Source: Alistipes sp. ZOR0009 (lineage in GTDB: Bacteria; Bacteroidota; Bacteroidia; Bacteroidales; ZOR0009). From it: a DNA stretch of 64,000 bases. Shown here one piece after another: positions 1 to 64,000 of the stretch (within the stretch, counting starts at the first letter, position 1; every line of letters begins with the position of its first letter). Location: contig NZ_JTLD01000004.1 of NCBI RefSeq assembly GCF_000798815.1, positions 186,001 to 250,000 of the forward strand, written 5' to 3'. The notes beneath the pieces were generated by a model. It did not search any database. It saw nothing but the letters and a program-made list of their open reading frames with translations, and was not told the origin of the DNA. The position numbers and the translations under genes were made by a program.

Positions 1-1
1 A

Positions 2-523
2 TTCGAGAATCCCACCATCAGCATAGAGAACCTCCCCAACGCCTCGGAGGTAACCTACCAGCCCCTCGAAAAAGACTACATAATGGTGCAGCTATTTAGC
101 GCCATACTCCTATACGCTTCGCTATTTATAGCGCTGCTGCTCGTACTCCTATTCGGATTCGAGCTATTTACCGATAGCATCATCCTCTCGATGCTTCTAT
201 ACGCTGCCCTGTTTCTAGCATGCATCGGACTTCAGGTTTACGTTATTCTTGCAGGATTTAAGTGTAAAGGATTCTGTATCCGCCAGCACGACGTGCTCTA
301 CCGCAGTGGACTCATCTTTAAACGCCAGGTTTCGGTACCGCTTAGTAGAATTCAGCACCTCGAAATCAAGCGCGGCATCTTTTCGAGAATATTCGAGCTG
401 GCAAGCCTCCAAATCTTTACGGCTGGCAGCGGCGCCGTCGACCTAAAAATACCAGGACTGACCCTAGCCGATGCCGAAAAAATTAAGGAACACCTATCCA
501 AAGCCATAGCTCATGAGCAGTAG
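2..523 (+). CDS. PH-domain (bPH2, YdbS-like) membrane protein, 5' partial
   Basis: The frame is open from base 2, upstream of the first ATG at 83, and the extra residues (ending QPLEKDYI just before that ATG) look like the usual N-terminal lead-in of YdbS-type proteins, so the true start lies outside the window. Two hydrophobic segments (roughly 30-50 and 60-80 residues into the visible part) are followed by one bacterial PH domain with the typical SVPLSRIQHLEI and ELASLQIFTAG motifs. It overlaps the next gene by 11 bases, as expected for a ydbS-ydbT pair. Function is unknown; the pair is a predicted inner-membrane complex. The family assignment is firm, the biochemical role is not. Confidence 0.85.
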   Translation, partial: FENPTISIENLPNASEVTYQPLEKDYIMVQLFSAILLYASLFIALLLVLLFGFELFTDSIILSMLLYAALFLACIGLQVYVILAGFKCKGFCIRQHDVLYRSGLIFKRQVSVPLSRIQHLEIKRGIFSRIFELASLQIFTAGSGAVDLKIPGLTLADAEKIKEHLSKAIAHEQ

Positions 524-2000
524 GTCAACCGACATATCGACCCCAACGCGTATGCACCTTGGCGGCATGCTCGTATTCTTTGGCATGTCAATACAGCGCA
601 CCATTCGTGGCGCATGGCCCATCATCGTCATCTACCTTTTTGATAGGGATAGATCGCCTTGGCTACTTTGGGGAGTTGCAGCTGCAGTGGTAGCCATTGC
701 CGTTGCCAACGCCATACTCACCTACCTCAACTTCACCTTTTGCATCGTCAACAGCGAGCTCACCGTTAGCAGCGGCTACATCCGTAAAAAGAAGGTTTCA
801 ATCCCCTTGGCTAAGATCCAAAGCTTAAACCTTAAGCAGAACATCGTCCAGCAGCTCATCAAAATATACACCCTCGAAATTAATACGGCCGGCACCAAGG
901 GGGCCGAGGTAAAGCTACCGGCGCTCGGACTGGCTGCCATCCGCGAAATAGAACGCCAGGTTAGCCTAATCGAAAAAAAGGCAGCAGACGAAAATACGCC
1001 CCTTACCGAACAGCCCACCGACGAGGTGCACCCCATTCTGCACCTCTCGCCGCTCGATCTGCTAAAGGTAGGCATCACCAACAACCACGTAAAGGTTATT
1101 CTTATCACCTTCTCGTTTCTCGTGGGCCTATACAACGACTTGCCGCAACGTTTCCAGGTGCTGGTCGAGCATCACCTCGACACCATCTCCAACCATGCCG
1201 CCCAGCAAGCCATCCTCTACGTGCTGCTGGCCATCGTCAGCGCCATCGTACTATCGGTAGCCGGAGCGGTGGTTGCCAGCTTTGCCTGGTTTTTCAACCT
1301 TAAGCTAACCCACAGCAGCAGCAGCCTAACCCTCGAGGCTGGCCTCATCAACCACAAGCGCATTATTGTCCCCTTCAAAAAGATACAAGCCATTCGATGG
1401 ACATCCAACCCGCTACGCCAGCTTCTGGGGCTATACTCGGTAAGCATCAGCCAAGCGTCGGGCATTGTGGAAACCGAAAAGATGAAAGTACAAATACCGG
1501 GCTGCAGCGCCCAGCAGGTGGCCAGCATAGAGCAATCGGTATGGGGAACCAATATGGTAAACCAGCCAGCAGCCGTGCATCGTAGCCACTGGCTATACAT
1601 GCGAAACCTCTGGCTCGTATTTGGGTTGATCCCTGCCGCCCTAGCAACCACCACGGGCTACTTGGCTAGCAACAACCTAGTATGGGGTTGGATTTGGGCC
1701 CTTGCCTACATTCCCTTTGCCCTCCTTGCATGGAAAAAGCGCTACTTCTACCTAAACGAAACAACGCTTGTGGCATCAAGCGGCAGCATCAGCCACGAAA
1801 AGGTAATGATTCCGCTGCGCAAGATTCAGGGGATATCGGTTCGGCAGTCTATCTGGCAAAAAAAAGGAGCAAGAGCCAGCGTAAGCCTATACACCGCTGG
1901 CGAAACCATCACGCTTCCCCAAGTGGAGGCCAGCATAGCCTTTGCCCTTCGCGACTACGCGCTATACCTAGCCGAAAGCGACCACGAGCCTTGGATGTAG
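513..2000 (+). CDS. Triple PH-domain (bPH2, YdbT-like) membrane protein
   Basis: This 495-residue protein has three copies of the bacterial PH domain, each marked by a motif of the type V(S/I)(I/V)PLxKIQ: about residues 95-150 (VSIPLAKIQSL), 285-345 (IIVPFKKIQAI) and 425-480 (VMIPLRKIQGI). Pairs of membrane segments precede each domain (about 30-65, 190-260 and 365-410). The layout is that of YdbT, the usual partner of YdbS. Its start codon overlaps the end of the upstream PH gene, so the two are translationally coupled. The reaction or ligand is unknown. No internal break is seen. Confidence 0.85.
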   Translation: MSSRSTDISTPTRMHLGGMLVFFGMSIQRTIRGAWPIIVIYLFDRDRSPWLLWGVAAAVVAIAVANAILTYLNFTFCIVNSELTVSSGYIRKKKVSIPLAKIQSLNLKQNIVQQLIKIYTLEINTAGTKGAEVKLPALGLAAIREIERQVSLIEKKAADENTPLTEQPTDEVHPILHLSPLDLLKVGITNNHVKVILITFSFLVGLYNDLPQRFQVLVEHHLDTISNHAAQQAILYVLLAIVSAIVLSVAGAVVASFAWFFNLKLTHSSSSLTLEAGLINHKRIIVPFKKIQAIRWTSNPLRQLLGLYSVSISQASGIVETEKMKVQIPGCSAQQVASIEQSVWGTNMVNQPAAVHRSHWLYMRNLWLVFGLIPAALATTTGYLASNNLVWGWIWALAYIPFALLAWKKRYFYLNETTLVASSGSISHEKVMIPLRKIQGISVRQSIWQKKGARASVSLYTAGETITLPQVEASIAFALRDYALYLAESDHEPWM

Positions 2001-2034
2001 CCCTTGCCACTCCTCCAAATCCCCACATCCTTCT

Positions 2035-2057
2035 CCCTGCTATCCAGCGTAGCAGGG
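2035..2057 (+). terminator. Possible terminator hairpin after the PH gene pair
   Basis: CCCTGCTA and TAGCAGGG form an 8-bp stem with a 7-base loop, 35 bases after the stop codon. There is no clear T-run, so it may be a weak or processed 3' end rather than a strong intrinsic terminator. Confidence 0.4.
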
Positions 2058-2210
2058 GCTGTGGACTGTAGACAAAACCTGAAAAAATAGCGCCATGCGG
2101 TTGCCATTACACAATTGTTGCTATTTTTGAAACTCGATAAATACCGACGCCACAAACGTCGCATAAAAAATTACAAAAAGTAAGCAGGTAAATAACCAAT
2201 AACACAACCG

Positions 2211-2900
2211 ATGCAGGAGGAAATAAAAAAGCACAGCAAGAAAATATTTAGCATTGCTGGCAATCGCAACGCCAGCATAGCCAAAAAAGTAAGAGAAGTA
2301 CTTCTCGAAATACTCATCATCTTTATCGCCGTAAGCATATCCGTATGGTTTCATAACCAAAACGAAAAGAAGCATCAGCAGGAGGAGGTTAAGGAGTTCC
2401 TAACCGACATAAAAGAAGATCTGCTAAAAGATAGGGCAACCTACCTCCGCCACGTTCAATACCACAACAGCGATTCCCTCCTCTACCAAAAGATTATCCG
2501 GGTAACAAAGAGCAGCTCCGACACCACCAAGATAAAGATCAACTTCGTGGTAAGATCCCTCAACCTATCATGCGGCAACTACGAGGGCTTTAAGACAAGC
2601 GGCAAAATTGGCTACATCAAAAACAAGGAGCTCAAGAAAAAGCTGCTCGCCTACTACGAAGACAACATTCCCAACCTAAAATTTGGACAAACCTACTACA
2701 GCCAGGAGTCGAACAAGTTTATCGAAACCATTTTCGATAACGCCGAAAACCTGATGAGCTACGTTTGCACCAACCGCGTAAAATCAAAAGCCCAAAACTT
2801 TCTCCTTATATCATCGTCCATAAATGACCAAATGAAAAAATCCGTAACGGAAATCGATGCCATACTCCACGAAATAGCCAAGGAAGTTCCCCAAGAGTAG
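2211..2900 (+). CDS. Small membrane-anchored protein of unknown function (DUF6090-like)
   Basis: The 229-residue product has a basic N-terminus, one strong membrane segment at about residues 29-46 (ILIIFIAVSISVWF), then HNQNEKK and a long helical, charged region. A C-terminal soluble part is rich in Lys, Glu and Tyr. The order 'EILIIFIAVSISVWFHNQNE...' resembles the DUF6090 family of Bacteroidota (one TM helix followed by a WN(E/D) segment), for which no function is known. The gene stands alone, 210 bases after the PH pair and just before a 21-bp repeat array. Family membership is from recall of the pattern, not from a search. Confidence 0.65.
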   Translation: MQEEIKKHSKKIFSIAGNRNASIAKKVREVLLEILIIFIAVSISVWFHNQNEKKHQQEEVKEFLTDIKEDLLKDRATYLRHVQYHNSDSLLYQKIIRVTKSSSDTTKIKINFVVRSLNLSCGNYEGFKTSGKIGYIKNKELKKKLLAYYEDNIPNLKFGQTYYSQESNKFIETIFDNAENLMSYVCTNRVKSKAQNFLLISSSINDQMKKSVTEIDAILHEIAKEVPQE

Positions 2901-2920
2901 CTTACGCAAAGTAGCATACC

Positions 2921-3172
2921 CATCGACCCATTTTATATCGATGGGGGATCTCCGAGAGGGGGCATCGATACTTTTTGTATCCCCATCGACCCAAAAAGTA
3001 TCGGCATCGACCAAAATTGCATCCCCATCGACCGAATTTGCATCGGCATCGACCGAATTTGCATCGGCAACCACCAAAAAAGTATCGGCATCGATGCTTT
3101 TTGCATCCCCATCGACCCAAAAAGTATCGGCACCGACCAAATTTGCATACCCATCGACCAAATTTGTATCGA
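2921..3172. repeat. Degenerate 21-bp tandem repeat array A (12 units)
   Basis: Units begin CATCGACC and end GCATCGG or GCATCCC; eleven of twelve 21-base units are recognisable (2921, then 2963, 2984, 3005, 3026, 3047, 3068, 3089, 3110, 3131, 3152) and the second (2942-2962) has diverged. The period never slips. The middle of the unit alternates between AAAAAG, AATTTG and CTTTTTG. All frames are open on both strands because the units lack stop codons; the minus strand would read as heptapeptides of the type (V/I)D(A/G)D(A/T)xx. It lies between two convergent genes. There are no spacers, so it is not CRISPR. Confidence 0.9.
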
Positions 3173-3175
3173 TGG

Positions 3176-3985
3176 CTACCCTATTTTTAAGGATGTCATC
3201 GTTAATGAGCCACCAACGGGCTTATCATTAAAGAACTTAATCTCCTCGTTTTTATCCTGCAGCGCAACGGCATAAAGCAGCGGCAGGAAGTGCTCGGGGG
3301 TCGGTATCGACAGCTCAAAAGCCTTACCCAGCTTCGAGTAGCCAACCAACGCCTGGTGGTTCCCATCCAAGATAAGCTCCTTCATTTTATCGTTGGCCTC
3401 ATTGGCCCAATCGTAGCCGTAGCATTCGTTAAGCTGCTGCCAACGAATCATTCCAAGATTATGAACCAAGTTGCCGCTTCCCACAATCAAAACGCCCTTA
3501 TGGCGCAAGCTGTAAAGCTCCCTGGCCAGCTCGTAATGCTGCTGCGGCGTTTTGTAGTAATCGAGGCTTAGCTCTATTACCGGAATGTTTGCCTTGGGGT
3601 ACATGGGCCTAACTACCGTCCACGCGCCATGATCTAGCCCCCACTTCTCATCCAGCACCACCTCGGTGCTCGCCGCCATGCGCTTAACCTCCCTGGCCAG
3701 CTGCGGCATTCCTGGGGCTGGGTACTGGATGTCGTACAGCTCTTTCGGAAAACCGCCAAAGTCGTGAATCGTGGCAGGCTGCTCCATGGCCGTCACCTTC
3801 GTCCCCTGCGTCTCCCAATGGGCCGAAATAACAACAATAGCTTGGGGCGTTTCAATCTCCTTCGAAATATCCCTAAACCCCGTAACGAATTCATTCTCCT
3901 CAACGGCATTCATCGGGCTGCCATGTCCCAAAAAAAGAACTGGCATTTTCGGCGTGCTCGCCATCCATTCACCAACTATACGCAT
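3176..3985 (-). CDS. ygiD: LigB-type extradiol dioxygenase (4,5-DOPA dioxygenase family)
   Basis: The product (269 residues from the ATG at 3985) matches the YgiD/LigB non-haem iron family, which opens catechol rings such as that of L-DOPA. Metal-site and active-site signatures are visible: FLGHGSPMNA near the N-terminus, VISAHWE, HDFGGFPKELYDI, GLDHGAW and VGSGNLVHNL. E. coli YgiD is about the same length. The longer frame to 4024 opens with TTG and is unlikely; a further ATG at 3964 (MASTPKMPVLFLGHG) would also fit the family N-terminus. It is convergent with the upstream membrane-protein gene and its stop is four bases from repeat array A. The natural substrate in this organism is unknown. 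Confidence 0.85.
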   Translation of the reverse strand: MRIVGEWMASTPKMPVLFLGHGSPMNAVEENEFVTGFRDISKEIETPQAIVVISAHWETQGTKVTAMEQPATIHDFGGFPKELYDIQYPAPGMPQLAREVKRMAASTEVVLDEKWGLDHGAWTVVRPMYPKANIPVIELSLDYYKTPQQHYELARELYSLRHKGVLIVGSGNLVHNLGMIRWQQLNECYGYDWANEANDKMKELILDGNHQALVGYSKLGKAFELSIPTPEHFLPLLYAVALQDKNEEIKFFNDKPVGGSLTMTSLKIG

Positions 3986-4163
3986 TTCATCAAGTTTTGT
4001 ACCCACTACCATTCCCAATGGCAAGGCTAAGGGCGATTATAAAAATCTTCACCTATCCACCTCACGCAGCATAAAAGCCTCCTTTAGCCCGCAGCCCGCC
4101 ATCGAAAATGATTTTAGGTTATCGTACATGCTCGTAGATTTTCGCTTAAACAATACTATCGTT

Positions 4164-4730
4164 CTACTTTAGCACAATTCGGATATCAAGCACGAAGATG
4201 TCATCAATAACCTTATCGCCAAGGCTATCGAAAAATGATTTAGACCCGTATCGTACATCGAACTTAGAGCGGTCTACCTTCAGCTGGGCCAAGTAGGCGT
4301 TGTCCTTCTTGGTAATATCAACCGAAATTTTGTCCGACTTCCCCTTTATCGTTAGCACACCCGTCAAGGTAGCCTTACCGTTGGCAAATCGGGTGGCCTT
4401 TGTTACCTTAAATGCCGAGGTTGGAAACTTCTCCACGCCAAAAAAGTCGTCCGACTTTAGGTGACCAACAAGCTTTTGGTTGTAGCCGGCATCCTTAAGG
4501 TCGCTATTCGTGATCGAGTTCATATCCATCACCACCTCTCCGCCAGCAATGCTGCCTTTCTTCACCTCAAGATAGCCGCTCTTCACCTTAATTCCTCCCG
4601 TATGAGAGCCACCAATCTTATTCCCAGTCCAGCTAACGGCTGATTTTGTAACGTCGATCTCACTCTTTTGGGCCGATACCGATAGGGCTCCTGCTAGCAG
4701 AAGAACACCTAAAACTTTCACTCTTTTCAT
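4164..4730 (-). CDS. YceI family periplasmic protein
   Basis: A 188-residue secreted protein: a signal peptide (MKRVKVLGVLLLAGALSVSAQ) is followed by a lipocalin-like YceI domain. Typical signatures are VSWTGNKIGG, GGEVVMDMNSI, HLKSDDFFGVEKFPTSAF, and TGVLTIKGKSDKI. YceI proteins bind isoprenoid-type lipids; the exact ligand cannot be deduced. A -7 promoter match (TACCTTTG on the minus strand, 4860-4867) lies about 130 bases upstream, leaving a long leader that can fold (see separate entry). It is followed, same strand, by ygiD at a gap of about 180 bases. Confidence 0.9.
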   Translation of the reverse strand: MKRVKVLGVLLLAGALSVSAQKSEIDVTKSAVSWTGNKIGGSHTGGIKVKSGYLEVKKGSIAGGEVVMDMNSITNSDLKDAGYNQKLVGHLKSDDFFGVEKFPTSAFKVTKATRFANGKATLTGVLTIKGKSDKISVDITKKDNAYLAQLKVDRSKFDVRYGSKSFFDSLGDKVIDDIFVLDIRIVLK

Positions 4731-4760
4731 CCTACAAGTTGTTTTAAATGGTTGGATGCA

Positions 4761-4814
4761 ACCCGCATCAGCAGCGCTTACCCATTCCTAGCTGCGGCTG
4801 CAAGCCATGCGGGT
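4761..4814 (-). promoter_or_regulatory. Foldable 5' leader of the YceI gene
   Basis: Between the -7 element (4860-4867) and the start codon the leader contains arms ACCCGCAT (4761-4768) and ATGCGGGT (4807-4814), with a nested CAGC/GCTG pairing inside. The hairpin sits about 30 bases ahead of the start codon. Whether it regulates anything is unknown; it does not match a riboswitch class I recognise. Confidence 0.4.
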
Positions 4815-4949
4815 GTCATACCGTAAAATTTAAGCCGCTACTAGCAGCTCATTACGATACAAAGGTAGAGAAGGCCCCTTTTTTTACACTTGATCTATGG
4901 TAAGAAATGCAGCTGACCTATGGTAAGGAGATCGACTCCCACCCTTCCG

Positions 4950-5525
4950 CTATCGCTGCCTCCGAATTCGGCTAAGGCTCTCGGGGGTGATGCCCAAGTA
5001 CGACGCAATGTATACCAGCGGCACGCGCTGAAATATTTCGGGATTTTCTTTTAGCATCTCGTTGTACCTATCAACGGCCGACTCCCACATCGTTGCGTTT
5101 AGCCGGCTCAGCGCATTTACGTATGCCTTCTGAAACAGAATTCGGAAATACCGCTCAAGGCTTGGGATGTCGGCCAGCAGCTCCTCAAACCGCTCGCGCG
5201 AGATCCGCAGCAAGTTCGAATCCTCCAACGCCTCCATGTTGTACCTCGATGGCCTTTGCGAGAAGAAGCTTTCCAGGTCGCTAATCCAGCTGTTATCCAT
5301 CCTAATCTGGTAGATATGCTCGCCCCCTTTCATGTCGATGTAGTACGATCGCAAGCACCCCTTGGTAACGAAGTACAGGTAGCTGCAAACCTCACCAGCA
5401 GCCAAAACCTCCCTCCGTTTCTTCACCATCACCGGCTCGAAAGCCAATCGTATTTTGGCCTCATCCTCCTCGGTTATAGCCGACCACTTACCCAAGTAGT
5501 ACAGCAGCTTGTTATCGTCCTTCAT
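4950..5525 (-). CDS. Crp/Fnr family transcriptional regulator
   Basis: The 191-residue protein has an N-terminal cyclic-nucleotide-binding fold (about residues 25-120: EVLAAGEVCSYLYFVTKGCL, then IRMDNSWISDLESFFSQRPS) and a C-terminal helix-turn-helix (VPLVYIASYLGITPESLSRI). This arrangement is the small Crp-like regulator common in Bacteroidota. No Fnr-type cysteine cluster is seen. The ATG at 5525 is used because the frame's upstream start (5531) is TTG. A -7 match (TAAATTTG on the minus strand, 5551-5558) lies 26 bases upstream. The regulator is followed by the YceI gene, which could be a target, but that is inference. Confidence 0.85.
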   Translation of the reverse strand: MKDDNKLLYYLGKWSAITEEDEAKIRLAFEPVMVKKRREVLAAGEVCSYLYFVTKGCLRSYYIDMKGGEHIYQIRMDNSWISDLESFFSQRPSRYNMEALEDSNLLRISRERFEELLADIPSLERYFRILFQKAYVNALSRLNATMWESAVDRYNEMLKENPEIFQRVPLVYIASYLGITPESLSRIRRQR

Positions 5526-5752
5526 TCTCAAATCGTATTGCGTCGGTGTACAAATTTAAGTGAAAGTTGGAAATAGCAGCAGGGAACTCCCACGTAACGT
5601 TTTTTTGGCGCAAAGAAATATGGATATACGTTATACTCATATTTTAGCTGCAAACCTATCTTCAGCACATAAGCCGGCTGATATGCATATAGAGATTGCC
5701 TAAACAACAATCAACCGCTAGCCTACTTTAGGCAAAAAACTATAATAAATCC

Positions 5753-5760
5753 TATTTTTG
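5753..5760 (+). promoter_or_regulatory. -7 promoter element for the orphan secreted protein
   Basis: TATTTTTG matches TAnnTTTG 42 bases before the start codon. The expected -33 TTTG is only approximated (TTTA at 5727). Confidence 0.5.
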
Positions 5761-5802
5761 CATCAAATTATTAATCAAATAACATTTAAATTTTTCTACT
5801 AA

Positions 5803-7575
5803 ATGAAAAAATTGGTATTGCTTCTAACCGCTGCTTTTATAACCTGTAGCTTATGGGCAGGTGATCTTAAACTAGAAAAGGAAAAGGCAACTTTAAAAAT
5901 TCAAGTGCCTCCCCTCGAAAACCTACTATCAAAAGATGTAACCTACAAGTTTATCTACCCAAAAGAGTTAAGACATTACATCGAAAGTAATTTGAATAAT
6001 TATACTCGAGAATTCTGCGATGTCGACGGTGATGTTAACGATTATCCTCGCAGGTTACTCGCAAAGAAGATATTTGGCGACATCCCTACCGATTACACAT
6101 TCGAGCTAATTACTGATGGTATAACCCCTTTAGTGCGCATAGGAGCTCCCTATACCAGTCCCGATTACAAAGACGGTTTTGTTCAAGATTTTCAATGTAC
6201 CTTCCCTGCAAAGCTTAAAGTTTACAAAGGGAAAGAATTAATCCATGAATTGGTGGTAGATGATGGTGGGCAACCCTATAAGGTAACTCTTTTTGACAAT
6301 TATAGGCTAGATCCTAGCAACTATCAGCAGCCCTACGTCGGTTTTCCTTCTGCTGATGCTCTTGAAAATGCGTTAAAAGCAGGCAGCCCCACCCTTAAGA
6401 AATTCTGCTTCTTAGCCGAATATAAGCTGTATTGCGAAATATACAATAGGGCATGCACTGCGCTACTCAACCTATATGGCGAATATTCCTTTAAAACAAC
6501 AATTCCCATAAATATAGTAAATCCTAAAGAGGCCTCTTCCTATGAAGATTACAACCAGTATGCCAACGAGCTTCTCTCCTTTCTAAGTACCACTACCTCC
6601 TTCGATGCTATTAAAGAGAACAACGAAAAACTAAAAAAATCGGCCGAATTTTTCGAATCCTATGCTAAAAAGGAAAATTTAGACAAAAACTTAAAGCTTG
6701 CCTGCCTAAAAAATGCAGCAATTTCTCGCATCTTAATAGGGGATATCAACCAAGCCTTCCTTCTGATTCGCGACCACGATAACATTGGCTTCAGAGTTTT
6801 TGGGAGTCTCCGCTCTGTTCTATTCGACTTATTCAACGTATTCTCGTATCGAAGCTACTACCAATCCTTTGACGAAAAGAAAGATGTCATTGAATCTATG
6901 ACGCTAAACGACTACTTCGAAAAAGAGCTCAATGCTCGTATTTTGGCTGATACTCAAAAGCAAATTGCAGATTTGGCCGCAGTCCAAGAGCGCATTAAAA
7001 ATAAAAATGCAACCATGGATAAGCGCAACATCTATGGAGCACAAACAATTGTAAACTACAAAAATGGAACATATCGCAGCTGCTATTCTAATATTGTATT
7101 TTACGATCTAGATGCAAATGGCAATCTATCTACATCTTGTGGTACCCACATTAAAACATACATTCACTTCCCTTATGGTACAACACGCTTTTTAGGCGAC
7201 ATTCAGTCTGTAATAACAACAGCGAAAGATTCAAGTAAAAATGTGTTCATTCCCATTCTTATCACAGATAATCCCATTTTTAACATTAAGATTCTTTGTG
7301 AATACAAGTTTTCTATCAACGGATTTAACGTCCTTGTAGACAGAACTGCCTATAGCGACAATGCCTTCATTATCGAGCCAATCGCCAATAATCCCAAAAG
7401 AAGAGGTTATCGTCTCTCCCAAATTGTTTCTATAAGTGAGTGCCCTAGCTGGATAAGCGAAAACAAAGCACTCAAAGATGCTATCAATGCGGGTTCAATA
7501 AAAAATACCGAAGAGGGTTTGAAAAAGCTACTTCCCCTTCTACAGGCAGAAAAACTCCCTCTAAAAGAGTTGTAA
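5803..7575 (+). CDS. Secreted protein of unknown function, 590 residues
   Basis: I do not recognise a family. An N-terminal signal peptide is clear (MKKLVLLLTAAFITCSLWAG). The mature part has a first section (to about residue 220) rich in aromatic and beta-prone residues, a helical, Lys/Glu-rich middle (about 250-420, e.g. NNEKLKKSAEFFESYAKKE and AVQERIKNKN), and a final beta-rich section. No metal, nucleophile or repeat motif is obvious. The gene is AT-richer than its neighbours and stands alone with its own -7 element at 5753 and a hairpin after it, which suggests an accessory gene. Location is probably periplasm or cell surface. Confidence 0.75.
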   Translation: MKKLVLLLTAAFITCSLWAGDLKLEKEKATLKIQVPPLENLLSKDVTYKFIYPKELRHYIESNLNNYTREFCDVDGDVNDYPRRLLAKKIFGDIPTDYTFELITDGITPLVRIGAPYTSPDYKDGFVQDFQCTFPAKLKVYKGKELIHELVVDDGGQPYKVTLFDNYRLDPSNYQQPYVGFPSADALENALKAGSPTLKKFCFLAEYKLYCEIYNRACTALLNLYGEYSFKTTIPINIVNPKEASSYEDYNQYANELLSFLSTTTSFDAIKENNEKLKKSAEFFESYAKKENLDKNLKLACLKNAAISRILIGDINQAFLLIRDHDNIGFRVFGSLRSVLFDLFNVFSYRSYYQSFDEKKDVIESMTLNDYFEKELNARILADTQKQIADLAAVQERIKNKNATMDKRNIYGAQTIVNYKNGTYRSCYSNIVFYDLDANGNLSTSCGTHIKTYIHFPYGTTRFLGDIQSVITTAKDSSKNVFIPILITDNPIFNIKILCEYKFSINGFNVLVDRTAYSDNAFIIEPIANNPKRRGYRLSQIVSISECPSWISENKALKDAINAGSIKNTEEGLKKLLPLLQAEKLPLKEL

Positions 7576-7617
7576 CCCCTTCTTAGTCGCTCGTTAAAAA
7601 AATGATACAGAATATAA

Positions 7618-7649
7618 AGCTGCCTGTCAAAATAGCTAGACAGGCAGCT
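7618..7649 (+). terminator. Strong hairpin after the orphan secreted protein
   Basis: AGCTGCCTGTC and GACAGGCAGCT are perfect 11-base arms around a 10-base loop. No T-run follows directly, so it may be a stabilising 3' end rather than a classical intrinsic terminator. Confidence 0.6.
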
Positions 7650-7826
7650 ATCTCGTCCTAATAATAGGTTGACACAAAAAAGTAGCCTATGTCAGCTAAT
7701 AGTAGGACAAAACACCAGCTTGCGACCCCCTTTTCCCCCTTTGCGCCACCTCTTACCCAGCTGCAGCCTTTCAACTTCCCCCTAAAATCGCTATCTTCGT
7801 GCTTCGTTTATCTTTATACCTCACCC

Positions 7827-10181
7827 GTGAAGCTTTGCATTGCCGAGAAACCCAGTGTTGCCAAGGAGTTGGCCGAAATACTAGGCGCCAGTACGCGCCG
7901 CGACGGTTACTACGAGGGTAACGGCTATTGGATTAGCTGGACCTTTGGGCATCTCTGCACCCTCAAGCTTCCCGAAGACTACCACCCCGATCTCAAGCGC
8001 TGGAGCCTTTACACCCTGCCCATCATACCGCAGCGGTTTCAAATAAAGGTGATAGACGACACCGGTATACGCAAGCAGTTCGAAACCATCAAGCGCCTAG
8101 TTTCCGAATGCGACGAGGTAATCAACTGTGGTGATGCCGGACAGGAGGGGGAGCTTATTCAGCGCTGGGTGCTTACCCTGGCGCAGAATGCCAAGCCGCT
8201 TAAGCGCCTTTGGATATCCTCGCTAACCGCCGAGGCCATCAAGGAGGGATTTAACTCCCTTCAGGAGGGTAGCAAGTACGATCTGCTATTCTTTGCAGGC
8301 CATGCGCGAGCCGTCAGCGACTGGCTGCTGGGCATCAACGCCACCCGCCTCTACACCTCCAAGTATAGCAACGGCAAGGGCGTGCTTTCAATTGGCCGCG
8401 TGCAAACGCCAACGCTGGCGCTCATCGTTCGCCGCCACCTCGACATCGTCAACTTTAAGCCCGAACCCTACTGGGAGCTCAAAACGCTCTACCGGGGCGT
8501 CATTTTCTCCGCCACGCAGGGCCGTTTTACCGCCGAGGCCGACGCTGCCGACATCCTGCAAAAGATTCGCGAGAGCCTCTTCACCATCACCTCGTTCGAG
8601 AAAAAGAAGGGCACCGAAGCGCCGCCTCGCCTCTTCGATTTAACCTCGCTGCAGGTCGAGTGCAACAAGAAGTTCGGATTTACCGCCGAGGAAACCCTCA
8701 ACTACATACAAAGCCTCTACGAGAAGAAGCAGGTGTCGTACCCGCGCGTCGATACCACCTTTCTTCCCAACGATATCTACCCAAAAGTTCCCGGAATACT
8801 CAAAGGGCTAAAGCCCTACGAGCAGTTTACCGAGCAGCTGCTGGCCTCCAAAATCAAAAAAAGCAAAAAGGTATTCGACGACAGCAAGGTTACCGACCAC
8901 CACGCCATCATTCCAACGGGCGAGTTCAACCCCAACCTTGCCTTTAACGAAAAGAAGGTCTTCGACCTCATAATTCGCCGCTTTATTGCCGCCTTTTACC
9001 CCGACTGTATCGTCTCCAACACCACCGTTTTGGGCGAGGCAGCCCAGATACCCTTTAAGGCAACCGGCAAGCAGATACTCGAAGATGGATGGCGCATCCT
9101 CTTCAAAAAGAAGGACGACGAGAAGGACGACGACGAGCCCGATAAGGACGACCAGCTCATGCCCGAATTCGTCGAAGGCGAAAGCGGACCGCACGAGCCA
9201 GGCGTGCAGGAAAAGCAAACCCAACCGCCAAAGCCCTACACCGAAGCTACCCTGCTCCGCGCCATGGAAACCGCCGGCAAGCAGGTCGACGACGAGGAGC
9301 TGCGCGATGCACTAAAAGAAAATGGCATTGGGCGCCCATCAACCCGCGCCAACATCATCGAAACGCTCTTTAAGCGAAAGTATATACGCCGCGTGCGGAA
9401 AAACATCGAGCCTACGGTAACCGGCATCGAACTCATTCAAACCATCAACAACGAGCTGCTTAAGTCCGTCGAGCTTACCGGAATCTGGGAGCGCAAGCTG
9501 CGCCAAATCGAAAAGGGCGACTACAAGGCCGAGGAGTTTATTGGAGAGATGAAGGAGATGGTGAAATCGCTCGTGGTAGAGGTGCTAACCGAAAGGCAAA
9601 ACCGCAGCATCACCATCGAGGCCGAGGAGCCCGAAAAGAAGGCCTCCGACGACGACTCGGAGGAGGGGAAAAAGGCAAAAGGCAAGCGTGCCAAAAAGGC
9701 TAAGGACGATAAACCCGCCGAGCTCATTTGTCCAAAGTGCAAGAAGGGAAAGGTACTACGAGGTAACAGCTCGTACGGCTGTAGCGCCTTTAAGGAGGGA
9801 TGCACCTTCCGTTTGGCGTTCGATCATTACGGAAAAAAGCTAACCGACAAGCAGGTCGAAACGCTTATTGCCACCGGGAAAACGCCTAAGATTAAAGGTT
9901 TTTCGGTTGATGGCACCAAGTGCGACGGCATCCTCACCCTCGACGAGCAGGGGCAAGTTCTTCTGCAGCGCGACGAGCAAAAGGCCGAAGCCAAGCCTGC
10001 TCCCGTAACCGAGCTAACCTGTCCAACCTGCCAGCAGGGTAAAATTCTGCAGGGCAAAAGCGCCTTTGGCTGCAGCCGTTGGAAGGAGGGGTGCACCTTT
10101 AAGGTCACCTTCGACGATATTGCCGCCAAGCACCCCAACCGCGAGGTTAACCTAGCCCTACTTAAAGAATTTTTGGGGTAG
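7827..10181 (+). CDS. topB: DNA topoisomerase III (type IA)
   Basis: The protein relaxes and decatenates DNA by single-strand passage. From a GTG at 7827 it reads VKLCIAEKPSVAKELAEILG, the typical start of TopB, giving 784 residues; the longer frame to 7689 adds a non-conserved, low-complexity lead and is rejected. Visible parts: Toprim domain (AEKPSVAKE at the start, INCGDAGQEGELIQ), the HARAVSDWLLGINATRLYT segment, the catalytic tyrosine in SYPRVDTTFLP, and GIGRPSTRANIIETL. A charged linker (about 620-655) leads to two zinc-ribbon-like repeats (CPKCKKGK...GCTF and CPTCQQGK...GCTF). It is longer than E. coli TopB (653) because of this tail. It is convergent with a small membrane protein gene. 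Confidence 0.93.
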   Translation: MKLCIAEKPSVAKELAEILGASTRRDGYYEGNGYWISWTFGHLCTLKLPEDYHPDLKRWSLYTLPIIPQRFQIKVIDDTGIRKQFETIKRLVSECDEVINCGDAGQEGELIQRWVLTLAQNAKPLKRLWISSLTAEAIKEGFNSLQEGSKYDLLFFAGHARAVSDWLLGINATRLYTSKYSNGKGVLSIGRVQTPTLALIVRRHLDIVNFKPEPYWELKTLYRGVIFSATQGRFTAEADAADILQKIRESLFTITSFEKKKGTEAPPRLFDLTSLQVECNKKFGFTAEETLNYIQSLYEKKQVSYPRVDTTFLPNDIYPKVPGILKGLKPYEQFTEQLLASKIKKSKKVFDDSKVTDHHAIIPTGEFNPNLAFNEKKVFDLIIRRFIAAFYPDCIVSNTTVLGEAAQIPFKATGKQILEDGWRILFKKKDDEKDDDEPDKDDQLMPEFVEGESGPHEPGVQEKQTQPPKPYTEATLLRAMETAGKQVDDEELRDALKENGIGRPSTRANIIETLFKRKYIRRVRKNIEPTVTGIELIQTINNELLKSVELTGIWERKLRQIEKGDYKAEEFIGEMKEMVKSLVVEVLTERQNRSITIEAEEPEKKASDDDSEEGKKAKGKRAKKAKDDKPAELICPKCKKGKVLRGNSSYGCSAFKEGCTFRLAFDHYGKKLTDKQVETLIATGKTPKIKGFSVDGTKCDGILTLDEQGQVLLQRDEQKAEAKPAPVTELTCPTCQQGKILQGKSAFGCSRWKEGCTFKVTFDDIAAKHPNREVNLALLKEFLG

Positions 10182-10193
10182 GCAGCGCCCTAC

Positions 10194-10382
10194 CTACTCT
10201 TTTCCAATAAAGCGCTCCTCCCGGCTCCTATGCCTTCGGAATAGCCATATCAGTATCGATACGGTTGCCGCAAACTTAACGCCCTTGGCAAGTAGCAGCG
10301 TAACATCGTTCCTGTAAAATGCTGGAAGCACAAGTATGGCCGTTAGGGCACACATAAGAAGTATCGTAATAGCTTTTTTCAT
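10194..10382 (-). CDS. Small two-helix membrane protein
   Basis: A 62-residue frame beginning MKKAITILLMCALTAILVL with a second hydrophobic stretch (VKFAATVSILIWLF) and a strongly basic C-terminus (RRHRSREERF). The composition is typical of a real small inner-membrane protein, and it starts with an ATG and ends 13 bases from the topB stop. There is no homology-type evidence, so it stays a hypothetical protein. Confidence 0.5.
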   Translation of the reverse strand: MKKAITILLMCALTAILVLPAFYRNDVTLLLAKGVKFAATVSILIWLFRRHRSREERFIGKE

Positions 10383-10726
10383 CGGTAATTTTATTTGTAT
10401 TTAGCCGCGCAAAGTAGCATTTTTTTTGCCATCTGCCCTACGCAAGCCGCTAACCCATATCCGCTAGCAGCCACCTTATGGCTTTTTGTTTTTACGCACC
10501 CAGTAGGGCTAACTTCATCTTTTTCAAAATAAAATTAGTGTTAACGCTACAACGGTAGCGCTATTCAGCTATATTCACCCCCTGAGATTTATTGCCGACA
10601 CTAGGCAACGCCTGGCAGCGGCTTTAATCCGAAGTGAGGGCTTCTTTCATCGCTAAGAATACATTGCGCCAAGCCCTCCTTGCATATAGTAAACCTAACC
10701 TAAAGACCTATTAATAGCTAGTCGAA
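10383..10726. other. Intergenic stretch without recognisable genes
   Basis: No convincing reading frame, RNA gene or repeat is seen in these 344 bases. They separate the small membrane protein from the PD-(D/E)XK-like gene on the other strand and so should carry both promoters, but no clear TTTG/TAnnTTTG pair was found. Confidence 0.5.
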
Positions 10727-11458
10727 ATGATTACAAATGTCCGTTACGGAAAGCCCTGCAGCTACGATTACGAAATTCTTCTCGACCATTTCTCGGGATT
10801 AAACACCAATAGCATTCGTACCTCCACCATTCCTTTGGTGCAGTTTTGGAAGGATACCAACCAACGAACCAAGCAGCTGCTCGACGCCCTAAAGGAGTCG
10901 ACCAACAGCGTTACGCTCTGCTTCGAGTACCCCACCGTATCGCCTAAAGGCCACGGCAAAGCCTCCATGACCGATTTGATGGTGATATGCGGAAACAGCA
11001 AGATAGCCATCGAGGCTAAGTTTACCGAATACCTGCCCGAAAATGGCCACCCCGAAAATATCGAAGGCTGGCTGCAAAAAGCCACCAGCGACAACCGCCA
11101 GCAGGTGCTAGAGGGATGGACTAGCCTCATCGAACCATTCTCGCAGGGCATTAACCCGCAGCTGCAGCACTCGCTCGACTACCAGTTCTACCACCGCACC
11201 GCCTCGGCGTGCGCCGGCAGCGAGAAGGCCGCCGTGGTTTACTTGCTATTCTACGAAAAGGAAAACGAGGAGGCCATGACCGCCTACACCAACCGGCTAA
11301 AGGCAATGGTAGAGGTTATCAACCCAAAGAGAACGCTCTCCTTCCACGTGTGGCAGGTGGAGGTAACCTCCATCCGCGAGGTGGAAGACACGGCCTTTAC
11401 CGCCATGAAAAAGGAGCCCGTTTACCGCTTTGGTGCCGAACGGTTGGTTAAGCTCTAG
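10727..11458 (+). CDS. Putative PD-(D/E)XK nuclease-fold protein
   Basis: The 243-residue protein has the core signature of PD-(D/E)XK enzymes at about residues 85-105: FEYP, then SMTDLMVICGNSKIAIEAKF, i.e. an Asp on one strand and ExK on the next. Flanking regions (RTKQLLDALKESTN, ENIEGWLQKATSDNRQQVLEGW) are helical, and a later strand (AAVVYLLFYEK) fits the alpha/beta fold. No methylase, helicase or phage gene is next to it, so it is not in a restriction system here. It could be a house-cleaning or conflict nuclease, or a non-catalytic relative. The fold call is moderate and the function is open. Confidence 0.6.
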   Translation: MITNVRYGKPCSYDYEILLDHFSGLNTNSIRTSTIPLVQFWKDTNQRTKQLLDALKESTNSVTLCFEYPTVSPKGHGKASMTDLMVICGNSKIAIEAKFTEYLPENGHPENIEGWLQKATSDNRQQVLEGWTSLIEPFSQGINPQLQHSLDYQFYHRTASACAGSEKAAVVYLLFYEKENEEAMTAYTNRLKAMVEVINPKRTLSFHVWQVEVTSIREVEDTAFTAMKKEPVYRFGAERLVKL

Positions 11459-11518
11459 CGCATACGCTTACATACTACATGCAACAGCATACCTAGGTTT
11501 CACTCTAAACCTTTCTTT

Positions 11519-12652
11519 ATGAAGCAAGCTATTATTCCATTATACACCCCCTCCGATAGGGTACTGGTACGATCGAAGGGGTGCTACGTTTACGATAGCG
11601 ATGGAAAGGAGTACATCGATTTTGAGTCGGGCGTGTGGTGCACCAACCTGGGGCACTGCAACGAGAGCATCAGCAAGCTGATGAAAAGCCAGCTGTACAC
11701 CTCGGTACACCACGGCTACCACTTCCGCAACGAGCACGCCGAGGAGCTCTCCGAAAAGCTTCTGCGGCTAACGGGCTTCGACGAGGGGGCCAGCGTGTTC
11801 CTGAGCTCGGGCTCCGAGGCCATCAACCTCGCCATTGTGGTGGCCCGCCACGTTACCGGGCGCCCCAAGATTGTTAAGATAGAGAGCTCGTTTCTGAGCG
11901 CCTACGGCTTTGGACAGGCATCCCCCGAAAACGAGGTGGCCGTAACCATCGCCCTAAACGATACCGCCGCCATCGACCAGCTTCGGTTCGACGAGGTGGC
12001 CGCCTTTGTCCTCGAAACAGGCGGAGCGTCGTACGACATGGTGCGCTTCCCCTCCAAAGACTTTATAAAGCGGCTGGCCACCCGCGCCAAGGAGCACGGC
12101 TGCCTCGTTATTGCCGACGAGGTAACCACCGGGCTGGGCCGCACCGGCAGGTGGTTCGGATTTCAGCACTACGAGGTTACCCCCGACATGGTGGTTACCG
12201 GCAAGGCCCTGGGCAACGGCTACCCCATTAGCGGGATAACCGTCAGCGAGCCCCTAGCCGCCGCGCTGGCAAAGAACACCTTTAGGCACGCGCAGTCGCA
12301 CCAAAACGACCCGCTGGGCTGCTCCATCGGCGCCAAGGTGCTGGATATGATGGAGGAGTTTAACCTGGTAGACATCTCGCAGAAGATGGGCACCTGCCTT
12401 AAGGAGCAGCTCGAGCAGCTGCGCACCAAGTATCCCACCAAAATAAGGGAGGTAAGGGCACGCGGCCTGATGCTTGCCGTAGAGCTTACCCCCGAGGTGG
12501 ATGGCGATGCCATCGGCCGGCAGCTCTTTGACGAGGGCATCGTGGTAGGCTGCAAGCAGAACACCCTTAGGCTGATGCCCCCCTTGGTGATAACCACCAC
12601 CGAAATCAACCGGCTGACCCACGTGCTAGGCCAGCTGCTGAAGGCCCTGTAA
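11519..12652 (+). CDS. Class III (fold type I) PLP aminotransferase
   Basis: The 377-residue protein fits the acetylornithine/4-aminobutyrate aminotransferase family. Signatures: DGKEYIDFESGVWCTNLGH near the N-terminus, FLSSGSEAINLAI for the phosphate-binding region, VIADEVTTGLGRTG (Asp to the PLP ring nitrogen), and the Schiff-base lysine in MVVTGKALGNGYPIS. It is slightly shorter than most family members (400-450). The genes around it are not an arginine or polyamine pathway, so the substrate cannot be named. Start is an ATG after an AT-rich leader. It probably has its own promoter, since the upstream gene is unrelated. Confidence 0.85.
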   Translation: MKQAIIPLYTPSDRVLVRSKGCYVYDSDGKEYIDFESGVWCTNLGHCNESISKLMKSQLYTSVHHGYHFRNEHAEELSEKLLRLTGFDEGASVFLSSGSEAINLAIVVARHVTGRPKIVKIESSFLSAYGFGQASPENEVAVTIALNDTAAIDQLRFDEVAAFVLETGGASYDMVRFPSKDFIKRLATRAKEHGCLVIADEVTTGLGRTGRWFGFQHYEVTPDMVVTGKALGNGYPISGITVSEPLAAALAKNTFRHAQSHQNDPLGCSIGAKVLDMMEEFNLVDISQKMGTCLKEQLEQLRTKYPTKIREVRARGLMLAVELTPEVDGDAIGRQLFDEGIVVGCKQNTLRLMPPLVITTTEINRLTHVLGQLLKAL

Positions 12653-12693
12653 AGAAGGTCGCAATTTTCCAATTTTGCCCCGCGCCCGCGCCC

Positions 12694-12701
12694 TACTTTT
12701 G
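12694..12701 (+). promoter_or_regulatory. -7 element that fixes the glyoxalase-fold gene start
   Basis: TACTTTTG matches TAnnTTTG. A TTTG lies upstream at 12674-12677, but the gap is 16 bases rather than the usual 19-21. Transcription would begin near 12708, after the TTG at 12704 that opens the longer frame, so the ATG at 12728 is the likely start. Confidence 0.5.
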
Positions 12702-12727
12702 CATTGTCAACCAAAATAAAAACGACA

Positions 12728-13087
12728 ATGGAAAAGCTAGTTTCGTGGGTCGATATCCCAGCGGCCAACTTCGAGCGCGCGGTAGCCTTCTACCGCGGCA
12801 TCCTCAACATCGATTTCAACATTTCGGTACACGCCAACGAAAAGATGGCCTGCTTCCCAACGGGCGAGGGGGCCATCTCCTACTCGCCGGGCTTCAACCC
12901 CTCGGCGGATGGCACGCTGGTGAGCCTCAACACGGGCGACCACCTCGACGCCACCATCGAGCGCATCGTGGCCCTAGGCGGCACCATCACCCAGCCCAAA
13001 ACCAAGATTGAGGTGGAGGGGCTCGGCTACTTCGCCCTCTTTACCGACAGCGAGGGCAACCGCGTAGGCCTTTACGGCAACAGGTAA
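12728..13087 (+). CDS. VOC superfamily (glyoxalase/bleomycin-resistance fold) protein
   Basis: A 119-residue protein with the two-module VOC fold: MEKLVSWVDIPAANFERAVAFYRGIL at the N-terminus and GLGYFALFTDSEGNRVGLYGN at the C-terminus. It belongs to the small, single-domain group often annotated as glyoxalase-like; the substrate is unknown. The start is chosen from the promoter element at 12694. It is followed by an AraC regulator, but a 290-base gap with hairpins separates the two, so they are probably not one operon. Confidence 0.8.
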   Translation: MEKLVSWVDIPAANFERAVAFYRGILNIDFNISVHANEKMACFPTGEGAISYSPGFNPSADGTLVSLNTGDHLDATIERIVALGGTITQPKTKIEVEGLGYFALFTDSEGNRVGLYGNR

Positions 13088-13100
13088 CAAGTTTGATGCA

Positions 13101-13134
13101 GGCGCTGCGGCGAGGTAACGGCCGCCGTAGCGCC
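13101..13134 (+). terminator. Hairpin after the VOC gene
   Basis: GGCGCTGCGGCG pairs with CGCCGTAGCGCC (one G-T pair), 14 bases after the stop. Only TTT follows. Part of it recurs at 13317-13344. Confidence 0.55.
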
Positions 13135-13344
13135 TTTAAAGCCGCGCCTCCATCTTCGGGAGACGCATGCAATGCGTCTCTACCCAATTTCGCCGATTAA
13201 GACAGGTGCGGAGGCGATGTTCGCATCTCCAATCATCCTTATGGACGTTCCTTTGCCCTTACTTGTGGCCAAGGCTGCGCTCAAAGCAGAATGAAATGGT
13301 AAAATCGAAATCCCAGCGGCGAGGTAACCGCCCGCCGTAGCGCC
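13108..13344. repeat. Direct repeat pair and hairpin cluster (REP-like)
   Basis: A segment reading CGGCGAGGTAAC...CGCCGTAGCGCC occurs at 13108-13134 and again, with small changes, at 13317-13344. Between them lies a perfect hairpin with 9-base arms GAGACGCAT/ATGCGTCTC (13160-13180) and a weaker one at 13210-13230. This looks like a small cluster of intergenic palindromic elements. The second copy ends in an eight-T run and could act as a terminator. Confidence 0.6.
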
Positions 13345-13381
13345 CCTTTTTTTGGCTAACTTTACCCCAAACAAGCAACCC

Positions 13382-14191
13382 GTGACCCTCCACCAAGCAA
13401 AGCCATCGCCCGCGCTGGCCCCCTACGTCAAGCAGTACTGGTGCCTCGAAGCGTACGCGCCCCAGGCCGAGGCGCCCATCCAGCGCGTGGTGCCCAACGG
13501 CCTCATGGAGCTGGTGTTCTACCTGGCCGACACCCCCACCGTGCTCAACTCCCACCACCGCTTCGACGGCGGCCTCACGCTCTGCGGCCACACCACCTCC
13601 TTTTTCGACCTCGAGGTGCCGCCCCGCCTGCTGCTCTTTACCGTCTCGTTCCAGCCCTGCGGGGTGAAGGCGCTGCTGGGCATCCCCGCCAACGAGCTGC
13701 TCAACCACAGCATCCCCCTAAGGGATATTCTAAAGGATGGCCTGCCGCAGCTCGAGGAGAGCCTGCAGGAGGCCACCTCGTTTGCCGCGCGGGTGGCCAT
13801 CGCAGAACGGTTCCTGCTGCAGCGCCTAGCCCCAACCGACCCCCACGAGCTGGCGCGCATGGGCCACAGCTTGGGCATCATCAACCACCACCGCGGGCTG
13901 GTGGCCATCGGTACGCTGGCCGCCGAGGCCTGCCTGTGCCGCAAGCAGTTCGAGCGCCGCTTTCTGGCGCATGTGGGCATTTCGCCCAAGCAGTTTTTGC
14001 GGATACTCCGCTTCCAAAATGCGCTGCTGCAAAAGGCGCGCACCCCCGGCCTCTCGCTCACCGAGCTGGCCTACACCTGCGGCTACTACGACCAGTCGCA
14101 CATGGTAAACGACTTCCGCGCCTTGGCGGGCGTCACCCCCTCGCAGTACTTTGCGGCCTGCGAGCCCGTATCCGACTACTTCGCCCAGTAG
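13382..14191 (+). CDS. AraC family transcriptional regulator
   Basis: The 269-residue protein has an N-terminal ligand-sensing region of the DUF6597-like type (PSPALAPYVKQYWCLEAY, RVVPNGLMELVFYL, CGHTTSFFDLEVP) and a C-terminal double helix-turn-helix (about 170-260: TLAAEACLCRKQFERRFLAHVG, then LTELAYTCGYYDQSHMVNDF and AGVTPSQYF). I chose GTG at 13382; the longer frame begins with a TTG at 13352, which sits inside a TAACTTTA element that looks like the promoter. The coding region is clearly GC-richer than the gene downstream. No target is evident from the sequence. Confidence 0.8.
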   Translation: MTLHQAKPSPALAPYVKQYWCLEAYAPQAEAPIQRVVPNGLMELVFYLADTPTVLNSHHRFDGGLTLCGHTTSFFDLEVPPRLLLFTVSFQPCGVKALLGIPANELLNHSIPLRDILKDGLPQLEESLQEATSFAARVAIAERFLLQRLAPTDPHELARMGHSLGIINHHRGLVAIGTLAAEACLCRKQFERRFLAHVGISPKQFLRILRFQNALLQKARTPGLSLTELAYTCGYYDQSHMVNDFRALAGVTPSQYFAACEPVSDYFAQ

Positions 14192-14215
14192 GCCTCGCAC
14201 CTCCACCTTCCTACC

Positions 14216-14235
14216 CTCTCCGCAGCTGCGGAGAG
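14216..14235 (+). terminator. Perfect palindrome after the AraC gene
   Basis: CTCTCCGCAGCTGCGGAGAG is a 20-base perfect palindrome, 25 bases after the stop. There is no T-run. It could stabilise the 3' end of the transcript. Confidence 0.45.
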
Positions 14236-14341
14236 CACTGCTAGGATCGCCAGAAACATCAAGCCAAAAAATAATTCTTAAAAATATTGACTTTTTAGCT
14301 ACTATCTCATAATTTTATATCTCAAAACCAAATATTGATGT

Positions 14342-15085
14342 ATGAAAATAAAATTTAACCCACTCAGAATGTCCTCAATGCGAACTGGCGAGGCTTATGC
14401 ATTCTTAACAATTGTACTCCCATACCTAAAAGTATTTCCAACCATGAACAGCAAGCTCAAGCAGGCTATAGAGGGGCTGGCGCAAACCATGGTGGCCATG
14501 GAGGTGGCGCAGCGCACGGGTAGCCAGGCCGAGCTTACCAAGCAGGTAACCGAGGCCGATGTGCAGCGCGACCGCAAGCTAACCCGCTTCGACCTGTACA
14601 TCCAGTCGTGCCGCCTAAGCACCGACCCCAAGGAGGTGGAGGCTGCCACGCTGATTTACCGCGAGCTCAAAACGCGGGGCAGCATCGGCGACCTTGGCCT
14701 AAAGGAGGAGACGGCCGCGCTGCACGAGCTCAACACCCTACTTACCACCAACCCGCGCTACGACGAGGCGCTACAGACGCTTCATGCCACCGACAAGTGG
14801 TTCGAGGTATGGTCGGAGCAGGGCCGATTTGAGCAGCAGTACGGCTACCGCCACGGGGTGCTGATGGAGGAAAAGCCCGAAGCGGCCATGTACGAGCTTA
14901 TCAAGAAGGCATCGAGGCTATTTTCGTACATCATGGAGCTGGTGGAGGATTGCTACCACGTAACCGAGCAGACCGAATACCTACAAATGATACAGAAGAT
15001 AAATCCGGAAATAGACAAGGTGATGCCCGTTCTTAAAACGCGCGCTACCGTTGCCAAGAAGAAGAAGGATGAAGAAAAATTGTAA
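14342..15085 (+). CDS. Helical protein of unknown function, DUF6261-like
   Basis: A 247-residue, almost wholly helical protein. The N-terminus (MKIKFNPLRMSSMRTGEAYAF) resembles the conserved start of DUF6261 proteins of Bacteroidota, which supports using the ATG at 14342 even though the first 40 codons are AT-richer than the rest. The body has repeated charged helices and the C-terminus is a Lys-rich tail (VAKKKKDEEK). No catalytic motif is visible. DUF6261 membership is from the pattern only. It is a single-gene unit with a strong terminator. Confidence 0.65.
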   Translation: MKIKFNPLRMSSMRTGEAYAFLTIVLPYLKVFPTMNSKLKQAIEGLAQTMVAMEVAQRTGSQAELTKQVTEADVQRDRKLTRFDLYIQSCRLSTDPKEVEAATLIYRELKTRGSIGDLGLKEETAALHELNTLLTTNPRYDEALQTLHATDKWFEVWSEQGRFEQQYGYRHGVLMEEKPEAAMYELIKKASRLFSYIMELVEDCYHVTEQTEYLQMIQKINPEIDKVMPVLKTRATVAKKKKDEEKL

Positions 15086-15111
15086 TTATTTAGTTCCATA
15101 GACAAAATGTT

Positions 15112-15148
15112 GGAGGTCGTCATCGTGAGATGCCGACCTCCTTTTTTT
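15112..15148 (+). terminator. Intrinsic terminator after the DUF6261-like gene
   Basis: GGAGGTCG-T-CATC and GATG-C-CGACCTCC form a 12-bp stem with one mismatch and a GTGA loop, followed by seven T's. Confidence 0.85.
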
Positions 15149-15495
15149 GGAGCAGATGTCTCTAGCTGCACACGGCAGCAGGCCAGCGAACCTACCGCCA
15201 TGCCCCCAAAAAAATGGCAGTTTTCCCCCTAAAATGGGGCGCAAAGTAGCAAATATGCCGATACACATTTCGCGAACTTACCCTATAACATGGGGCTACG
15301 GGCCTCAACTTGGCATTTTGTGTGCAAAAGGATGGCGCAAAAAAAATGGCATTTGCGAGCCGACGCGGCCAATCACCTAAAATCCCGACCTCCGCCAGAA
15401 TGATAGTCCGCCAGCAAACCGCCAAGCAGGCACCTCTGGCTCCCATTTAAGGCTTTAGGCCGATGCTGTATGCGCCACCAGAGGGGGTAAAACGC
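15149..15495. other. Intergenic stretch without recognisable genes
   Basis: No gene is supported. The stretch has two copies of a short AAAAAAATGGCA word (near 15206 and 15338) and some G- and C-runs, but no feature I can name. It separates two converging transcripts. Confidence 0.4.
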
Positions 15496-15523
15496 ACGGA
15501 GGCGCCTTGCAAGGCGCCTCCGT
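15496..15523 (-). terminator. 28-base perfect palindrome at the end of the suf operon
   Basis: Arms ACGGAGGCGCCTTG and CAAGGCGCCTCCGT are fully complementary with no unpaired loop, 33 bases after the sufS stop on the minus strand. The run after it on that strand is only four T's. It probably marks the 3' end of suf mRNA, or is an intergenic palindromic element. Confidence 0.6.
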
Positions 15524-15555
15524 AGTACTATTTTATATTTGCTCCGCTTAGCTAG

Positions 15556-16785
15556 CTAGTAGGCTCCACCAAACATCTGCTGCACCACCAGGATGGCCTC
15601 GTAGAGACGATCTACCTCCTCCTTGGTGTTGTACATGGCAAACGAGGCGCGCACGGTTCCTTCGATTCCGAAGTGGGTCATCACCGGCTCGGTGCAGTGA
15701 GTGCCGGTGCGTACGGCAATGCCCAGCTTATCGAGCACCATGCCCGTATCGAGCTGGTGGATGCCGCCCAACAAAAACGAGATGATGGCGGCCTTGTGTG
15801 GCGCTTTTCCGTAGATGTTTAGGCTGCTGATGGTGGCAAAACGCTGGTTGGCGTAGGCCAGCAGCTCCTGCTCGTAGGCCTGTATGCTGTTAAGGCCAAT
15901 CTCCTCCATGTAGCGGATGGCGGCGCCCAGTCCAACGGCACCAATATAGTTGGTGGTACCCGCCTCGAACTTGAGCGGCAGCTCGGCCCAGGTGGTGGTG
16001 CCATCTAGGCGTACGTGGGCAATCATATCGCCTCCGCCCTGGTAGGGTGGCAGCTCTTCGAGGAGCGTCTCCTTACCGTAAAGGATGCCGATACCCGTTG
16101 GGGCATACAGCTTGTGGCCCGAGAAGACGTAGAAGTCGCAGCCGATATCCTGCACGTCGACAGGCATGTGGGGCACGGCCTGCGAGCCATCCACCAGCAC
16201 CGGAATGCCCTTGGCGTGTACCTTGGCAACAATCTCCTTAACGGGGTTGATGGTTCCAAGCGAGTTGGATACCTGCACCACCGAAACGATTTTGGTGCGC
16301 TCGGTAATCAGGCTGTCGAGCAGGTCGAGGCGCAGCTCGCCGTTATCGTCGAATGGGATATACTTAAGGATGGCGCCCTTGCGCTGGCACATCAGCTGCC
16401 AGGGTACGATGTTGGCGTGATGCTCCATTTCGGTAATCAGCACCTCGTCGCCCGCGCTAATGTAGCGCTCGCCAAACGAGTAGGCCACCGCGTTGATGGA
16501 GGCCGTAGCCCCAGCGGTAAAGACAATCTCGCGGGTGCTGGCGGCATTTAGGAACGAGCGAACGGTTTCGCGGGCACCCTCGTACATCTCGGTGCTTTGC
16601 TGCGAGAGGTAGTGCACCCCACGGTGAATGTTGGCATTCCACAGCGTGCTCATCTGGTTTACCGAGTCGAGCACGGCACGGGGCTTCTGCGTGGTTGCGC
16701 CGTTATCTAAGTACGCCAGCTGACGCTTGTTTACCTCCCTACTAAGTATCGGAAAATCTTCCCTTATCCTTTCTACGTTAAACAT
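15556..16785 (-). CDS. sufS: Cysteine desulfurase SufS
   Basis: A 409-residue, PLP-dependent group II cysteine desulfurase that takes sulfur from cysteine for Fe-S cluster assembly. Signatures: YLDNGATTQKPRAVLDSV at the N-terminus, TAGATASINAVA, ITEMEHHANIVPWQ, the PLP lysine in FSGHKLYAPTGIG and the catalytic cysteine in RTGTHCTEP. Length is normal for SufS. It is the last gene of sufB-(4HB)-sufC-sufD-sufS, 162 bases after sufD; that gap holds an inverted repeat. No sufE or sufU gene follows in this window, so the sulfur acceptor must be elsewhere. Confidence 0.95.
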   Translation of the reverse strand: MFNVERIREDFPILSREVNKRQLAYLDNGATTQKPRAVLDSVNQMSTLWNANIHRGVHYLSQQSTEMYEGARETVRSFLNAASTREIVFTAGATASINAVAYSFGERYISAGDEVLITEMEHHANIVPWQLMCQRKGAILKYIPFDDNGELRLDLLDSLITERTKIVSVVQVSNSLGTINPVKEIVAKVHAKGIPVLVDGSQAVPHMPVDVQDIGCDFYVFSGHKLYAPTGIGILYGKETLLEELPPYQGGGDMIAHVRLDGTTTWAELPLKFEAGTTNYIGAVGLGAAIRYMEEIGLNSIQAYEQELLAYANQRFATISSLNIYGKAPHKAAIISFLLGGIHQLDTGMVLDKLGIAVRTGTHCTEPVMTHFGIEGTVRASFAMYNTKEEVDRLYEAILVVQQMFGGAY

Positions 16786-16798
16786 GTCTTCTATTTAG

Positions 16799-16943
16799 TA
16801 TCACGAATCACGTATCATGCATCACGACATCGCAATTGTGAAGATATGGTGCTATCTATTCTACCTGTTTTATGGATGCTTTACGATTCAGACACGGTTA
16901 AGTACCCTTTATCGTGATACGTGTGTCGTAAATCGTGATGCAT
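16799..16943. repeat. Inverted repeat in the sufD-sufS gap
   Basis: TATCACGAATCACG and following bases (16799-16829) are roughly complementary to ATCGTGATACGTG...ATCGTGATGCAT (16910-16943). Both arms are built from short ATCACG(T/A) words. It would fold into a long imperfect hairpin in the suf mRNA. Confidence 0.6.
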
Positions 16944-16947
16944 CTCA

Positions 16948-18306
16948 TTACATGCAGTGCATCTCGCACACGTTGCAGCGCGATAGCTCGCCGCGCAGGC
17001 GCTTGTTCACCAGCTCGTCGATGCGGTCGCGGAGCGGCTCTATGCCGATGTGCTGGATAACCTCGTGGGCAAAACCGAACATCTGCAGCAGGGTTGCCTC
17101 GCGCTCGCCAATACCGCGGGCACGCATGTAAAACACCTGGTCGGTGTCGGGCTGACCAACGGTTGCTCCGTGGCTACATTTCACGTCGTCGGCGTATATT
17201 TCGAGCTGAGGTTTGGTGTACACCTTGGCCTCGTCGGTAAGCTGCAGCGTGCGGTTGGTTTGGAACGCCTCGGTTTTCTGCGCATCCTTGGCAACGTAAA
17301 TCATCCCGTTAAAGGCGGCAACGCCGTTATCGTCCAAAACACCCTTAAAGAGCTGGTTGCTTAGGCAGCGCGGCACGTTGTGGTTTACCACCGTACGGCT
17401 ATCAACATGCTGGTTTTGGTCTACCAGGTATAGCCCGGTAAGGTTGTTTTCGCCTCCCACGCCGTTGAGCGATGCAGTAACGTTGTTGCGCACCACGCCT
17501 CCATGTAGGGTAATGGCGTTGGATGTGAAGTGGCTGTTGGATGCCTGATCGACATAAACGCTGGAAATGTTTACCGATTCGTTATTCTCGTTCTGCATCT
17601 TTACCTGCTCCACAATGGCGTTGTCGGCAGTAAATATTTCGGTAACCGAGTTGGTTAGGAACTTATTGGGCGAAAGGGTATGATCGCAAATGGCAACCTT
17701 TGCCTGGCTGTTGGCCTCGAAGATAAACAGGTTGCGGGGTTGCACCATCACGTCCTCGTTGGCTAAAAGCACATTCACAATCTGGATGGGCTTATCTACG
17801 ATGGCATTTTTGGGCACGTAGATAAAGATGCCATCCTGAGCGAAGGCGGTATTGAGCGCCGTTAAGCCCTCGGTAGCGTTGTCGGCTACGCGGTTGTAGT
17901 ACTTCTCGAACAGCTCGGGATACTTGGTAGATGCAGCGGCAAACGAGCCAAATACTACCCCGTTGGGAAGCTCGGTTAGCGCATCGCCGTAGTAGAAGCC
18001 GTTTACCAGCATGGCAAGGTGCGCGTTAAGATTCGGCACATCGCACTTAAATAAGTCCGACTGCTGTACGCCTATGTTCTGCGTGGCAAAATACTTTTCA
18101 AACTCCTTTTCGAAGTGCGATTGAAGATCGACATACTTGTACTTCTCGTACTTCTTGTTGGGGATGCCATTCAGCAGGAAGCTTTCGATGGCATCGGCAC
18201 GTACGTTGTTTACCTCGTTTGATACGCCCTCTGTTATCAGCTCCATGTTGGAGATGTAGAGGTCGACAAACGATTTAACAACGTTATTTTCTATTGGCTT
18301 ACTCAT
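16948..18306 (-). CDS. sufD: Fe-S cluster assembly protein SufD
   Basis: The 452-residue protein is the SufD subunit of the SufBC2D scaffold. It has the beta-helix core typical of SufB/SufD and the C-terminal motif KCSHGATVGQ-type sequence, here CSHGATVGQPDTDQVFYMRARG, then GFAHEVIQHI. Upstream regions (FIYVPKNAIVDKPIQIVN, FIFEANSQAKVAICDH) are family-typical. The last residues are unusual: RGELSRCNVCEMHCM, a three-cysteine cluster at the very end. Gene order with sufC directly upstream (21-base gap) is conserved. Confidence 0.93.
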   Translation of the reverse strand: MSKPIENNVVKSFVDLYISNMELITEGVSNEVNNVRADAIESFLLNGIPNKKYEKYKYVDLQSHFEKEFEKYFATQNIGVQQSDLFKCDVPNLNAHLAMLVNGFYYGDALTELPNGVVFGSFAAASTKYPELFEKYYNRVADNATEGLTALNTAFAQDGIFIYVPKNAIVDKPIQIVNVLLANEDVMVQPRNLFIFEANSQAKVAICDHTLSPNKFLTNSVTEIFTADNAIVEQVKMQNENNESVNISSVYVDQASNSHFTSNAITLHGGVVRNNVTASLNGVGGENNLTGLYLVDQNQHVDSRTVVNHNVPRCLSNQLFKGVLDDNGVAAFNGMIYVAKDAQKTEAFQTNRTLQLTDEAKVYTKPQLEIYADDVKCSHGATVGQPDTDQVFYMRARGIGEREATLLQMFGFAHEVIQHIGIEPLRDRIDELVNKRLRGELSRCNVCEMHCM

Positions 18307-18327
18307 TTCTGCTCGTGTTTTGGGGCA

Positions 18328-19077
18328 TTAGAATTCGCCATTCTTTAGCCAGTCGTAACCCTTCTCTTCCAGCTCGAGCGCCAGCTCCTTACCCGCCGAC
18401 TTGATGATGCGGCCGTTGTACAGCACGTGCACAAAATCGGGTACGATGTAGTCGAGCAAACGCTGGTAGTGGGTAATTACAATGGTAGCGTTATCGGGTC
18501 TCTTTAGCTTGGTAACGCCGGTAGCCACAATTCGTAGCGCGTCGATATCGAGCCCAGAGTCGGTTTCGTCTAGGATGGAAAGCATTGGCTCCAGCATGGC
18601 CATTTGGAAGATCTCGTTACGCTTCTTTTCGCCGCCCGAGAAACCTTCGTTTACCGATCGGTTGGTAAGCTTGGCGTCAATCTCCACGATCTGGCTCTTT
18701 TCGCGCATCATGCGCAGAAAGTCGGAAGCCGAAAGTGCCGGCATACCCTTGTACTCGCGGTGCGCATTTACCGCAGCACGCATAAAGTTGGTCATCGATA
18801 CGCCCGGAATCTCTACCGGATACTGGAATCCAAGGAAAATACCCTCGCGCGAGCGATCTTCAGGAGCCAGCTCTAGCAGGTTCTTACCGTTAAATATTAC
18901 CTCTCCTTCGGTAACATCAAACATCTCCTTGCCAGCCAAAACCGAGGCTAGGGTGCTTTTACCTGAACCGTTAGGGCCCATAATTGCGTGTACCTCGCCA
19001 GGTTTCACCTCAAGGTTAATACCCTTAAGAATTTCTTTGCCGTTTATATTGGCGTGAAGATTTTTTATTGATAGCAT
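18328..19077 (-). CDS. sufC: Fe-S cluster assembly ATPase SufC
   Basis: The 249-residue ABC-type ATPase of the Suf scaffold. Walker A is GPNGSGKSTL, the signature is NEGFSGGEKKRNE, Walker B is LSILDETDSGLDIDAL, and the H-loop histidine is in TIVITHYQRLL. All are intact. It lies between the four-helix-bundle insertion and sufD; its natural upstream partner sufB is now 475 bases away because of that insertion. Confidence 0.96.
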   Translation of the reverse strand: MLSIKNLHANINGKEILKGINLEVKPGEVHAIMGPNGSGKSTLASVLAGKEMFDVTEGEVIFNGKNLLELAPEDRSREGIFLGFQYPVEIPGVSMTNFMRAAVNAHREYKGMPALSASDFLRMMREKSQIVEIDAKLTNRSVNEGFSGGEKKRNEIFQMAMLEPMLSILDETDSGLDIDALRIVATGVTKLKRPDNATIVITHYQRLLDYIVPDFVHVLYNGRIIKSAGKELALELEEKGYDWLKNGEF

Positions 19078-19102
19078 TTCGTTCTGTTTTGCACTACAAT
19101 GT

Positions 19103-19545
19103 TGGAAGTCAAAGAAGTTATCGGAAGTTAAAGAAGTTAATGAATATCATCTGATATAGCTTTACAGTAACTGTTTAACAACCTACTTGAGTCATTTAGC
19201 AATTCAAGCAATCTACCTTTCTCATCTTCCGTTATATAATTTAAGTCTTTTGATAAGATTAAGTAATAACGACACTCTTCCAATGAACCTTGTGACATAT
19301 TAAAAAACCTCAACTTATCTAGTTTCCCTTTTTTCTTGTAACCTTCTGCAATGTTTGCTGCTATTGAAATTGCGGCACGACGGAATTGATTCGTTAAACA
19401 AAAATCTTCTCGCTTAGGAAAGGATTCGGATATTTTGTAGACATCAAGAGTAAACCGATGTGCTCTTTGCCAAGCCTTCAATTCTTCAAATGTCTTCGTT
19501 CCTTCCATTCTTTTCTTCTTTAACTTCTCAATTCTTTAACTTCTG
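19103..19545 (-). mobile_element. Inverted-repeat-bounded four-helix-bundle (IVS-like) element
   Basis: The gene for a four-helix bundle protein is flanked by GAAGTCAAAGAAGTTATCGG and GAAGTTAAAGAAG (19105-19137) on one side and, in inverse orientation, by TTCTTTAACTTCTCAATTC and TTTAACTTC (19515-19543) on the other. The whole unit sits between sufB and sufC, which normally adjoin. The layout recalls 23S rRNA intervening sequences, where the same protein family is encoded within a stem-forming insert. Mobility is inferred, not shown. Confidence 0.6.
19137..19508 (-). CDS. Four-helix bundle protein (S23/IVS family)
   Basis: A 123-residue protein with the S23 ribosomal-IVS signature: FEELKAWQRAHRFTLDVYKIS at the start, FCLTNQFRRAAISIAANIAEGY in the middle and FFNMSQGSLEECRYYLILSKDL. 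The family forms four-helix-bundle pentamers; its molecular role is not settled. It has its stop codon inside the left inverted repeat. It is AT-richer than the suf genes around it, consistent with later insertion. Confidence 0.92.
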   Translation of the reverse strand: MEGTKTFEELKAWQRAHRFTLDVYKISESFPKREDFCLTNQFRRAAISIAANIAEGYKKKGKLDKLRFFNMSQGSLEECRYYLILSKDLNYITEDEKGRLLELLNDSSRLLNSYCKAISDDIH

Positions 19546-19551
19546 CGAAGC

Positions 19552-20997
19552 TTACCCTACACTCCCCTCCAAGCTAATGGCCAGCAGCTTTTGGGCTTCA
19601 ACGGCAAACTCCATTGGCAGCTTGTTGAGTACCTCCTTGGCATAGCCGTTTACGATCATTCCTACCGCCTCTTCGGTTGATAATCCACGCTGGTTGCAGT
19701 AGAAGATCTGGTCTTCGCCAATTTTGGAGGTGGTTGCCTCGTGCTCTACAATGGCCGACTTGTTGTTGGTTTCGATGTAGGGGAAGGTATGCGCTCCGCA
19801 CTTATCGCCCATCAGCAGCGAATCGCACTGCGAAAAGTTGCGCGCATTCTCAGCATTCTTGGTAACCTTTACCAATCCTCGGTAGCTGTTGTTACTCAAG
19901 CCTGCCGAAATACCTTTCGATACAATACGGCTCTTGGTATTCTTTCCGATATGGATCATCTTGGTACCCGTATCAGCCTGCTGGTGATTGTTGGTAACGG
20001 CCACCGAGTAGAACTCGCCAATAGAGTTATCGCCCATCAGAATGCAGCTTGGATACTTCCAGGTGATGGCCGAGCCGGTCTCGATCTGTGTCCACGACAG
20101 CTTGGCATTTTCACCCTTACAGATACCGCGCTTGGTTACGAAGTTGTAGATACCTCCAACGCCATCCTTATTTCCAGGATACCAGTTTTGTACGGTAGAG
20201 TACTTCACCTCTGCGTCCTTCATCACCACAATCTCTACGATGGCAGCATGCAGCTGGTTTTCGTCGCGCATTGGGGCTGTACATCCTTCGAGGTAGCTCA
20301 CGTAGGCACCTTCGTCGGCAACGATAAGCGTACGCTCGAATTGCCCCGTGTTGGCTGCATTAATACGGAAGTAGGTGGAAAGCTCCATAGGGCAACGCAC
20401 CCCTTGTGGTATGTAGCAGAACGAGCCATCGCTAAATACAGCAGAGTTAAGCGCAGCAAAGTAGTTGTCGGTATAAGGAACAACCGAGGCCACGTACTTC
20501 TGAACCAAATCGGGATGCTCCTTTACCGCCTCGCTAAACGAGCAAAAGATAATCCCTTTTTCAGCAAGTGTCTCCTTAAAGGTTGTCTTCACCGAAACGC
20601 TATCCATTACTGCATCAACAGCAACACCAGCAAGGTGTGCCTGCTCGTCGAGAGGAATTCCCAGCTTGTCGAAGGTTTCCTTCAGCTCCGGATCAACCTC
20701 GTCCATGCTGGCATACTTAGCCTGCTGCTTAGGCGCCGAATAGTAGATGATGTCCTGATAGTCAATCTCAGGAACATTAAGATGCGCCCATTCTGGCATC
20801 TTAAGCGTTTGCCAATGGCGAAATGCCTTTAACCTAAAGTTTAGCATCCACTCTGGTTCGCCCTTTTTCTCCGAGATCAGCCTGACAATATCCTCGTTAA
20901 GCCCCTTCGGAATTTTATCCTCCTGAACATCGGTAACAAAGCCGTACTTGTATTCGCCTTTGGTTACCTCGTCCAAGATATTATCTTGATTTTCCAT
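19552..20997 (-). CDS. sufB: Fe-S cluster assembly protein SufB
   Basis: First gene of the suf operon, 481 residues from the ATG at 20997 ([16 protein letters not shown]). It is the scaffold subunit where Fe-S clusters are built with SufC and SufD. Family motifs: [23 protein letters not shown]-type [49 protein letters not shown], and [21 protein letters not shown]-type QCDSLLMG. The frame continues 66 bases upstream to a non-ATG start, but the extra part runs through the promoter-like palindrome at 21024-21054 and is rejected. Confidence 0.94.
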
Positions 20998-21023
20998 TAC
21001 GCTAATCTTTGGTTGCGGGACTA

Positions 21024-21054
21024 ACAAAGGTAACCTATTAATGTTTACCTTTGT
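21024..21054. promoter_or_regulatory. Palindromic divergent promoter/operator between sufB and thiL
   Basis: ACAAAGGTAA (21024-21033) and TTACCTTTGT (21045-21054) are perfect 10-base inverted arms with an 11-base spacer. Each arm contains TACCTTTG, a match to the -7 element TAnnTTTG: on the minus strand 28 bases before sufB, and on the plus strand 126 bases before thiL. It can be read as back-to-back promoters, as a dimeric regulator site, or both. Confidence 0.6.
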
Positions 21055-21179
21055 AGCGGACAACGCGTTGTTATGTAGAATTAATCTAAATTAGCGCAAA
21101 GATAATCAGTTTTTTAGAAAATAGACTCGCTTAACAACACATAAATCCACATTATTCACCCAAAAGAGTTTTAAAAACA

Positions 21180-22217
21180 ATGTCGAACAACGATGTAAAG
21201 CGAACAGAGCTTGCTACCCTTGGAGAGTTTGGCCTAATCGATCACCTCACTTCATCAATCAAGCTAAATCAACCAACTACCCGCACCGGGGTTGGCGATG
21301 ATGCTGCTGTTATCGATGCTGGCGATAAGTACATGCTACTTACCACCGACTTGCTGCTCGAAGGTATCCAGTTCGACCTCACCTATACACCATTACGCCA
21401 CCTTGGCTACAAGGCGGTAGTAGCCAACATCATGGATATCTACGCCATGAATGGAACGCCAACCCAGCTAACCATATCGCTCGGAATTTCGAAACGATTC
21501 TCGGTTGAAATGCTCGACGAGCTATACGACGGTATTCGCCTTGCGTGCGAAACCTACCAGGTTGATCTGGTGGGTGGCGATACCACCAGCTCGCTCACAG
21601 GACTTGCCATCAGCGTAAGCGTTGTGGGTTTTGTTGATAAGGATAAGATCACCTACCGTAGCGGAGCAAAAGCAAACGATTTGATCTGCGTTAGCGGAAA
21701 CCTTGGTGCCGCATTTATGGGGCTGCAAATACTAGAGCGCGAAAAGCAGGTCTTTGCCGGAAATGACAAGGTTCAACCTCAGCTAGAGGGTTTTGACTAT
21801 GTTTTAAAGCGCCAGCTTAAGCCCGAGGCTCGTAAGGATATTGTTGACCAGCTTCGCGAGCTGGGAATACAGCCAACCTCGATGATAGACCTTTCGGATG
21901 GCCTTGCTTCTGACCTAATGCAAATAGCCAAAAGCTCAAAGGCTGGCGTACGCATCTACCTCGAGAAGATTCCAATTGCAAGCGAAACCTTCAGGGCTGG
22001 CGAAGAGCTAAACTTCGACCCGGCCATTGCAGCCCTTAATGGAGGCGAAGACTACGAGCTGCTCTTTACCATACCAATAGAGAAACATGACGAGGTGAAA
22101 AACCTTGGAGGAATTGATGTAATTGGCCATATAACCGCAGAAAGCAAAGGTAACTACATTGTTACCCCAGATGGAGGTGAAATACCGCTGCAGGCTCAAG
22201 GATGGGCTACAGAGTAA
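21180..22217 (+). CDS. thiL: Thiamine-monophosphate kinase
   Basis: A 345-residue ThiL, which phosphorylates thiamine monophosphate to thiamine diphosphate, the last step of cofactor synthesis. Motifs: GVGDDAAVID and TTDLLLEGIQFDL (metal and substrate binding), VGGDTTSS, and the C-terminal ALNGGEDYELLFTI. Length fits the family. It is divergent from the suf operon and carries its own leader of about 120 bases. I see no THI-element (TPP riboswitch) in that leader. Confidence 0.94.
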   Translation: MSNNDVKRTELATLGEFGLIDHLTSSIKLNQPTTRTGVGDDAAVIDAGDKYMLLTTDLLLEGIQFDLTYTPLRHLGYKAVVANIMDIYAMNGTPTQLTISLGISKRFSVEMLDELYDGIRLACETYQVDLVGGDTTSSLTGLAISVSVVGFVDKDKITYRSGAKANDLICVSGNLGAAFMGLQILEREKQVFAGNDKVQPQLEGFDYVLKRQLKPEARKDIVDQLRELGIQPTSMIDLSDGLASDLMQIAKSSKAGVRIYLEKIPIASETFRAGEELNFDPAIAALNGGEDYELLFTIPIEKHDEVKNLGGIDVIGHITAESKGNYIVTPDGGEIPLQAQGWATE

Positions 22218-22237
22218 ATCGATGTAATCTCAAATAG

Positions 22238-22268
22238 AAGCCAAAGGGTTCGAGAAACTCTTTGGCTT
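22238..22268 (+). terminator. Possible terminator after thiL
   Basis: AAGCCAAAG and CTTTGGCTT are perfect 9-base arms with an inner GTT/AAC pairing. No T-run follows, so it is a weak call. Confidence 0.45.
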
Positions 22269-22311
22269 AACGCCATCAAACAGCCATTCAACGTCAGAAA
22301 CTGGTTTTCAT

Positions 22312-23526
22312 ATGCCCCTCAGAAAATTAACCATATTCACCGATAGCTACCCCTACGGAAGCGCAGAACCCTTCTTAAGGAATGAGCTCGACTATCTTAG
22401 CCTTACCTTTGACGAGATAAAGATAATTCCTTTAAACTACGGAACTTCGCGCGAAACCCGTTCTGTACCCCACAATGTAAGCTACACCACGCCTATCATG
22501 AATAACTCCAAGGCAAAGGATGAGCTTCTCATAAAAGGAGTACTGAATAGTTCGCCTTTTTGTGCGTATGTCAAAGATCTATTTACCTCTGGAGCATATC
22601 GGTCTGGTAAAAAAATTTGGAGCTGGGGAATTGGCTTACTAATGGCTCGAACCATTCTTGCCAACAAGGAGGTAAAGCGGGTTCTGAAGGACCAAAGCTA
22701 CGACACCTTTTACTTTTACTGGGGAATAAGGGCTTCTTTCATCATACCGCTCCTCTCCAAATCGTTAAATAAAAAGATTGCCATTCGGTTTCATGGCTCC
22801 GATACCTACGAGGAGACAAACGGAGGCTATATCCCCCTACGCAAGCGACAGCTAGAGAGGGTAGACCGTGCCTACTTCTGCTCCGAATATGGGAAGAGCT
22901 ACATTGAATCCAAATATCCCTTTGTCAAAAACGTTTCGGAGATTTCGAGACTGGGCGTTCATGAGCAAGGGCTTTCACCTCAAAGCACCGATGATATTTT
23001 CCGCATACTCACCATATCGAACATGGTGCCTCTAAAACGCCTTGATCTGCTGGCCAGCGCCCTACTCAACGTTAAAGCAAAGGTAAGCTGGGTTCATATT
23101 GGAGATGGCGAAACGGCAGAAAAGGTCAAATCGATTGCGGCGCAGCTACCCTCCAATGTTACCGCCCAGTTTTTAGGGAAAATGCCAAACAAGGAGGTGA
23201 TTACCTACCTTACCAATAATTCCGTTGATCTATTTATAAACGTAAGCAGCTCCGAAGGTGTCCCTGTTTCCATAATGGAGGCTCTATCTATGGGCATTCC
23301 CGTTTTGGCAACGGCTGTTGGAGGGACTCCCGAAATTGTCGATAGCGAGGTTGGCGAGCTGATACCTTCTGATATTTCGGCAGAAGCGCTGGCTGCTGCC
23401 ATTGAGAGAATAGCCAAAAGAGTGTGCGAAAAAAATCTTAGAGATAGCGCAAAAAAAAGATGGAGCGAAAGATGCAATGCCGCAGCACTGTATCAGCAAT
23501 TTAGCCAGTCTATTTTAAACATATAG
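22312..23526 (+). CDS. Family 4 glycosyltransferase
   Basis: A 404-residue GT-B fold enzyme. The N-terminal half begins LTIFTDSYPYGSAEPFLRNEL, which is typical of WcaL/exopolysaccharide-type transferases, and the C-terminal half has the nucleotide-sugar site (ILTISNMVPLKRLDLL, WVHIGDGETAEKV, and SSEGVPVSIMEALSMGIPVLATAVGGTPEIV). The acceptor and sugar cannot be deduced. No other polysaccharide genes are nearby, so it acts either alone or with genes elsewhere. Confidence 0.88.
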   Translation: MPLRKLTIFTDSYPYGSAEPFLRNELDYLSLTFDEIKIIPLNYGTSRETRSVPHNVSYTTPIMNNSKAKDELLIKGVLNSSPFCAYVKDLFTSGAYRSGKKIWSWGIGLLMARTILANKEVKRVLKDQSYDTFYFYWGIRASFIIPLLSKSLNKKIAIRFHGSDTYEETNGGYIPLRKRQLERVDRAYFCSEYGKSYIESKYPFVKNVSEISRLGVHEQGLSPQSTDDIFRILTISNMVPLKRLDLLASALLNVKAKVSWVHIGDGETAEKVKSIAAQLPSNVTAQFLGKMPNKEVITYLTNNSVDLFINVSSSEGVPVSIMEALSMGIPVLATAVGGTPEIVDSEVGELIPSDISAEALAAAIERIAKRVCEKNLRDSAKKRWSERCNAAALYQQFSQSILNI

Positions 23527-23594
23527 CGTCAAACTCCATTTATATAATGGTGCTTATTTGTAGCAAGATAATTGCTACCTTACAGGCCAAAACA

Positions 23595-23602
23595 TAACTT
23601 TG
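23595..23602 (+). promoter_or_regulatory. -7 promoter element for pdxA
   Basis: TAACTTTG matches TAnnTTTG, with ATTG (one mismatch to TTTG) 20 bases upstream at 23571-23574. It lies after the first possible start of the frame (23572), supporting the ATG at 23617. Confidence 0.65.
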
Positions 23603-23616
23603 TAAAAAAATTTACA

Positions 23617-24666
23617 ATGATAGACGGAAAAGTAGTTGTAGGAATCACACAAGGCGATATAAACGGTATTGGTTACGAGGTTATTATGAAAACACTGGCC
23701 GATGCCCGCATTAACGAGATTTGTATTCCTGTTGTATACGGATCTCCTAAAGTTGCCGCATTTCACCGCAAACAAATGAACCTAGACAACTTTGCCTTCA
23801 ATCCGGCAAAGAATATAGATGACATTCACCCTCGACGTTCGAACCTAATTAACGTGATGGACGACAACGTTCGCGTTGATGCAGGGAAATCAACGCCAAT
23901 GGGCGGAGCAGCTGCGGTTACATCCCTAGAAGCAGCCATTCAAGATTTAACTGATGGTAAGATAGACGTGCTGGTTACCGCTCCGATCAACAAGCAGAAC
24001 GTGCAGTCGGATGCGTTTAACTTTCCAGGCCACACGGAATATTTAGAGCGCCAATACAACAGCAAATCGCTCATGGTAATGGTTAGCGATGTTATGAAGA
24101 TTGGTGTTGTTACTACCCACGTTCCCGTAAAAGACCTTCCGTTTCTTATCTCGAAGGAGCTTATCCTTGAAAAGTTAAGGACGCTAAACCATGCATTAAT
24201 TGCCGATTTTGGAATTCGCGGACCACGCATTGCTGTGCTTGGGCTAAACCCTCATGCGGGCGATAGCGGCTTAATTGGGATAGAGGAGAACGAGGTAATT
24301 ATCCCAGCAATCAATGCTGCCAACGAGGAAGGAATTATGGCATTTGGACCATATCCTGCCGACGGATTTTTCGGAACAGATAACTTCCGCAAGTTCGATG
24401 CCATCCTTGCCATGTACCACGATCAAGGATTGATTCCATTTAAGCTAACCTCATTTAGCAGCGGAGTAAACTATACCGCAGGTATCCCTGTAATTAGAAC
24501 ATCTCCAGCACACGGTACGGCCTACAATCTAGTTGGACAAGATATTGCATCGGCAGATAGCTTCCGTAGCGCCATCTACCTAGCAATAGACGTTCATCGC
24601 AATCGCACCCTTTACAACGAGATTACCAAGAATCCGTTGGAACATGTAGATCCAGATACGATATAA
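23617..24666 (+). CDS. pdxA: 4-hydroxythreonine-4-phosphate dehydrogenase
   Basis: A 349-residue PdxA of the vitamin B6 (DXP-dependent) pathway. Start MIDGKVVVGITQGDINGIGYEVIMK is the usual N-terminus (V/IGITxGDxNGIG). Metal and substrate motifs: VTAPINKQNVQ, FPGHTEYLER, LGLNPHAGDSGLIG, YPADGFFG, MYHDQGLIPFK and IRTSPAHGTAYNL. The frame extends 15 codons upstream, but that part overlaps the promoter element at 23595. It stands alone and ends in a strong terminator. Confidence 0.95.
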   Translation: MIDGKVVVGITQGDINGIGYEVIMKTLADARINEICIPVVYGSPKVAAFHRKQMNLDNFAFNPAKNIDDIHPRRSNLINVMDDNVRVDAGKSTPMGGAAAVTSLEAAIQDLTDGKIDVLVTAPINKQNVQSDAFNFPGHTEYLERQYNSKSLMVMVSDVMKIGVVTTHVPVKDLPFLISKELILEKLRTLNHALIADFGIRGPRIAVLGLNPHAGDSGLIGIEENEVIIPAINAANEEGIMAFGPYPADGFFGTDNFRKFDAILAMYHDQGLIPFKLTSFSSGVNYTAGIPVIRTSPAHGTAYNLVGQDIASADSFRSAIYLAIDVHRNRTLYNEITKNPLEHVDPDTI

Positions 24667-24675
24667 AATATGAAG

Positions 24676-24710
24676 CTCTCCTCACGCCACCTAGCACGAG
24701 GAGAGTTTTT
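24676..24710 (+). terminator. Intrinsic terminator after pdxA
   Basis: CTCTCCTC and GAGGAGAG form an 8-bp stem with a 14-base loop followed by TTTTTCTTTTT. Confidence 0.85.
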
Positions 24711-24738
24711 CTTTTTCATACAGCCATCACCCACCTTT

Positions 24739-25359
24739 TTAGCATTCCGTCACCTGCATGCTAAATGCCTTACGCAAAGCATCGCGTCCACGAGGAGTAC
24801 AGATACCTCTAAGAAATAGGAATAGCAGCTCCATGAATTGAGCCTTATATTCTTCAAAGCTATCAAACCTACAGTTGGCGGTAAATACCTGCTGCAGCTG
24901 AAAAACGAAGTAGTGGCTCAGCAGGGCAATGTTCGTATCATCCTCAAAAAGATGCTCCCTAATCCCCTTTGCAAAGCAGCATTCAACAATCTCTGCCACC
25001 TCCTCCTTTCGACGAATAAAGGCACCTTCTAAGGACGGAGAGACGTTGGCAGACGTAGAAATCCGAAGAATATAGGAATACTCGTTGGCAAACGACAGCA
25101 CGCTCCCGGCTATCGCCCTCAAAGCCTCAACTGGCGAAGGATACATCAAATGAATTAGCCGTACCTCCTCCATCTTCTGCTTTAACAGATGATCTACAAC
25201 GCTCTCTATCATCTGCTGCTTACTCTCGAAGTAGTTGTAAAGAGTTTTCTTTGTTACCCCCAGCTGATAGGCCAACTCGTCTACCTTAACTGTGGTGTTT
25301 CCTTGTGCAATAAAGAATTCTGCAATCTTTTGCGTATAGTAAAGTTTCTTCGACCGCAT
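24739..25359 (-). CDS. TetR family transcriptional regulator (first of two)
   Basis: A 206-residue regulator. The helix-turn-helix is at about residues 22-45 (TTVKVDELAYQLGVTKKTLYNYFESKQQMIE), with a helical ligand-binding domain after it. It lies downstream of the efflux operon on the same strand, separated by a 12-bp hairpin (25395-25423), so it is probably made separately or by read-through. Its C-terminus has a cysteine-containing tail. Its target is unknown; it does not obviously own the operators near 30.9 kb, which flank the other TetR gene. Confidence 0.88.
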   Translation of the reverse strand: MRSKKLYYTQKIAEFFIAQGNTTVKVDELAYQLGVTKKTLYNYFESKQQMIESVVDHLLKQKMEEVRLIHLMYPSPVEALRAIAGSVLSFANEYSYILRISTSANVSPSLEGAFIRRKEEVAEIVECCFAKGIREHLFEDDTNIALLSHYFVFQLQQVFTANCRFDSFEEYKAQFMELLFLFLRGICTPRGRDALRKAFSMQVTEC

Positions 25360-25394
25360 AGCTATACTCCCTTATATTTTCTAGAGATAAAGGA

Positions 25395-25423
25395 GGCTAC
25401 GGTGCTGGATGAGCACCGTAGCC
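25395..25423 (-). terminator. Strong terminator hairpin after the RND-TolC gene
   Basis: GGCTACGGTGCT and AGCACCGTAGCC form a perfect 12-bp stem with a 5-base loop. On the minus strand TCCTTTATCT follows, so termination may be only partial. Confidence 0.75.
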
Positions 25424-25428
25424 GTTCC

Positions 25429-28400
25429 TTACTTCGTGTATATACCAAATGCCTGATTGTATTTAGCAACAACCACCCTGTGGTTGCACAGCTTTTCCGA
25501 AAGCCCATCCTGACACTCCTGCAGCAATGCCTGTGCCTCCAGCAAATCCGAAATGGCAATAATACCCGCCTTATAGTTGTCGTTAGATATCCTAAAGTTT
25601 TCGGTAGCCTGCTTAACCATATTCTGAGAAAGCTCTATCTGGCTTACGCTTTCGGTTACGGCATTCTCCGATTGGCTCATTTGTAGATCCAGCTTCTCGG
25701 CGGTTTCGTCAAGCTGCATTTGGATACGCTGCACCTTAAACTGCTGCTGTTTAATCTTACGCGAACCACCCCACCAATCGCTAATAGGAATACTTAATGT
25801 GGCCAATGCAAAAGCCTGCTTCATGCTGCTGTTGTTTACATCTATGTAGTTCCATTGGGCAGATAGCGCTAGCTGCGGAAGGTATTCCCCCCAAACAAGC
25901 TTCTTCTGCAGCTTTTCGGCCTGCAGCATCTTACCCACCAGCTGGTATTCCATCCTATTTTGGGTTGCCTGCTGCTTTCCAATCGGCTGAGGCTTACCGG
26001 GCTCTCCCTCTATTTGATAAGAGAGAGAGATATCCGTAGAGGTAGGTAAGCCTATATGCTGGCTAAGCGCCATTTTGCTTAGTTTTATTGCATTCTGCAG
26101 CTTAAGCCGATTCATCTTCAGCTCGTTTTGCTTAATCTGAACCTTTAGCAAATCGTTACGCTGCACCAAACCAGCCTTACACATGTTGCTTACATCGCGA
26201 GCAAGCGTATCCAGAAATCCCTGGTAGCGATCTACCGTTTTCATTTTCTCCTGCAGCGAAATAATGGTCCAGAAGAGCTCCTCCGTATGCACCATCACCT
26301 CGGTTGTACTCAGCTCAAGCTTCTTTTGGCTTACCTCCTTACCCAATGACGCCAACCTATTGCCATTCACAATACGTCCACCGGCATATATTGGCTGTGT
26401 TGCGCTAACGATGGCCATACTTGCCTTATCTAAAAGGTTAAAGCCGGGAATATAGGTAAACTGGGTAGGATGCGCCAAGTTGGCCGGATTTCCATCGTAC
26501 ACGGGTAGGTTTAACGCTGGCGTTTTTATAAGGTAATCGGTAGCTCTTAACGCGGTAAGATTTGCCTTTACAACCGGAAAGTAGCTGGTAAAAGCCCCCT
26601 TCCTCTGCTCCTCCGATTCCAACACCTCCTGCTGAGCCTGCAGCAAGGCTTTGCTGTTGCTTAACGCTATAGCCTTACAGGAGTCTAACGTCAAAAGACG
26701 GGAGGGGGATGCTGGCTTTACCTGAGCATTACCAGCAGCAGGTAGCAGCATCAGAAAGGCTATAATACCAATGCCTGCTGTTGCCATCTCTCTGCCTCCT
26801 TTTGTATTCGATTCCTTGCGGTAGGCCAACCAGTATAGCACCGGCAGCACAAATAGCGTTAGCACCATCGAAATCATCAAACCAAAGCAAATAACCGTAC
26901 CCAATGGTCCCCATAGCGGCGATCGGCTAACGATCATCGAAATTACACCAACCGATGCGGCGGCGGAGGTTAAAAAGATTGGGCGCATACGTCGTTTGCC
27001 TGCAGCAAGCGATGCCTCATATATCGAAAGGCCATTCTTTTCAACCAGCTCGTGGGCGTAGTCTACCAGTATTATCCCGTTACGTACAACAATACCACAA
27101 AGGCTGGTAACTCCCATAAAGGCTGTCATCCCAAAAGGAAACTGCATTACGTACAGCCCAATTGCAGCACCAGGCAACCCAAGTAGCATGGTACTCATTA
27201 TAAGTAGCGACAGCTTAATCTTCTTAAACTGAAAGAGAAGTATAAAGAATATGATGAGCACGCTTACCATAAGGGCAATGGCCATCGGAATGTAGGTTTC
27301 GATTTGCGACTCCAGCTCGCCTCCGTACGAAATGGTAACGTTAGGAGTCTTAAGGTTATCGATTTGAGGCTTCAACACCGAGAACACCTCCGATGGCACC
27401 ATTTCTGGGGATACATCCACCTGAACGGTAAGCGTTCTTACTCCATTACGTCGTACGATGGTACCTTCGGTCCACTCGGGCGTTAGCTTGGTAAAGGAGC
27501 GCAACGGAATTCCCGACATTGTGGCAGGAGAGGTTATATACTCGTCCTGAAGCGTCTTTATGCTCTTAGGGGCGTTGCTATCCTTGTAGAGCTTTACAGC
27601 CACGGGATAGTCGTTCTCCCAAATGGTTGTCAGCGGAAGCCCATTGAGCGATGCCAGCAGCGATGTAGCCACCAACCCCTTCGAATATCCCATTCTGTTG
27701 GCCTTATCCTTATCCATCTCGACACGGATATTCTGCTGATACTGATCCCAATCTGTCCTAACCCAATCGATATGCTGTGTTTTAGCCAGAATTGCGTTTA
27801 CCTGCTTTTCGGCAGCACGCAAATCGGAGATGGAATCGCCCGAAAGGCGTATTTCGATAGGCGCCTTGGTTGCCAACAGCGATAGAATCTTAAACTTGAC
27901 GTGCGCATTGGGGTAGGCATTCATCAGCTTAGAGGAGTAGTCGTTAAATATCTCCTTGGTAGCCTCGTTTGAGGTCGTATTCACCAGTATTTGCCCGTAG
28001 TTATGCGAGGGCATATTAGGCGCATATACCGTATGGAATCGAGGCGAGCTGGTACCAATAAAGCAGGTTACGTTGGTTACCCGGCTATCCCTCTTCAGCA
28101 CCTTCTCCACGCTATCAATCACCTGGCTGGTTCCCTCCAGCGCCGTGCCTGTTGGCAGATAAACCTCTATTGCCAGCTGGTTACGATCCATCTCGGGAAA
28201 AAGCTGCTGCTTTACCTGACTAAACAGCAGGAACGATAGCAGCACAGAGGCAACACCCAGCGAAATGGTAATCTTAGGATGCCTAAACGCCTTCTCCAAC
28301 GACTTATCAAAGAAACCCTGAAGCCTATCCAAAAAGCTCTTTCCCTCCTTCTCCTTTTTGCTGGTTCCAGCCTCTACATCGTGGTGCAGCAGCCCCTTTT

Positions 28401-29892
28401 TAATGAAGTGAAAGTTAAGGTAGGGCACAATAAATAGTGCCACAAGGATGGACACGAAAAGGGCAATGGCAATAGTATAAGGAAACGAGAATACAAACTC
28501 GCCAGAGACGCCCGGAAGGAAAATATCCAACGGAAAGTAGGCCGAAATGATAGCCAGCGTTGCCGCAATGATTGGCACCACCAGCTCTCTTGCGCTTTTA
28601 ATGGCGGCCTTCCACGGATTCATTCCATGATCCAGTTTCTCCACATGGTTGTCTATAACAACAATGGAGTTATCAACAATCATCCCTAGCACCACAATTA
28701 GGGCGGCCAACGTTACGGTGTTAAGCTCAAAGCCCAGAAAATATAGAATGCCAAGGGTTATAAGAACCGAGATAGGAACCGTAATCCCAGCCACCGAGGC
28801 AACCCTTAGGGGCAGCAGCAGCATGGTTACAAATATTACGGAGATGATGGCAATGCCAAACTCCCCTAGGAAGTGCGAGATCGACTCGTCGACATACTTC
28901 GGAAGTTCAGAGATCTTCTCGACCGCCACATCCTTAGAGGTGTACGAGCCAAACTTATCTATTGCCTTATCGACATCCTTACCAAACTGAACGATGTTAT
29001 TGCCGGGCTGCATCTCCAACGATAGCAGAATGGTCTTCTTCCCATTCTGACGAATGTAGCTGTCCGGATCTTCGTACTTGCGCTCTAGGGTGGCAATATC
29101 CCTTAGCCTAACAACATTCCCGGCTGGATCGGAGTAGATAATCTGCTCGTAGAGCTCCTTCTCCGACTCGAAGTTGGCAGGGAAATGCACCGTAAGATCA
29201 TTCTTACCATCCTTTAAAACCCCTGCGCTATTCACCATGCCGTTTGACTGGTACGACGATAGCAGCGATAGCGATTTAATATGGTATTCGTTCAGCTTCT
29301 CGGGGCGAACCTTTACATGTATCTGCTCCTTCTGAATGCCGTAGTGCTTTATCTTAGATACTGATGGTATTTTCCGGCACTCGGCCTCCAGGCGCTTTAG
29401 ATCCTGCTCCAGCTCCTTGTACGACTTCTTGTCGGACGAGAGGGTAATAAGCAGCGCAGCCGTATCGCCAAAGTCGTTGTTGGCAACAAGCGCCAGCACC
29501 CCCGACGGCAGCGACGAGGCCTTAAGCTCGTTTAGCCCGTGGCGTAGCTTAGACCAAAACCTATCGGCATCCTTCACATCGTCATTCAGCTCGACAAATA
29601 TGTACATTACCCCATCGCGCGATAGCGAGTAGGTTTTAGCCTTCTTTACCTCCTTGTAGCCAAAAATGTAGTTCTCCACCTCGCGGGTAAGCTGCTCCTC
29701 CACCTCGGCCGAGGTTGCCCCAGGATAGATACCTACCACCAGCCCCTGGCGGATGGTAAACTCTGGAAACTCGTTACGCGGCATCTCCTTTAACGCCCAA
29801 GCTCCAATAAGTAGCAGAAGCGCAGCCAGCGTAAACACGATGTTGCGGTATTTCATGGCGGCCTCTATCAGGCCAATTCGTCTATTGCTCAT
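25429..29892 (-). CDS. Fused RND efflux permease and TolC-type outer-membrane channel
   Basis: One open frame of 1487 residues. Residues 1-1035 are an RND permease: first membrane helix at about 15-32, first periplasmic loop with GIYPGATSAEVEEQLT, transmembrane block with VVLGMIVDNSIVVIDNHVEKL (the proton-relay site reads D-N, as in many family members), second loop, and the last block ending VLPVLYWLAYRKES. Residues 1036-1487 are a complete TolC-like protein starting with its own signal-like stretch (MATAGIGIIAFLMLLPAAGNAQ) and the usual LTLDSCKAIALSNSKAL and DLLEAQ. At the join, AAAGGAGG lies 7 bases before that ATG. The adaptor gene is one base upstream. Confidence 0.9.
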   Translation of the reverse strand: MSNRRIGLIEAAMKYRNIVFTLAALLLLIGAWALKEMPRNEFPEFTIRQGLVVGIYPGATSAEVEEQLTREVENYIFGYKEVKKAKTYSLSRDGVMYIFVELNDDVKDADRFWSKLRHGLNELKASSLPSGVLALVANNDFGDTAALLITLSSDKKSYKELEQDLKRLEAECRKIPSVSKIKHYGIQKEQIHVKVRPEKLNEYHIKSLSLLSSYQSNGMVNSAGVLKDGKNDLTVHFPANFESEKELYEQIIYSDPAGNVVRLRDIATLERKYEDPDSYIRQNGKKTILLSLEMQPGNNIVQFGKDVDKAIDKFGSYTSKDVAVEKISELPKYVDESISHFLGEFGIAIISVIFVTMLLLPLRVASVAGITVPISVLITLGILYFLGFELNTVTLAALIVVLGMIVDNSIVVIDNHVEKLDHGMNPWKAAIKSARELVVPIIAATLAIISAYFPLDIFLPGVSGEFVFSFPYTIAIALFVSILVALFIVPYLNFHFIKKGLLHHDVEAGTSKKEKEGKSFLDRLQGFFDKSLEKAFRHPKITISLGVASVLLSFLLFSQVKQQLFPEMDRNQLAIEVYLPTGTALEGTSQVIDSVEKVLKRDSRVTNVTCFIGTSSPRFHTVYAPNMPSHNYGQILVNTTSNEATKEIFNDYSSKLMNAYPNAHVKFKILSLLATKAPIEIRLSGDSISDLRAAEKQVNAILAKTQHIDWVRTDWDQYQQNIRVEMDKDKANRMGYSKGLVATSLLASLNGLPLTTIWENDYPVAVKLYKDSNAPKSIKTLQDEYITSPATMSGIPLRSFTKLTPEWTEGTIVRRNGVRTLTVQVDVSPEMVPSEVFSVLKPQIDNLKTPNVTISYGGELESQIETYIPMAIALMVSVLIIFFILLFQFKKIKLSLLIMSTMLLGLPGAAIGLYVMQFPFGMTAFMGVTSLCGIVVRNGIILVDYAHELVEKNGLSIYEASLAAGKRRMRPIFLTSAAASVGVISMIVSRSPLWGPLGTVICFGLMISMVLTLFVLPVLYWLAYRKESNTKGGREMATAGIGIIAFLMLLPAAGNAQVKPASPSRLLTLDSCKAIALSNSKALLQAQQEVLESEEQRKGAFTSYFPVVKANLTALRATDYLIKTPALNLPVYDGNPANLAHPTQFTYIPGFNLLDKASMAIVSATQPIYAGGRIVNGNRLASLGKEVSQKKLELSTTEVMVHTEELFWTIISLQEKMKTVDRYQGFLDTLARDVSNMCKAGLVQRNDLLKVQIKQNELKMNRLKLQNAIKLSKMALSQHIGLPTSTDISLSYQIEGEPGKPQPIGKQQATQNRMEYQLVGKMLQAEKLQKKLVWGEYLPQLALSAQWNYIDVNNSSMKQAFALATLSIPISDWWGGSRKIKQQQFKVQRIQMQLDETAEKLDLQMSQSENAVTESVSQIELSQNMVKQATENFRISNDNYKAGIIAISDLLEAQALLQECQDGLSEKLCNHRVVVAKYNQAFGIYTK
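26788..26802 (-). promoter_or_regulatory. Internal Shine-Dalgarno at the RND/TolC join
   Basis: On the minus strand AAAGGAGG is followed by seven bases and then ATG at 26787, in frame with the long protein. Such a strong ribosome site is uncommon among the genes here. It suggests that the TolC part can be started on its own, so that both a fusion and a free channel may be made. Confidence 0.7.
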
Positions 29893-29893
29893 G

Positions 29894-30919
29894 CTAGTAA
29901 ACTATTTGGGCGTTATCTACCAGCTTATCCCTACCCTCGGTAACCACCAGCGAGCTGGCCGCTAATCCCGATAGGATTATAATGCCATTTTCGTCATACG
30001 TCCCAGTCTTTACGAGCTGCTTCTTTACCCTCTTCGATGCACCATCAACCACATAAACAAAGCTGGCGCCGCTAGCATCCCTATCCACCGCCTGGTAGGG
30101 GGCAACCATCGCCTTAATCTGCGTTGTAGGATGTATAAACACGTCGCAAACCATACCCGGCTTCATTTCGAGCTGCGGATTAGCAGCCTCCACCTTTACC
30201 TCGTAGGTACGCGATATCTGGTCGGCAACCACCCCGATGTTGGTTACAACTCCATCAAACTTTTTATCGTTTAGGGCCGAGATGCTAAACGTAGCCTTCA
30301 TCCCCTTACGCATCTTGCCAATCTCATTCTCGGGCACCGAAATCTTTACCTGAATTCGCTCTATCTTGACAATCTCTAGCGGATTAAACGACGAGGTGGT
30401 GTGCTGTCCGGGCTCTATGTTCCTGCGGCCAATAATTCCCGCAACGGGGGCGCGTAGGTACGACTTCGAAAGGTTCGACTTCGAGAGCTCCATTTGCGAC
30501 TCCGCCTGTCGGAGGTTAGTTTCCATCTCCACCCACTTTATTTCGGGGAGGCTTCCCTTGTCGTACACGCTCTTTAGCCTGTCGTAGGCATCCTTTGCCT
30601 GACGGTACTTGGCTACGGCCGCGTTGTACATCGACTCGTTGTCGCTCTTATCTACGCTGGCAAGCAGCTGCCCCTTCCTTACGGCATCGCCCTCCTGTAC
30701 CAGCACCTGAGTTACAATCCCCATCGACTGAAAGGTTAACGGAATGGATTGCTGCGGCTCTACAGTCCCGCTGTAGCGCAAATCCTGATTTACCATTACC
30801 TCCTTAACGCTAGCCACGTTAACCCTAATTCCCTGTTCTTCGCCCTTCGTGCTGCTAGATTTGTGGCTACAACCTGCTAGCACAAACACGGCAACGGTAG
30901 CAATAACTAGTAATCTCAT
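29894..30919 (-). CDS. RND efflux periplasmic adaptor lipoprotein (HlyD/MFP)
   Basis: A 341-residue membrane-fusion protein that links the inner-membrane permease and the outer-membrane channel. The lipobox is VFVLAGCSHKSS, so it is a lipoprotein. The lipoyl half-motifs (QEGDAVRKGQLLASVDKSD and YLRAPVAGIIGRRNIEPGQ) flank a coiled-coil hairpin, then beta-barrel and membrane-proximal domains follow. It stops one base before the permease start and is therefore co-transcribed with it. Two TetR-type operators lie just upstream, which argues that the neighbouring TetR represses it. Confidence 0.92.
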   Translation of the reverse strand: MRLLVIATVAVFVLAGCSHKSSSTKGEEQGIRVNVASVKEVMVNQDLRYSGTVEPQQSIPLTFQSMGIVTQVLVQEGDAVRKGQLLASVDKSDNESMYNAAVAKYRQAKDAYDRLKSVYDKGSLPEIKWVEMETNLRQAESQMELSKSNLSKSYLRAPVAGIIGRRNIEPGQHTTSSFNPLEIVKIERIQVKISVPENEIGKMRKGMKATFSISALNDKKFDGVVTNIGVVADQISRTYEVKVEAANPQLEMKPGMVCDVFIHPTTQIKAMVAPYQAVDRDASGASFVYVVDGASKRVKKQLVKTGTYDENGIIILSGLAASSLVVTEGRDKLVDNAQIVY

Positions 30920-30934
30920 AAAACCTGCCTTTAA

Positions 30935-30952
30935 ATACTAAACGTTTGGTAT
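30935..30952. promoter_or_regulatory. TetR operator O1 (adaptor gene)
   Basis: ATACTAAACGTTTGGTAT is an 18-base near-perfect palindrome, 16 bases upstream of the adaptor start. It shares the pattern ATAC(T/C)nAnCGnnnGGTAT with O2 and O3. Confidence 0.75.
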
Positions 30953-30970
30953 GTGTTATTCCTCAAAAAA

Positions 30971-30988
30971 ATACCGACCGAACGGTAT
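30971..30988. promoter_or_regulatory. TetR operator O2 (adaptor gene)
   Basis: ATACCGACCGAACGGTAT has perfect ATACCG/CGGTAT arms. Its centre is 36 bases from that of O1, in the gap between the TetR and adaptor genes. Confidence 0.75.
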
Positions 30989-31028
30989 GCAACGCTATCT
31001 AAAAAACGTCGTACGCAATTGTACAACG

Positions 31029-31622
31029 CTACTCCTTCTTTAGCAACCTGTAGTACTCCCAAATTTGCTGCTTCAGCATGTTAAACGCCTCGTCGGTATC
31101 CTGCGTGCTCATCACCAGGTTACCGGCAAAGCCCATAAATACGGTGGTAAACATGTAGGCCGTAACCGAAACGCTGATATCATCTCGAATCTCCCCGCGC
31201 TCTATCGAATTTTTTAAAACAAGCTCCGTCTTAGCGGTCTCTTCCTTTACGTACTTCTCCTTATCATCCAAGAAACCCTTGTAGTGCCTCGAAGCATCGA
31301 TAATAAAGGATATGTAGTTAAGAGGCGTAAACTGCGGGCTGTAGTTCATGTAGGTATCGATAAGGGTACGCATCTCCTGGATGTTACTTTCTAAAAAGTC
31401 GCTAAAGGAGATGGTTGCCAAATCGCAGCTTGCCACCGGCAGCACCAAGTGCTTCTCCACAACGCTTCTAAACAAATCCTCCTTGCTGGCAAAATGGTGG
31501 TACAGCGCCCCCTTGGTCATCCCTATAGCCTTGCTGATATCGCTAATGGAAACAGCCTCGTAGCTATGGGCCAAAAACAGGTCGTAACACTTATCAACTA
31601 TGTACTCTTTGGTATCACTCAT
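31029..31622 (-). CDS. TetR family regulator of the efflux operon (second TetR)
   Basis: A 197-residue TetR protein. The N-terminal domain has the typical DISKAIGMTKGALYHHFASKEDLF helix-turn-helix and a helical C-terminal effector domain. It heads the efflux locus: TetR, adaptor, RND-TolC, all on the minus strand. An operator-like palindrome (O3) lies immediately before its start and two more before the adaptor, so it very likely represses itself and the pump, as AcrR/QacR-type regulators do. The inducing compound is unknown. Confidence 0.93.
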   Translation of the reverse strand: MSDTKEYIVDKCYDLFLAHSYEAVSISDISKAIGMTKGALYHHFASKEDLFRSVVEKHLVLPVASCDLATISFSDFLESNIQEMRTLIDTYMNYSPQFTPLNYISFIIDASRHYKGFLDDKEKYVKEETAKTELVLKNSIERGEIRDDISVSVTAYMFTTVFMGFAGNLVMSTQDTDEAFNMLKQQIWEYYRLLKKE

Positions 31623-31628
31623 CTAAAA

Positions 31629-31646
31629 ATACTGAACGATTGGTAT
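31629..31646. promoter_or_regulatory. TetR operator O3 (autoregulation)
   Basis: ATACTGAACGATTGGTAT matches O1 at 15 of 18 positions and begins 7 bases upstream of the TetR start codon. Confidence 0.75.
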
Positions 31647-31877
31647 GCAAATGTAGGAGATATTTTGATAGCATGCAAAAAAGGAGCAATAAGGTGTACA
31701 CGAAAGTACAGAAAGGTAGAAGAGTGGCCCCTCCTGCTGCTTGCTTACGCTAGCATCATGATAAAATAGTAAAAAATAAGGATAAGACGCTGCTGAAGAC
31801 TATGAGTAAGAAATGGAGGAGCTAGCAATAGCAAGTGGGACCTGAATTATTGATGGAAGAGAACAAAGCGGTTCGTA

Positions 31878-32129
31878 GCAGTAAGCATTGCGCTCAACGC
31901 AGTAGCTATTGTTATTGAAGCAGTAGCTATTGTGCTTAATACAGTAGCTATTGTGCTTGATGAAGTACTAATTGTGCTCAATGCAGTAGTAGCAACTGTC
32001 AGCACAATGGTAATTGTGCTTAATGCAGTACGCTTTGTGTTAGCTGCAGCAATAATTGTGCAGAATTCAGTGGCTGTTATGCTTGAGGCAGCGGCAGCTG
32101 TGCTGAGTGCAGTATCAACTATGCATAAA
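31878..32129. repeat. Degenerate 21-bp tandem repeat array B (12 units)
   Basis: Units start at 31878, 31899, 31920, 31941, 31962, 31983, 32004, 32025, 32046, 32067, 32088 and 32109, each 21 bases. The commonest form is GCAGTAGCTATTGTGCTTAA plus one base. Conservation is highest for GCAGTA and (A/T)TTGTGCTT and decays toward the end. The plus strand is open and would encode heptapeptides of the type AVAIVLN, but the only upstream start is a GTG inside the array. No spacer sequences are present. Confidence 0.9.
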
Positions 32130-32222
32130 GAGAAAGCGGAAGTGACGCTTTAGGCAACCTCCGCTACTATTGTAGATGGTATGATGCGCATCCCCCATTT
32201 AGGGAGATTCTTTGTCCGTCGC

Positions 32223-32969
32223 TTAGGGCTTTATGGTTTTAAACTTGATGGATGCAATGCGCTTATACTCGGGACTTGCAGCCCCAAAGGCCGATTTTAC
32301 GTAGGTCTTTGCGGTAATGGCCAAATCGACCAACCCGGTGTTGGGCGCATAAAGCTCCGTGTTACGCGCTGTACGGGCACCATAGAGGGCACAGGATGCG
32401 GTGTTGCACTCGCTGTTGAGCGCGCGAAGCTCGGCAGCAAAGGCTTTGAGCGATACAATCTTTAGCTCCTCCTCGTTGGGATTATACTCGGGCGTACTGG
32501 CCAGCGCCTCAACGTAGCGGTCGAGGTTGTCGGTTAGGCTATCGTAGCTGCGCTGCGATACAGATACGGTTACGGCCTTCGCCTCGGGGTTGGCCGCAGC
32601 GGCCTTCCTGGCGGCAGCCTTGGTCGATGCGGCGCGCGTACCATAAATTTTTCGCGCAATGGCAGCCATAGCAGCATCGGTATTTTGGGTAGATGTGGAG
32701 GAGCGCAGCGAGTTGAGCGCGCGGGTAACGATGGAGTTGAGCGGCTTAAAGGCATTTTCGCGCCTGTTGCTTACGTTGGAGTACAGAACGGAGGCCGAGC
32801 TAACCGCATTGATGGACGCGCGAGCCGAGGTTTCCTTTGCCTTTAACGCCGTTACCAGTAAAAAAGGGTTGGAGGGATTGTACTTAGCGCCAAACGAAAT
32901 GATGTCTGCTATTAGCACACCAAAGTTGTCGACATTTTTGGCGTTGCCTGTCTCTGAAGTACTAGCCAT
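32223..32969 (-). CDS. Ala/Ser-rich helical protein of unknown function
   Basis: A 248-residue protein beginning MASTSETGNAKNVDNFGVLI. It is rich in Ala, Ser, Asn and Thr with predicted helices throughout (KAKETSARASINAVSSASVL, AAARKAAAANPEAKAVTVSV). There is no signal peptide, cysteine motif or catalytic signature. Several such proteins occur in Bacteroidota, but I cannot name a family. The codon use matches the core genes rather than the AT-rich island that follows. It lies between array B and the island. Confidence 0.6.
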   Translation of the reverse strand: MASTSETGNAKNVDNFGVLIADIISFGAKYNPSNPFLLVTALKAKETSARASINAVSSASVLYSNVSNRRENAFKPLNSIVTRALNSLRSSTSTQNTDAAMAAIARKIYGTRAASTKAAARKAAAANPEAKAVTVSVSQRSYDSLTDNLDRYVEALASTPEYNPNEEELKIVSLKAFAAELRALNSECNTASCALYGARTARNTELYAPNTGLVDLAITAKTYVKSAFGAASPEYKRIASIKFKTIKP

Positions 32970-33491
32970 AGCGTGATTTATTAGGGTTAAAACATTCGCT
33001 GTTAGAATGATTTAAATTTACAAAATTCCATACAACATTTAACATCCTCTGTTATGCTCTTTCTATTCTCTATATCTTAAAACATACTTCGTCAGGAATT
33101 GGATGTTGCAAAACATATATTTGAATAGTCTTATTTTTGATAAAAAATAACAATAAGTACAAATAAGCGCTAATTTAGTAGCCATCATTTAAATCGAATT
33201 ATACACTACAGATACTTAAATTAGGCCTTTCAAGTTGAACCGTCTTCGAAGTGTGGTAGAACTTCTATTTAGATGAATGCAAGGATATCCATTCCTACAT
33301 TATTCCATAGTCTCTTTCTACATTTGCCAAAACTAGATGTATAGAACTAGAGTTACGAAGACGAGTAGGTTAAGAAAAACAATACTCAGAAATTCATGTT
33401 CACACAAGAATGAGACCTTGAATTATAAAGAAATGAAATTACAACACCACAAAACACTAACTTACATTTACTTTTACTAAAAACAACAAAA
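32970..33491. other. AT-rich intergenic boundary of the island
   Basis: No gene is supported in these 522 bases. Base composition falls to clearly AT-rich from about 33000 and stays so to about 36100. I found no insertion sequence end, tRNA or att-like repeat at this edge. Confidence 0.5.
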
Positions 33492-34874
33492 ATGGAAAAC
33501 ACAAACTCTTTTTTAAATTCGATCTCTTCAACTGTTACCAGAAGTGTACGAGATAAAAGAAGCTTTGATAAACTTTTATTATTAAAAGAAGTTCTGCAGA
33601 AAGTTACTGATTATTTTAAAGCTGAAGCATTTTCGATTTTTCTTGAAAAAGAAGAAGATAACGAAGTATTCTCGTGCGTTGCGGGTAGTGGGTACGCAGG
33701 CGATATCGTAAATAAAGCGGAGTATAGAAAAGATGAAGGTTTTACAGGCTTCATCTTACGCACTCAAGAACCTTTTAATATAAAAAATAAAACTGAGTTA
33801 ATAGAAAAAATAAAAACACACAAAATAAACACAAGTGGTAAATATGATGATATACTTTGGACTGGGAATCGACATTTTAGAAATTTAATAGCAATTCCTT
33901 TACTTCAAAATGAAAAATCAATTGGTCTAATAAAAGTAGAGAACAAAATAGATGATGAATTCTTTTCTGATGAAGAGTTTAACGCGATGAAATTTGCAGG
34001 ACAATTACTTTCTTTATCAATTACTCAAATTGATTTCTACCAAAAATGGAAAAAATCAGAACAATTTGAGTCTATTATTCAAAGAATTCCCAACCTTCTT
34101 AAGAAAGACAATAAGTTTGAAACATTACTAGAAGACATTGTCAAACTAACAATGAACTTTCTTAATACAGAAGTTTGTTTTCTCTACTTAGAAAAAGATG
34201 GTTATTTAGAATGTGCTGCAGGCGCTGGATATGCTCAATCTGTCATAGGGAGGAAAGAAGTTAAATATAAACTTGGAGATTACTATGGTTTGACAGGAGC
34301 AATTGCAGATAGCCGACAACTTTGGATAATTAATAGTAAAGAAGAATTGTCAAATTTGGAAAAAGAAGGAATCGCAAAAAAATTAGGAGACAGACATTAT
34401 GAGAAAGGATGGGAATTTAAAAACTTAATAGGAACTCCATTAAAAATAGACAACAACATACTTGGTGTAATAAAAGCGGAAAATAAAATTGGCACATCAA
34501 CATTTACAAGTTATGATATTAAAGCGTTACAATTAATATCAGATGTTGCATCTCTTGCTATTAACAATTACAAATCACAAGTAATTAAAGAAAAAGAAGA
34601 AAAAGAAGAAGAAACTATTGAACAAAAAATAAAAAACGCAAAAGACAAATTGCGGTTAGGTAAATTTCAAGAAGCAATAAAAATAGGCTTGACAATCGTA
34701 GATCTGTTGAAAGACATTGAAACAAAAAAAAGACTCGTTATATTATCAACTAGATACAATCAGTTAATGAAGCAAGAGGTAATGATGCCTATCGATGAAT
34801 TGATAAGAAATGAGATTTTAATAAAATTATTCGAAGTATTTGACACTTTAGATGATATAAACAAAAATAAATAA
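33492..34874 (+). CDS. Double-GAF sensor protein with probable EAD11 C-terminal domain
   Basis: A 460-residue cytoplasmic protein. GAF 1 is at about residues 25-180 (KVTDYFKAEAFSIFLEKEEDN, GEGFTG-like KDEGFTGFILRTQEPF, NLIAIPLLQNEKSIGLIKVENK). GAF 2 is at about 200-365 (TEVCFLYLEKDGYLECAAGAGY, GLTGAIADSRQ, NLIGTPLKIDNNILGVIKAENK). A charged linker (KEKEEKEEET) leads to a C-terminal helical unit of about 80 residues with RLGKFQEAIKIGL and VILSTRYNQLMKQ, which resembles Effector-Associated Domain 11 from conflict systems. There is no kinase, cyclase or HTH output. It is strongly AT-rich, so probably acquired. The GAF call is firm; the EAD11 call is from motif recall. Confidence 0.8.
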   Translation: MENTNSFLNSISSTVTRSVRDKRSFDKLLLLKEVLQKVTDYFKAEAFSIFLEKEEDNEVFSCVAGSGYAGDIVNKAEYRKDEGFTGFILRTQEPFNIKNKTELIEKIKTHKINTSGKYDDILWTGNRHFRNLIAIPLLQNEKSIGLIKVENKIDDEFFSDEEFNAMKFAGQLLSLSITQIDFYQKWKKSEQFESIIQRIPNLLKKDNKFETLLEDIVKLTMNFLNTEVCFLYLEKDGYLECAAGAGYAQSVIGRKEVKYKLGDYYGLTGAIADSRQLWIINSKEELSNLEKEGIAKKLGDRHYEKGWEFKNLIGTPLKIDNNILGVIKAENKIGTSTFTSYDIKALQLISDVASLAINNYKSQVIKEKEEKEEETIEQKIKNAKDKLRLGKFQEAIKIGLTIVDLLKDIETKKRLVILSTRYNQLMKQEVMMPIDELIRNEILIKLFEVFDTLDDINKNK

Positions 34875-34880
34875 CAATCT

Positions 34881-34927
34881 ACAAATGCGATTTTCAATAT
34901 ATAATACATTTTGAAAATCGCATTTGT
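34881..34927 (+). terminator. Perfect 16-bp inverted repeat between the GAF and AbiGi genes
   Basis: ACAAATGCGATTTTCA (34881-34896) and TGAAAATCGCATTTGT (34912-34927) are exact inverse copies around a 15-base loop. No T-run of more than two follows. It may end most GAF transcripts, letting only some continue into the next gene, for which I see no separate TAnnTTTG promoter. Confidence 0.7.
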
Positions 34928-34963
34928 TAATTAAATTACAAACACAATTTTCAAATAAAACAA

Positions 34964-35731
34964 ATGTCTAAAATTGCTGAAAACTTAAGCGCTGAAACTC
35001 TTTTTCATTTTACTTCTAGTATAGACCATTTAGTCAATATATTGAAAACCAACTTTAGTCCTAGATATTGCCTAGAAGATTCATCCTATTTTTCTATAAA
35101 AGGATATAGTAATACAGAACAAGCATATCCTATGGTTTGCTTTTGTGATATTCCTCTATCAAAAATTAAATCACACCTTATTACATATGGTGAATACGGT
35201 ATAGGTCTTAGTAAAGATTGGGGCTTTAAAAACAACTTAACCCCTTTAATTTATTCAAGGCCAAACACCAAGACTTCAAATGCAATAGAAAATTTAATCA
35301 CTTGGTATTTAAATAACAATGAATTAAAAGATTCTGATGATATAAAGCTTATAACTTCAGAATTACTCATGCATATAAAGCCTTATGAAGGGAAGATGTA
35401 CAGGAACGGAAAATATGAACTCACAAAATTTTATGATGAAAGAGAATGGAGATGGATTCCTAATATTGCAAATGATGAAATACCTTTAAGTATAGATAAA
35501 AAAACTTTTAATGACTCGAAAACACGAGATATATACAACGAAAAAATTTGCAATTATTATAGTTTAAAATTCACACCTCAAGATATTAAATACTTAATAA
35601 TAAAAGATGATTCTGAGATTAGTTCTTTTATAGAAAAAATTGAATCAATAAAAGGTTTTTACGATTCAAAAACGATTAAAATATTAACCACTAGAATATT
35701 TACATCAAATCAAATCAAATTTGATCTGTAA
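34964..35731 (+). CDS. AbiGi-like (abortive-infection antitoxin family) protein
   Basis: A 255-residue protein whose opening (LFHFTSSIDHLVNILKTNFSPRYCLED), MVCFCDIPLSKIKSHLITYGEYGIGLSKDW and FYDEREWRWIP are the signatures of the AbiGi family, named for one half of the lactococcal AbiG phage-abortion system. Length fits (AbiGi is about 250). The partner AbiGii (a nucleotidyltransferase-like toxin) is not next to it; the neighbour is the GAF/EAD11 protein. It is strongly AT-rich like that gene. Family call is good; its role here, toxin, antitoxin or sensor, is open. Confidence 0.75.
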   Translation: MSKIAENLSAETLFHFTSSIDHLVNILKTNFSPRYCLEDSSYFSIKGYSNTEQAYPMVCFCDIPLSKIKSHLITYGEYGIGLSKDWGFKNNLTPLIYSRPNTKTSNAIENLITWYLNNNELKDSDDIKLITSELLMHIKPYEGKMYRNGKYELTKFYDEREWRWIPNIANDEIPLSIDKKTFNDSKTRDIYNEKICNYYSLKFTPQDIKYLIIKDDSEISSFIEKIESIKGFYDSKTIKILTTRIFTSNQIKFDL

Positions 35732-35744
35732 CTTTCATTAGACA

Positions 35745-35814
35745 TAATTTAAGTCGAAGTGTAAAAATCGTCGGAATTTGTAATTGAACTCCTCTAATTT
35801 AAGTCGTAGTCTAA
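35745..35814. repeat. Short direct repeat after the AbiGi gene
   Basis: TAATTTAAGTCGAAGTGTAA (35745-35764) recurs at 35795-35814 with two changes. The copies are spaced by exactly 50 bases. This could be an element end or a regulatory site; nothing else supports either. Confidence 0.5.
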
Positions 35815-36792
35815 GACTATGATTAAATAAAAATAAATGCTCATATTCAAAACACAACCACACCAACAGAGGCTTTACCTTTAATGTTGGAATCCATATT
35901 AAACGAATTTAAAAATTACACTTTTGGTTTTGCAAATCGGTAAAATTTGAGGAATCCTACCAAACAGAATCTAGCCTTGGACTGATATAGATGATCATTA
36001 AAATTAAAGAAGATTTACTAAAGCGCAAAACAAAGTACCGTGTATACATATATAAATTATTACCATACGATTACAAAAAATATCAACCATTAATAAAACG
36101 CTACTTATAGACGTATTTCCCTTGCCAAAAGGAGAAAACCACAAGAAACAAAAGCTCCACCGGTATCGCATCGGTAGAGCTTCTCAGCTGTTGGGAATAT
36201 TAGAATACAGGTTAACTATTAATTCATTCAATAAGCGGAGATGTACCCTCCCTAATCAACGTCAGCTACGGCTGTGCCGTTTTATAAAGCAGCGTTTAAA
36301 AGCTTCGCTCTTTACGTAAGGAAAGGAGCTCCGCCAGTGTCACACCGATAGAACTCCTTTTCTGGCCGTTGGATATATTAAAGTATTAATTATGGATAGA
36401 AAATTAAATTTTAAAGGGTTTCACATACAAACTATCCGTCTAATTCGGAGCATTCGGCTGCTGCCTTAACAGCCCCTAATGCTTAACCTCTTTCACATAC
36501 TCAATCAATCATCCTGAGCAAAGTTAAGCAGATCATCTCGACTATCAATAGCCGTCAGGCGGGATATGCCCACATAATCAGAAACATATATACTATTAAT
36601 TAGAGATGATTCGCTCCAAAAGTTGGTTCTACCGGTCCAAATAAATCCGCACCAGCAGCTTGTAACGTAAGGCAATCTTTACTGCAGGGGATTGACCGCT
36701 TTGGCCTCTATCCTAAAATTACACGGCCAAGCGGAATTTTCTTTTGGCTAGCGATCCGTACGCTACGCATCACCCAGGGAGCCTACAGAATA
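35815..36792. other. Long gene-free stretch after the AbiGi gene
   Basis: About 1 kb with no supportable gene; a 65-codon frame at 36122-36319 lacks coding character. It holds two related hairpins (36147-36385) and short fragments such as TTTCACATAC twice (36419, 36490). It looks like decayed sequence at the edge of the accessory island. No tRNA or known RNA is recognised. Confidence 0.5.
36147..36385. repeat. Pair of related terminator-like hairpins
   Basis: 36147-36210 and 36322-36385 align over about 60 bases: AGCTCC-CC-GT-TC-CA-CG-TAGA-CT, then (T/C)GTTGG and ATATTA. Each could fold as a hairpin (e.g. AAAGCTC/GAGCTT in the first, GGAG..CTCC in the second, the latter followed by TTTTCT). 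They look like diverged copies of one terminator or of the end of a duplicated gene. Confidence 0.6.
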
Positions 36793-36795
36793 AAA

Positions 36796-36822
36796 AAGGG
36801 GCCGCCCATTTGGACAGCCCCT
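36796..36822 (-). terminator. Intrinsic terminator after efp
   Basis: On the minus strand GGGGCTGTCC-AAAT-GGGCGGCCCC is a near-perfect stem-loop followed by six T's, about 20 bases after the efp stop. Confidence 0.85.
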
Positions 36823-36844
36823 CGTTCTATTTCTTAAGGTAGAA

Positions 36845-37414
36845 TTAAGACTTTACGCGCTCAGAGTAGCTGCGAGTACGGGTATCAATTCTAATCTTTT
36901 CGTCTTGGTTGATAAATAGCGGAACGCGGATTTCAGCACCAGTTTCCAAGGTTGCTGGCTTAAGCGCATTCGAAGAAGCGGTATCGCCCTTTAGACCTGG
37001 CTCGGTATAGGTTACCACTAGGTCTACGAAAGGAGGAAGCTCGCAGGTTAGCACCTCTTCCTTATCGGCGTGTACCATCATTTCAACGTACTGACCTTCC
37101 TTCATTAGGTCTGCGTTTTCAACGATATCCTTTTCTAGGGTAATTTGCTCGAAAGTTTCGTTGTGCATGAAGTTGTATCCAGTCTCGTCCTCGTACAGGA
37201 ATTGGTATGGACGACGCTCAACGCGGATAATGTCGATCTTAACGCCAGCGTTGAAGGTATTTTCGATTACACGTCCGTTCTCTAGATTTCTAAGCTTTGT
37301 TCTAACGAATGCGGCACCTTTACCTGGTTTTACGTGTTGGAATTCAACAACTGTAAATGGCTTACCGTTCATTTCGATGCAAAGTCCGTTTTTGATATCT
37401 GCTGTAGTTGCCAT
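36845..37414 (-). CDS. efp: Translation elongation factor P
   Basis: A 189-residue EF-P, which eases peptide-bond formation at proline stretches. The N-terminal KOW-like domain ([20 protein letters not shown]) carries the modification loop [10 protein letters not shown] with the target lysine, followed by the two OB domains ending [17 protein letters not shown] -7 match (TATATTTG on the minus strand, 37441-37448) lies 26 bases upstream. It is downstream of tsaB with a 65-base gap that contains this promoter. Confidence 0.97.
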
Positions 37415-37479
37415 AAAAGGTTTACAAGTTTATTTTGTTGCAAATATAATTCATTGATTTTAAAAATGGTTGCACTAAA

Positions 37480-38172
37480 TTACAGTCCTAGCAAATTTTT
37501 CTTCGATTTAGTAACCACAAAGTCCTTTAAATAAAAAGGTTCGTAGTAGGCAACATCGACAAATACCTCTGCAGAAAGCATATTTAGTGCAATAGGAACC
37601 ATATTGGCGGCAGAGGCCTTTACATCGATAAAGCGTGCATTGGGATGGGTAATTACATCGGCACATTTACCAGCGCCATTGCCAAAGAAGTAGATAACGT
37701 TACGCTCGAGCTCGCTAGCAAAGGAGTTTTCGTCGATAATAAGCGCCTCAACATCGGTTTGCTTCTCGCCTTTAGCGTTATAAAGCGCGGTGTAAACCTC
37801 CATTCTACGGGCATCTATCATTGGGCAGTATAGCGCTCCTTGGTCCGTTACCTGACCTAGGGCTCCTTGAACAAGCGCAGCCAAGCTACCGATGGCAATC
37901 ATTGGGAGCTTACTTCCAAAACATATTCCTTTTGCTGTAGAGACGCCAATTCGCAGGCCGGTGTAGGATCCGGGTCCCTCGCTAACGGCAACGACCGAAA
38001 GATCGGCTGCTGTAAGGTTGTTAGATGCTAGTAGCTCGTCGATAAATACCGCCAGAGAATGCGCGTGGGCTTGCGGTTCCGAACTTTCGCGTATGGCTAT
38101 AACCTGATTATCTTTTGAAAGGGAAACGGAGCATACCTCCGTTCCCGTTTCAATACAAAGTATGATGCTCAT
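37480..38172 (-). CDS. tsaB: tRNA threonylcarbamoyladenosine biosynthesis protein TsaB
   Basis: A 230-residue ASKHA-fold protein that partners TsaD/TsaE to make t6A in tRNAs reading ANN codons. Signatures: ILCIETGTEVCSVSLS at the start, AHSLAVFIDELL, and VAVSEGPGSYTGLRIGVSTAKGICFG. Length matches the family. It has its own promoter (38216-38247) that overlaps the end of the adaptor gene. TsaB lacks the TsaD metal site, as expected. Confidence 0.95.
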   Translation of the reverse strand: MSIILCIETGTEVCSVSLSKDNQVIAIRESSEPQAHAHSLAVFIDELLASNNLTAADLSVVAVSEGPGSYTGLRIGVSTAKGICFGSKLPMIAIGSLAALVQGALGQVTDQGALYCPMIDARRMEVYTALYNAKGEKQTDVEALIIDENSFASELERNVIYFFGNGAGKCADVITHPNARFIDVKASAANMVPIALNMLSAEVFVDVAYYEPFYLKDFVVTKSKKNLLGL

Positions 38173-38215
38173 GTATCTTTTGCTTGCTGTTAAGCCTTCA
38201 TTTGGCTTGTGGCGG

Positions 38216-38247
38216 CAAAGATACTTAAATATTGCGCTCTATTCAAA
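38216..38247 (-). promoter_or_regulatory. Bacteroidota promoter for tsaB
   Basis: On the minus strand TTTG (38244-38247) is followed after exactly 20 bases by TATCTTTG (38216-38223), a full TTTG-N20-TAnnTTTG promoter. Transcription would start near 38209, about 37 bases before the start codon. Confidence 0.8.
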
Positions 38248-39558
38248 TACCTTATCTTTAGCAACAACTTCGACTGCTGTTCCATCTTTTAGCTTACGCG
38301 ATATGGCGCTAAAGGGGCTTACAACAACCTGATCGTCTTTCTTTAATCCGCTAAGGATTTGGATGTAGGTATTATCCTGAATTCCTGTTTTTACCTTTAC
38401 CCTTTTAACCGTTTTCTCTTTAGGCTTGTAAACAAATACAACCTCCTCGCCTCCCGACTTTTCAAGAACAGAATCGTCAATAGGAGTCGCCTCCTCCTGG
38501 TCTTTTACCTCTTCCTTCTTATCCTTCTGTGCCTTTATCTTAGCAGAGTCGATATAGTTGGTTACGGCCTGTATTGGGATAGAAAGGGCATGTGGTATAG
38601 CATTTGTTTCGATCTCGACCGATGCCGACATACCTGGACGGAATGGGCTTGGGCTATTAGGCTTTACCAAGCTAGCGTAGGACTCTTCCAAAAGAAGCAC
38701 ACGCACCTCGAAGTTGATAACCTGATCGGTGCTCGAAGCGTTAGTGGTGGCCGAATTGGCTATTTGGGTTACTATCCCCTTAAACTTCTTTCCCAGATAG
38801 GCGTCTATTTCGACAAAAGCCGTGTCGTGCAGCTTTACCTTTACGATGTCATTTTCGTTTACGTCGGCATAAACCTCCATTTGGTTTAAGTTGGCAATAC
38901 GCATAACCTCGGTACCGGTCATCTGCATTGTTCCTACAACTCTTTCGCCTAGCTCCACATTCAGCTTAGAGATTACACCGCTCATTGGAGCGTAGATGGT
39001 CGTTTTGGAAAGGCTTTCATTAGCCTCCTTCAATGAGGCTTCCGCACTTTGGTAGTCGGATTGCGCTGCCTGAAGGCTGCTCTTTGAGTTTTTATAGGCG
39101 GCTTCGAAGTTTTCGAACTCCGACTTAGATATTACCTTTTGCTCGTAAAGCGATTTATTACGGTTGTATGCCTGCTCGTCTTTTTGCAGCTGCACCTGAG
39201 CTTGGTTAATTCGCGACTTTGCTGTATTTAGGCCTGCAGCAGCTCTGTCTCGTTGAGATATATACAGATCTGGCTTTACCTTAAACAGTAGGTCTCCACG
39301 ATTTACCCGCTGCCCTTCCTTTACAGGAAGCTCCACAATTTCACCCGAAACGTCGGAACTGATCTTTACCTCTGTTACAGGATGTATTTTCCCATTAGCA
39401 GAAACGGTTTCCACAATTCGTCGCTCTAAAGGCTTTTCTACGGCAACTTTGGTAACGGCATCTTTACCAAACCATCCGGCCTTCTTTCCAACAATAAGCA
39501 AAACAACAAGCGCAACCGCGCCAATAATGATGTATCTCGTAAGATTTTTCTTTTTCAT
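38239..39558 (-). CDS. Efflux periplasmic adaptor (HlyD/MacA-like)
   Basis: A 439-residue adaptor with an N-terminal membrane anchor (IIIGAVALVVLLIVGKKAG), lipoyl halves (VKEGQRVNRGDLLFKVKPD and IYAPMSGVISKLNVELGE) around a long coiled-coil hairpin, and a beta-barrel domain. A charged insert (KIKAQKDKKEEVKDQEEA) lies near residue 345. It is joined to a TolC gene (4-base gap). Such pairs normally serve an ABC (MacB-type) permease, but the next gene is tsaB, so the permease is elsewhere or absent. Confidence 0.9.
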   Translation of the reverse strand: MKKKNLTRYIIIGAVALVVLLIVGKKAGWFGKDAVTKVAVEKPLERRIVETVSANGKIHPVTEVKISSDVSGEIVELPVKEGQRVNRGDLLFKVKPDLYISQRDRAAAGLNTAKSRINQAQVQLQKDEQAYNRNKSLYEQKVISKSEFENFEAAYKNSKSSLQAAQSDYQSAEASLKEANESLSKTTIYAPMSGVISKLNVELGERVVGTMQMTGTEVMRIANLNQMEVYADVNENDIVKVKLHDTAFVEIDAYLGKKFKGIVTQIANSATTNASSTDQVINFEVRVLLLEESYASLVKPNSPSPFRPGMSASVEIETNAIPHALSIPIQAVTNYIDSAKIKAQKDKKEEVKDQEEATPIDDSVLEKSGGEEVVFVYKPKEKTVKRVKVKTGIQDNTYIQILSGLKKDDQVVVSPFSAISRKLKDGTAVEVVAKDKVFE

Positions 39559-39562
39559 TGCC

Positions 39563-40936
39563 TTACAGTTTTATAGGAATACCCTTGTAAAAATCGAGAA
39601 TTTTTGTCTTAAAGATGAACTCGTACTTTGCCTGTAGCAAGTCCGATTCCGATTTCGAAAGGTTGTTCTTTGCAGTATTATAGTCGAGGGAGTTTGCTGC
39701 TCCTACGTTGAATTTCTTATCGGCATTGGTAAAAGTCTCGGCAAAGGCATCGCGAGCCTTTTGGGTTGCATGAAACTTTTTCAAAGCGCCAACCGCATCG
39801 GCATGAGCTTGCGCTATTTCCTTATATAGTACGTTTCGTTGCTGCTGAAGGTTAAGCTGCGCGGCAGTATATCCTATACGAGCGTTATTAACCGAGTACT
39901 TATTTCTAAAGCTGCTGAATATTGGGATGCTTAGGTTGAGCCCCAAGTTTGTTGTCTGATTCTTTCGTAGCTGATCGCTTATAGCCTGCTTTCCGTAGAT
40001 GGCAACCGGATTTCCGCTGGCATCGGTTGTCATCGACTTCAGCTCCTGCGCCTGGTTAAAGAAGCTTGTTCCATACTGAGCAGAAAAGGACAACGTAGGG
40101 TAGTAACCGCTTTGAGCAACCTTTACTCCACGTTCGGCACTCTCCACCTTCACCTCTGCCGACTTAATCTGTGGAAGTCCAAGCGAGCTTTCGAATAGAG
40201 AGCCAGGAGAGGCAAGCACATACTGCTCGTTCATGGGGATATTACTAGGATGATCTATCTTAAACTGGGTATCAGCAGAAAGTTCGAGCAGCTGCTTAAG
40301 CGTTAGGTAGGCAATATCGAGCTGGTTCTGCGCATTTACCAATGCCACCTCCTCTTGGGCCTGCTGAGAACGAATCTCCAAAAGATTACTCTGGGAGAGG
40401 TTGCCCGCATCCACCAACTTTTGAGTTCTTTCAACCTGACTCTTGGTTAGCTCCACCTGCCTTTGCGAGATTAGCACCTGCTCTTCATTAAATAACACCT
40501 GCAGGTAGGACGCAACAACATTTAGCGATACATCATTCCGTGTTTTCTCAACATCTAGCAGAGCCGATTGGAGATCGAGCTTATTCTTGGCAATGGTATT
40601 CCGCTTATTCAAACCGCCAAAAAGTTCGACTTGGCTACCAACCCCAAAGCTTCCACTCCAAGAGTTTTTATCTACAGCCGAGAAGTTGGAGTTATCTCGC
40701 GAACGTCCAAAAGAAAGAGACTGGCTTCCGCTTCCCGAGATGGTGGGTGTTTGGCTCCATTGCGACTGCCTTAATGTATTTTCGGCGTTGGATACGTTTA
40801 ACCCTTGCTGCTTAATGGTTATATTATTACTTAGCGCGTATTCAATACACCTTTCAAGAGTCCAAGTCTCCTGCGCATCTCCTGCTGCCGAAAAGAAAAG
40901 TGATGCTGCTAACAAAAAAACTATTTTTAATTTCAT
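39563..40936 (-). CDS. TolC family outer-membrane efflux channel
   Basis: A 457-residue TolC protein from the ATG at 40936: signal peptide MKLKIVFLLAASLFFSAAGDAQ, then WTLERCIEYALSNNITIKQ and two helical repeat halves with LVDAGNLSQSNLLEIRSQQ and NVGAANSLDYNTAKNNLSKSES, the family hallmark of each OEP repeat. The frame extends 30 codons further to a weak ATG, but that lead has no signal character. It is the first gene of the channel-adaptor pair. Confidence 0.93.
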   Translation of the reverse strand: MKLKIVFLLAASLFFSAAGDAQETWTLERCIEYALSNNITIKQQGLNVSNAENTLRQSQWSQTPTISGSGSQSLSFGRSRDNSNFSAVDKNSWSGSFGVGSQVELFGGLNKRNTIAKNKLDLQSALLDVEKTRNDVSLNVVASYLQVLFNEEQVLISQRQVELTKSQVERTQKLVDAGNLSQSNLLEIRSQQAQEEVALVNAQNQLDIAYLTLKQLLELSADTQFKIDHPSNIPMNEQYVLASPGSLFESSLGLPQIKSAEVKVESAERGVKVAQSGYYPTLSFSAQYGTSFFNQAQELKSMTTDASGNPVAIYGKQAISDQLRKNQTTNLGLNLSIPIFSSFRNKYSVNNARIGYTAAQLNLQQQRNVLYKEIAQAHADAVGALKKFHATQKARDAFAETFTNADKKFNVGAANSLDYNTAKNNLSKSESDLLQAKYEFIFKTKILDFYKGIPIKL

Positions 40937-41134
40937 CCTAATACATTTATTATTAAGGTTGAATCCTACGATATAAACACCAACGCTATCCAACCCAAGT
41001 AACGGGTAAAGTCGGAAGGTGTTCAATATTGCCTTTAAGTAGTCTTAATCGACACATCGCAAGTTAGCTAAAAATAGAATAAATAGAAATAACTTGAAAG
41101 ATGCACGACCTGATTTTAAATCACACTTATGAAT

Positions 41135-41176
41135 AAAAAACAGCCAGCATATTTCGAGAAAATGCTGGCTGATATT
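41135..41176 (-). terminator. Intrinsic terminator after the NfeD gene
   Basis: CAGCCAGCAT and (A)ATGCTGGCTG form a 10-bp stem with a 10-base loop, followed on the minus strand by TTTTTTATTC. Confidence 0.85.
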
Positions 41177-41188
41177 TTTTGAGGAATG

Positions 41189-41629
41189 CTATTCTTTTAC
41201 AATAACAACGATTCCATCCATCCTTACAATAGTAACAGTTGCGTTTAAAGGAATGCTAGCCCCATCGTGGCTAACAGCCTCCCACTCGGCTCCTCGATAG
41301 AAAACTCTACCGCTCCCATTTTCGGGAATTTCACGCACCACCTTTACCTTTTCTCCAGAAAACTCGGAGTATCCTACCCCATCTTTTGCCTGCGAGAACT
41401 TTTGTTTTAAAAATTTACGAAGCAAGAGTAAAAACGCTACGGAGCTTACGCTGAAAACAACAACCTGTAAGGTAATTGTTGGCAAAATACCAAAGAAGGT
41501 AAGAAGCGCTGTAAGCAATGCTCCCATAGCAAGAAAGAAGGCGAAAAAGGAGAGCGAGAACATCTCAATCACCAGCATTAAAAAGCCGATGATGAGCCAA
41601 AGCTGCGAATGGCTAATTACGTCCATCAT
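41189..41629 (-). CDS. NfeD-like membrane protein
   Basis: A 146-residue protein with an N-terminal block of membrane helices (LWLIIGFLMLVIEMFSLSFFAFFLAMGALLTALLTF) and a C-terminal OB-type beta domain (GYSEFSGEKVKVVREIPENGSGRVFYRGAEW). This is the short NfeD/YbbJ type, which partners SPFH proteins of the QmcA group. Its start codon overlaps the stop of the SPFH gene (TAATG), so the two are coupled. Proposed role: membrane quality control or microdomain organisation; the exact role is unknown. Confidence 0.9.
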   Translation of the reverse strand: MMDVISHSQLWLIIGFLMLVIEMFSLSFFAFFLAMGALLTALLTFFGILPTITLQVVVFSVSSVAFLLLLRKFLKQKFSQAKDGVGYSEFSGEKVKVVREIPENGSGRVFYRGAEWEAVSHDGASIPLNATVTIVRMDGIVVIVKE

Positions 41630-42582
41630 TACTTTATAGGAGTTGGGTTACCCGAATTCTGTGGTAGCTGCTGCTTAACAACGGTTAGGGCACCAGAAAC
41701 AATTGATGCCATATCGCCAAAGTTAGCAGGCAAGATAAGCGTATTGTTGGTTTTAGCAAGCTTTCCAAACTGCTCAACAAGCTGCTCCGCAACACGTAAC
41801 TGAATGGCTTCAAAGCCTCCTTCGTCCTTAATAGAAGCGGCAACAGCCTTTATACCGTCGGCAGTTGCAACAGCAACAGCTCTAATTGCTGCAGCCTGTC
41901 CTTCGGCTGTGTTTATTTGTTGCAGCTTAACACCTTCCGACTCCAGAACCACCTTCTGCTTCTGTCCTTCGGCAACGTTAATAGCCGACTGCTTTTCTCC
42001 TTCCGACTGAAGTACACGGGCGCGTTTCTCACGCTCGGCCTGCATCTGCTTCTCCATGGCATGAAGAACTGATTGTGGAGGAGTAATATTCTTAATCTCG
42101 TAGCGCAACACCTTTACACCCCAGTGCTGAGAAGCCTCGTCGATAGCTTCAACAACTGCACGATTAATGGTGGTTCGCTCTTCGAAGGTACGATCTAGCT
42201 CTATTTTACCCATTTCGCTACGCATTGTTGTTTGCGCCAGCTGGGTTACCGAAAAGATGTAGTTGCTAATTCCGTATGCCGCCTTTTGAGGTTCAACAAC
42301 CTGAAGGAAAACCACACCGTCTACAATTACCTGCACGTTGTCGCGGGTAATACAAACTTGCTCGGGTATATCGAAGGTTTGCTCTTTTAAAGTGTAACGG
42401 TAGGCAACCTTATCAAAAAAAGGAATGATAAAGTTTATACCAGGTTTAAGAACTTCGTGAAACTTACCGAGACGTTCGATAATATAGGCAGTCTGCTGAG
42501 GAACAACCTTAATAGTCATCAGTATCAGAAGTAGCACAAACACGACAATAGCGATCAAAACGCCTAATCCCATATCAACCAT
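41629..42582 (-). CDS. qmcA: SPFH/band 7 protein (QmcA/paraslipin type)
   Basis: A 317-residue protein with one N-terminal membrane anchor (GVLIAIVVFVLLLILMTIKVVPQQTAYIIERLGKF) and the SPFH domain (TLKEQTFDIPEQVCITRDNVQVIVDGVVFLQV, ..SNYIFSVTQLAQTTMRSEMGKIELDRTF). A Glu/Ala/Gln-rich coiled coil follows (about 180-270), as in paraslipins. It forms oligomeric ring cages in the membrane in known relatives. Coupled with NfeD downstream, the classic pairing. Confidence 0.92.
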   Translation of the reverse strand: MVDMGLGVLIAIVVFVLLLILMTIKVVPQQTAYIIERLGKFHEVLKPGINFIIPFFDKVAYRYTLKEQTFDIPEQVCITRDNVQVIVDGVVFLQVVEPQKAAYGISNYIFSVTQLAQTTMRSEMGKIELDRTFEERTTINRAVVEAIDEASQHWGVKVLRYEIKNITPPQSVLHAMEKQMQAEREKRARVLQSEGEKQSAINVAEGQKQKVVLESEGVKLQQINTAEGQAAAIRAVAVATADGIKAVAASIKDEGGFEAIQLRVAEQLVEQFGKLAKTNNTLILPANFGDMASIVSGALTVVKQQLPQNSGNPTPIK

Positions 42583-42683
42583 AGCTATTTAAATTTGTTA
42601 ATAAAATAAAGTTAACCAAGGGCCAATATAGCATTCTTACTCGAAATCCCTACTACCAAATAGGGAATAATTATAAAAATGTG

Positions 42684-43241
42684 CTAGCCCTTCCATTTAA
42701 TGCTGCATCCGATACTTGGAATTTGTTTTGCCGTGGGCTTATTCCCATTTAGCACAGCCTCTATTGCTGCACGAATATCCTCACCTGTAACTGGAATGCC
42801 ATTTGATGGACGCGAGCTATCCAGCTGTCCCCTATATACCAACGATAGTTCCCCGTCAAAAAGGAAGAAATCGGGGGTACAGGAAGCATCGTACGCCTTT
42901 GCAACCTGTTGCGTTTGATCGTACAGGTACGGGAAGGGATACTTCAGCAGATCGGCCACCTCTGCCATCTTCTCTGGAGAGTCGTCGGGATATGCCTCTG
43001 CATCGTTGGAACTGATTGCAATAATGCTAACACCCTTCTCCATATAGTCGTTTGCCAAGGCAACCAGCCCTTCATTAATATGCTTCACAAAAGGGCAGTG
43101 GTTGCAGATAAACATTACCAAAGTAGCCTTGCTAGACTTGAGTTCGTAAAGCCCTCGCACCTTCCCTGTTGATGGTTCCAACAAAGCAAAGTCGGGGGCT
43201 TTTGTTCCCAGTGGGATCATATTAGATTCTGTAGCTGCCAT
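42684..43241 (-). CDS. Thioredoxin-fold (AhpC/TSA-like) protein
   Basis: A 185-residue cytosolic protein of the thioredoxin superfamily. The N-terminal PLGTKAPDFALLEPSTGKVRGL and LVMFICNHCPFVKHINEGL carry the redox site as C-N-H-C. Then IIAISSNDAEAYPDDSPEKM, and CTPDFFLFDGELSLVYRGQLDSSRP, all typical of a widespread group of putative peroxiredoxin-related proteins. It has no signal peptide. The redox partner is unknown. Confidence 0.88.
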   Translation of the reverse strand: MAATESNMIPLGTKAPDFALLEPSTGKVRGLYELKSSKATLVMFICNHCPFVKHINEGLVALANDYMEKGVSIIAISSNDAEAYPDDSPEKMAEVADLLKYPFPYLYDQTQQVAKAYDASCTPDFFLFDGELSLVYRGQLDSSRPSNGIPVTGEDIRAAIEAVLNGNKPTAKQIPSIGCSIKWKG

Positions 43242-43340
43242 AAGCCTTATTTTACGAATTAGGTATGCTAAACACCAATTCTAGAACCTAGTTCAATGCC
43301 CTTTAAATAAAATGGAGGCATTCAGCAACATCCCTGCTTG

Positions 43341-44153
43341 CTACGAAATATAGATGCTTTCAAAAAAGGCTTTCTCGTCGGCCTCCTTCAGCATGCTGTT
43401 AATGGCCGCAAGCTGGTTACTATTTTGAACCTTAATACCTTTGCTCACCACATCAGAAAATTCGGCAACAGACTTCACCGCAGGTAGGTACACCAAATCT
43501 ATACCGTAACGCGTATCGAACGAATACTCCGTGGTGCTCGTATACAGCTCGCCTCCCACGTTTACTCCGTATGCGCCGCCTTTTACCGAAGCATCAAATT
43601 TTTTATATTTCTTGGATATGATAAACTTCTGAACAACACCTGTTACAATACCTATAGATTTTACCTTGGGGTCGTTGATTATTTCATGATTAAAGGGCGA
43701 TTGCATCCAGCTAATAAGGCACTTCTCCCACTCTTCGCCATGATCCACCAAACGGACAACCGCATTGTCTATTACCTTTACCTCGTAAATCTCATCGCTA
43801 CTAAGGCTCGATGATAGAAAGGAGAGAAACTCAATATTTGCAGCCACCTTGTTCTCCACAATAAGCTCCATTCGAGTAATAGGCTCCTTAAGAACCGATG
43901 CTTCGTCAACTTTAGGTGTAATAGATAGGGCCCAACGTTTTAAGGTAGGCTCACCTTCCTTTTCGTAAAATATTTTCCCTAGCAATGATGCTGGACCAGC
44001 GCTAAACGAGTCATTCTTTAGGTATCGGAGGGCGTCATCTGCCTCAAATTCCTTTTTTACTGTTTCAATCGTTGCCTTTGCCCTTTGTTCGGCAACCGAT
44101 TCATTCATCACGCTATTGATGTGTTCTGTAGATGGCTTTGTAGTGTTTCCCAT
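43341..44153 (-). CDS. Protein of unknown function (270 residues)
   Basis: I do not recognise a family. There is no signal peptide or membrane segment. The first third is charged and helical (VAEQRAKATIETVKKEFEADDALRYL), followed by beta-prone stretches, Lys-rich turns (KKYKKFDASVKGG) and a final helix (NQLAAINSMLKEADEKAFF). No catalytic motif is seen. It is monocistronic, on the minus strand, between the thioredoxin-fold gene and the M28 peptidase gene. Confidence 0.65.
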   Translation of the reverse strand: MGNTTKPSTEHINSVMNESVAEQRAKATIETVKKEFEADDALRYLKNDSFSAGPASLLGKIFYEKEGEPTLKRWALSITPKVDEASVLKEPITRMELIVENKVAANIEFLSFLSSSLSSDEIYEVKVIDNAVVRLVDHGEEWEKCLISWMQSPFNHEIINDPKVKSIGIVTGVVQKFIISKKYKKFDASVKGGAYGVNVGGELYTSTTEYSFDTRYGIDLVYLPAVKSVAEFSDVVSKGIKVQNSNQLAAINSMLKEADEKAFFESIYIS

Positions 44154-44425
44154 GATCCCGATATATTCTGTTAAGGTGTTACCGATGGATTTTTATAATT
44201 TATTATGGGCTAAATATAGCGGAAAGGTTCGTTGTTCAAAAGCTACATGCCTAAATGGCGATACAAATATTGGCGACCTTTTCTCCCTACTAATATTGCA
44301 AGAACACTATTTTTGTAACCTTCGTTATAGGTATGCGTCAAAGAAGAGCAAGCTGCTTTTAAGCGGTGCTAAGATCATCAGCAAATAATGGAAAATAGCC
44401 ACATATAAACTAAAACAATCGTAAT

Positions 44426-45847
44426 ATGAATTTTAGAGTTATCATTTTACTGCTACTCACCACACCTGTCTTTGCCCAGCAAAAGGCTTCGGTGTCGAAT
44501 CTCCGAAAGGTGGTGGAGGTGCTTGCTTCCGACTCTCTTAAGGGGAGAGCCTACAAGTCGGAAGAGATAAAGCTCGCCAGAGAGTACATCATCGAGAACT
44601 TTCAAAAGGTTGGACTTAAGCCTTACGGCAATAGCTTTGAGCATAAGGTAAGCTGGCACGAACAGCTTGACGGAAACCAGGAGGTTACCAACATTGTGGG
44701 ATATATAGAGGGAAGCGACGCAAAGCTGAAGGATGAATTTTTGGTTATCGGAGCCCACTACGATCATGTTGGCTATACCGCTGATGGCGATACCGTTATT
44801 TATAATGGTGCCGACGACAATGCGTCGGGTGTTTCTGGAATAATAGAGCTGGCGAGGTTGCTACTTTCTAATAATCAAAGACCAGCTCGAAGTATTTTGA
44901 TTGTTGCCTTTGATGCGGAAGAGGTTGGCCTTGTTGGATCGACCAAGTTTGTAAAAAACTCGCCTATACCGTTAGATAAGATTAAGGCAATGATGAGCGT
45001 AGATATGATTGGACGTGCCGATCTTATCAATGGGGTTATTTTTTCGGGTATTGGATCGCTTAAAGGTATAACCATCTCTCCCTCTCTATTCTCGTCCGAA
45101 AAGAATCGTGAAGTTAAGCTGGTTAAAAGCCCATCTAGCATGGTTTTTAGAACCGATACTGGTCCATTTTTCAGAAAAAACATTCCAGCGTTATATATTG
45201 ACACGGGTCTAAAAGGTTTTTACCACAAGCCCGAAGATGATGCCAATACGCTTGACTATGAAGGAATGGCGTTTGTTGTAGACAACTTAAAAAAGTTGGT
45301 AGAGGTTATTGCAGAACAACCCAATGTAACTTTCCATAATCCAATCCCTACAGTTGCCCTTGGCTTTACCTTTGGTGGAGGACTAAACCACTTTAGGCTT
45401 ACTAGCGGAGGCGTTGACAATAAGTCAACCCTAACCTTCAATGCTGGAATTTCGTCACTAATTCAGCTTGGGAAAAGAAGTGCCATACAATCTGATGTGC
45501 TGCTTAAGGCAAAGACATCGCGTTCGGCCATCGGAAATATTATAATGCCCAGCATATTTGTTCCAGTACACTTTATGCTGATCTCTCCATACAATTCAAG
45601 CCGTGGATTTTTCGGCATTGGCCCCTACTACAGCTACTCCTTTCAACGTTATGTTAGCGGCGATAAGATGCCAATGGCTAGCAAAGACAAGAATGACTAT
45701 GGCTTAAGCGTAATGGTTGGGGGTATTGGAATGAACAATCAGGTGGCCTTACGCTGCTGCTACGGCTTTAAGCGTATGATGGAAGATCAACCGAGAATGC
45801 ACTACCGAAGCGTGGAGCTCTCTTTCACCAAGTTCCTACGCTACTAA
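44426..45847 (+). CDS. Secreted M28 zinc aminopeptidase with C-terminal barrel-like domain
   Basis: A 473-residue protein with a signal peptide (MNFRVIILLLLTTPVFAQQ). Residues about 20-300 are an M28 peptidase with the full set of metal ligands: GAHYDHVGY, GADDNASG, FDAEEVGLVGS, SVDMIGR and FYHKPEDD. From about residue 310 on, the sequence changes to alternating beta strands (TVALGFTFGGGLNHF, FGIGPYYSYSF, SVMVGGIGM, ending VELSFTKFLRY), like an outer-membrane beta-barrel of the PorT/OMP type. This is an unusual joining; the enzyme would be held at the outer membrane. Peptidase call firm, barrel call moderate. Confidence 0.85.
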   Translation: MNFRVIILLLLTTPVFAQQKASVSNLRKVVEVLASDSLKGRAYKSEEIKLAREYIIENFQKVGLKPYGNSFEHKVSWHEQLDGNQEVTNIVGYIEGSDAKLKDEFLVIGAHYDHVGYTADGDTVIYNGADDNASGVSGIIELARLLLSNNQRPARSILIVAFDAEEVGLVGSTKFVKNSPIPLDKIKAMMSVDMIGRADLINGVIFSGIGSLKGITISPSLFSSEKNREVKLVKSPSSMVFRTDTGPFFRKNIPALYIDTGLKGFYHKPEDDANTLDYEGMAFVVDNLKKLVEVIAEQPNVTFHNPIPTVALGFTFGGGLNHFRLTSGGVDNKSTLTFNAGISSLIQLGKRSAIQSDVLLKAKTSRSAIGNIIMPSIFVPVHFMLISPYNSSRGFFGIGPYYSYSFQRYVSGDKMPMASKDKNDYGLSVMVGGIGMNNQVALRCCYGFKRMMEDQPRMHYRSVELSFTKFLRY

Positions 45848-45914
45848 AGCGAAATCCAAACGCTTACCAGCGCCAAACATACATCACGGATATCCAACCC
45901 TGCACCTGTAAAGC

Positions 45915-47243
45915 TTACTTTACAATTCCGGGGATGGATATTCCGGTGATATTACGGTAAAGTTCGAGCGCATACACATCTGTCATCCCCGAAATAAAGT
46001 CAACAACCGTCATCAGGCGGTCGTAAGGCTCCTTGCATTGGGTGTTATACTGTACAGGAATACGGGTTATGAGCTTCTTGGAAAGGTTACGCTCTGGGTG
46101 AAGCATCGCCTCGGTAAACTCGTTACAGAGGGTGGATAAAATACGATAACCCGCAATCTCAATCTCCACAACCGAGTGATGGTTGTATATCTTCTTAACC
46201 GAAATATCTACAATACGGTCGGCGGCATCGAGAAAAGACTGGGGCAGCAGCTTAATGAGCGGCGTGTGGAAATTCCCCGTTTCAATTTCGCCAATATGCG
46301 CAATGTAAGCAGCAGCACATTGCTGTATAAGTCGGCTAATAGCCACTGCTCGAAGATACGCTATGCGCTCGTTGGGGTCGGTAACAATGTTCAGATTCTC
46401 GGTTAGCTCCCCCTCGTTATTCGGATCGTAGGCTAGCGGATAAAGAAGATTAAACACCTCATCGCTTGAGAGGATTCCGAGCTTATGGGCATCCTCCAAA
46501 TCCATCAGCAGGTAGCAAATATCATCGGCCGCCTCCACCAAAAAGGTCAGCGGATAGCGTTCGAATTTCAAAGGATCGCTGCTTATCTCCTTTAGTCCAA
46601 GCGTGGTGGCGATATTATGGGCAAGCTCCTTCTCCGCCTGAAAAAAACCAAACTTATTCTTATTGGTAAGCGACGATTCGTAGGGATACTTTATAATGGA
46701 GGCCAACGTAGAATAGCTAAGGCCAAATCCGCCATCGCGACGACCGTTCATTTTAGCCGTAAGCAGCCTCAGTGCGTTGGCATTACCATCAAAAAAAACC
46801 AGATCGTTCCACTGCCCCTTAGTAAGCTGTCCCTGCAAATCGGAATGGTTGTCGCGAAAGTATCCCGAGATGATCGTTTCGCCGGCATGCCCAAATGGAG
46901 GATTTCCCATGTCGTGCGCTAGGCAAGCAGCCGCTACAATATGAGGGATTTCTCGAATCGACTCTGCCTGATCGGGATGGCAGCTTACCAGCTCATCGGC
47001 AATAAGAGAGCCAAGCGTACGCCCAACAGAGGCTACCTCTAACGAATGAGTTAAACGGTTATGCACAAAAACGGCACCAGGTAGCGGAAAAACCTGCGTC
47101 TTATTCTGCATCCGACGGAAGGCCGACGAGAAAATGAGCCTATCATAGTCGCGCTGAAAATGAGAACGTCCAATGGTAGGCGTTGTTGTGCTAGAAGCAT
47201 GTTCTTTCCCGGTGCGTGTTCCGCAAATGAGCTTATTCCACAT
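45915..47243 (-). CDS. dgt: Deoxyguanosinetriphosphate triphosphohydrolase (dGTPase)
   Basis: A 442-residue HD-domain nucleotidase that converts dGTP (and often other dNTPs) to nucleoside and triphosphate. Motifs: RDYDRLIFSSAFRRMQNKTQVFPL, THSLEVASVGRTLG, and the HD site ACLAHDMGNPPFGHAGE, then FDGNANALRLLT and FLVEAADDICYLLMDLEDA. I use the ATG at 47243 because a -7 element (TATCTTTG on the minus strand, 47261-47268) lies inside the longer frame that starts at 47273. dGTPases also restrict phages by depleting dNTPs, though this one looks like a housekeeping copy. Confidence 0.94.
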   Translation of the reverse strand: MWNKLICGTRTGKEHASSTTTPTIGRSHFQRDYDRLIFSSAFRRMQNKTQVFPLPGAVFVHNRLTHSLEVASVGRTLGSLIADELVSCHPDQAESIREIPHIVAAACLAHDMGNPPFGHAGETIISGYFRDNHSDLQGQLTKGQWNDLVFFDGNANALRLLTAKMNGRRDGGFGLSYSTLASIIKYPYESSLTNKNKFGFFQAEKELAHNIATTLGLKEISSDPLKFERYPLTFLVEAADDICYLLMDLEDAHKLGILSSDEVFNLLYPLAYDPNNEGELTENLNIVTDPNERIAYLRAVAISRLIQQCAAAYIAHIGEIETGNFHTPLIKLLPQSFLDAADRIVDISVKKIYNHHSVVEIEIAGYRILSTLCNEFTEAMLHPERNLSKKLITRIPVQYNTQCKEPYDRLMTVVDFISGMTDVYALELYRNITGISIPGIVK

Positions 47244-47422
47244 TGTCGATGAGTTTGTTGCAAAGATAGCCATCTAACCAGATTTAAGAAAATGTTACCA
47301 ACGCAATTCCATACTGCTTTTTGCGATGCATAAAAATGCTACCTTTAAGTAATAAAGTATAATAACTTGTAACCAAGTAGCCGCTTGTGCGTCTATCTGA
47401 TAAGAACTAAAAATTTTAAATC

Positions 47423-47797
47423 ATGGTAACTAAAGTATTGGCAATGCTAATTCCAATTTGCGCCATCGTTTTTGGCAATGCGCTTGCATTTGGAATTGCC
47501 TACTTCGCCATAAAATCGCGAAACCGCGAACGAATGGCGCTAATAGAAAGAGGGGCAACACCAGAGGAGGTGTATGCAAATAGGAAAATATCTAGGCATG
47601 CCTCATTAAAGAATGGACTTTTCCTTATTGGAGTAGCCGTAGGTCTACTCGTTGCAGGAATTGTTAGCGAAACAACTTCGATTAACGAAGTTACAGCCTA
47701 CTTCTCTTTTACAATGCTATTTGGAGGACTAGGTCTGATTATTTTTTACCTAATTTATTCTAGGCATGAGCGTAACCACCCAGGAAGCGACTTCTGA
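47423..47797 (+). CDS. DUF6249-like membrane protein
   Basis: A 124-residue protein with two to three membrane helices (LIPICAIVFGNALAFGIAYFAI; GLFLIGVAVGLLVAGIV; YFSFTMLFGGLGLIIFYLI) and a loop KSRNRERMALIERGATPEEVY that is typical of the DUF6249 proteins placed next to ECF sigma genes in Bacteroidota. It overlaps the sigma gene by 32 bases, so they are coupled. It may act as a membrane partner or sensor in the sigma switch; this is inference from context. Confidence 0.85.
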   Translation: MVTKVLAMLIPICAIVFGNALAFGIAYFAIKSRNRERMALIERGATPEEVYANRKISRHASLKNGLFLIGVAVGLLVAGIVSETTSINEVTAYFSFTMLFGGLGLIIFYLIYSRHERNHPGSDF

Positions 47798-48353
47798 CCT
47801 TATTCTAATTCAAAGGGCCAAAGAGAACCATTCCCCTGCAGTGGCTGAGCTAATCAACCGCTACAAGGGAATGGTGTATACCATTGCCCTAAACATACTG
47901 AAGAATAAGGAGGAAGCCGAAGAGGTGGCACAAGATGTCTTTGTCAAGGCATTTACAAAGCTCAACCTGTTCCGAATGGACAGCAGCTTCTCATCGTGGC
48001 TATACCGCATTGCCTACAACACGGCAATCTCGCGAACCCGCGAACAGAAGCGCGCCAAAGCCTACGAGGAAGAGGTGGTTGCAACCGAGTCGTTCGAGCA
48101 GCAGGCCAAGGCGTTTGGCGATTTAGAGCAGGACGATCGGAAGCGCTTCCTCAAAAAAGCGATGGAGCGCCTCGATAGCGACGACAACCTGCTGCTGATA
48201 CTGTTCTACTACGATGGCAAGTCGATGGAGGAGATAGCGCAAATAACGGGATACTCCGACTCCAACGTAAAGGTTAAAATCTATCGAGCTCGCAAAAAGC
48301 TGCACGAGGAGCTCGAAAAGCTCCTAAAAGGTGAAACCAAAAACTTACTCTAA
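47766..48353 (+). CDS. ECF-type RNA polymerase sigma factor
   Basis: A 195-residue sigma-70 family factor with region 2 (AVAELINRYKGMVYTIALNIL, EEAEEVAQDVFVKAF, SSWLYRIAYNTAISRTREQKR) and region 4 (LLLILFYYDGKSMEEIAQITGYSDSNVKVKIYRARKKLHEEL). The short linker and lack of other regions are typical of the ECF group. It lies between DUF6249 and a small membrane protein in a three-gene unit. The trigger is unknown, presumably an envelope stress. Confidence 0.95.
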   Translation: MSVTTQEATSDLILIQRAKENHSPAVAELINRYKGMVYTIALNILKNKEEAEEVAQDVFVKAFTKLNLFRMDSSFSSWLYRIAYNTAISRTREQKRAKAYEEEVVATESFEQQAKAFGDLEQDDRKRFLKKAMERLDSDDNLLLILFYYDGKSMEEIAQITGYSDSNVKVKIYRARKKLHEELEKLLKGETKNLL

Positions 48354-48356
48354 ACC

Positions 48357-48731
48357 ATGGATCAGGATAAATTTTTAAAGGAGATACTTGCCAACGGCAT
48401 CGAACAGCCATCTGCAAACTTTACCAGCAAGGTGCTAGGTAAGGTAGCGACACAAAAAGCAACACAAAGTTCAAAGGTGGAGATACCCAGCCTAATCGTT
48501 TTTCTGGCTATACTGTTGCCGATCCTTTCGCTTACTGTCAGCTTAGAGCCCATTTACGCACAAGTAAGCACGCTACTCAAGCAGCTAGGTCTAAGCTCCG
48601 TCATAAACCAGCAAACCATTATCGTAATATCGCTCGGCGTTCTACTATTTAGCCTGCTGGATATCTTTTTATTCAAACGGTTTGCCAAAGGAGAGCATAA
48701 GAATGCCCCTAAGATGTTTTCTATTTGGTAA
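48357..48731 (+). CDS. Small membrane protein, possible anti-sigma partner
   Basis: A 124-residue protein with a soluble N-terminal helix region (MDQDKFLKEILANGIEQPSANFTSKVLGKV) and two membrane helices (about 43-62 and 90-110). It starts 4 bases after the sigma stop. The N-terminal motif with (Q/E)PSxNFT is common among proteins placed after ECF sigma factors in Bacteroidota and may bind the sigma factor. There is no zinc site (HxxxCxxC). The role is inferred only from position and topology. Confidence 0.7.
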   Translation: MDQDKFLKEILANGIEQPSANFTSKVLGKVATQKATQSSKVEIPSLIVFLAILLPILSLTVSLEPIYAQVSTLLKQLGLSSVINQQTIIVISLGVLLFSLLDIFLFKRFAKGEHKNAPKMFSIW

Positions 48732-48846
48732 CCTCAAATTAATTGGGACTTTAACCTTAAATATTTTTAACTATCACAAGAATGTTTTTACTTTGAGCTT
48801 CTAAAACTTAGTTAGTTAAAATAGAATTTTTAGATAGCGACCAAAG

Positions 48847-50079
48847 ATGAAAAAAGTTGTTGTTGGAATTGGGCTTGTGGTAGTGCTTGCTATCGCGTTT
48901 TTTGTGGTAAAACCACGTATTGCAGCAAGTAAGTTTGAGCAGGCAGAAGAGCTTTACAAGCAGAAGAAATACAGCGAAGCGGTTGAGATGTACGGATCGG
49001 CCATTTTCTGGAACGGCAAGGCAGAGTACTACAACCAACGAGGTTTAGCCTACGAGGCACAAAAAATGGACAATGAGGCGCTTGCCGATTTCCAAAAAGC
49101 GGTTGACAAGGACGATGCTGTAGCCGCCTACTGGTCTAACCTAGCCGGAACACAACGCAAGCTTAACAACTTCGACGGCGCGCTTCAAAGCGTGGACAAG
49201 GCGCTTGCCCTAGACTCTCTTAACTCTAAGGCATACTTCAACCGTGGCCTTATTAAAGCCTCTAAGCACGACTACAACGGTGCCATTGCCGATTACACCA
49301 AGTCTATTAAGCTAGATGGAACCAACATGGAGGCCTACTACAGCCGGGCCAACTCCCTTGTTAACATTAACGACTTTAAGAACGCCGTTGGCGACTACGA
49401 TAAGCTCCTAGGAAACGGAAAAGAAAGCTTCGATGCCTACAAGCAACGTGGACTTTTCAAAAATGGGCTAAAGGACTACAAGGGTGCAATTGCCGATCTT
49501 GAAAAGGCAGCCCAAATTAACGGACAAGATGCCCAGGTGTACTACGAAATGGGTATCGCCTACTCCAACTCTAAGGGTTTGGCAAAGGCCATGAGCTGCT
49601 ACAGCAAGGCGCTAACCCTTAACCCCAAGTATAGCGAGGTTTACTACAGCCGCGGCATGGAGTACCTGTACCAAAACAACTTTAAGAATGCCATCGCCGA
49701 CCTAAACCAAGCCATCAAGGCGAACCCTAAGTTCAAGAAGGCCATCTATAGCCGCGGAACCGCCAAGGCCATGTCTAAAGACTACAAAGGTTCGATTGCT
49801 GACTTTGACGCCGCCATTAAGCTAGACCCTAAATATATAGATGCCTACTACAACCGCGCCGTAAGCAAGGGTATTCTCCTAATGCACAAGGAGGCAGTTG
49901 CCGATTATAACATCGCCATTAAGCTTAACCCCAAAAACGCCGAAGCATACTACAACCGCGGTATTTCGCGCGTTAATATCAACGACATGCAGGGAGCTTG
50001 CAGCGACTTCGACACGGCCATTAAGATGGGATACGCTCCTGCAAGGGAGATGAAGGCCATTTACTGCGGTAAAATCTAA
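48847..50079 (+). CDS. Membrane-anchored TPR protein
   Basis: A 410-residue protein with a single N-terminal membrane helix (VVVGIGLVVVLAIAFFVV) and about ten tetratricopeptide repeats, each with A-x-Y-x-x-R-G/A and A-I-x-D-(F/Y) signatures (e.g. AEYYNQRGLAYEAQKMDNEA, AYFNRGLIKASKHDYNGAI, AYYNRGISRVNINDMQGAC). TPRs form a protein-binding superhelix, here exposed to the periplasm. The next gene follows after 6 bases and is probably co-transcribed. The partner is unknown. Confidence 0.88.
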   Translation: MKKVVVGIGLVVVLAIAFFVVKPRIAASKFEQAEELYKQKKYSEAVEMYGSAIFWNGKAEYYNQRGLAYEAQKMDNEALADFQKAVDKDDAVAAYWSNLAGTQRKLNNFDGALQSVDKALALDSLNSKAYFNRGLIKASKHDYNGAIADYTKSIKLDGTNMEAYYSRANSLVNINDFKNAVGDYDKLLGNGKESFDAYKQRGLFKNGLKDYKGAIADLEKAAQINGQDAQVYYEMGIAYSNSKGLAKAMSCYSKALTLNPKYSEVYYSRGMEYLYQNNFKNAIADLNQAIKANPKFKKAIYSRGTAKAMSKDYKGSIADFDAAIKLDPKYIDAYYNRAVSKGILLMHKEAVADYNIAIKLNPKNAEAYYNRGISRVNINDMQGACSDFDTAIKMGYAPAREMKAIYCGKI

Positions 50080-50085
50080 CCAGCC

Positions 50086-50946
50086 ATGAAAAAAATCTTA
50101 CTATCTCTGCTACTGCTGCTAATTGGCGTTGCCGGCGTAAACGCGCAGGCCAAAAAGGCAAAAAGAGACACGCTGTACACCATCACCGCATCGCGGTTAC
50201 ACATTGTTGATGGAAAGCCCACCAGCGACTTTACCATCTATAACCTCAAATGGGCCGATACCCTTTGGAACGTATCGCGCGATTTGGACATGGAGCAGCC
50301 CAACTTGGCCATCAAGAACTACCGCTGGTACTTCTACGATGCCAACAAGCGCCTCAACCGCTTCGAACGCTACATCAACGAGAAGCTCGATAGAAGAATC
50401 CTATACCGAATTGAGAGTAACCTTTTGGCCCAACGCGAGCACTTCCAGCTAAACGGAACAGACACCGTTCTAACCCGTAAGGATGTGATTACGAACGATG
50501 CCAACGGACGCGCCTCGAAGATTAAGGTGTACGACGGCAAGGGTAAGTCTATTGCCAGCCTCAGCTACTCGTACGACGCTAAAGGCAACGAGGTTAAGAT
50601 GAAGGCGTCGATGAAGGTTATCCTTGATGCCGACTCCACTTTTAGCCGCCAAACCACCTACACCTACGACTCGCTGGGCAGGGTAGCCAAAAAGATGGTC
50701 AAAAGCGTAAAGGCCGACAAGCAAAAGGAGAACATCCTTTACGCCTACACCTACAATAAGGAAGGCAAGCTCGAATCTACCACCCGATACGACGAAATGG
50801 GAAAGATGTTAGGCAAGGAGGAGATTGTTTACTACTCGGGACGTATCTCGCAGCGTAAATACTACAACAGCGAGGGCGTGCTCACCGAAAATTTGGCATT
50901 CCGATACCGAAAGTTTGGCGCATCGCTCGATAATAACATGTACTAA
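50086..50946 (+). CDS. Secreted YD/RHS-like repeat protein of unknown function
   Basis: A 286-residue protein with signal peptide (MKKILLSLLLLLIGVAGVNAQ). The second half has degenerate YD-type repeats (SYSYDAKGNEVKMKA, YTYDSLGRVAKKMV, AYTYNKEGKLESTTRYDEMG), similar to the short repeat proteins of RHS type in Bacteroidota, but far shorter than a real RHS toxin and without a toxin tip. It is paired with the TPR gene. Exported; function unknown. Confidence 0.75.
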   Translation: MKKILLSLLLLLIGVAGVNAQAKKAKRDTLYTITASRLHIVDGKPTSDFTIYNLKWADTLWNVSRDLDMEQPNLAIKNYRWYFYDANKRLNRFERYINEKLDRRILYRIESNLLAQREHFQLNGTDTVLTRKDVITNDANGRASKIKVYDGKGKSIASLSYSYDAKGNEVKMKASMKVILDADSTFSRQTTYTYDSLGRVAKKMVKSVKADKQKENILYAYTYNKEGKLESTTRYDEMGKMLGKEEIVYYSGRISQRKYYNSEGVLTENLAFRYRKFGASLDNNMY

Positions 50947-50965
50947 TCGTTACCCCAAATGATAC

Positions 50966-50998
50966 ATACCTAGCCAACTTATGGCTAGGTATTTTTTT
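50966..50998 (+). terminator. Intrinsic terminator after the YD-repeat gene
   Basis: ATACCTAGCCA and TGGCTAGGTAT are perfect 11-base arms with a 4-base loop, followed by seven T's. Confidence 0.9.
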
Positions 50999-51333
50999 AT
51001 GCCGTAATCTACATCGTAGAGGCCGCCATTAGGCACCCTCTGCAATCTTCCGCTTTGCAACCCCAATACAAGCAGCAGCATTCGGCTAATAGCAAACCTA
51101 AAAGTCAAAATATTTTAAGAGAGATGAATCACGAGACCGACAAATTGCTATCTTTAGTGGGTTAACAGCAGATTGGGCTGCAGATACCCACCCCTTAGAT
51201 GCAGAGGATGGTTTAGTGCTGATGGAATGTTGTTGCTTCTGTATAAATATATAAGTAAGGTTAGCGGCTTAACGGCAAGCGTCCTTGCCACATTAATAAA
51301 TAAATCTATGTTAAACTATAATACTTATACGCA
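50999..51333. other. Intergenic stretch, no gene seen
   Basis: No reading frame or RNA of interest is apparent over 335 bases. It carries the presumed promoter of the next gene, not clearly matched to TAnnTTTG. Confidence 0.4.
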
Positions 51334-51714
51334 ATGGAAAAATTTAGAAAAACAATGGTCTCCATCGGGGGGATTACCTTCCTATTCTTCGGCCTATTCC
51401 ACATGTCCTTTTGGCTGATATTCGATTGGAAAACCGAACTTTTAAAATTGAATCTGGTAAACAGCAACCTGATGCAGATGATGAACATCGGGATTATTGT
51501 AATGATGCTGGCCCTGGGGTGCGTGCTCCTCTTTTTTAAGCGCGACATCCTTAACTCTGGGCTTGGCAAAGCGGTGCTTTTCCTATCTGCCATCTTCTTC
51601 TTTGTTAGGCTGATTGCCGAGTTTATATACCCAGGCGGCTCGATCGCACTGGGAGCCTTTCTTCTAATTTGCTCGCTCATTTACCTGGTACCCGCAGTTG
51701 TTCGGGTACGATAA
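51334..51714 (+). CDS. Small four-helix membrane protein
   Basis: A 126-residue integral membrane protein with about four helices (GGITFLFFGLFHMSFWLIF; MMNIGIIVMMLALGCVLLFF; AVLFLSAIFFFVRLI; GAFLLICSLIYLVPAVV). The family is unknown to me. The product has few charges and a basic C-terminus (VRVR). It is monocistronic with a terminator after it. Confidence 0.7.
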   Translation: MEKFRKTMVSIGGITFLFFGLFHMSFWLIFDWKTELLKLNLVNSNLMQMMNIGIIVMMLALGCVLLFFKRDILNSGLGKAVLFLSAIFFFVRLIAEFIYPGGSIALGAFLLICSLIYLVPAVVRVR

Positions 51715-51720
51715 GCCTCT

Positions 51721-51764
51721 AAAAGAATTCCAAGTCCAACAACCTTGTGCTTGGGATTCTTTTG
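51721..51764 (+). terminator. Terminator after the small membrane protein
   Basis: AAAAGAATTCCAAG and CTTGGGATTCTTTT pair with one mismatch around a 14-base loop, then TGTTTTT. Confidence 0.75.
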
Positions 51765-52012
51765 TTTTTACCTATTAGGCTACTTTTATGGCAAAAGCCT
51801 ATCTCGCAACAGGCCAAACTACTGCAGCTCTACATTATTCCCCTTACGCATCTCCCAATCCCTCCATTATCAGCAAGGTAGGTTGCAACGAATGGAGCTT
51901 AGCCCATAAAGCGGCAACCTAAACAGCATAAACTTGAGCCTTACCTCTGCACCTTTCTCCCGCTTTCCTAAACCCATAATAGCTACATCGTTTGACTTTA
52001 GCAGCATGCACA

Positions 52013-52264
52013 TTTGTAAAAGCAAAAAGAGATAACGCTTAAGGAAAATCTCAAAATGCTTAAGCAAAACCTTATTTCGCTTAAAGGAAATGACATATTG
52101 CTTAAGCAAAACCTTATAATGCTTCAACGATATAAGGTTTTGTTTAAAGGAAACCTCATAATGCTTGAGCAAAACCTTATTTCGTTGAAGTAATATCTTA
52201 TTTCGTTGAAGCAAAACCTCCAATTGCTAAAGCAAAAGCAGCAAACTTCAAAACAAAACCATCT
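52013..52264. repeat. Degenerate 21-bp tandem repeat array C (about 12 units)
   Basis: Units start at 52013, 52034, 52055, 52076, 52097, 52118, 52139, 52160, 52181, 52202, 52223 and 52244. The commonest form is AATGCTTAAGCAAAACCTTA plus one base; the GCTTAAGC and AAAACCTTAT blocks vary most slowly. On the minus strand a reading frame (51870-52223) encodes heptapeptides of the type LLKHYKV and SFKRNKV. It lies between two converging genes. A thirteenth unit may exist at 51992. Confidence 0.9.
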
Positions 52265-52517
52265 ATTTTGTATTGAATTACAGCAACTTAAAACAAAACA
52301 CACTCCTACAATGCAGCCAAACGAGGTTGCGTGAAAGAATCCGCCAATTAACAAACATGTACTAGAAAAAGCTACTAAAGCTTTACAGCGTATACCACTG
52401 CTAAATTTGAAGATTAGGGTTCCGATATTGACATATATATCAACCATAAAACTGGCCTCTTACAAATAAGCTACAGCCATCGAGCTAACGCCCGCCGCCT
52501 CTTCCAAAAACAGAAAA

Positions 52518-52553
52518 GGCCGCAGGTATAGGTGTGCAACCCAACCTGCGGCC
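52518..52553 (-). terminator. Intrinsic terminator after the DUF5686 gene
   Basis: GGCCGCAGGT and ACCTGCGGCC form a 10-bp stem with a 16-base loop; on the minus strand TTTTCTGTTTTT follows. Confidence 0.85.
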
Positions 52554-52573
52554 CCTATATGCTGCTATATATC

Positions 52574-55213
52574 CTAGTCGCGGTTAAAGGATATGCTCAA
52601 GCCAACCGATCTGAACTTGCCATCCTCAAAGCCGACAATCCCCTTAATCTCCATTAGCACAAAAATCTTATCTATGCCGTAGCCAATCTCGACATAGTTA
52701 CGCAGCTGCTTGCTGTTGAAGTAGCTTAGGTAGATATTTTCGGTATACACGGTTCCCTTAAAAAAGGGCAGCTGCTTAATAATGATGTTGTCGGCCTCGT
52801 AAAGCATGTGCCCCTCAACAAACCAGCCCGGCGTAGCAAAACGGTAAAATGGGATTAAGTGGAAAGACTGCTTGGTGGGCTGCAGGGTAACCATTGTATA
52901 ATCCACTTTTGGGAAATAGAAGTCGGGCAGCTGCAGCTTCTTCGAGTTGAGAAAGGTTCCACCCTCCACCTTGTACCACAGCTCCGAAAGAAAGCCCAAA
53001 TCCCATCTCTTCCAGCTCGCAGCCTTAAGCAGGGTGTACTGGCTCGCGCTTTCATCGAGTATACCTCGACGGTAAAGGAGCTGAAAGGTTGGATAGTCCG
53101 ATTTCACGTAACGCTTACGCTCCCCATCCATTCGGTAATACTGAACTGGCGTATAGGTAAGCGAAGCCTCTAGCGATGCTTGCTTATGATCGGTAAGCGG
53201 ATGGGTAGAGAGATACTCGTTTACCGGAATGTTTTCGTCGTACTGGCTACTACGCTTAAGAAACGAAAAGTTGGTGCTGTTGCTCACCAGCTTTCTATCG
53301 TAGTACGAGAATATACCTTCGGCAGTAAGGCCGTTTGCCACCTCGTAGGTAAGCTTTACATAGCCACCACGAACATCCATTGCTCGGGTATAGCTATCCT
53401 TCATCAGCAACGAGGTTACCGAGTTTACCAAAGGCTGAACCGGCTGATCGATATTAAGATCGCGCGAAGCGTAGGTTCCTCCAACTGTCAGCCACGCCAT
53501 CCTTCTTGGAAAAAGAAGATAACTGGCATGCCCCACTCCCATCAACCGGTTTCGGTTGAAAGAGTACATCGGAATTAGGTAGGTTGTCAGCTCGCGGCTT
53601 CCTGATAAATCTTTAAAAATGGCAAATCGGTTGCCTACGGTAAAGCCATCAATGGGGTTAAAGTAGGTATAGTTTGGATTGAAAAAGCCCTTTGTCTTAA
53701 TGTCAAGCCCCTTACCTCGGTACAGGTAACCTCCGGTTGCAAGCGCAAGAGGAGTTACCTTTTCGCCTGTTCGTGTCAGGTTCTCGAAAGCCGCAATTCT
53801 ATCCTTAAATGATTTAACGCTATCAACCTTGACAAATGCCTCTTTCTCCTCCTCTTCCAACGGGATCGGACGAAGGTTTGTCCAGTAGGACGAATCTTTC
53901 TGGTTAAAGTCATCAGAAAAATCGACCTTATCCAGCCCTCGAAGCTCCAAGGTTTTTAGCGTATCCGGACGCTTAGCCTCCTCCTCTGCTTTAACCAGCT
54001 TAGCAAGCTTATTCATGTCAGACTTAGACATTGCGGTCTTATTCATAAGCGCATCAATCTTTGCCTGCCTCTTTGCTTGCTGCTCCTCCTTTTTTCGCTC
54101 AGCAGCAGCTCGCTTTTCCTGCGCAATGCGAGCCGCATTAGCATCTACAGCAACTGGCTTAGGAGTTGGTTTAGATCGACGACCAATAATTGATACGTTC
54201 GAATACTTTAGCGATCCACTACTTTTTACCCAACCAGCGCTTCCTAGCAAACCGCCATCAGCAAAGAGCTGGTAGCTAGTTGGTAGCACCGCACTTTCCT
54301 CTATCAAATCGAAAGCGATCTTAAAGTTTGCCATACCAAAGCTCATTTCAAAGGTAAGGTCGGCATTCTTCACCGCATAGGTATTGTCGGCAATGTAAAG
54401 AAAGCCTTTAAAGAACTTTCCAGATGGACGCTTGGGGGTAACCTTAATTTTGTATACAGGAACATTATTTTCCAACGAAGATCCTACCAAATTGTAGTTG
54501 TAGTAAGAAAAGGCGTTAAGCCCAAGAGGCGAAGGGATATCGCTAAAGGAGTTATCGTAGATGCTTGTATTTAAAAACTCCAATCCAGGAAAGTTATCCT
54601 TCGAATCGGCACCTGGTAAGGTAGATCGAAAGGAGACAATGCGCTGGCTATAGGTGTCGGGCGCATTAAAGTTGACCTTGGTAAACATCTCCGCAAAATA
54701 AGTCTTTCCCTCTTTGGGTATATCAATACTTTTAGGAGTCATGTATTTCAGCAAACGGGAGTACTTCCGCACGTTAAAGCTTCCCTTAATGTATATATCG
54801 GAGTTGTAGGCAGCCACAGAGCGCTTGTACTGCTGCCCCAGAGCTATCGACTTCCGTATAATCCAAAGGGCAGGATTATCCTTACTCGAAACAGTAACCT
54901 GAGAGAGGTTGTACACGGCCTCTTCGAGCTGCACGTTAAGAGTTACGTCCTTATTTCCGACCTTAATCTCCTGCAAGCTTGCCTTAAAACCAATAGACTG
55001 AAACTTTACGGTAAAAGTTCCTGGCTCAACATATATCTGGTATAGCCCCTTGTCATTTGCAGAGAGCCCCTTGCTCATCTCCTTCACAAAAATGGTAGCA
55101 AAAGGAACAGGGTTCCCCTGATTGTCGGTCACCTTGCCAACAATACGCTGCGAGAAAGACAAAAAGGGAGTAGATAAGATGAATAAGAGCGATAAAACCT
55201 TCCATCGTAACAT
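52574..55213 (-). CDS. DUF5686 outer-membrane protein with carboxypeptidase-regulatory-like domain
   Basis: An 879-residue protein from the ATG at 55213 (the frame's earlier start is TTG). Signal peptide (MLRWKVLSLLFILSTPFLSFSQ), then a CarboxypepD_reg-like beta sandwich (about 25-110: GKVTDNQGNPVPFATIFVK), then the large DUF5686 region, with a charged coiled insert (AQEKRAAAERKKEEQQAKRQ) in the middle and a C-terminal beta-barrel ending in FRSVGLSISFNRD, an outer-membrane insertion signal. It resembles TonB-dependent receptors in part but has no plug. Function unknown. A -7 match lies at 55279-55286. Confidence 0.88.
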   Translation of the reverse strand: MLRWKVLSLLFILSTPFLSFSQRIVGKVTDNQGNPVPFATIFVKEMSKGLSANDKGLYQIYVEPGTFTVKFQSIGFKASLQEIKVGNKDVTLNVQLEEAVYNLSQVTVSSKDNPALWIIRKSIALGQQYKRSVAAYNSDIYIKGSFNVRKYSRLLKYMTPKSIDIPKEGKTYFAEMFTKVNFNAPDTYSQRIVSFRSTLPGADSKDNFPGLEFLNTSIYDNSFSDIPSPLGLNAFSYYNYNLVGSSLENNVPVYKIKVTPKRPSGKFFKGFLYIADNTYAVKNADLTFEMSFGMANFKIAFDLIEESAVLPTSYQLFADGGLLGSAGWVKSSGSLKYSNVSIIGRRSKPTPKPVAVDANAARIAQEKRAAAERKKEEQQAKRQAKIDALMNKTAMSKSDMNKLAKLVKAEEEAKRPDTLKTLELRGLDKVDFSDDFNQKDSSYWTNLRPIPLEEEEKEAFVKVDSVKSFKDRIAAFENLTRTGEKVTPLALATGGYLYRGKGLDIKTKGFFNPNYTYFNPIDGFTVGNRFAIFKDLSGSRELTTYLIPMYSFNRNRLMGVGHASYLLFPRRMAWLTVGGTYASRDLNIDQPVQPLVNSVTSLLMKDSYTRAMDVRGGYVKLTYEVANGLTAEGIFSYYDRKLVSNSTNFSFLKRSSQYDENIPVNEYLSTHPLTDHKQASLEASLTYTPVQYYRMDGERKRYVKSDYPTFQLLYRRGILDESASQYTLLKAASWKRWDLGFLSELWYKVEGGTFLNSKKLQLPDFYFPKVDYTMVTLQPTKQSFHLIPFYRFATPGWFVEGHMLYEADNIIIKQLPFFKGTVYTENIYLSYFNSKQLRNYVEIGYGIDKIFVLMEIKGIVGFEDGKFRSVGLSISFNRD

Positions 55214-55334
55214 AATGTAGTGCAATTTTTATTAGTAAAACCCTCGATAGAGGTTCTTGTTTACGATTAACTTTGCTGCAAAGTTAACAATAAAAGGGCA
55301 AGAGACCGCGCCAATTACGCTTAGTACAAAAGCA

Positions 55335-55362
55335 AAGGAGGCCACCTTACGGTAGCCTCCTT
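55335..55362 (-). terminator. Terminator after kbl
   Basis: AAGGAGGC and GCCTCCTT pair as perfect 8-base arms with a 12-base loop, followed on the minus strand by TTGCTTTTGT. It is 24 bases past the kbl stop. Confidence 0.75.
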
Positions 55363-55385
55363 CCATATCGAGAAATAAAAACGCT

Positions 55386-56576
55386 CTATTTAAGAACTCC
55401 CATTTCCTTTCCTACCTTGATAAAGGCATTTACGCACTTTTCAAGATGCTCCATTTCGTGTCCAGCTGAAACTTGTACACGAATACGAGCTTGCCCCTTA
55501 GGAACAACAGGATAGTAGAATCCGGTAACATAAATACCCTCTTCAAGAAGCTTTGCTGCAAAATCTTGAGATAGCTTAGCATCGTATAGCATTACAGCAC
55601 ATATTGCCGATTGGGTTGGCTTGATATCGAAGCCTGCATCAACCATTTTTGTACGGAAATACTCTACATTACGAACCAGCTTATCATGAATTTCATCCGA
55701 CTCGCCTAGCATAGTAAATACCTCTAAGCTCGCGCCAACAACTGCTGGTGGAATAGAGTTCGAGAAAAGGTATGGACGAGAACGCTGACGAAGTAGATCT
55801 ATGATCTCTTTTCTACCTGTTGTGAAACCTCCAATAGCACCACCGAAAGCCTTACCTAGCGTTCCTGTAATGATATCAACCTTTCCACGTTGGTTAAACA
55901 GCTCGGTAACTCCACGTCCGGTTTTACCTACAACACCTGCAGAGTGGCACTCATCTACCATTACAAGCGCATCATACTTCTCTGCCAAGGCGCAGATCTT
56001 ATCCATTGGAGCCACGTTACCGTCCATCGAGAAAACCCCATCAGTAACGATAATGCGGAAGCGTTGTGCTTGAGCCAGCTTTAGCTGATTTTCCAAATCC
56101 TCCATATCGGCATTTGCATAACGGTATCTTACGGCCTTGCAAAGACGTACACCGTCGATAATAGAAGCATGGTTCAAGGAATCGGAGATAATGGCATCCT
56201 CCTCGGTGAATAGCGGCTCAAAAACGCCCCCATTTGCATCGAAACAGGCTGCATAAAGAATGGTATCTTCAGTTCCAAAGTAGTCTGCAATAGCATGCTC
56301 CAACTCTTTATGGATATCTTGCGTTCCACAAATAAAGCGAACCGAAGACATTCCATAACCGCGCTTTTCCATTGCCTTTTTGGCAGCCTTAACAACACGA
56401 AGGTTATCCGAAAGGCCAAGGTAGTTGTTAGCGCAGAAGTTTAAAACTTCCTGACCAGTATTAATTGTAATATCAGCCTTTTGTGGGCTTGTTATAATTC
56501 GTTCCTTCTTGTATAAACCAGCCTCCTCAATAGCGGCAAGTTCCTTTTGAAGATGTTCTTGAATTTTACCGTACAT
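55386..56576 (-). CDS. kbl: Glycine C-acetyltransferase (2-amino-3-ketobutyrate CoA ligase)
   Basis: A 396-residue fold-type I PLP enzyme of threonine breakdown, alpha-oxoamine synthase family. Motifs: CANNYLGLSDN, GMSSVRFICGT, SLNHASIIDG, VMVDECHSAGVVGKTGRG, and the Schiff-base lysine in TGTLGKAFGGAIGG. Length matches E. coli Kbl (398). A -7 element (TACTTTTG on the minus strand, 56616-56623) lies 40 bases upstream. No threonine dehydrogenase gene is next to it. Serine palmitoyltransferase is the main alternative, but the overall sequence, notably YGMSSVRFICGTQ, favours Kbl. Confidence 0.92.
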   Translation of the reverse strand: MYGKIQEHLQKELAAIEEAGLYKKERIITSPQKADITINTGQEVLNFCANNYLGLSDNLRVVKAAKKAMEKRGYGMSSVRFICGTQDIHKELEHAIADYFGTEDTILYAACFDANGGVFEPLFTEEDAIISDSLNHASIIDGVRLCKAVRYRYANADMEDLENQLKLAQAQRFRIIVTDGVFSMDGNVAPMDKICALAEKYDALVMVDECHSAGVVGKTGRGVTELFNQRGKVDIITGTLGKAFGGAIGGFTTGRKEIIDLLRQRSRPYLFSNSIPPAVVGASLEVFTMLGESDEIHDKLVRNVEYFRTKMVDAGFDIKPTQSAICAVMLYDAKLSQDFAAKLLEEGIYVTGFYYPVVPKGQARIRVQVSAGHEMEHLEKCVNAFIKVGKEMGVLK

Positions 56577-56701
56577 AGCTCTAATCCTTTTTTGGGTGTT
56601 ATGCGATTAACTCACCAAAAGTAGGAATTATATGGCAATGTGGTGTGAAAATATGAAGGGAATATCCTCGTCTATCTTAAAAATTTGAATTAAAAAGATC
56701 A

Positions 56702-57613
56702 TTATTCCAACAACCTATAATCCTTTACGCTCATATATCTTCGATAAATGGATAAAAGCAAAAGCCCTATAAAAGCAACGGATAATATAAGATGAAAGGA
56801 ACTTACCGATAGGCTTGCATCAATATCCCCCATGCCTAAACTACCCTTTAATTTGTTTATAACAAACATCCCCACCACAAACTGGGCGTTATTTAAAAAG
56901 TGGGCAATAATGGGCAGCCAAAGTGAACCTGTCCAATAGAATAGATAGCCAAGCATTGCCCCTAAAAGAAAACGAGGCAGAAAATTAACTGCGTCAAAAT
57001 GAAACGCGGAGAAAACAACTGCTGCAATAAGAATACATAGGTGAACATCTTTAATCCATTTCATTAAAACCCGCTGCAAGAAACCTCGAAAGAAAAATTC
57101 CTCGCAGAATGCTGGAAGAACAGCAACTATAAGAAGATTGAGCGCAAGATCTCCATATCCAGTTCCTATCAAAAGAAGCTTTGTCAACGTTTCGTTATGC
57201 TCCGCACCACTTATAAACTCCTTCGGCCAAGGCAGCATTTGAGAATACTGAGCAACAACCGCAAGAAACGTGTTCGAGAAAATGATAAGAAAGAGCACAT
57301 ATAGAACATCATAGCCCCCAACTTTCGAAGTCAATGGAAGAAGAACCCCACTTTTTCGATAGAAAACAAAAAGAACCACCACTGCTGGAATCAAAAATAT
57401 TCCGACGGTTTGTACTCCTTGCGACAGCTTCATTTGCAGCAATAGCGACTGTATCTGAGGCGTAAGCTTTACCCCATCCTTCAGCAGAAGCTCCACTGCA
57501 TTTGCAGAGTTCGGAAAAATAGCTTCGCCTAATAGCAGCGTTACCAACGTTGTAAGGGCAATGATCAAGAAGCTTATAACGATCTTAAATAGGACGGATT
57601 TGGTTGTTATCAT
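56702..57613 (-). CDS. CPBP family intramembrane glutamic protease
   Basis: A 303-residue membrane protein with about eight helices and the three CPBP motifs: LPAFCEEFFFRGFLQR (EExxxR), FSAFHFDAVNFLPRFLLG (FxxxH) and IAHFLNNAQFV (HxxxN/B). The family includes CAAX-type Rce1 proteases and bacteriocin-immunity proteins. No bacteriocin genes are near, so it is probably housekeeping. A -7 match (TAGATTTG on the minus strand, 57630-57637) lies 16 bases upstream, with TTTG (57655-57658) 17 bases further. It is divergent from dusB. Confidence 0.9.
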   Translation of the reverse strand: MITTKSVLFKIVISFLIIALTTLVTLLLGEAIFPNSANAVELLLKDGVKLTPQIQSLLLQMKLSQGVQTVGIFLIPAVVVLFVFYRKSGVLLPLTSKVGGYDVLYVLFLIIFSNTFLAVVAQYSQMLPWPKEFISGAEHNETLTKLLLIGTGYGDLALNLLIVAVLPAFCEEFFFRGFLQRVLMKWIKDVHLCILIAAVVFSAFHFDAVNFLPRFLLGAMLGYLFYWTGSLWLPIIAHFLNNAQFVVGMFVINKLKGSLGMGDIDASLSVSSFHLILSVAFIGLLLLSIYRRYMSVKDYRLLE

Positions 57614-57674
57614 TTGCTCAGATTTACTGCAAATCTACAAAAATGTACCTAACGCAAACTGTAATAATTCTTTC

Positions 57675-57682
57675 TATTTTTG
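57675..57682 (+). promoter_or_regulatory. -7 promoter element for dusB
   Basis: TATTTTTG matches TAnnTTTG 19 bases before the ATG at 57701, and excludes the longer frame that begins at 57680. No TTTG is seen at the usual -33 distance. Confidence 0.55.
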
Positions 57683-57700
57683 TGGCTCAAATTGAACGTT

Positions 57701-58729
57701 ATGAAAATTGGAACAATTGAGCTTGGTGAGCAGCCACTTTTTCTCGCACCAATGGAAGATGTAACCGACCCGTCATTCCGGTTCATCTGCAAGGAATTTG
57801 GCGCAGACATGATGTACACCGAGTTCATTTCTTCAGACGGACTGATCCGCGATGGTCGTGGCTCTGTCGAAAAGCTAAACATCTACGACTACGAGCGTCC
57901 TATTGGAATTCAGATATACGGTCATATTATTGAAAGCATGGTAGAGGCCGCTAAAATTGCCGAAGCGGCTGGCCCCGAGCTTATCGACATCAACTTTGGT
58001 TGCCCTGTTCGTAAAATTGCAGGCAGAGGCGCTGGCTCTGGAATGATGCGAACACCCGACCTTATGGTTGAGATGACGCGCCAAATTGTAAATGCCGTAA
58101 AGCTGCCCGTTACTGTCAAAACCCGCCTAGGCTACGACGACTCGATGAAAAACATTGTTGAAATTGCAGAAAGACTACAGGATGTAGGAATTCAAGCGCT
58201 AACAATCCACGGACGGACACGTGCTCAAATGTATACAGGCGAGGCGGACTGGACGCTTATTGGCGATGTCAAAAATAATCCGAGAATAAACATTCCTATT
58301 GTTGGAAATGGAGATATAACGTCGCCTGAGAAAGCAAAAGAAATGTTTGATCGCTATGGGGTAGATGCAATTATGATTGGACGAGCCACCTATGGCCGCC
58401 CTTGGATATTCAAAGAAATTAAGCACCATCTACAAACTGGAGAAATTCTCGCCCCCCCTTCGGTCCCCGAACGCGTAGAGATAGCCAAACGCCACTTACA
58501 AAAATCGGTTGACATAAAAGGAGAGCGCACAGGAATCCTTGAAATGCGACGTCATTTGAGCAGCTACTTCAAAGGCCTTCCTAATTTTAAGGAAACAAGA
58601 ATGAAGTTGGTTACCTTAGCTACCTTAGAAGAGCTATTTGTGGTACTCGATAGCATCAACGAGAAGTGGGGAGACAACACAGACATCCAAAAAGAACCTT
58701 ACCATTCTCCCTTAAATGGGAAATCATAA
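57701..58729 (+). CDS. dusB: tRNA-dihydrouridine synthase (DusB type)
   Basis: A 342-residue flavin enzyme that reduces uridines in the tRNA D-loop. Motifs: LAPMEDVTDPSFRF, IDINFGCPVRKIAGRGAGSG (catalytic cysteine), VKTRLGYDDS, TIHGRTRAQMYTGEADW, IVGNGDITSPEKA and IMIGRATYGRPWIF. All FMN-site residues look intact. Start is set by the promoter element at 57675. It ends in a terminator shared with the converging lipoprotein gene. Confidence 0.93.
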   Translation: MKIGTIELGEQPLFLAPMEDVTDPSFRFICKEFGADMMYTEFISSDGLIRDGRGSVEKLNIYDYERPIGIQIYGHIIESMVEAAKIAEAAGPELIDINFGCPVRKIAGRGAGSGMMRTPDLMVEMTRQIVNAVKLPVTVKTRLGYDDSMKNIVEIAERLQDVGIQALTIHGRTRAQMYTGEADWTLIGDVKNNPRINIPIVGNGDITSPEKAKEMFDRYGVDAIMIGRATYGRPWIFKEIKHHLQTGEILAPPSVPERVEIAKRHLQKSVDIKGERTGILEMRRHLSSYFKGLPNFKETRMKLVTLATLEELFVVLDSINEKWGDNTDIQKEPYHSPLNGKS

Positions 58730-58733
58730 AAAG

Positions 58734-58759
58734 AAAAGGGAGCTTTCGCTCCCTTTTTT
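58734..58759. terminator. Bidirectional terminator between dusB and the lipoprotein gene
   Basis: AAAAGGGAGC and GCTCCCTTTT form a 10-bp stem with a TTTC-type loop; TTTTTT on the plus side and an A-run on the other let it work for both genes. Confidence 0.9.
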
Positions 58760-58775
58760 ATGCTGCTAATTTATC

Positions 58776-59165
58776 TTACTTTCTTTTATCCCATGCAACC
58801 CGTATGCTGTAATCCTTTTGATGCCTCGTTTTATTTAGCTGCGGATAAGGATATATTGACATTAACCTTATACGGTACCCATCGAGAAGTAGCTCGTTAG
58901 GAAATATGGTTCCTATCACAGTATCAACGGTTCGCTTACCAGTATAGAGCTGAATGCGCAACTTTGCATCCCCCCGCCAATCGACCTTCGAACCTATAGG
59001 TTTACGCATATCAATAACGTACTTCGTCTTCAAAAACACACCTTTTCCTAAAGTGTATTCCGAATTTGGAGTCAACGTAAGCAATTCTACCTTTGAGAAC
59101 TCTTTTTCCTGCTCACTACAACCCAACATCACAAACCCCACAAGTAATAATAATACTTTCCTCAT
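58776..59165 (-). CDS. Small lipoprotein of unknown function
   Basis: A 129-residue protein with a lipobox (VGFVMLGCSEQEKE), so it is exported and lipid-anchored. The rest has alternating strands (VFLKTKYVIDMRKP, LRIQLYTGKRTVDTV, GYRIRLMSIYPYPQLN). I cannot name a family. It shares a terminator with dusB and has no partner gene. Confidence 0.75.
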   Translation of the reverse strand: MRKVLLLLVGFVMLGCSEQEKEFSKVELLTLTPNSEYTLGKGVFLKTKYVIDMRKPIGSKVDWRGDAKLRIQLYTGKRTVDTVIGTIFPNELLLDGYRIRLMSIYPYPQLNKTRHQKDYSIRVAWDKRK

Positions 59166-59423
59166 CTAGCTGCAGTTTATTAAGGTTTATCAACTCACAT
59201 GCCACTCTTTATATTAAAATTAACTCTGTCCATAATGGTTCGCACTAAAACAACTTACAAACCTTCTGTAGATTAAAACAATAAAAAGAGTAAAGTGGTA
59301 AACATCTCAATAGATTTCCACTGCAAATTTAACTATTATTTACATAATTAAAAACAAAATCACAGGAATTAAGCTAACACAAACAGGTTTTGCGCAAAAG
59401 AAAAGCATTTTTTACTAAAGACT

Positions 59424-60212
59424 CTATCCTACAAACTTCTGAATTGCTTCCAACGACACCTTGGATTCTTCTATAAAGCCCATGTGCCCTGAATTTTCAA
59501 GGAGCAAAACCGCTGCCTGTGGATACTTCGCTATCAGCAAATCGGCCATCTCGTTACTTATGTAGTTGTCTTTACGCCCAAAAATAAACATAAATGGCAG
59601 CGCAGTTGACGCCAAGAATTCGTTCATATCCTGACGAATCTTCATTCCATTTAGCAACGCTACAATTCCCTCCTTCTCATTAATGGCATACATTTCGATG
59701 CATTCCTCTATCGCATTAGCAAAGCGCTTGCGATTATCGCGGGCGAATGCCATTGGAGCATTCGTACGAGCAATTAGCTCTATCTTATCCTCCTCAACCA
59801 GCGCTATTTCGCGATCTCGATTTGCTCTTTTCTCCTCAGTGTCGGGGTTAGGTGTCGAATGAAAAAGCACAAAATTATTCAATCGGCTGGCGTACTTCTG
59901 GGCAAAAGCCAGCGTCACATAGCCGCCCATCGAATGCCCTACAAGGGTGCACTTCTCAACTCCTACTAAATCCAATATGTAGTGAACCGCATCTGCAAGA
60001 TATTCCATGGTATGCGCTTCTCCATTTACGCCCGAGAGGCCATGCCCCGGAAGATCGAGGCGAATAACCCGATTGGTCTTCTTTAAGTTGCTGGCAAAAT
60101 CATCCCAAATTAACGACGACTCCAAGTAGCCATGAAGCAGAACGACTGGAGCCCCTTTCCCTTCATCGATGTAAAAAATGGGAGTTCCCCCAAACAATAC
60201 AAACTTTTCCAT
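59424..60212 (-). CDS. Alpha/beta hydrolase
   Basis: A 262-residue protein of the alpha/beta-hydrolase fold. The oxyanion part is VVLLHGYLESSLIWDDF, the nucleophile elbow is LVGHSMGGYVTLAF (Ser), the acid is FGRKDNYIS (Asp) and the base is NSGHMGFIEE (His). There is no signal peptide. The ATG at 60212 is used since a -7 element (TATCTTTG on the minus strand, 60229-60236) lies inside the longer frame. Substrate unknown; esterase or epoxide hydrolase-like. Confidence 0.88.
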   Translation of the reverse strand: MEKFVLFGGTPIFYIDEGKGAPVVLLHGYLESSLIWDDFASNLKKTNRVIRLDLPGHGLSGVNGEAHTMEYLADAVHYILDLVGVEKCTLVGHSMGGYVTLAFAQKYASRLNNFVLFHSTPNPDTEEKRANRDREIALVEEDKIELIARTNAPMAFARDNRKRFANAIEECIEMYAINEKEGIVALLNGMKIRQDMNEFLASTALPFMFIFGRKDNYISNEMADLLIAKYPQAAVLLLENSGHMGFIEESKVSLEAIQKFVG

Positions 60213-60341
60213 ACTCCGTATTTTGGCGCAAAGATAGCTCAAAAACAGAGCGAACCGTAAAAAATAGCTTCGGGTGTTATTCTAGAATCGGTTTAAATTA
60301 GGCGATTTATGCTGTAAAACCTATAAATTAACTGCAATTCT

Positions 60342-60373
60342 TTTGTTAATTGGTAAACAAGGGGATAATTTTG
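60342..60373 (+). promoter_or_regulatory. Bacteroidota promoter for sdhCAB
   Basis: TTTG (60342-60345), 20 bases, then TAATTTTG (60366-60373) is a full match to TTTG-N20-TAnnTTTG. Transcription would start near 60380, leaving a leader of about 80 bases. Confidence 0.85.
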
Positions 60374-60458
60374 CGAATCATTTGCGCCATGAAGTTCTAT
60401 TTTCATAACTTACATCGCAAATTTGGAACAGCTTAAAATTTAAACAAATAATTCCGAC

Positions 60459-61145
60459 ATGAGTAACATTTTTAGTTCTTCTATTGGGAAAAAGCTAGTG
60501 ATGAGTCTATCCGGTTTGTTCCTAATTGTATTTCTGTTGGTGCACCTTGGAATTAACTCTCTTCTGATGTTCGACAACACAGGAAGATTGTTCAACCTTG
60601 GCGCTCATTTTATGGCAACCAACCCTCTTATCAAGGTTTTCGAGCCTGTTTTGGCGCTTGGATTCTTGCTACACATCGTTTGGGCCTTTGTTTTGACCCT
60701 TCGCAACATGCAAGCTCGCCCTGTAAAGTATGCCGTTAACAACCAATCGGGCAACGCTACATTTGCTTCTCGCAACATGTTCGTTCTTGGAGTGATTGTT
60801 CTTGGCTTCTTGGCTATTCACCTTGCTAACTTCTTTGTAAAAATCAAATTTACAGGATCTCCACTTCTTGCAGAGGTAGATGTAGACGGTGTTCAAATGG
60901 AAAATGCCTACGCCTTAGTTGTTGAGCTATTCCGTAACCCAATTTACTCTGTTGTATACGTTATTTGGGTGATTGCTCTTTGGTTCCACCTTACTCACGG
61001 TTTCTGGAGTGCATTCCAAACCATCGGTCTAAACAACCAAATTTGGATTAAACGTTGGAAAGCGGTTGCTTACATCTACGCTACTATCGTTGCTGTAGGC
61101 TTTGCCATCATTCCACTATTCTTCCTTTTAGGCCTCGACGCTTAA
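60459..61145 (+). CDS. sdhC: Succinate dehydrogenase/fumarate reductase cytochrome b subunit
   Basis: A 228-residue membrane anchor with five helices, of the single-subunit, di-haem class B type (like Wolinella FrdC and Bacteroides). It starts SSSIGKKLVMSLSGLFLIVFLLVHLGIN with a haem-ligand histidine (LVHLG); others are in FLLHIVWAF, LAIHLANFFV and WFHLTHGFW. It moves electrons between the Fe-S subunit and (mena)quinone. First gene of sdhCAB, led by a full promoter. In anaerobic Bacteroidota the enzyme often works as fumarate reductase. Confidence 0.95.
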   Translation: MSNIFSSSIGKKLVMSLSGLFLIVFLLVHLGINSLLMFDNTGRLFNLGAHFMATNPLIKVFEPVLALGFLLHIVWAFVLTLRNMQARPVKYAVNNQSGNATFASRNMFVLGVIVLGFLAIHLANFFVKIKFTGSPLLAEVDVDGVQMENAYALVVELFRNPIYSVVYVIWVIALWFHLTHGFWSAFQTIGLNNQIWIKRWKAVAYIYATIVAVGFAIIPLFFLLGLDA

Positions 61146-61191
61146 TTTGGTTGAGCAATCGTACTAAATAGAAAAGAAAAAAGATTACGAT

Positions 61192-63135
61192 ATGAAACAG
61201 TTTGATTCTAAGATTCCTGCTGGCCCATTGGCGGAAAAATGGAAAAATCATAAGGCTGCCATCAAGGTAGTTAGCCCTGCTAATAAGAGAAAGCTAGACG
61301 TTATTATCATCGGTACTGGTTTAGGTGGAGCCTCTGCTGCTGCCTCTCTTGCCGACCTTGGCTATAACGTAAAGGTTTTCTGCATCTCTGATAGCCCTCG
61401 TCGTGCGCACTCTATCGCCGCTCAAGGGGGTATCAACGCTGCTAAGAACTACCAAAACGATAACGACTCTGTTTACCGTTTATTCTACGATACCATCAAG
61501 GGTGGAGACTACCGCGCTCGTGAAGCCAACGTTTACCGTTTGGCAGAGGTGAGCGGTGCCATCATCGACCAATGCGTTGCCCAAGGTGTACCTTTTGCTC
61601 GCGATTACGGCGGTCTTCTAGACAACCGTTCATTCGGTGGTGCTCAGGTATCTCGTACCTTCTACGCTAAAGGACAAACTGGACAACAGCTGCTTCTTGG
61701 CGCTTACGCAGCCCTTAACAAGGGTATCGCCCGTGGAAACATCAAGTCTTACGTTCGTCACGAAATGCTAGACCTAGTTATCGTTGATGGTAAGGCTCGT
61801 GGTGTTATCACCCGCAACCTTGTTACCGGAGAGATCGAGCGTCACGGTGCACACGCAGTTGTTCTTGCAACTGGTGGATACGGTAACGTATTCTTCCTTT
61901 CTACCAACGCCATGAACTCTAACGGTTCGGCTGCTTGGCAAGTGTACAAGAAGGGTGCTATGTTTGCTAACCCTTGCTTTACTCAAATTCACCCAACCTG
62001 TATTCCAGTACACGGCGACCAGCAGTCTAAGCTAACCCTTATGTCTGAGTCGCTACGTAACGACGGACGTATTTGGGTTCCTAAGAAGAAGGAAGATGTT
62101 GAGAAGCTTCGCAAGAAGCAAATCAAGGCTTCTTCTATCGCTGAAGAGGATCGCGACTACTACCTAGAGCGTCGTTACCCTGCATTCGGAAACCTTGTAC
62201 CACGTGACGTTGCTTCGCGTGCTGCTAAGGAGCGTTGCGATGCCGGTTTCGGTGTTAACGAAACAGGTTTGGCCGTATTCCTAGATTTCTCTACTGCCAT
62301 CAACCGCCTTGGACAAAAGACTATCGAAGCTCGCTACGGTAACCTATTCCAAATGTACGAGAAGATTACCGACGTAAACCCATACGAAGAGCCAATGATG
62401 ATCTACCCAGCGGTTCACTACACCATGGGTGGTCTTTGGTGCGACTACAACCTGATGACCAACATCCCAGGTTTATACGCTATCGGTGAGGCAAACTTCT
62501 CTGACCACGGTGCAAACCGCCTAGGAGCTTCTGCGCTTATGCAAGGTCTAGCTGACGGATACTTCATCCTACCATACACTATTGGAGATTACCTATCTCA
62601 CGAGATTACAACTCCAAAGATCAACACCAACACTCCTGAGTTCGAAGAGGCTGAAAACGCAGTTAAGGCTAAGATCGAAAAGCTATTCAGCATCAAGGGT
62701 AAGAAGACTGTTGATGAGCTTCACAAGGAGCTAGGCCACATTATGTGGGATCTAGTTGGTATGGCTCGTAACGAAAAAGGCCTTGAGCAGGCTATCGAGC
62801 GCATCAAGGTACTTCGCGAGGAGTTCTGGAAGAACGTTTTCGTTCCAGGAACCAACAACTCATTCAACCCAGAAATCGAAAAGGCACTTCGTTTGGCCGA
62901 CTTCCTAGAACTTGGCGAAGTAATGGCTTACGACGCTTACAACCGCAACGAATCTTGTGGTGGTCACTTCCGCGAAGAGTTCCAAACTGAGGAAGGCGAA
63001 GCAAAGCGTAACGACGAAGAGTACACCTACGTAGCATGCTGGGAGTACAAGGGCGAAGGCCAAAAGCCAGAGCTTAACAAAGAACCACTAAACTTCGAGT
63101 TTATTAAGGTGGCTCAACGTAACTATAAAGAGTAA
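61192..63135 (+). CDS. sdhA: Succinate dehydrogenase/fumarate reductase flavoprotein subunit
   Basis: A 647-residue FAD subunit. FAD site: [25 protein letters not shown], then [14 protein letters not shown] with the FAD-binding region. Substrate-site motifs: [10 protein letters not shown]-type [24 protein letters not shown] and the active-site arginine around [22 protein letters not shown]-terminal [20 protein letters not shown] is typical. Length fits class B (about 640). The operon spacing is 46 bases from sdhC and 16 to sdhB. Confidence 0.96.
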
Positions 63136-63151
63136 TCGGAGGAGAACAATT

Positions 63152-63907
63152 ATGGAAAACAAGCTAAATCTCACGCTTAAAGTATGGCGCCAAGCCGATG
63201 CAACAAGCCAAGGAAGATTTGAAACATATAAGGTAACCGACATTTCAACTGACAGCTCGTTCCTTGAAATGTTGGACATCGTTAACAACAACCTTATCCA
63301 CGAGGGCAAGGAGCCAATCGCATTCGATCACGACTGCCGCGAAGGTATCTGTGGAATGTGCTCGCTATACATCGATGGCCGTGCACACGGTCCAGATGAC
63401 GATATCACCACCTGCCAGCTGCATATGCGCAAGTTTAAGGATGGCGATACCATCACCATCGAGCCTTGGCGTTCGGCTGCATTCCCTGTAATTAAGGACT
63501 TGGTGGTTAACCGTCAAGCTTTCGATCAAATTCTTCAAGCTGGTGGTTTCGTTACCGTAAACACAGGTGGTATACCTGATGGTAACGCAATTCCAATTAG
63601 CAAGGAGAAAGCTGATGAAAGTATGGATGCCGCCAGCTGTATTGGTTGTGGCGCTTGCGTTGCAACTTGTAAGAACGGTTCGGCTATGCTATTCGTTTCG
63701 GCTCGCGTATCGTCGCTAGCCCTTCTTCCACAAGGTAAGGTTGAAGGTGCTCGTCGTGCTAAGAGCATGGTAGCTAAGATGGATGAGCTTGGTTTTGGTG
63801 GATGTACCAACACCGGTGCTTGCGAGGCAGAATGTCCAAAGGGTATCTCTATCTCTCACATCGCTCGCCTAAACCGCGAATTCCTTTGCGCTAAGCTTGC
63901 CGAGTAA
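63152..63907 (+). CDS. sdhB: Succinate dehydrogenase/fumarate reductase iron-sulfur subunit
   Basis: A 251-residue protein with three Fe-S clusters: [2Fe-2S] at [16 protein letters not shown] with a later Cys in TTCQLHM, [4Fe-4S] at [16 protein letters not shown] and the third site at [17 protein letters not shown]. Electrons pass from FAD through these to the cytochrome. GGAGG lies 12 bases before the start, one of few clear Shine-Dalgarno sites here. It closes the operon. Confidence 0.96.
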
Positions 63908-63928
63908 GCTCGGTAACCGCATAAAATA

Positions 63929-63957
63929 AAAGCCTCGCATAAATGCGAGGCTTTTTT
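63929..63957 (+). terminator. Intrinsic terminator after sdhB
   Basis: AAAGCCTCGCAT and ATGCGAGGCTTT form a 12-bp stem with a tiny loop followed by further T's. Confidence 0.93.
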
Positions 63958-64000
63958 GTTTTTTACTATTTTCGGTCCATTAATTATTCTCTAATAAAAC

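Follow-up and report, generated by a model that had tools for sequence, protein, structure and literature searches.

The window, that is, the whole stretch of 64,000 nucleotides analysed here, belongs to a genome of 4.45 Mb in 125 contigs (G000). Near its left end, array A (2921..3172) fills a 275-b gap between two convergent genes, one on the plus strand for a 229-aa protein without Pfam family (2211..2900) and one on the minus strand of the LigB-type dioxygenase family (3176..4024); among 80 of 198 relatives, those considered in named genomes, the LigB-family protein has its best match in Sunxiuqinia (82%), which would place the genome in the Bacteroidota and probably in the Bacteroidales. 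Rfam and tRNA scans of the window returned nothing, and neither did a promoter and terminator scan of positions 2801-3300.

Array A occupies twelve 21-b places in a single register, with 11 recognisable units that agree with the consensus at 14-19 of 21 places. A first reading made from the sequence alone (hereafter, the sequence-only reading) had counted twelve units without slippage; the register is indeed unbroken, but the second unit (2942..2962) matches the consensus at 4 of 21 places. By eye, sequence similar to this odd unit is present in arrays L103, of congener G002, and L082, of the same genome. The best in-register block (2961-3170) comprises 10 units with 80% identity to the consensus.

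As the same reading had stated, two further arrays, B (about 31862..32134) and C (about 52032..52241), share the 21-b period with unrelated units. Self-match at lag 21 over 126 b was 0.69, 0.65 and 0.61 for A, B and C, respectively, as compared with a best value of 0.49 (mean 0.46) at any lag from 4 to 150 in 20 Markov shuffles of the window. In these arrays, lags 10, 11, 20, 22 and 44 all stayed below 0.50, lags 42 and 63 reached at least 0.50, and the array-wide 42-b match was at least as high as the 21-b match in each. Tandem Repeats Finder (TRF) recovered the same three arrays.

The central block of the array A unit had been described as flipping orientation. This is real in two units (2963..2983 and 3089..3109), although the core alone is flipped and not the whole unit. 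In the first of them, the 12 b of CGATACTTTTTG at 2966 recur exactly, in inverted form, as CAAAAAGTATCG at two places (2992-3003 and 3118-3129); the second has the core CTTTTTG. Array A contains three inverted 10-mer pairs, against a mean of 0.03 when columns were shuffled among units. Template switching between short inverted repeats is a described type of mutation that homogenises the arms and inverts the spacer, according to the parts of PMC8604942 and PMC7202029 available to us, and the flipped block of array A fits such a spacer inversion.

Two other features of the window lie in or among genes. Positions 49711-50025 hold a 102-b (34-codon) tandem repeat within the ORF at 48847-50079 that, in contrast to the arrays, is coding. 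Large minus-strand ORFs at 25429-31622, of 1487 and 341 aa, the latter of the HlyD family, are followed by a TetR-type regulator; judging by their place, these genes adjoining array B would form an efflux operon.

A genome-wide class of 21- and 42-b arrays

We scanned stretches amounting to 479 kb of the same genome, 628 kb of congener G001 and 530 kb of congener G002, 1.64 Mb in total. Arrays were called where lag identity was 0.55 or higher across 105 b, and periods of 20-22, 40-44, 62-64, 82-84 and 104-106 b were assigned to the 21 class. This yielded 96 calls of the 21 class, 19, 46 and 31 in the three genomes (40, 73 and 59 per Mb); with every period counted, the calls numbered 23, 55 and 43. 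Overlaps were seen within three pairs of calls (L146, L220 and L172), and two further pairs adjoin (L117 and L164), so there are about 93 separate arrays. They span 1.3% of the stretches in the own genome, 2.9% in G001 and 2.0% in G002, and extrapolation from the densities gives an estimated 175-315 arrays per genome in the genus. In samples of other genomes we obtained 5 calls in 562 kb of stretches from the same order and 5 in 908 kb around 80 named loci, or 6-9 per Mb.

Fundamental periods of the 96 calls were 42 b (43 calls), 21 b (28), 41 b (13) and 22 b (5), with seven others found once each; mean lag identity in the first 72 arrays stood out at 21 (0.41), 42 (0.54) and their multiples only. 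Outside the 21 class, 25 arrays were called in the genus, with periods of 9, 12, 14, 24, 36, 45 and 81-102 b, none of them near 31 or 52 b. By sequence, the 96 calls fall into 72 components, 60 of which are single. Repeat length is therefore constant within one genome despite unrelated sequences, as is characteristic of constant-size noncoding satellites. The sequence-only reading had made its case depend on a 21-bp peak above shuffled sequence and on comparable arrays elsewhere; both were found, and the family of 21-b arrays with unrelated sequences that it proposed proved to be genome-wide, non-coding and present in the congeners too.

Other repeats appeared in the scan. In G002, a cluster of 12-b repeats of the CCCCGAGCCG and CCCTATCCGT types occupies one long intergenic region (L164:7938-10057), adjoined by two weak 21-b arrays, and the 96-99-b repeats at L125:10874-11274, L220:215-521 and L172:7334-7732 are, by eye, putative tandem tRNA genes.

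Once ORFs made up mostly of array were set aside, 95 of the 96 calls lay outside called genes and one overlapped a gene. The suggestion that the arrays are tiny genes for heptad-repeat proteins draws on stop-free frames, five of six in A and two in B, and on the ORFs of 100-164 aa formed by some arrays; such frames arise because any stop-free 21-b unit yields them, and in C no frame stays open from end to end. Codon-phase bias was absent: after dropping arrays with periods not divisible by three or fewer than five units, 2 of 54 arrays reached p≤0.05 (mean p 0.65), and we rejected the arrays as coding tandem repeats. Additionally, the period is no multiple of three in 23 of the 96 arrays (22, 40, 41, 43, 62, 82 and 104 b). 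We consider heptad-repeat genes the least credible of all the explanations weighed here, to the point of near dismissal.

Bending of the DNA by A-tracts on one side of the helix, also proposed initially, was not borne out. Against dinucleotide-preserving shuffles there was no clear 10.5-b A/T signal (z +0.7, +0.9 and +2.2 for periods of 21, 42 and 41 b), and a second test, on W, gave z +1.3, -1.0 and -0.2. The 42-b units did show an unexpected 7-b component (34 families; z +3.8 for W and +4.2 for purines), with 6 of the 34 above their 95% line for W; a harmonic of the 21-b step may account for part of it.

Dyad symmetry, flipped cores and gene context

To evaluate dyad symmetry, we used circular dinucleotide-preserving shuffles of the unit on 91 of the 96 calls, dropping five with periods above 45 b. 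Units were dyad-symmetric in 46 of the 91 arrays at p≤0.05 and in 36 at p≤0.01, and the symmetry extends across families, being found in 31 of 70 when each was represented by one array. By comparison, 8 of 53 other tandem repeats were symmetric, namely 5 of 30 non-21 arrays from other genomes and 3 of 23 from the same genus (two of the 25, of period 9, were left out). Only 1 of 10 arrays of the 21 class from other genomes was symmetric, so the symmetry is established for this genus only. When the test was repeated, 34 of 58 arrays of 40-43 b were symmetric, versus 13 of 33 of 21-22 b. A dyad-symmetric 42-b array would amount to a 21-b module alternating in orientation, which would unite both period classes.

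In the window, array C passes this strict test (p 0.005), whereas A (p 0.39) and B (p 0.30) fail it. An earlier and looser test, by simple column permutation, had given 57 symmetric arrays out of 72 (mean z 1.97); the z value of array A fell from 2.9 with column permutation to 0.2 with the dinucleotide-preserving test.

Inverted copies are less general than dyads. Across 77 arrays, excluding those with fewer than four units, the inverted k-mer excess (1.50) was not above the direct excess (1.55), and by a strict rule 2 of 273 units of the 21/22-b arrays were inverted whole and in register. For these reasons, we propose template switching for array A and a few others only.

Symmetric units could also act as RNA, as transcribed tandem hairpins serving as a stabiliser, a decoy or a small RNA. 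Arrays A and C fold better than their shuffles (z -4.45 and -4.56), and 52-nt repeats of Bacillus coagulans were reported to be transcribed (PMC8625621 and PMC8161180, in the parts available to us), but array B folds no better (z -0.29) and many arrays lie past the end of a gene or in divergent gaps. Among 42 arrays with a symmetry score of at least 0.5, we found no convincing sign of selection for pairing: single changes that break pairs dominate (432, versus 53 double changes), and the 28 of 53 double changes that are complementary are not clearly above transition bias. An RNA role thus appears improbable.

We examined gene context for the 90 arrays with both neighbours called, after dropping six of the 96 at stretch edges. 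Codirectional, convergent and divergent gaps held 46, 24 and 20 arrays, compared with 387, 76 and 150 such gaps of at least 100 b at large, and arrays are enriched in convergent gaps (odds ratio 2.6, p 0.001). In codirectional gaps there was no bias towards the end of the upstream gene (n=46, p 0.92). Of 94 array-facing 3' ends of genes, 23 had a terminator-like hairpin, versus 246 of 1138 3' ends at large and 3 of 86 array-facing 5' ends, so the hairpins next to arrays are nothing special. The enrichment may reflect tolerance, there being no promoter to break in a convergent gap, or function, and together with the common symmetry it could give the arrays an alternative, functional meaning.

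One such function would be that of a structural platform, on which a sequence-indifferent nucleoid protein polymerises along two-turn modules and insulates transcription units or organises the chromosome. Each module, often dyad-symmetric, would present the same face, and selection would act on spacing and symmetry instead of sequence or place. The constancy of the two-turn spacing across unrelated sequences, the excess of symmetry over other repeats and the preference for convergent gaps are all consistent with it, and a protein requiring a constant repeat size is what the authors of PMC8161180 propose in the part available to us. Conversely, the 10.5-b A/T signal is absent, about half of the arrays, A and B included, lack significant symmetry, and arrays come and go at given sites (see below). 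We regard the platform as a rather unlikely explanation, albeit the strongest of the competitors.

Turnover and origin of the arrays

Between G001 and G002, 74 neighbouring gene pairs are conserved in the stretches (median protein identity, 88%); 68 of them have no array, three have one in G001 only, two in G002 only and one in both. None of the 36 gene pairs shared with G000 contains an array. For two of the slots filled in one species only, the gap is short in G000 too, the matches to the flanking genes lying about 80-95 b apart, and this lack of an array makes them, by parsimony, gains in G001. In the slot occupied in both species, the periods are 41/82 b and 42 b and the flanks match, and beyond an 18-b edge there was nothing better than E 0.3. 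Behind a third gene, G002 and G000 both have arrays, with nothing better than E 0.4 between them, and G001 has none; the right neighbour in G002 was not found at the G000 locus. Arrays are, then, gained and lost in these slots, and partial conservation between close relatives, also typical of the satellite class, is seen as well: two arrays are orthologous with their flanks in G001 and G002 (88% over 827 b, with almost no internal indels, and 84% over 893 b, with several), indicating that fast turnover is not universal.

Around array A, the orthologue of its left gene in G001 has no array in the 1.5 kb behind it and an unrelated-looking 21-b array before it (L097); no orthologue was found in G002. 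Behind the LigB gene, G002 carries a weak 42-b array at about 0.4 kb (L111:2717-2948) and G001 an 82-b array at about 1.3 kb (L112:1-230, the end of the L236 array), neither of which came up when these genomes were searched for relatives of A. Array A is private to its own genome at its site, and gaps near LigB carry other arrays in both congeners, which may be due to chance given how abundant arrays are. Since many arrays have disappeared or given way to others from one close species to another, an individual array is probably not in the service of any particular gene.

Relatives of array A do occur elsewhere, with partial copies at two other sites in its own genome (87% over 108 b and 83% over 105 b) and further relatives in both congeners; for array B, none was found at E 0.001 in the three whole genomes. 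Wherever non-orthologous copies were compared, similarity ended within the arrays and the flanks were not shared. An array of G001 (L127:9663-10153) joins two 42-b families, its left part resembling L162 and L169 and its right part L221, all of G002, which suggests recombination between arrays.

Related arrays at non-orthologous sites, an intergenic place and symmetric units are also what would be expected of a non-autonomous mobile element moved by a transposase, such as REP/BIME with RAYT or the BrickBuilt MITE. Nevertheless, 60 of the 72 components are single in the sample, and the copies compared are alike within the array only, with no common ends. A search for PF01797 gave no Y1 transposase in G000, a genome 99.99% complete, seven hits in G001 (one below the cut-off and one with stops) and three in G002. 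Membership of REP/RAYT was rejected on the lack of this transposase in the own genome and of any single high-copy palindrome (72 components in 96 calls), and a BrickBuilt-type MITE on the lack of a common leader and tail with inverted-repeat ends, since non-orthologous copies match inside the arrays only. A mobile element is accordingly very doubtful, slightly more so than a role as RNA.

How arrays begin can be approached from their short forms. In 344 kb of intergenic DNA from the three genomes, with arrays masked, we found 14 tandem duplications of at least two copies with periods of 12-70 b; five have periods of 20-22 b and, judged by eye, either are simple sequence or belong to the 12-b repeat cluster in L164. 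Among the 22 arrays whose units are at least 90% alike, 20 extend for 164-420 b in register and the other two, of 63 and 129 b, have just three units in register. Slow growth from two copies combined with selection for 21-b steps should leave short forms with many different periods; because few are seen, birth near full size, by a process that sets its own step, seems the better account.

We therefore favour, tentatively and at somewhat less than even confidence, non-coding satellites that a DNA process working in two-turn steps generates in bursts and that are then remodelled by template switching and tolerated between transcription units, and place this explanation ahead of the protein platform. 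An array would arise in a burst, to near full size, in the spacer between transcription units, from DNA synthesis or recombination advancing two turns of the helix at a time (21 b, with 42 b corresponding to a pair of modules); at times, part of another array would be copied instead. Substitutions and the gain or loss of stretches would follow, and polymerase template switching at quasi-palindromic units would flip cores, such as AAAAA to TTTTT, locally. Against burst birth it must be said that no generator was found and that the two-turn step is not derived from any known enzyme.

A more specific generator can be envisaged, although we give it little credence: a small DNA intermediate of a kind not yet described, a 21-bp dumbbell closed by hairpins, equivalent to a circle of about 42 nt, copied by rolling circle into whole arrays. 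If so, any sequence would produce 42-b tandem units with dyads every 21 b and full length at birth, and the arrays would be the imprints of such an intermediate in the genus. Such a product would have the anatomy that we measured in symmetric arrays of 42 b; the 21-b arrays with less symmetry could be explained only with further change.

Comparison with known systems

The sequence-only reading knew of no described class of this kind, but one is already in print (Subirana and Messeguer, PMC8161180, cited throughout from the part of its text available to us). Noncoding tandem repeats of Bacillus are 20-21 or 52 nt long, constant in size, unconserved in sequence and species-specific, with partial conservation between strains for those of 52 nt; nucleoid proteins or small RNAs were suggested as their role, and in some species one short sequence is common to all repeats (PMC8161180). 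The arrays studied here are similar in their 20-21-nt size, in having several unrelated families per genome, in being noncoding and in their partial conservation among relatives. They differ, as far as that text goes, in belonging to a Bacteroidota genus and in their strong 42-b form, measured dyad symmetry, polarised gains and reuse of slots; short sequences and their reverse were noted in the 52-nt repeats without the dyad test used here (PMC8161180). The class is thus already described. The additions made here are its occurrence in a genus of Bacteroidota, the version with 42-b units, dyad symmetry assessed against control repeats, a pair of gains that could be polarised, a slot filled by unrelated arrays in different species, and how rare short forms are. 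Subirana and Messeguer reportedly also dealt with constant-size, variable-sequence noncoding tandem repeats in J Bacteriol in 2020.

Those who described bacterial satellites with a constant size but arbitrary sequence call them "enigmatic" (PMC8161180), and the question is whether selection or the mode of formation fixes that size. This genus offers a tractable case, with congeners close enough for gains and losses to be followed and unrelated arrays substituting for each other in slots, and dyad symmetry with a two-turn step provides a common, measurable feature for any mechanism to explain.

Three other known systems, again compared through the available parts of their descriptions, resemble the arrays in some respects. 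The homogenised arms and inverted spacers of quasipalindrome template-switch mutations (PMC7202029, PMC8604942) match the cores of array A, but this is a mutation process, not a repeat family, and leaves the 21/42-b step unaccounted for. REP/BIME sequences with RAYT (PMC2817692) are likewise intergenic and clustered, with palindromic units in alternating orientation; unlike them, the arrays have no sequence common to the whole set, and no Y1 transposase was found in the own genome. Among the matches listed, the only paper on such arrays in Bacteroidales concerned the BrickBuilt MITE of Porphyromonas gingivalis (PMC4596501), which consists of short units (23 nt) repeated in tandem between genes and occurs many times per genome. 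BrickBuilt, however, is made of a single unit family with leader and tail ends, whereas the units described here are unrelated between arrays and the copies compared lack common ends.
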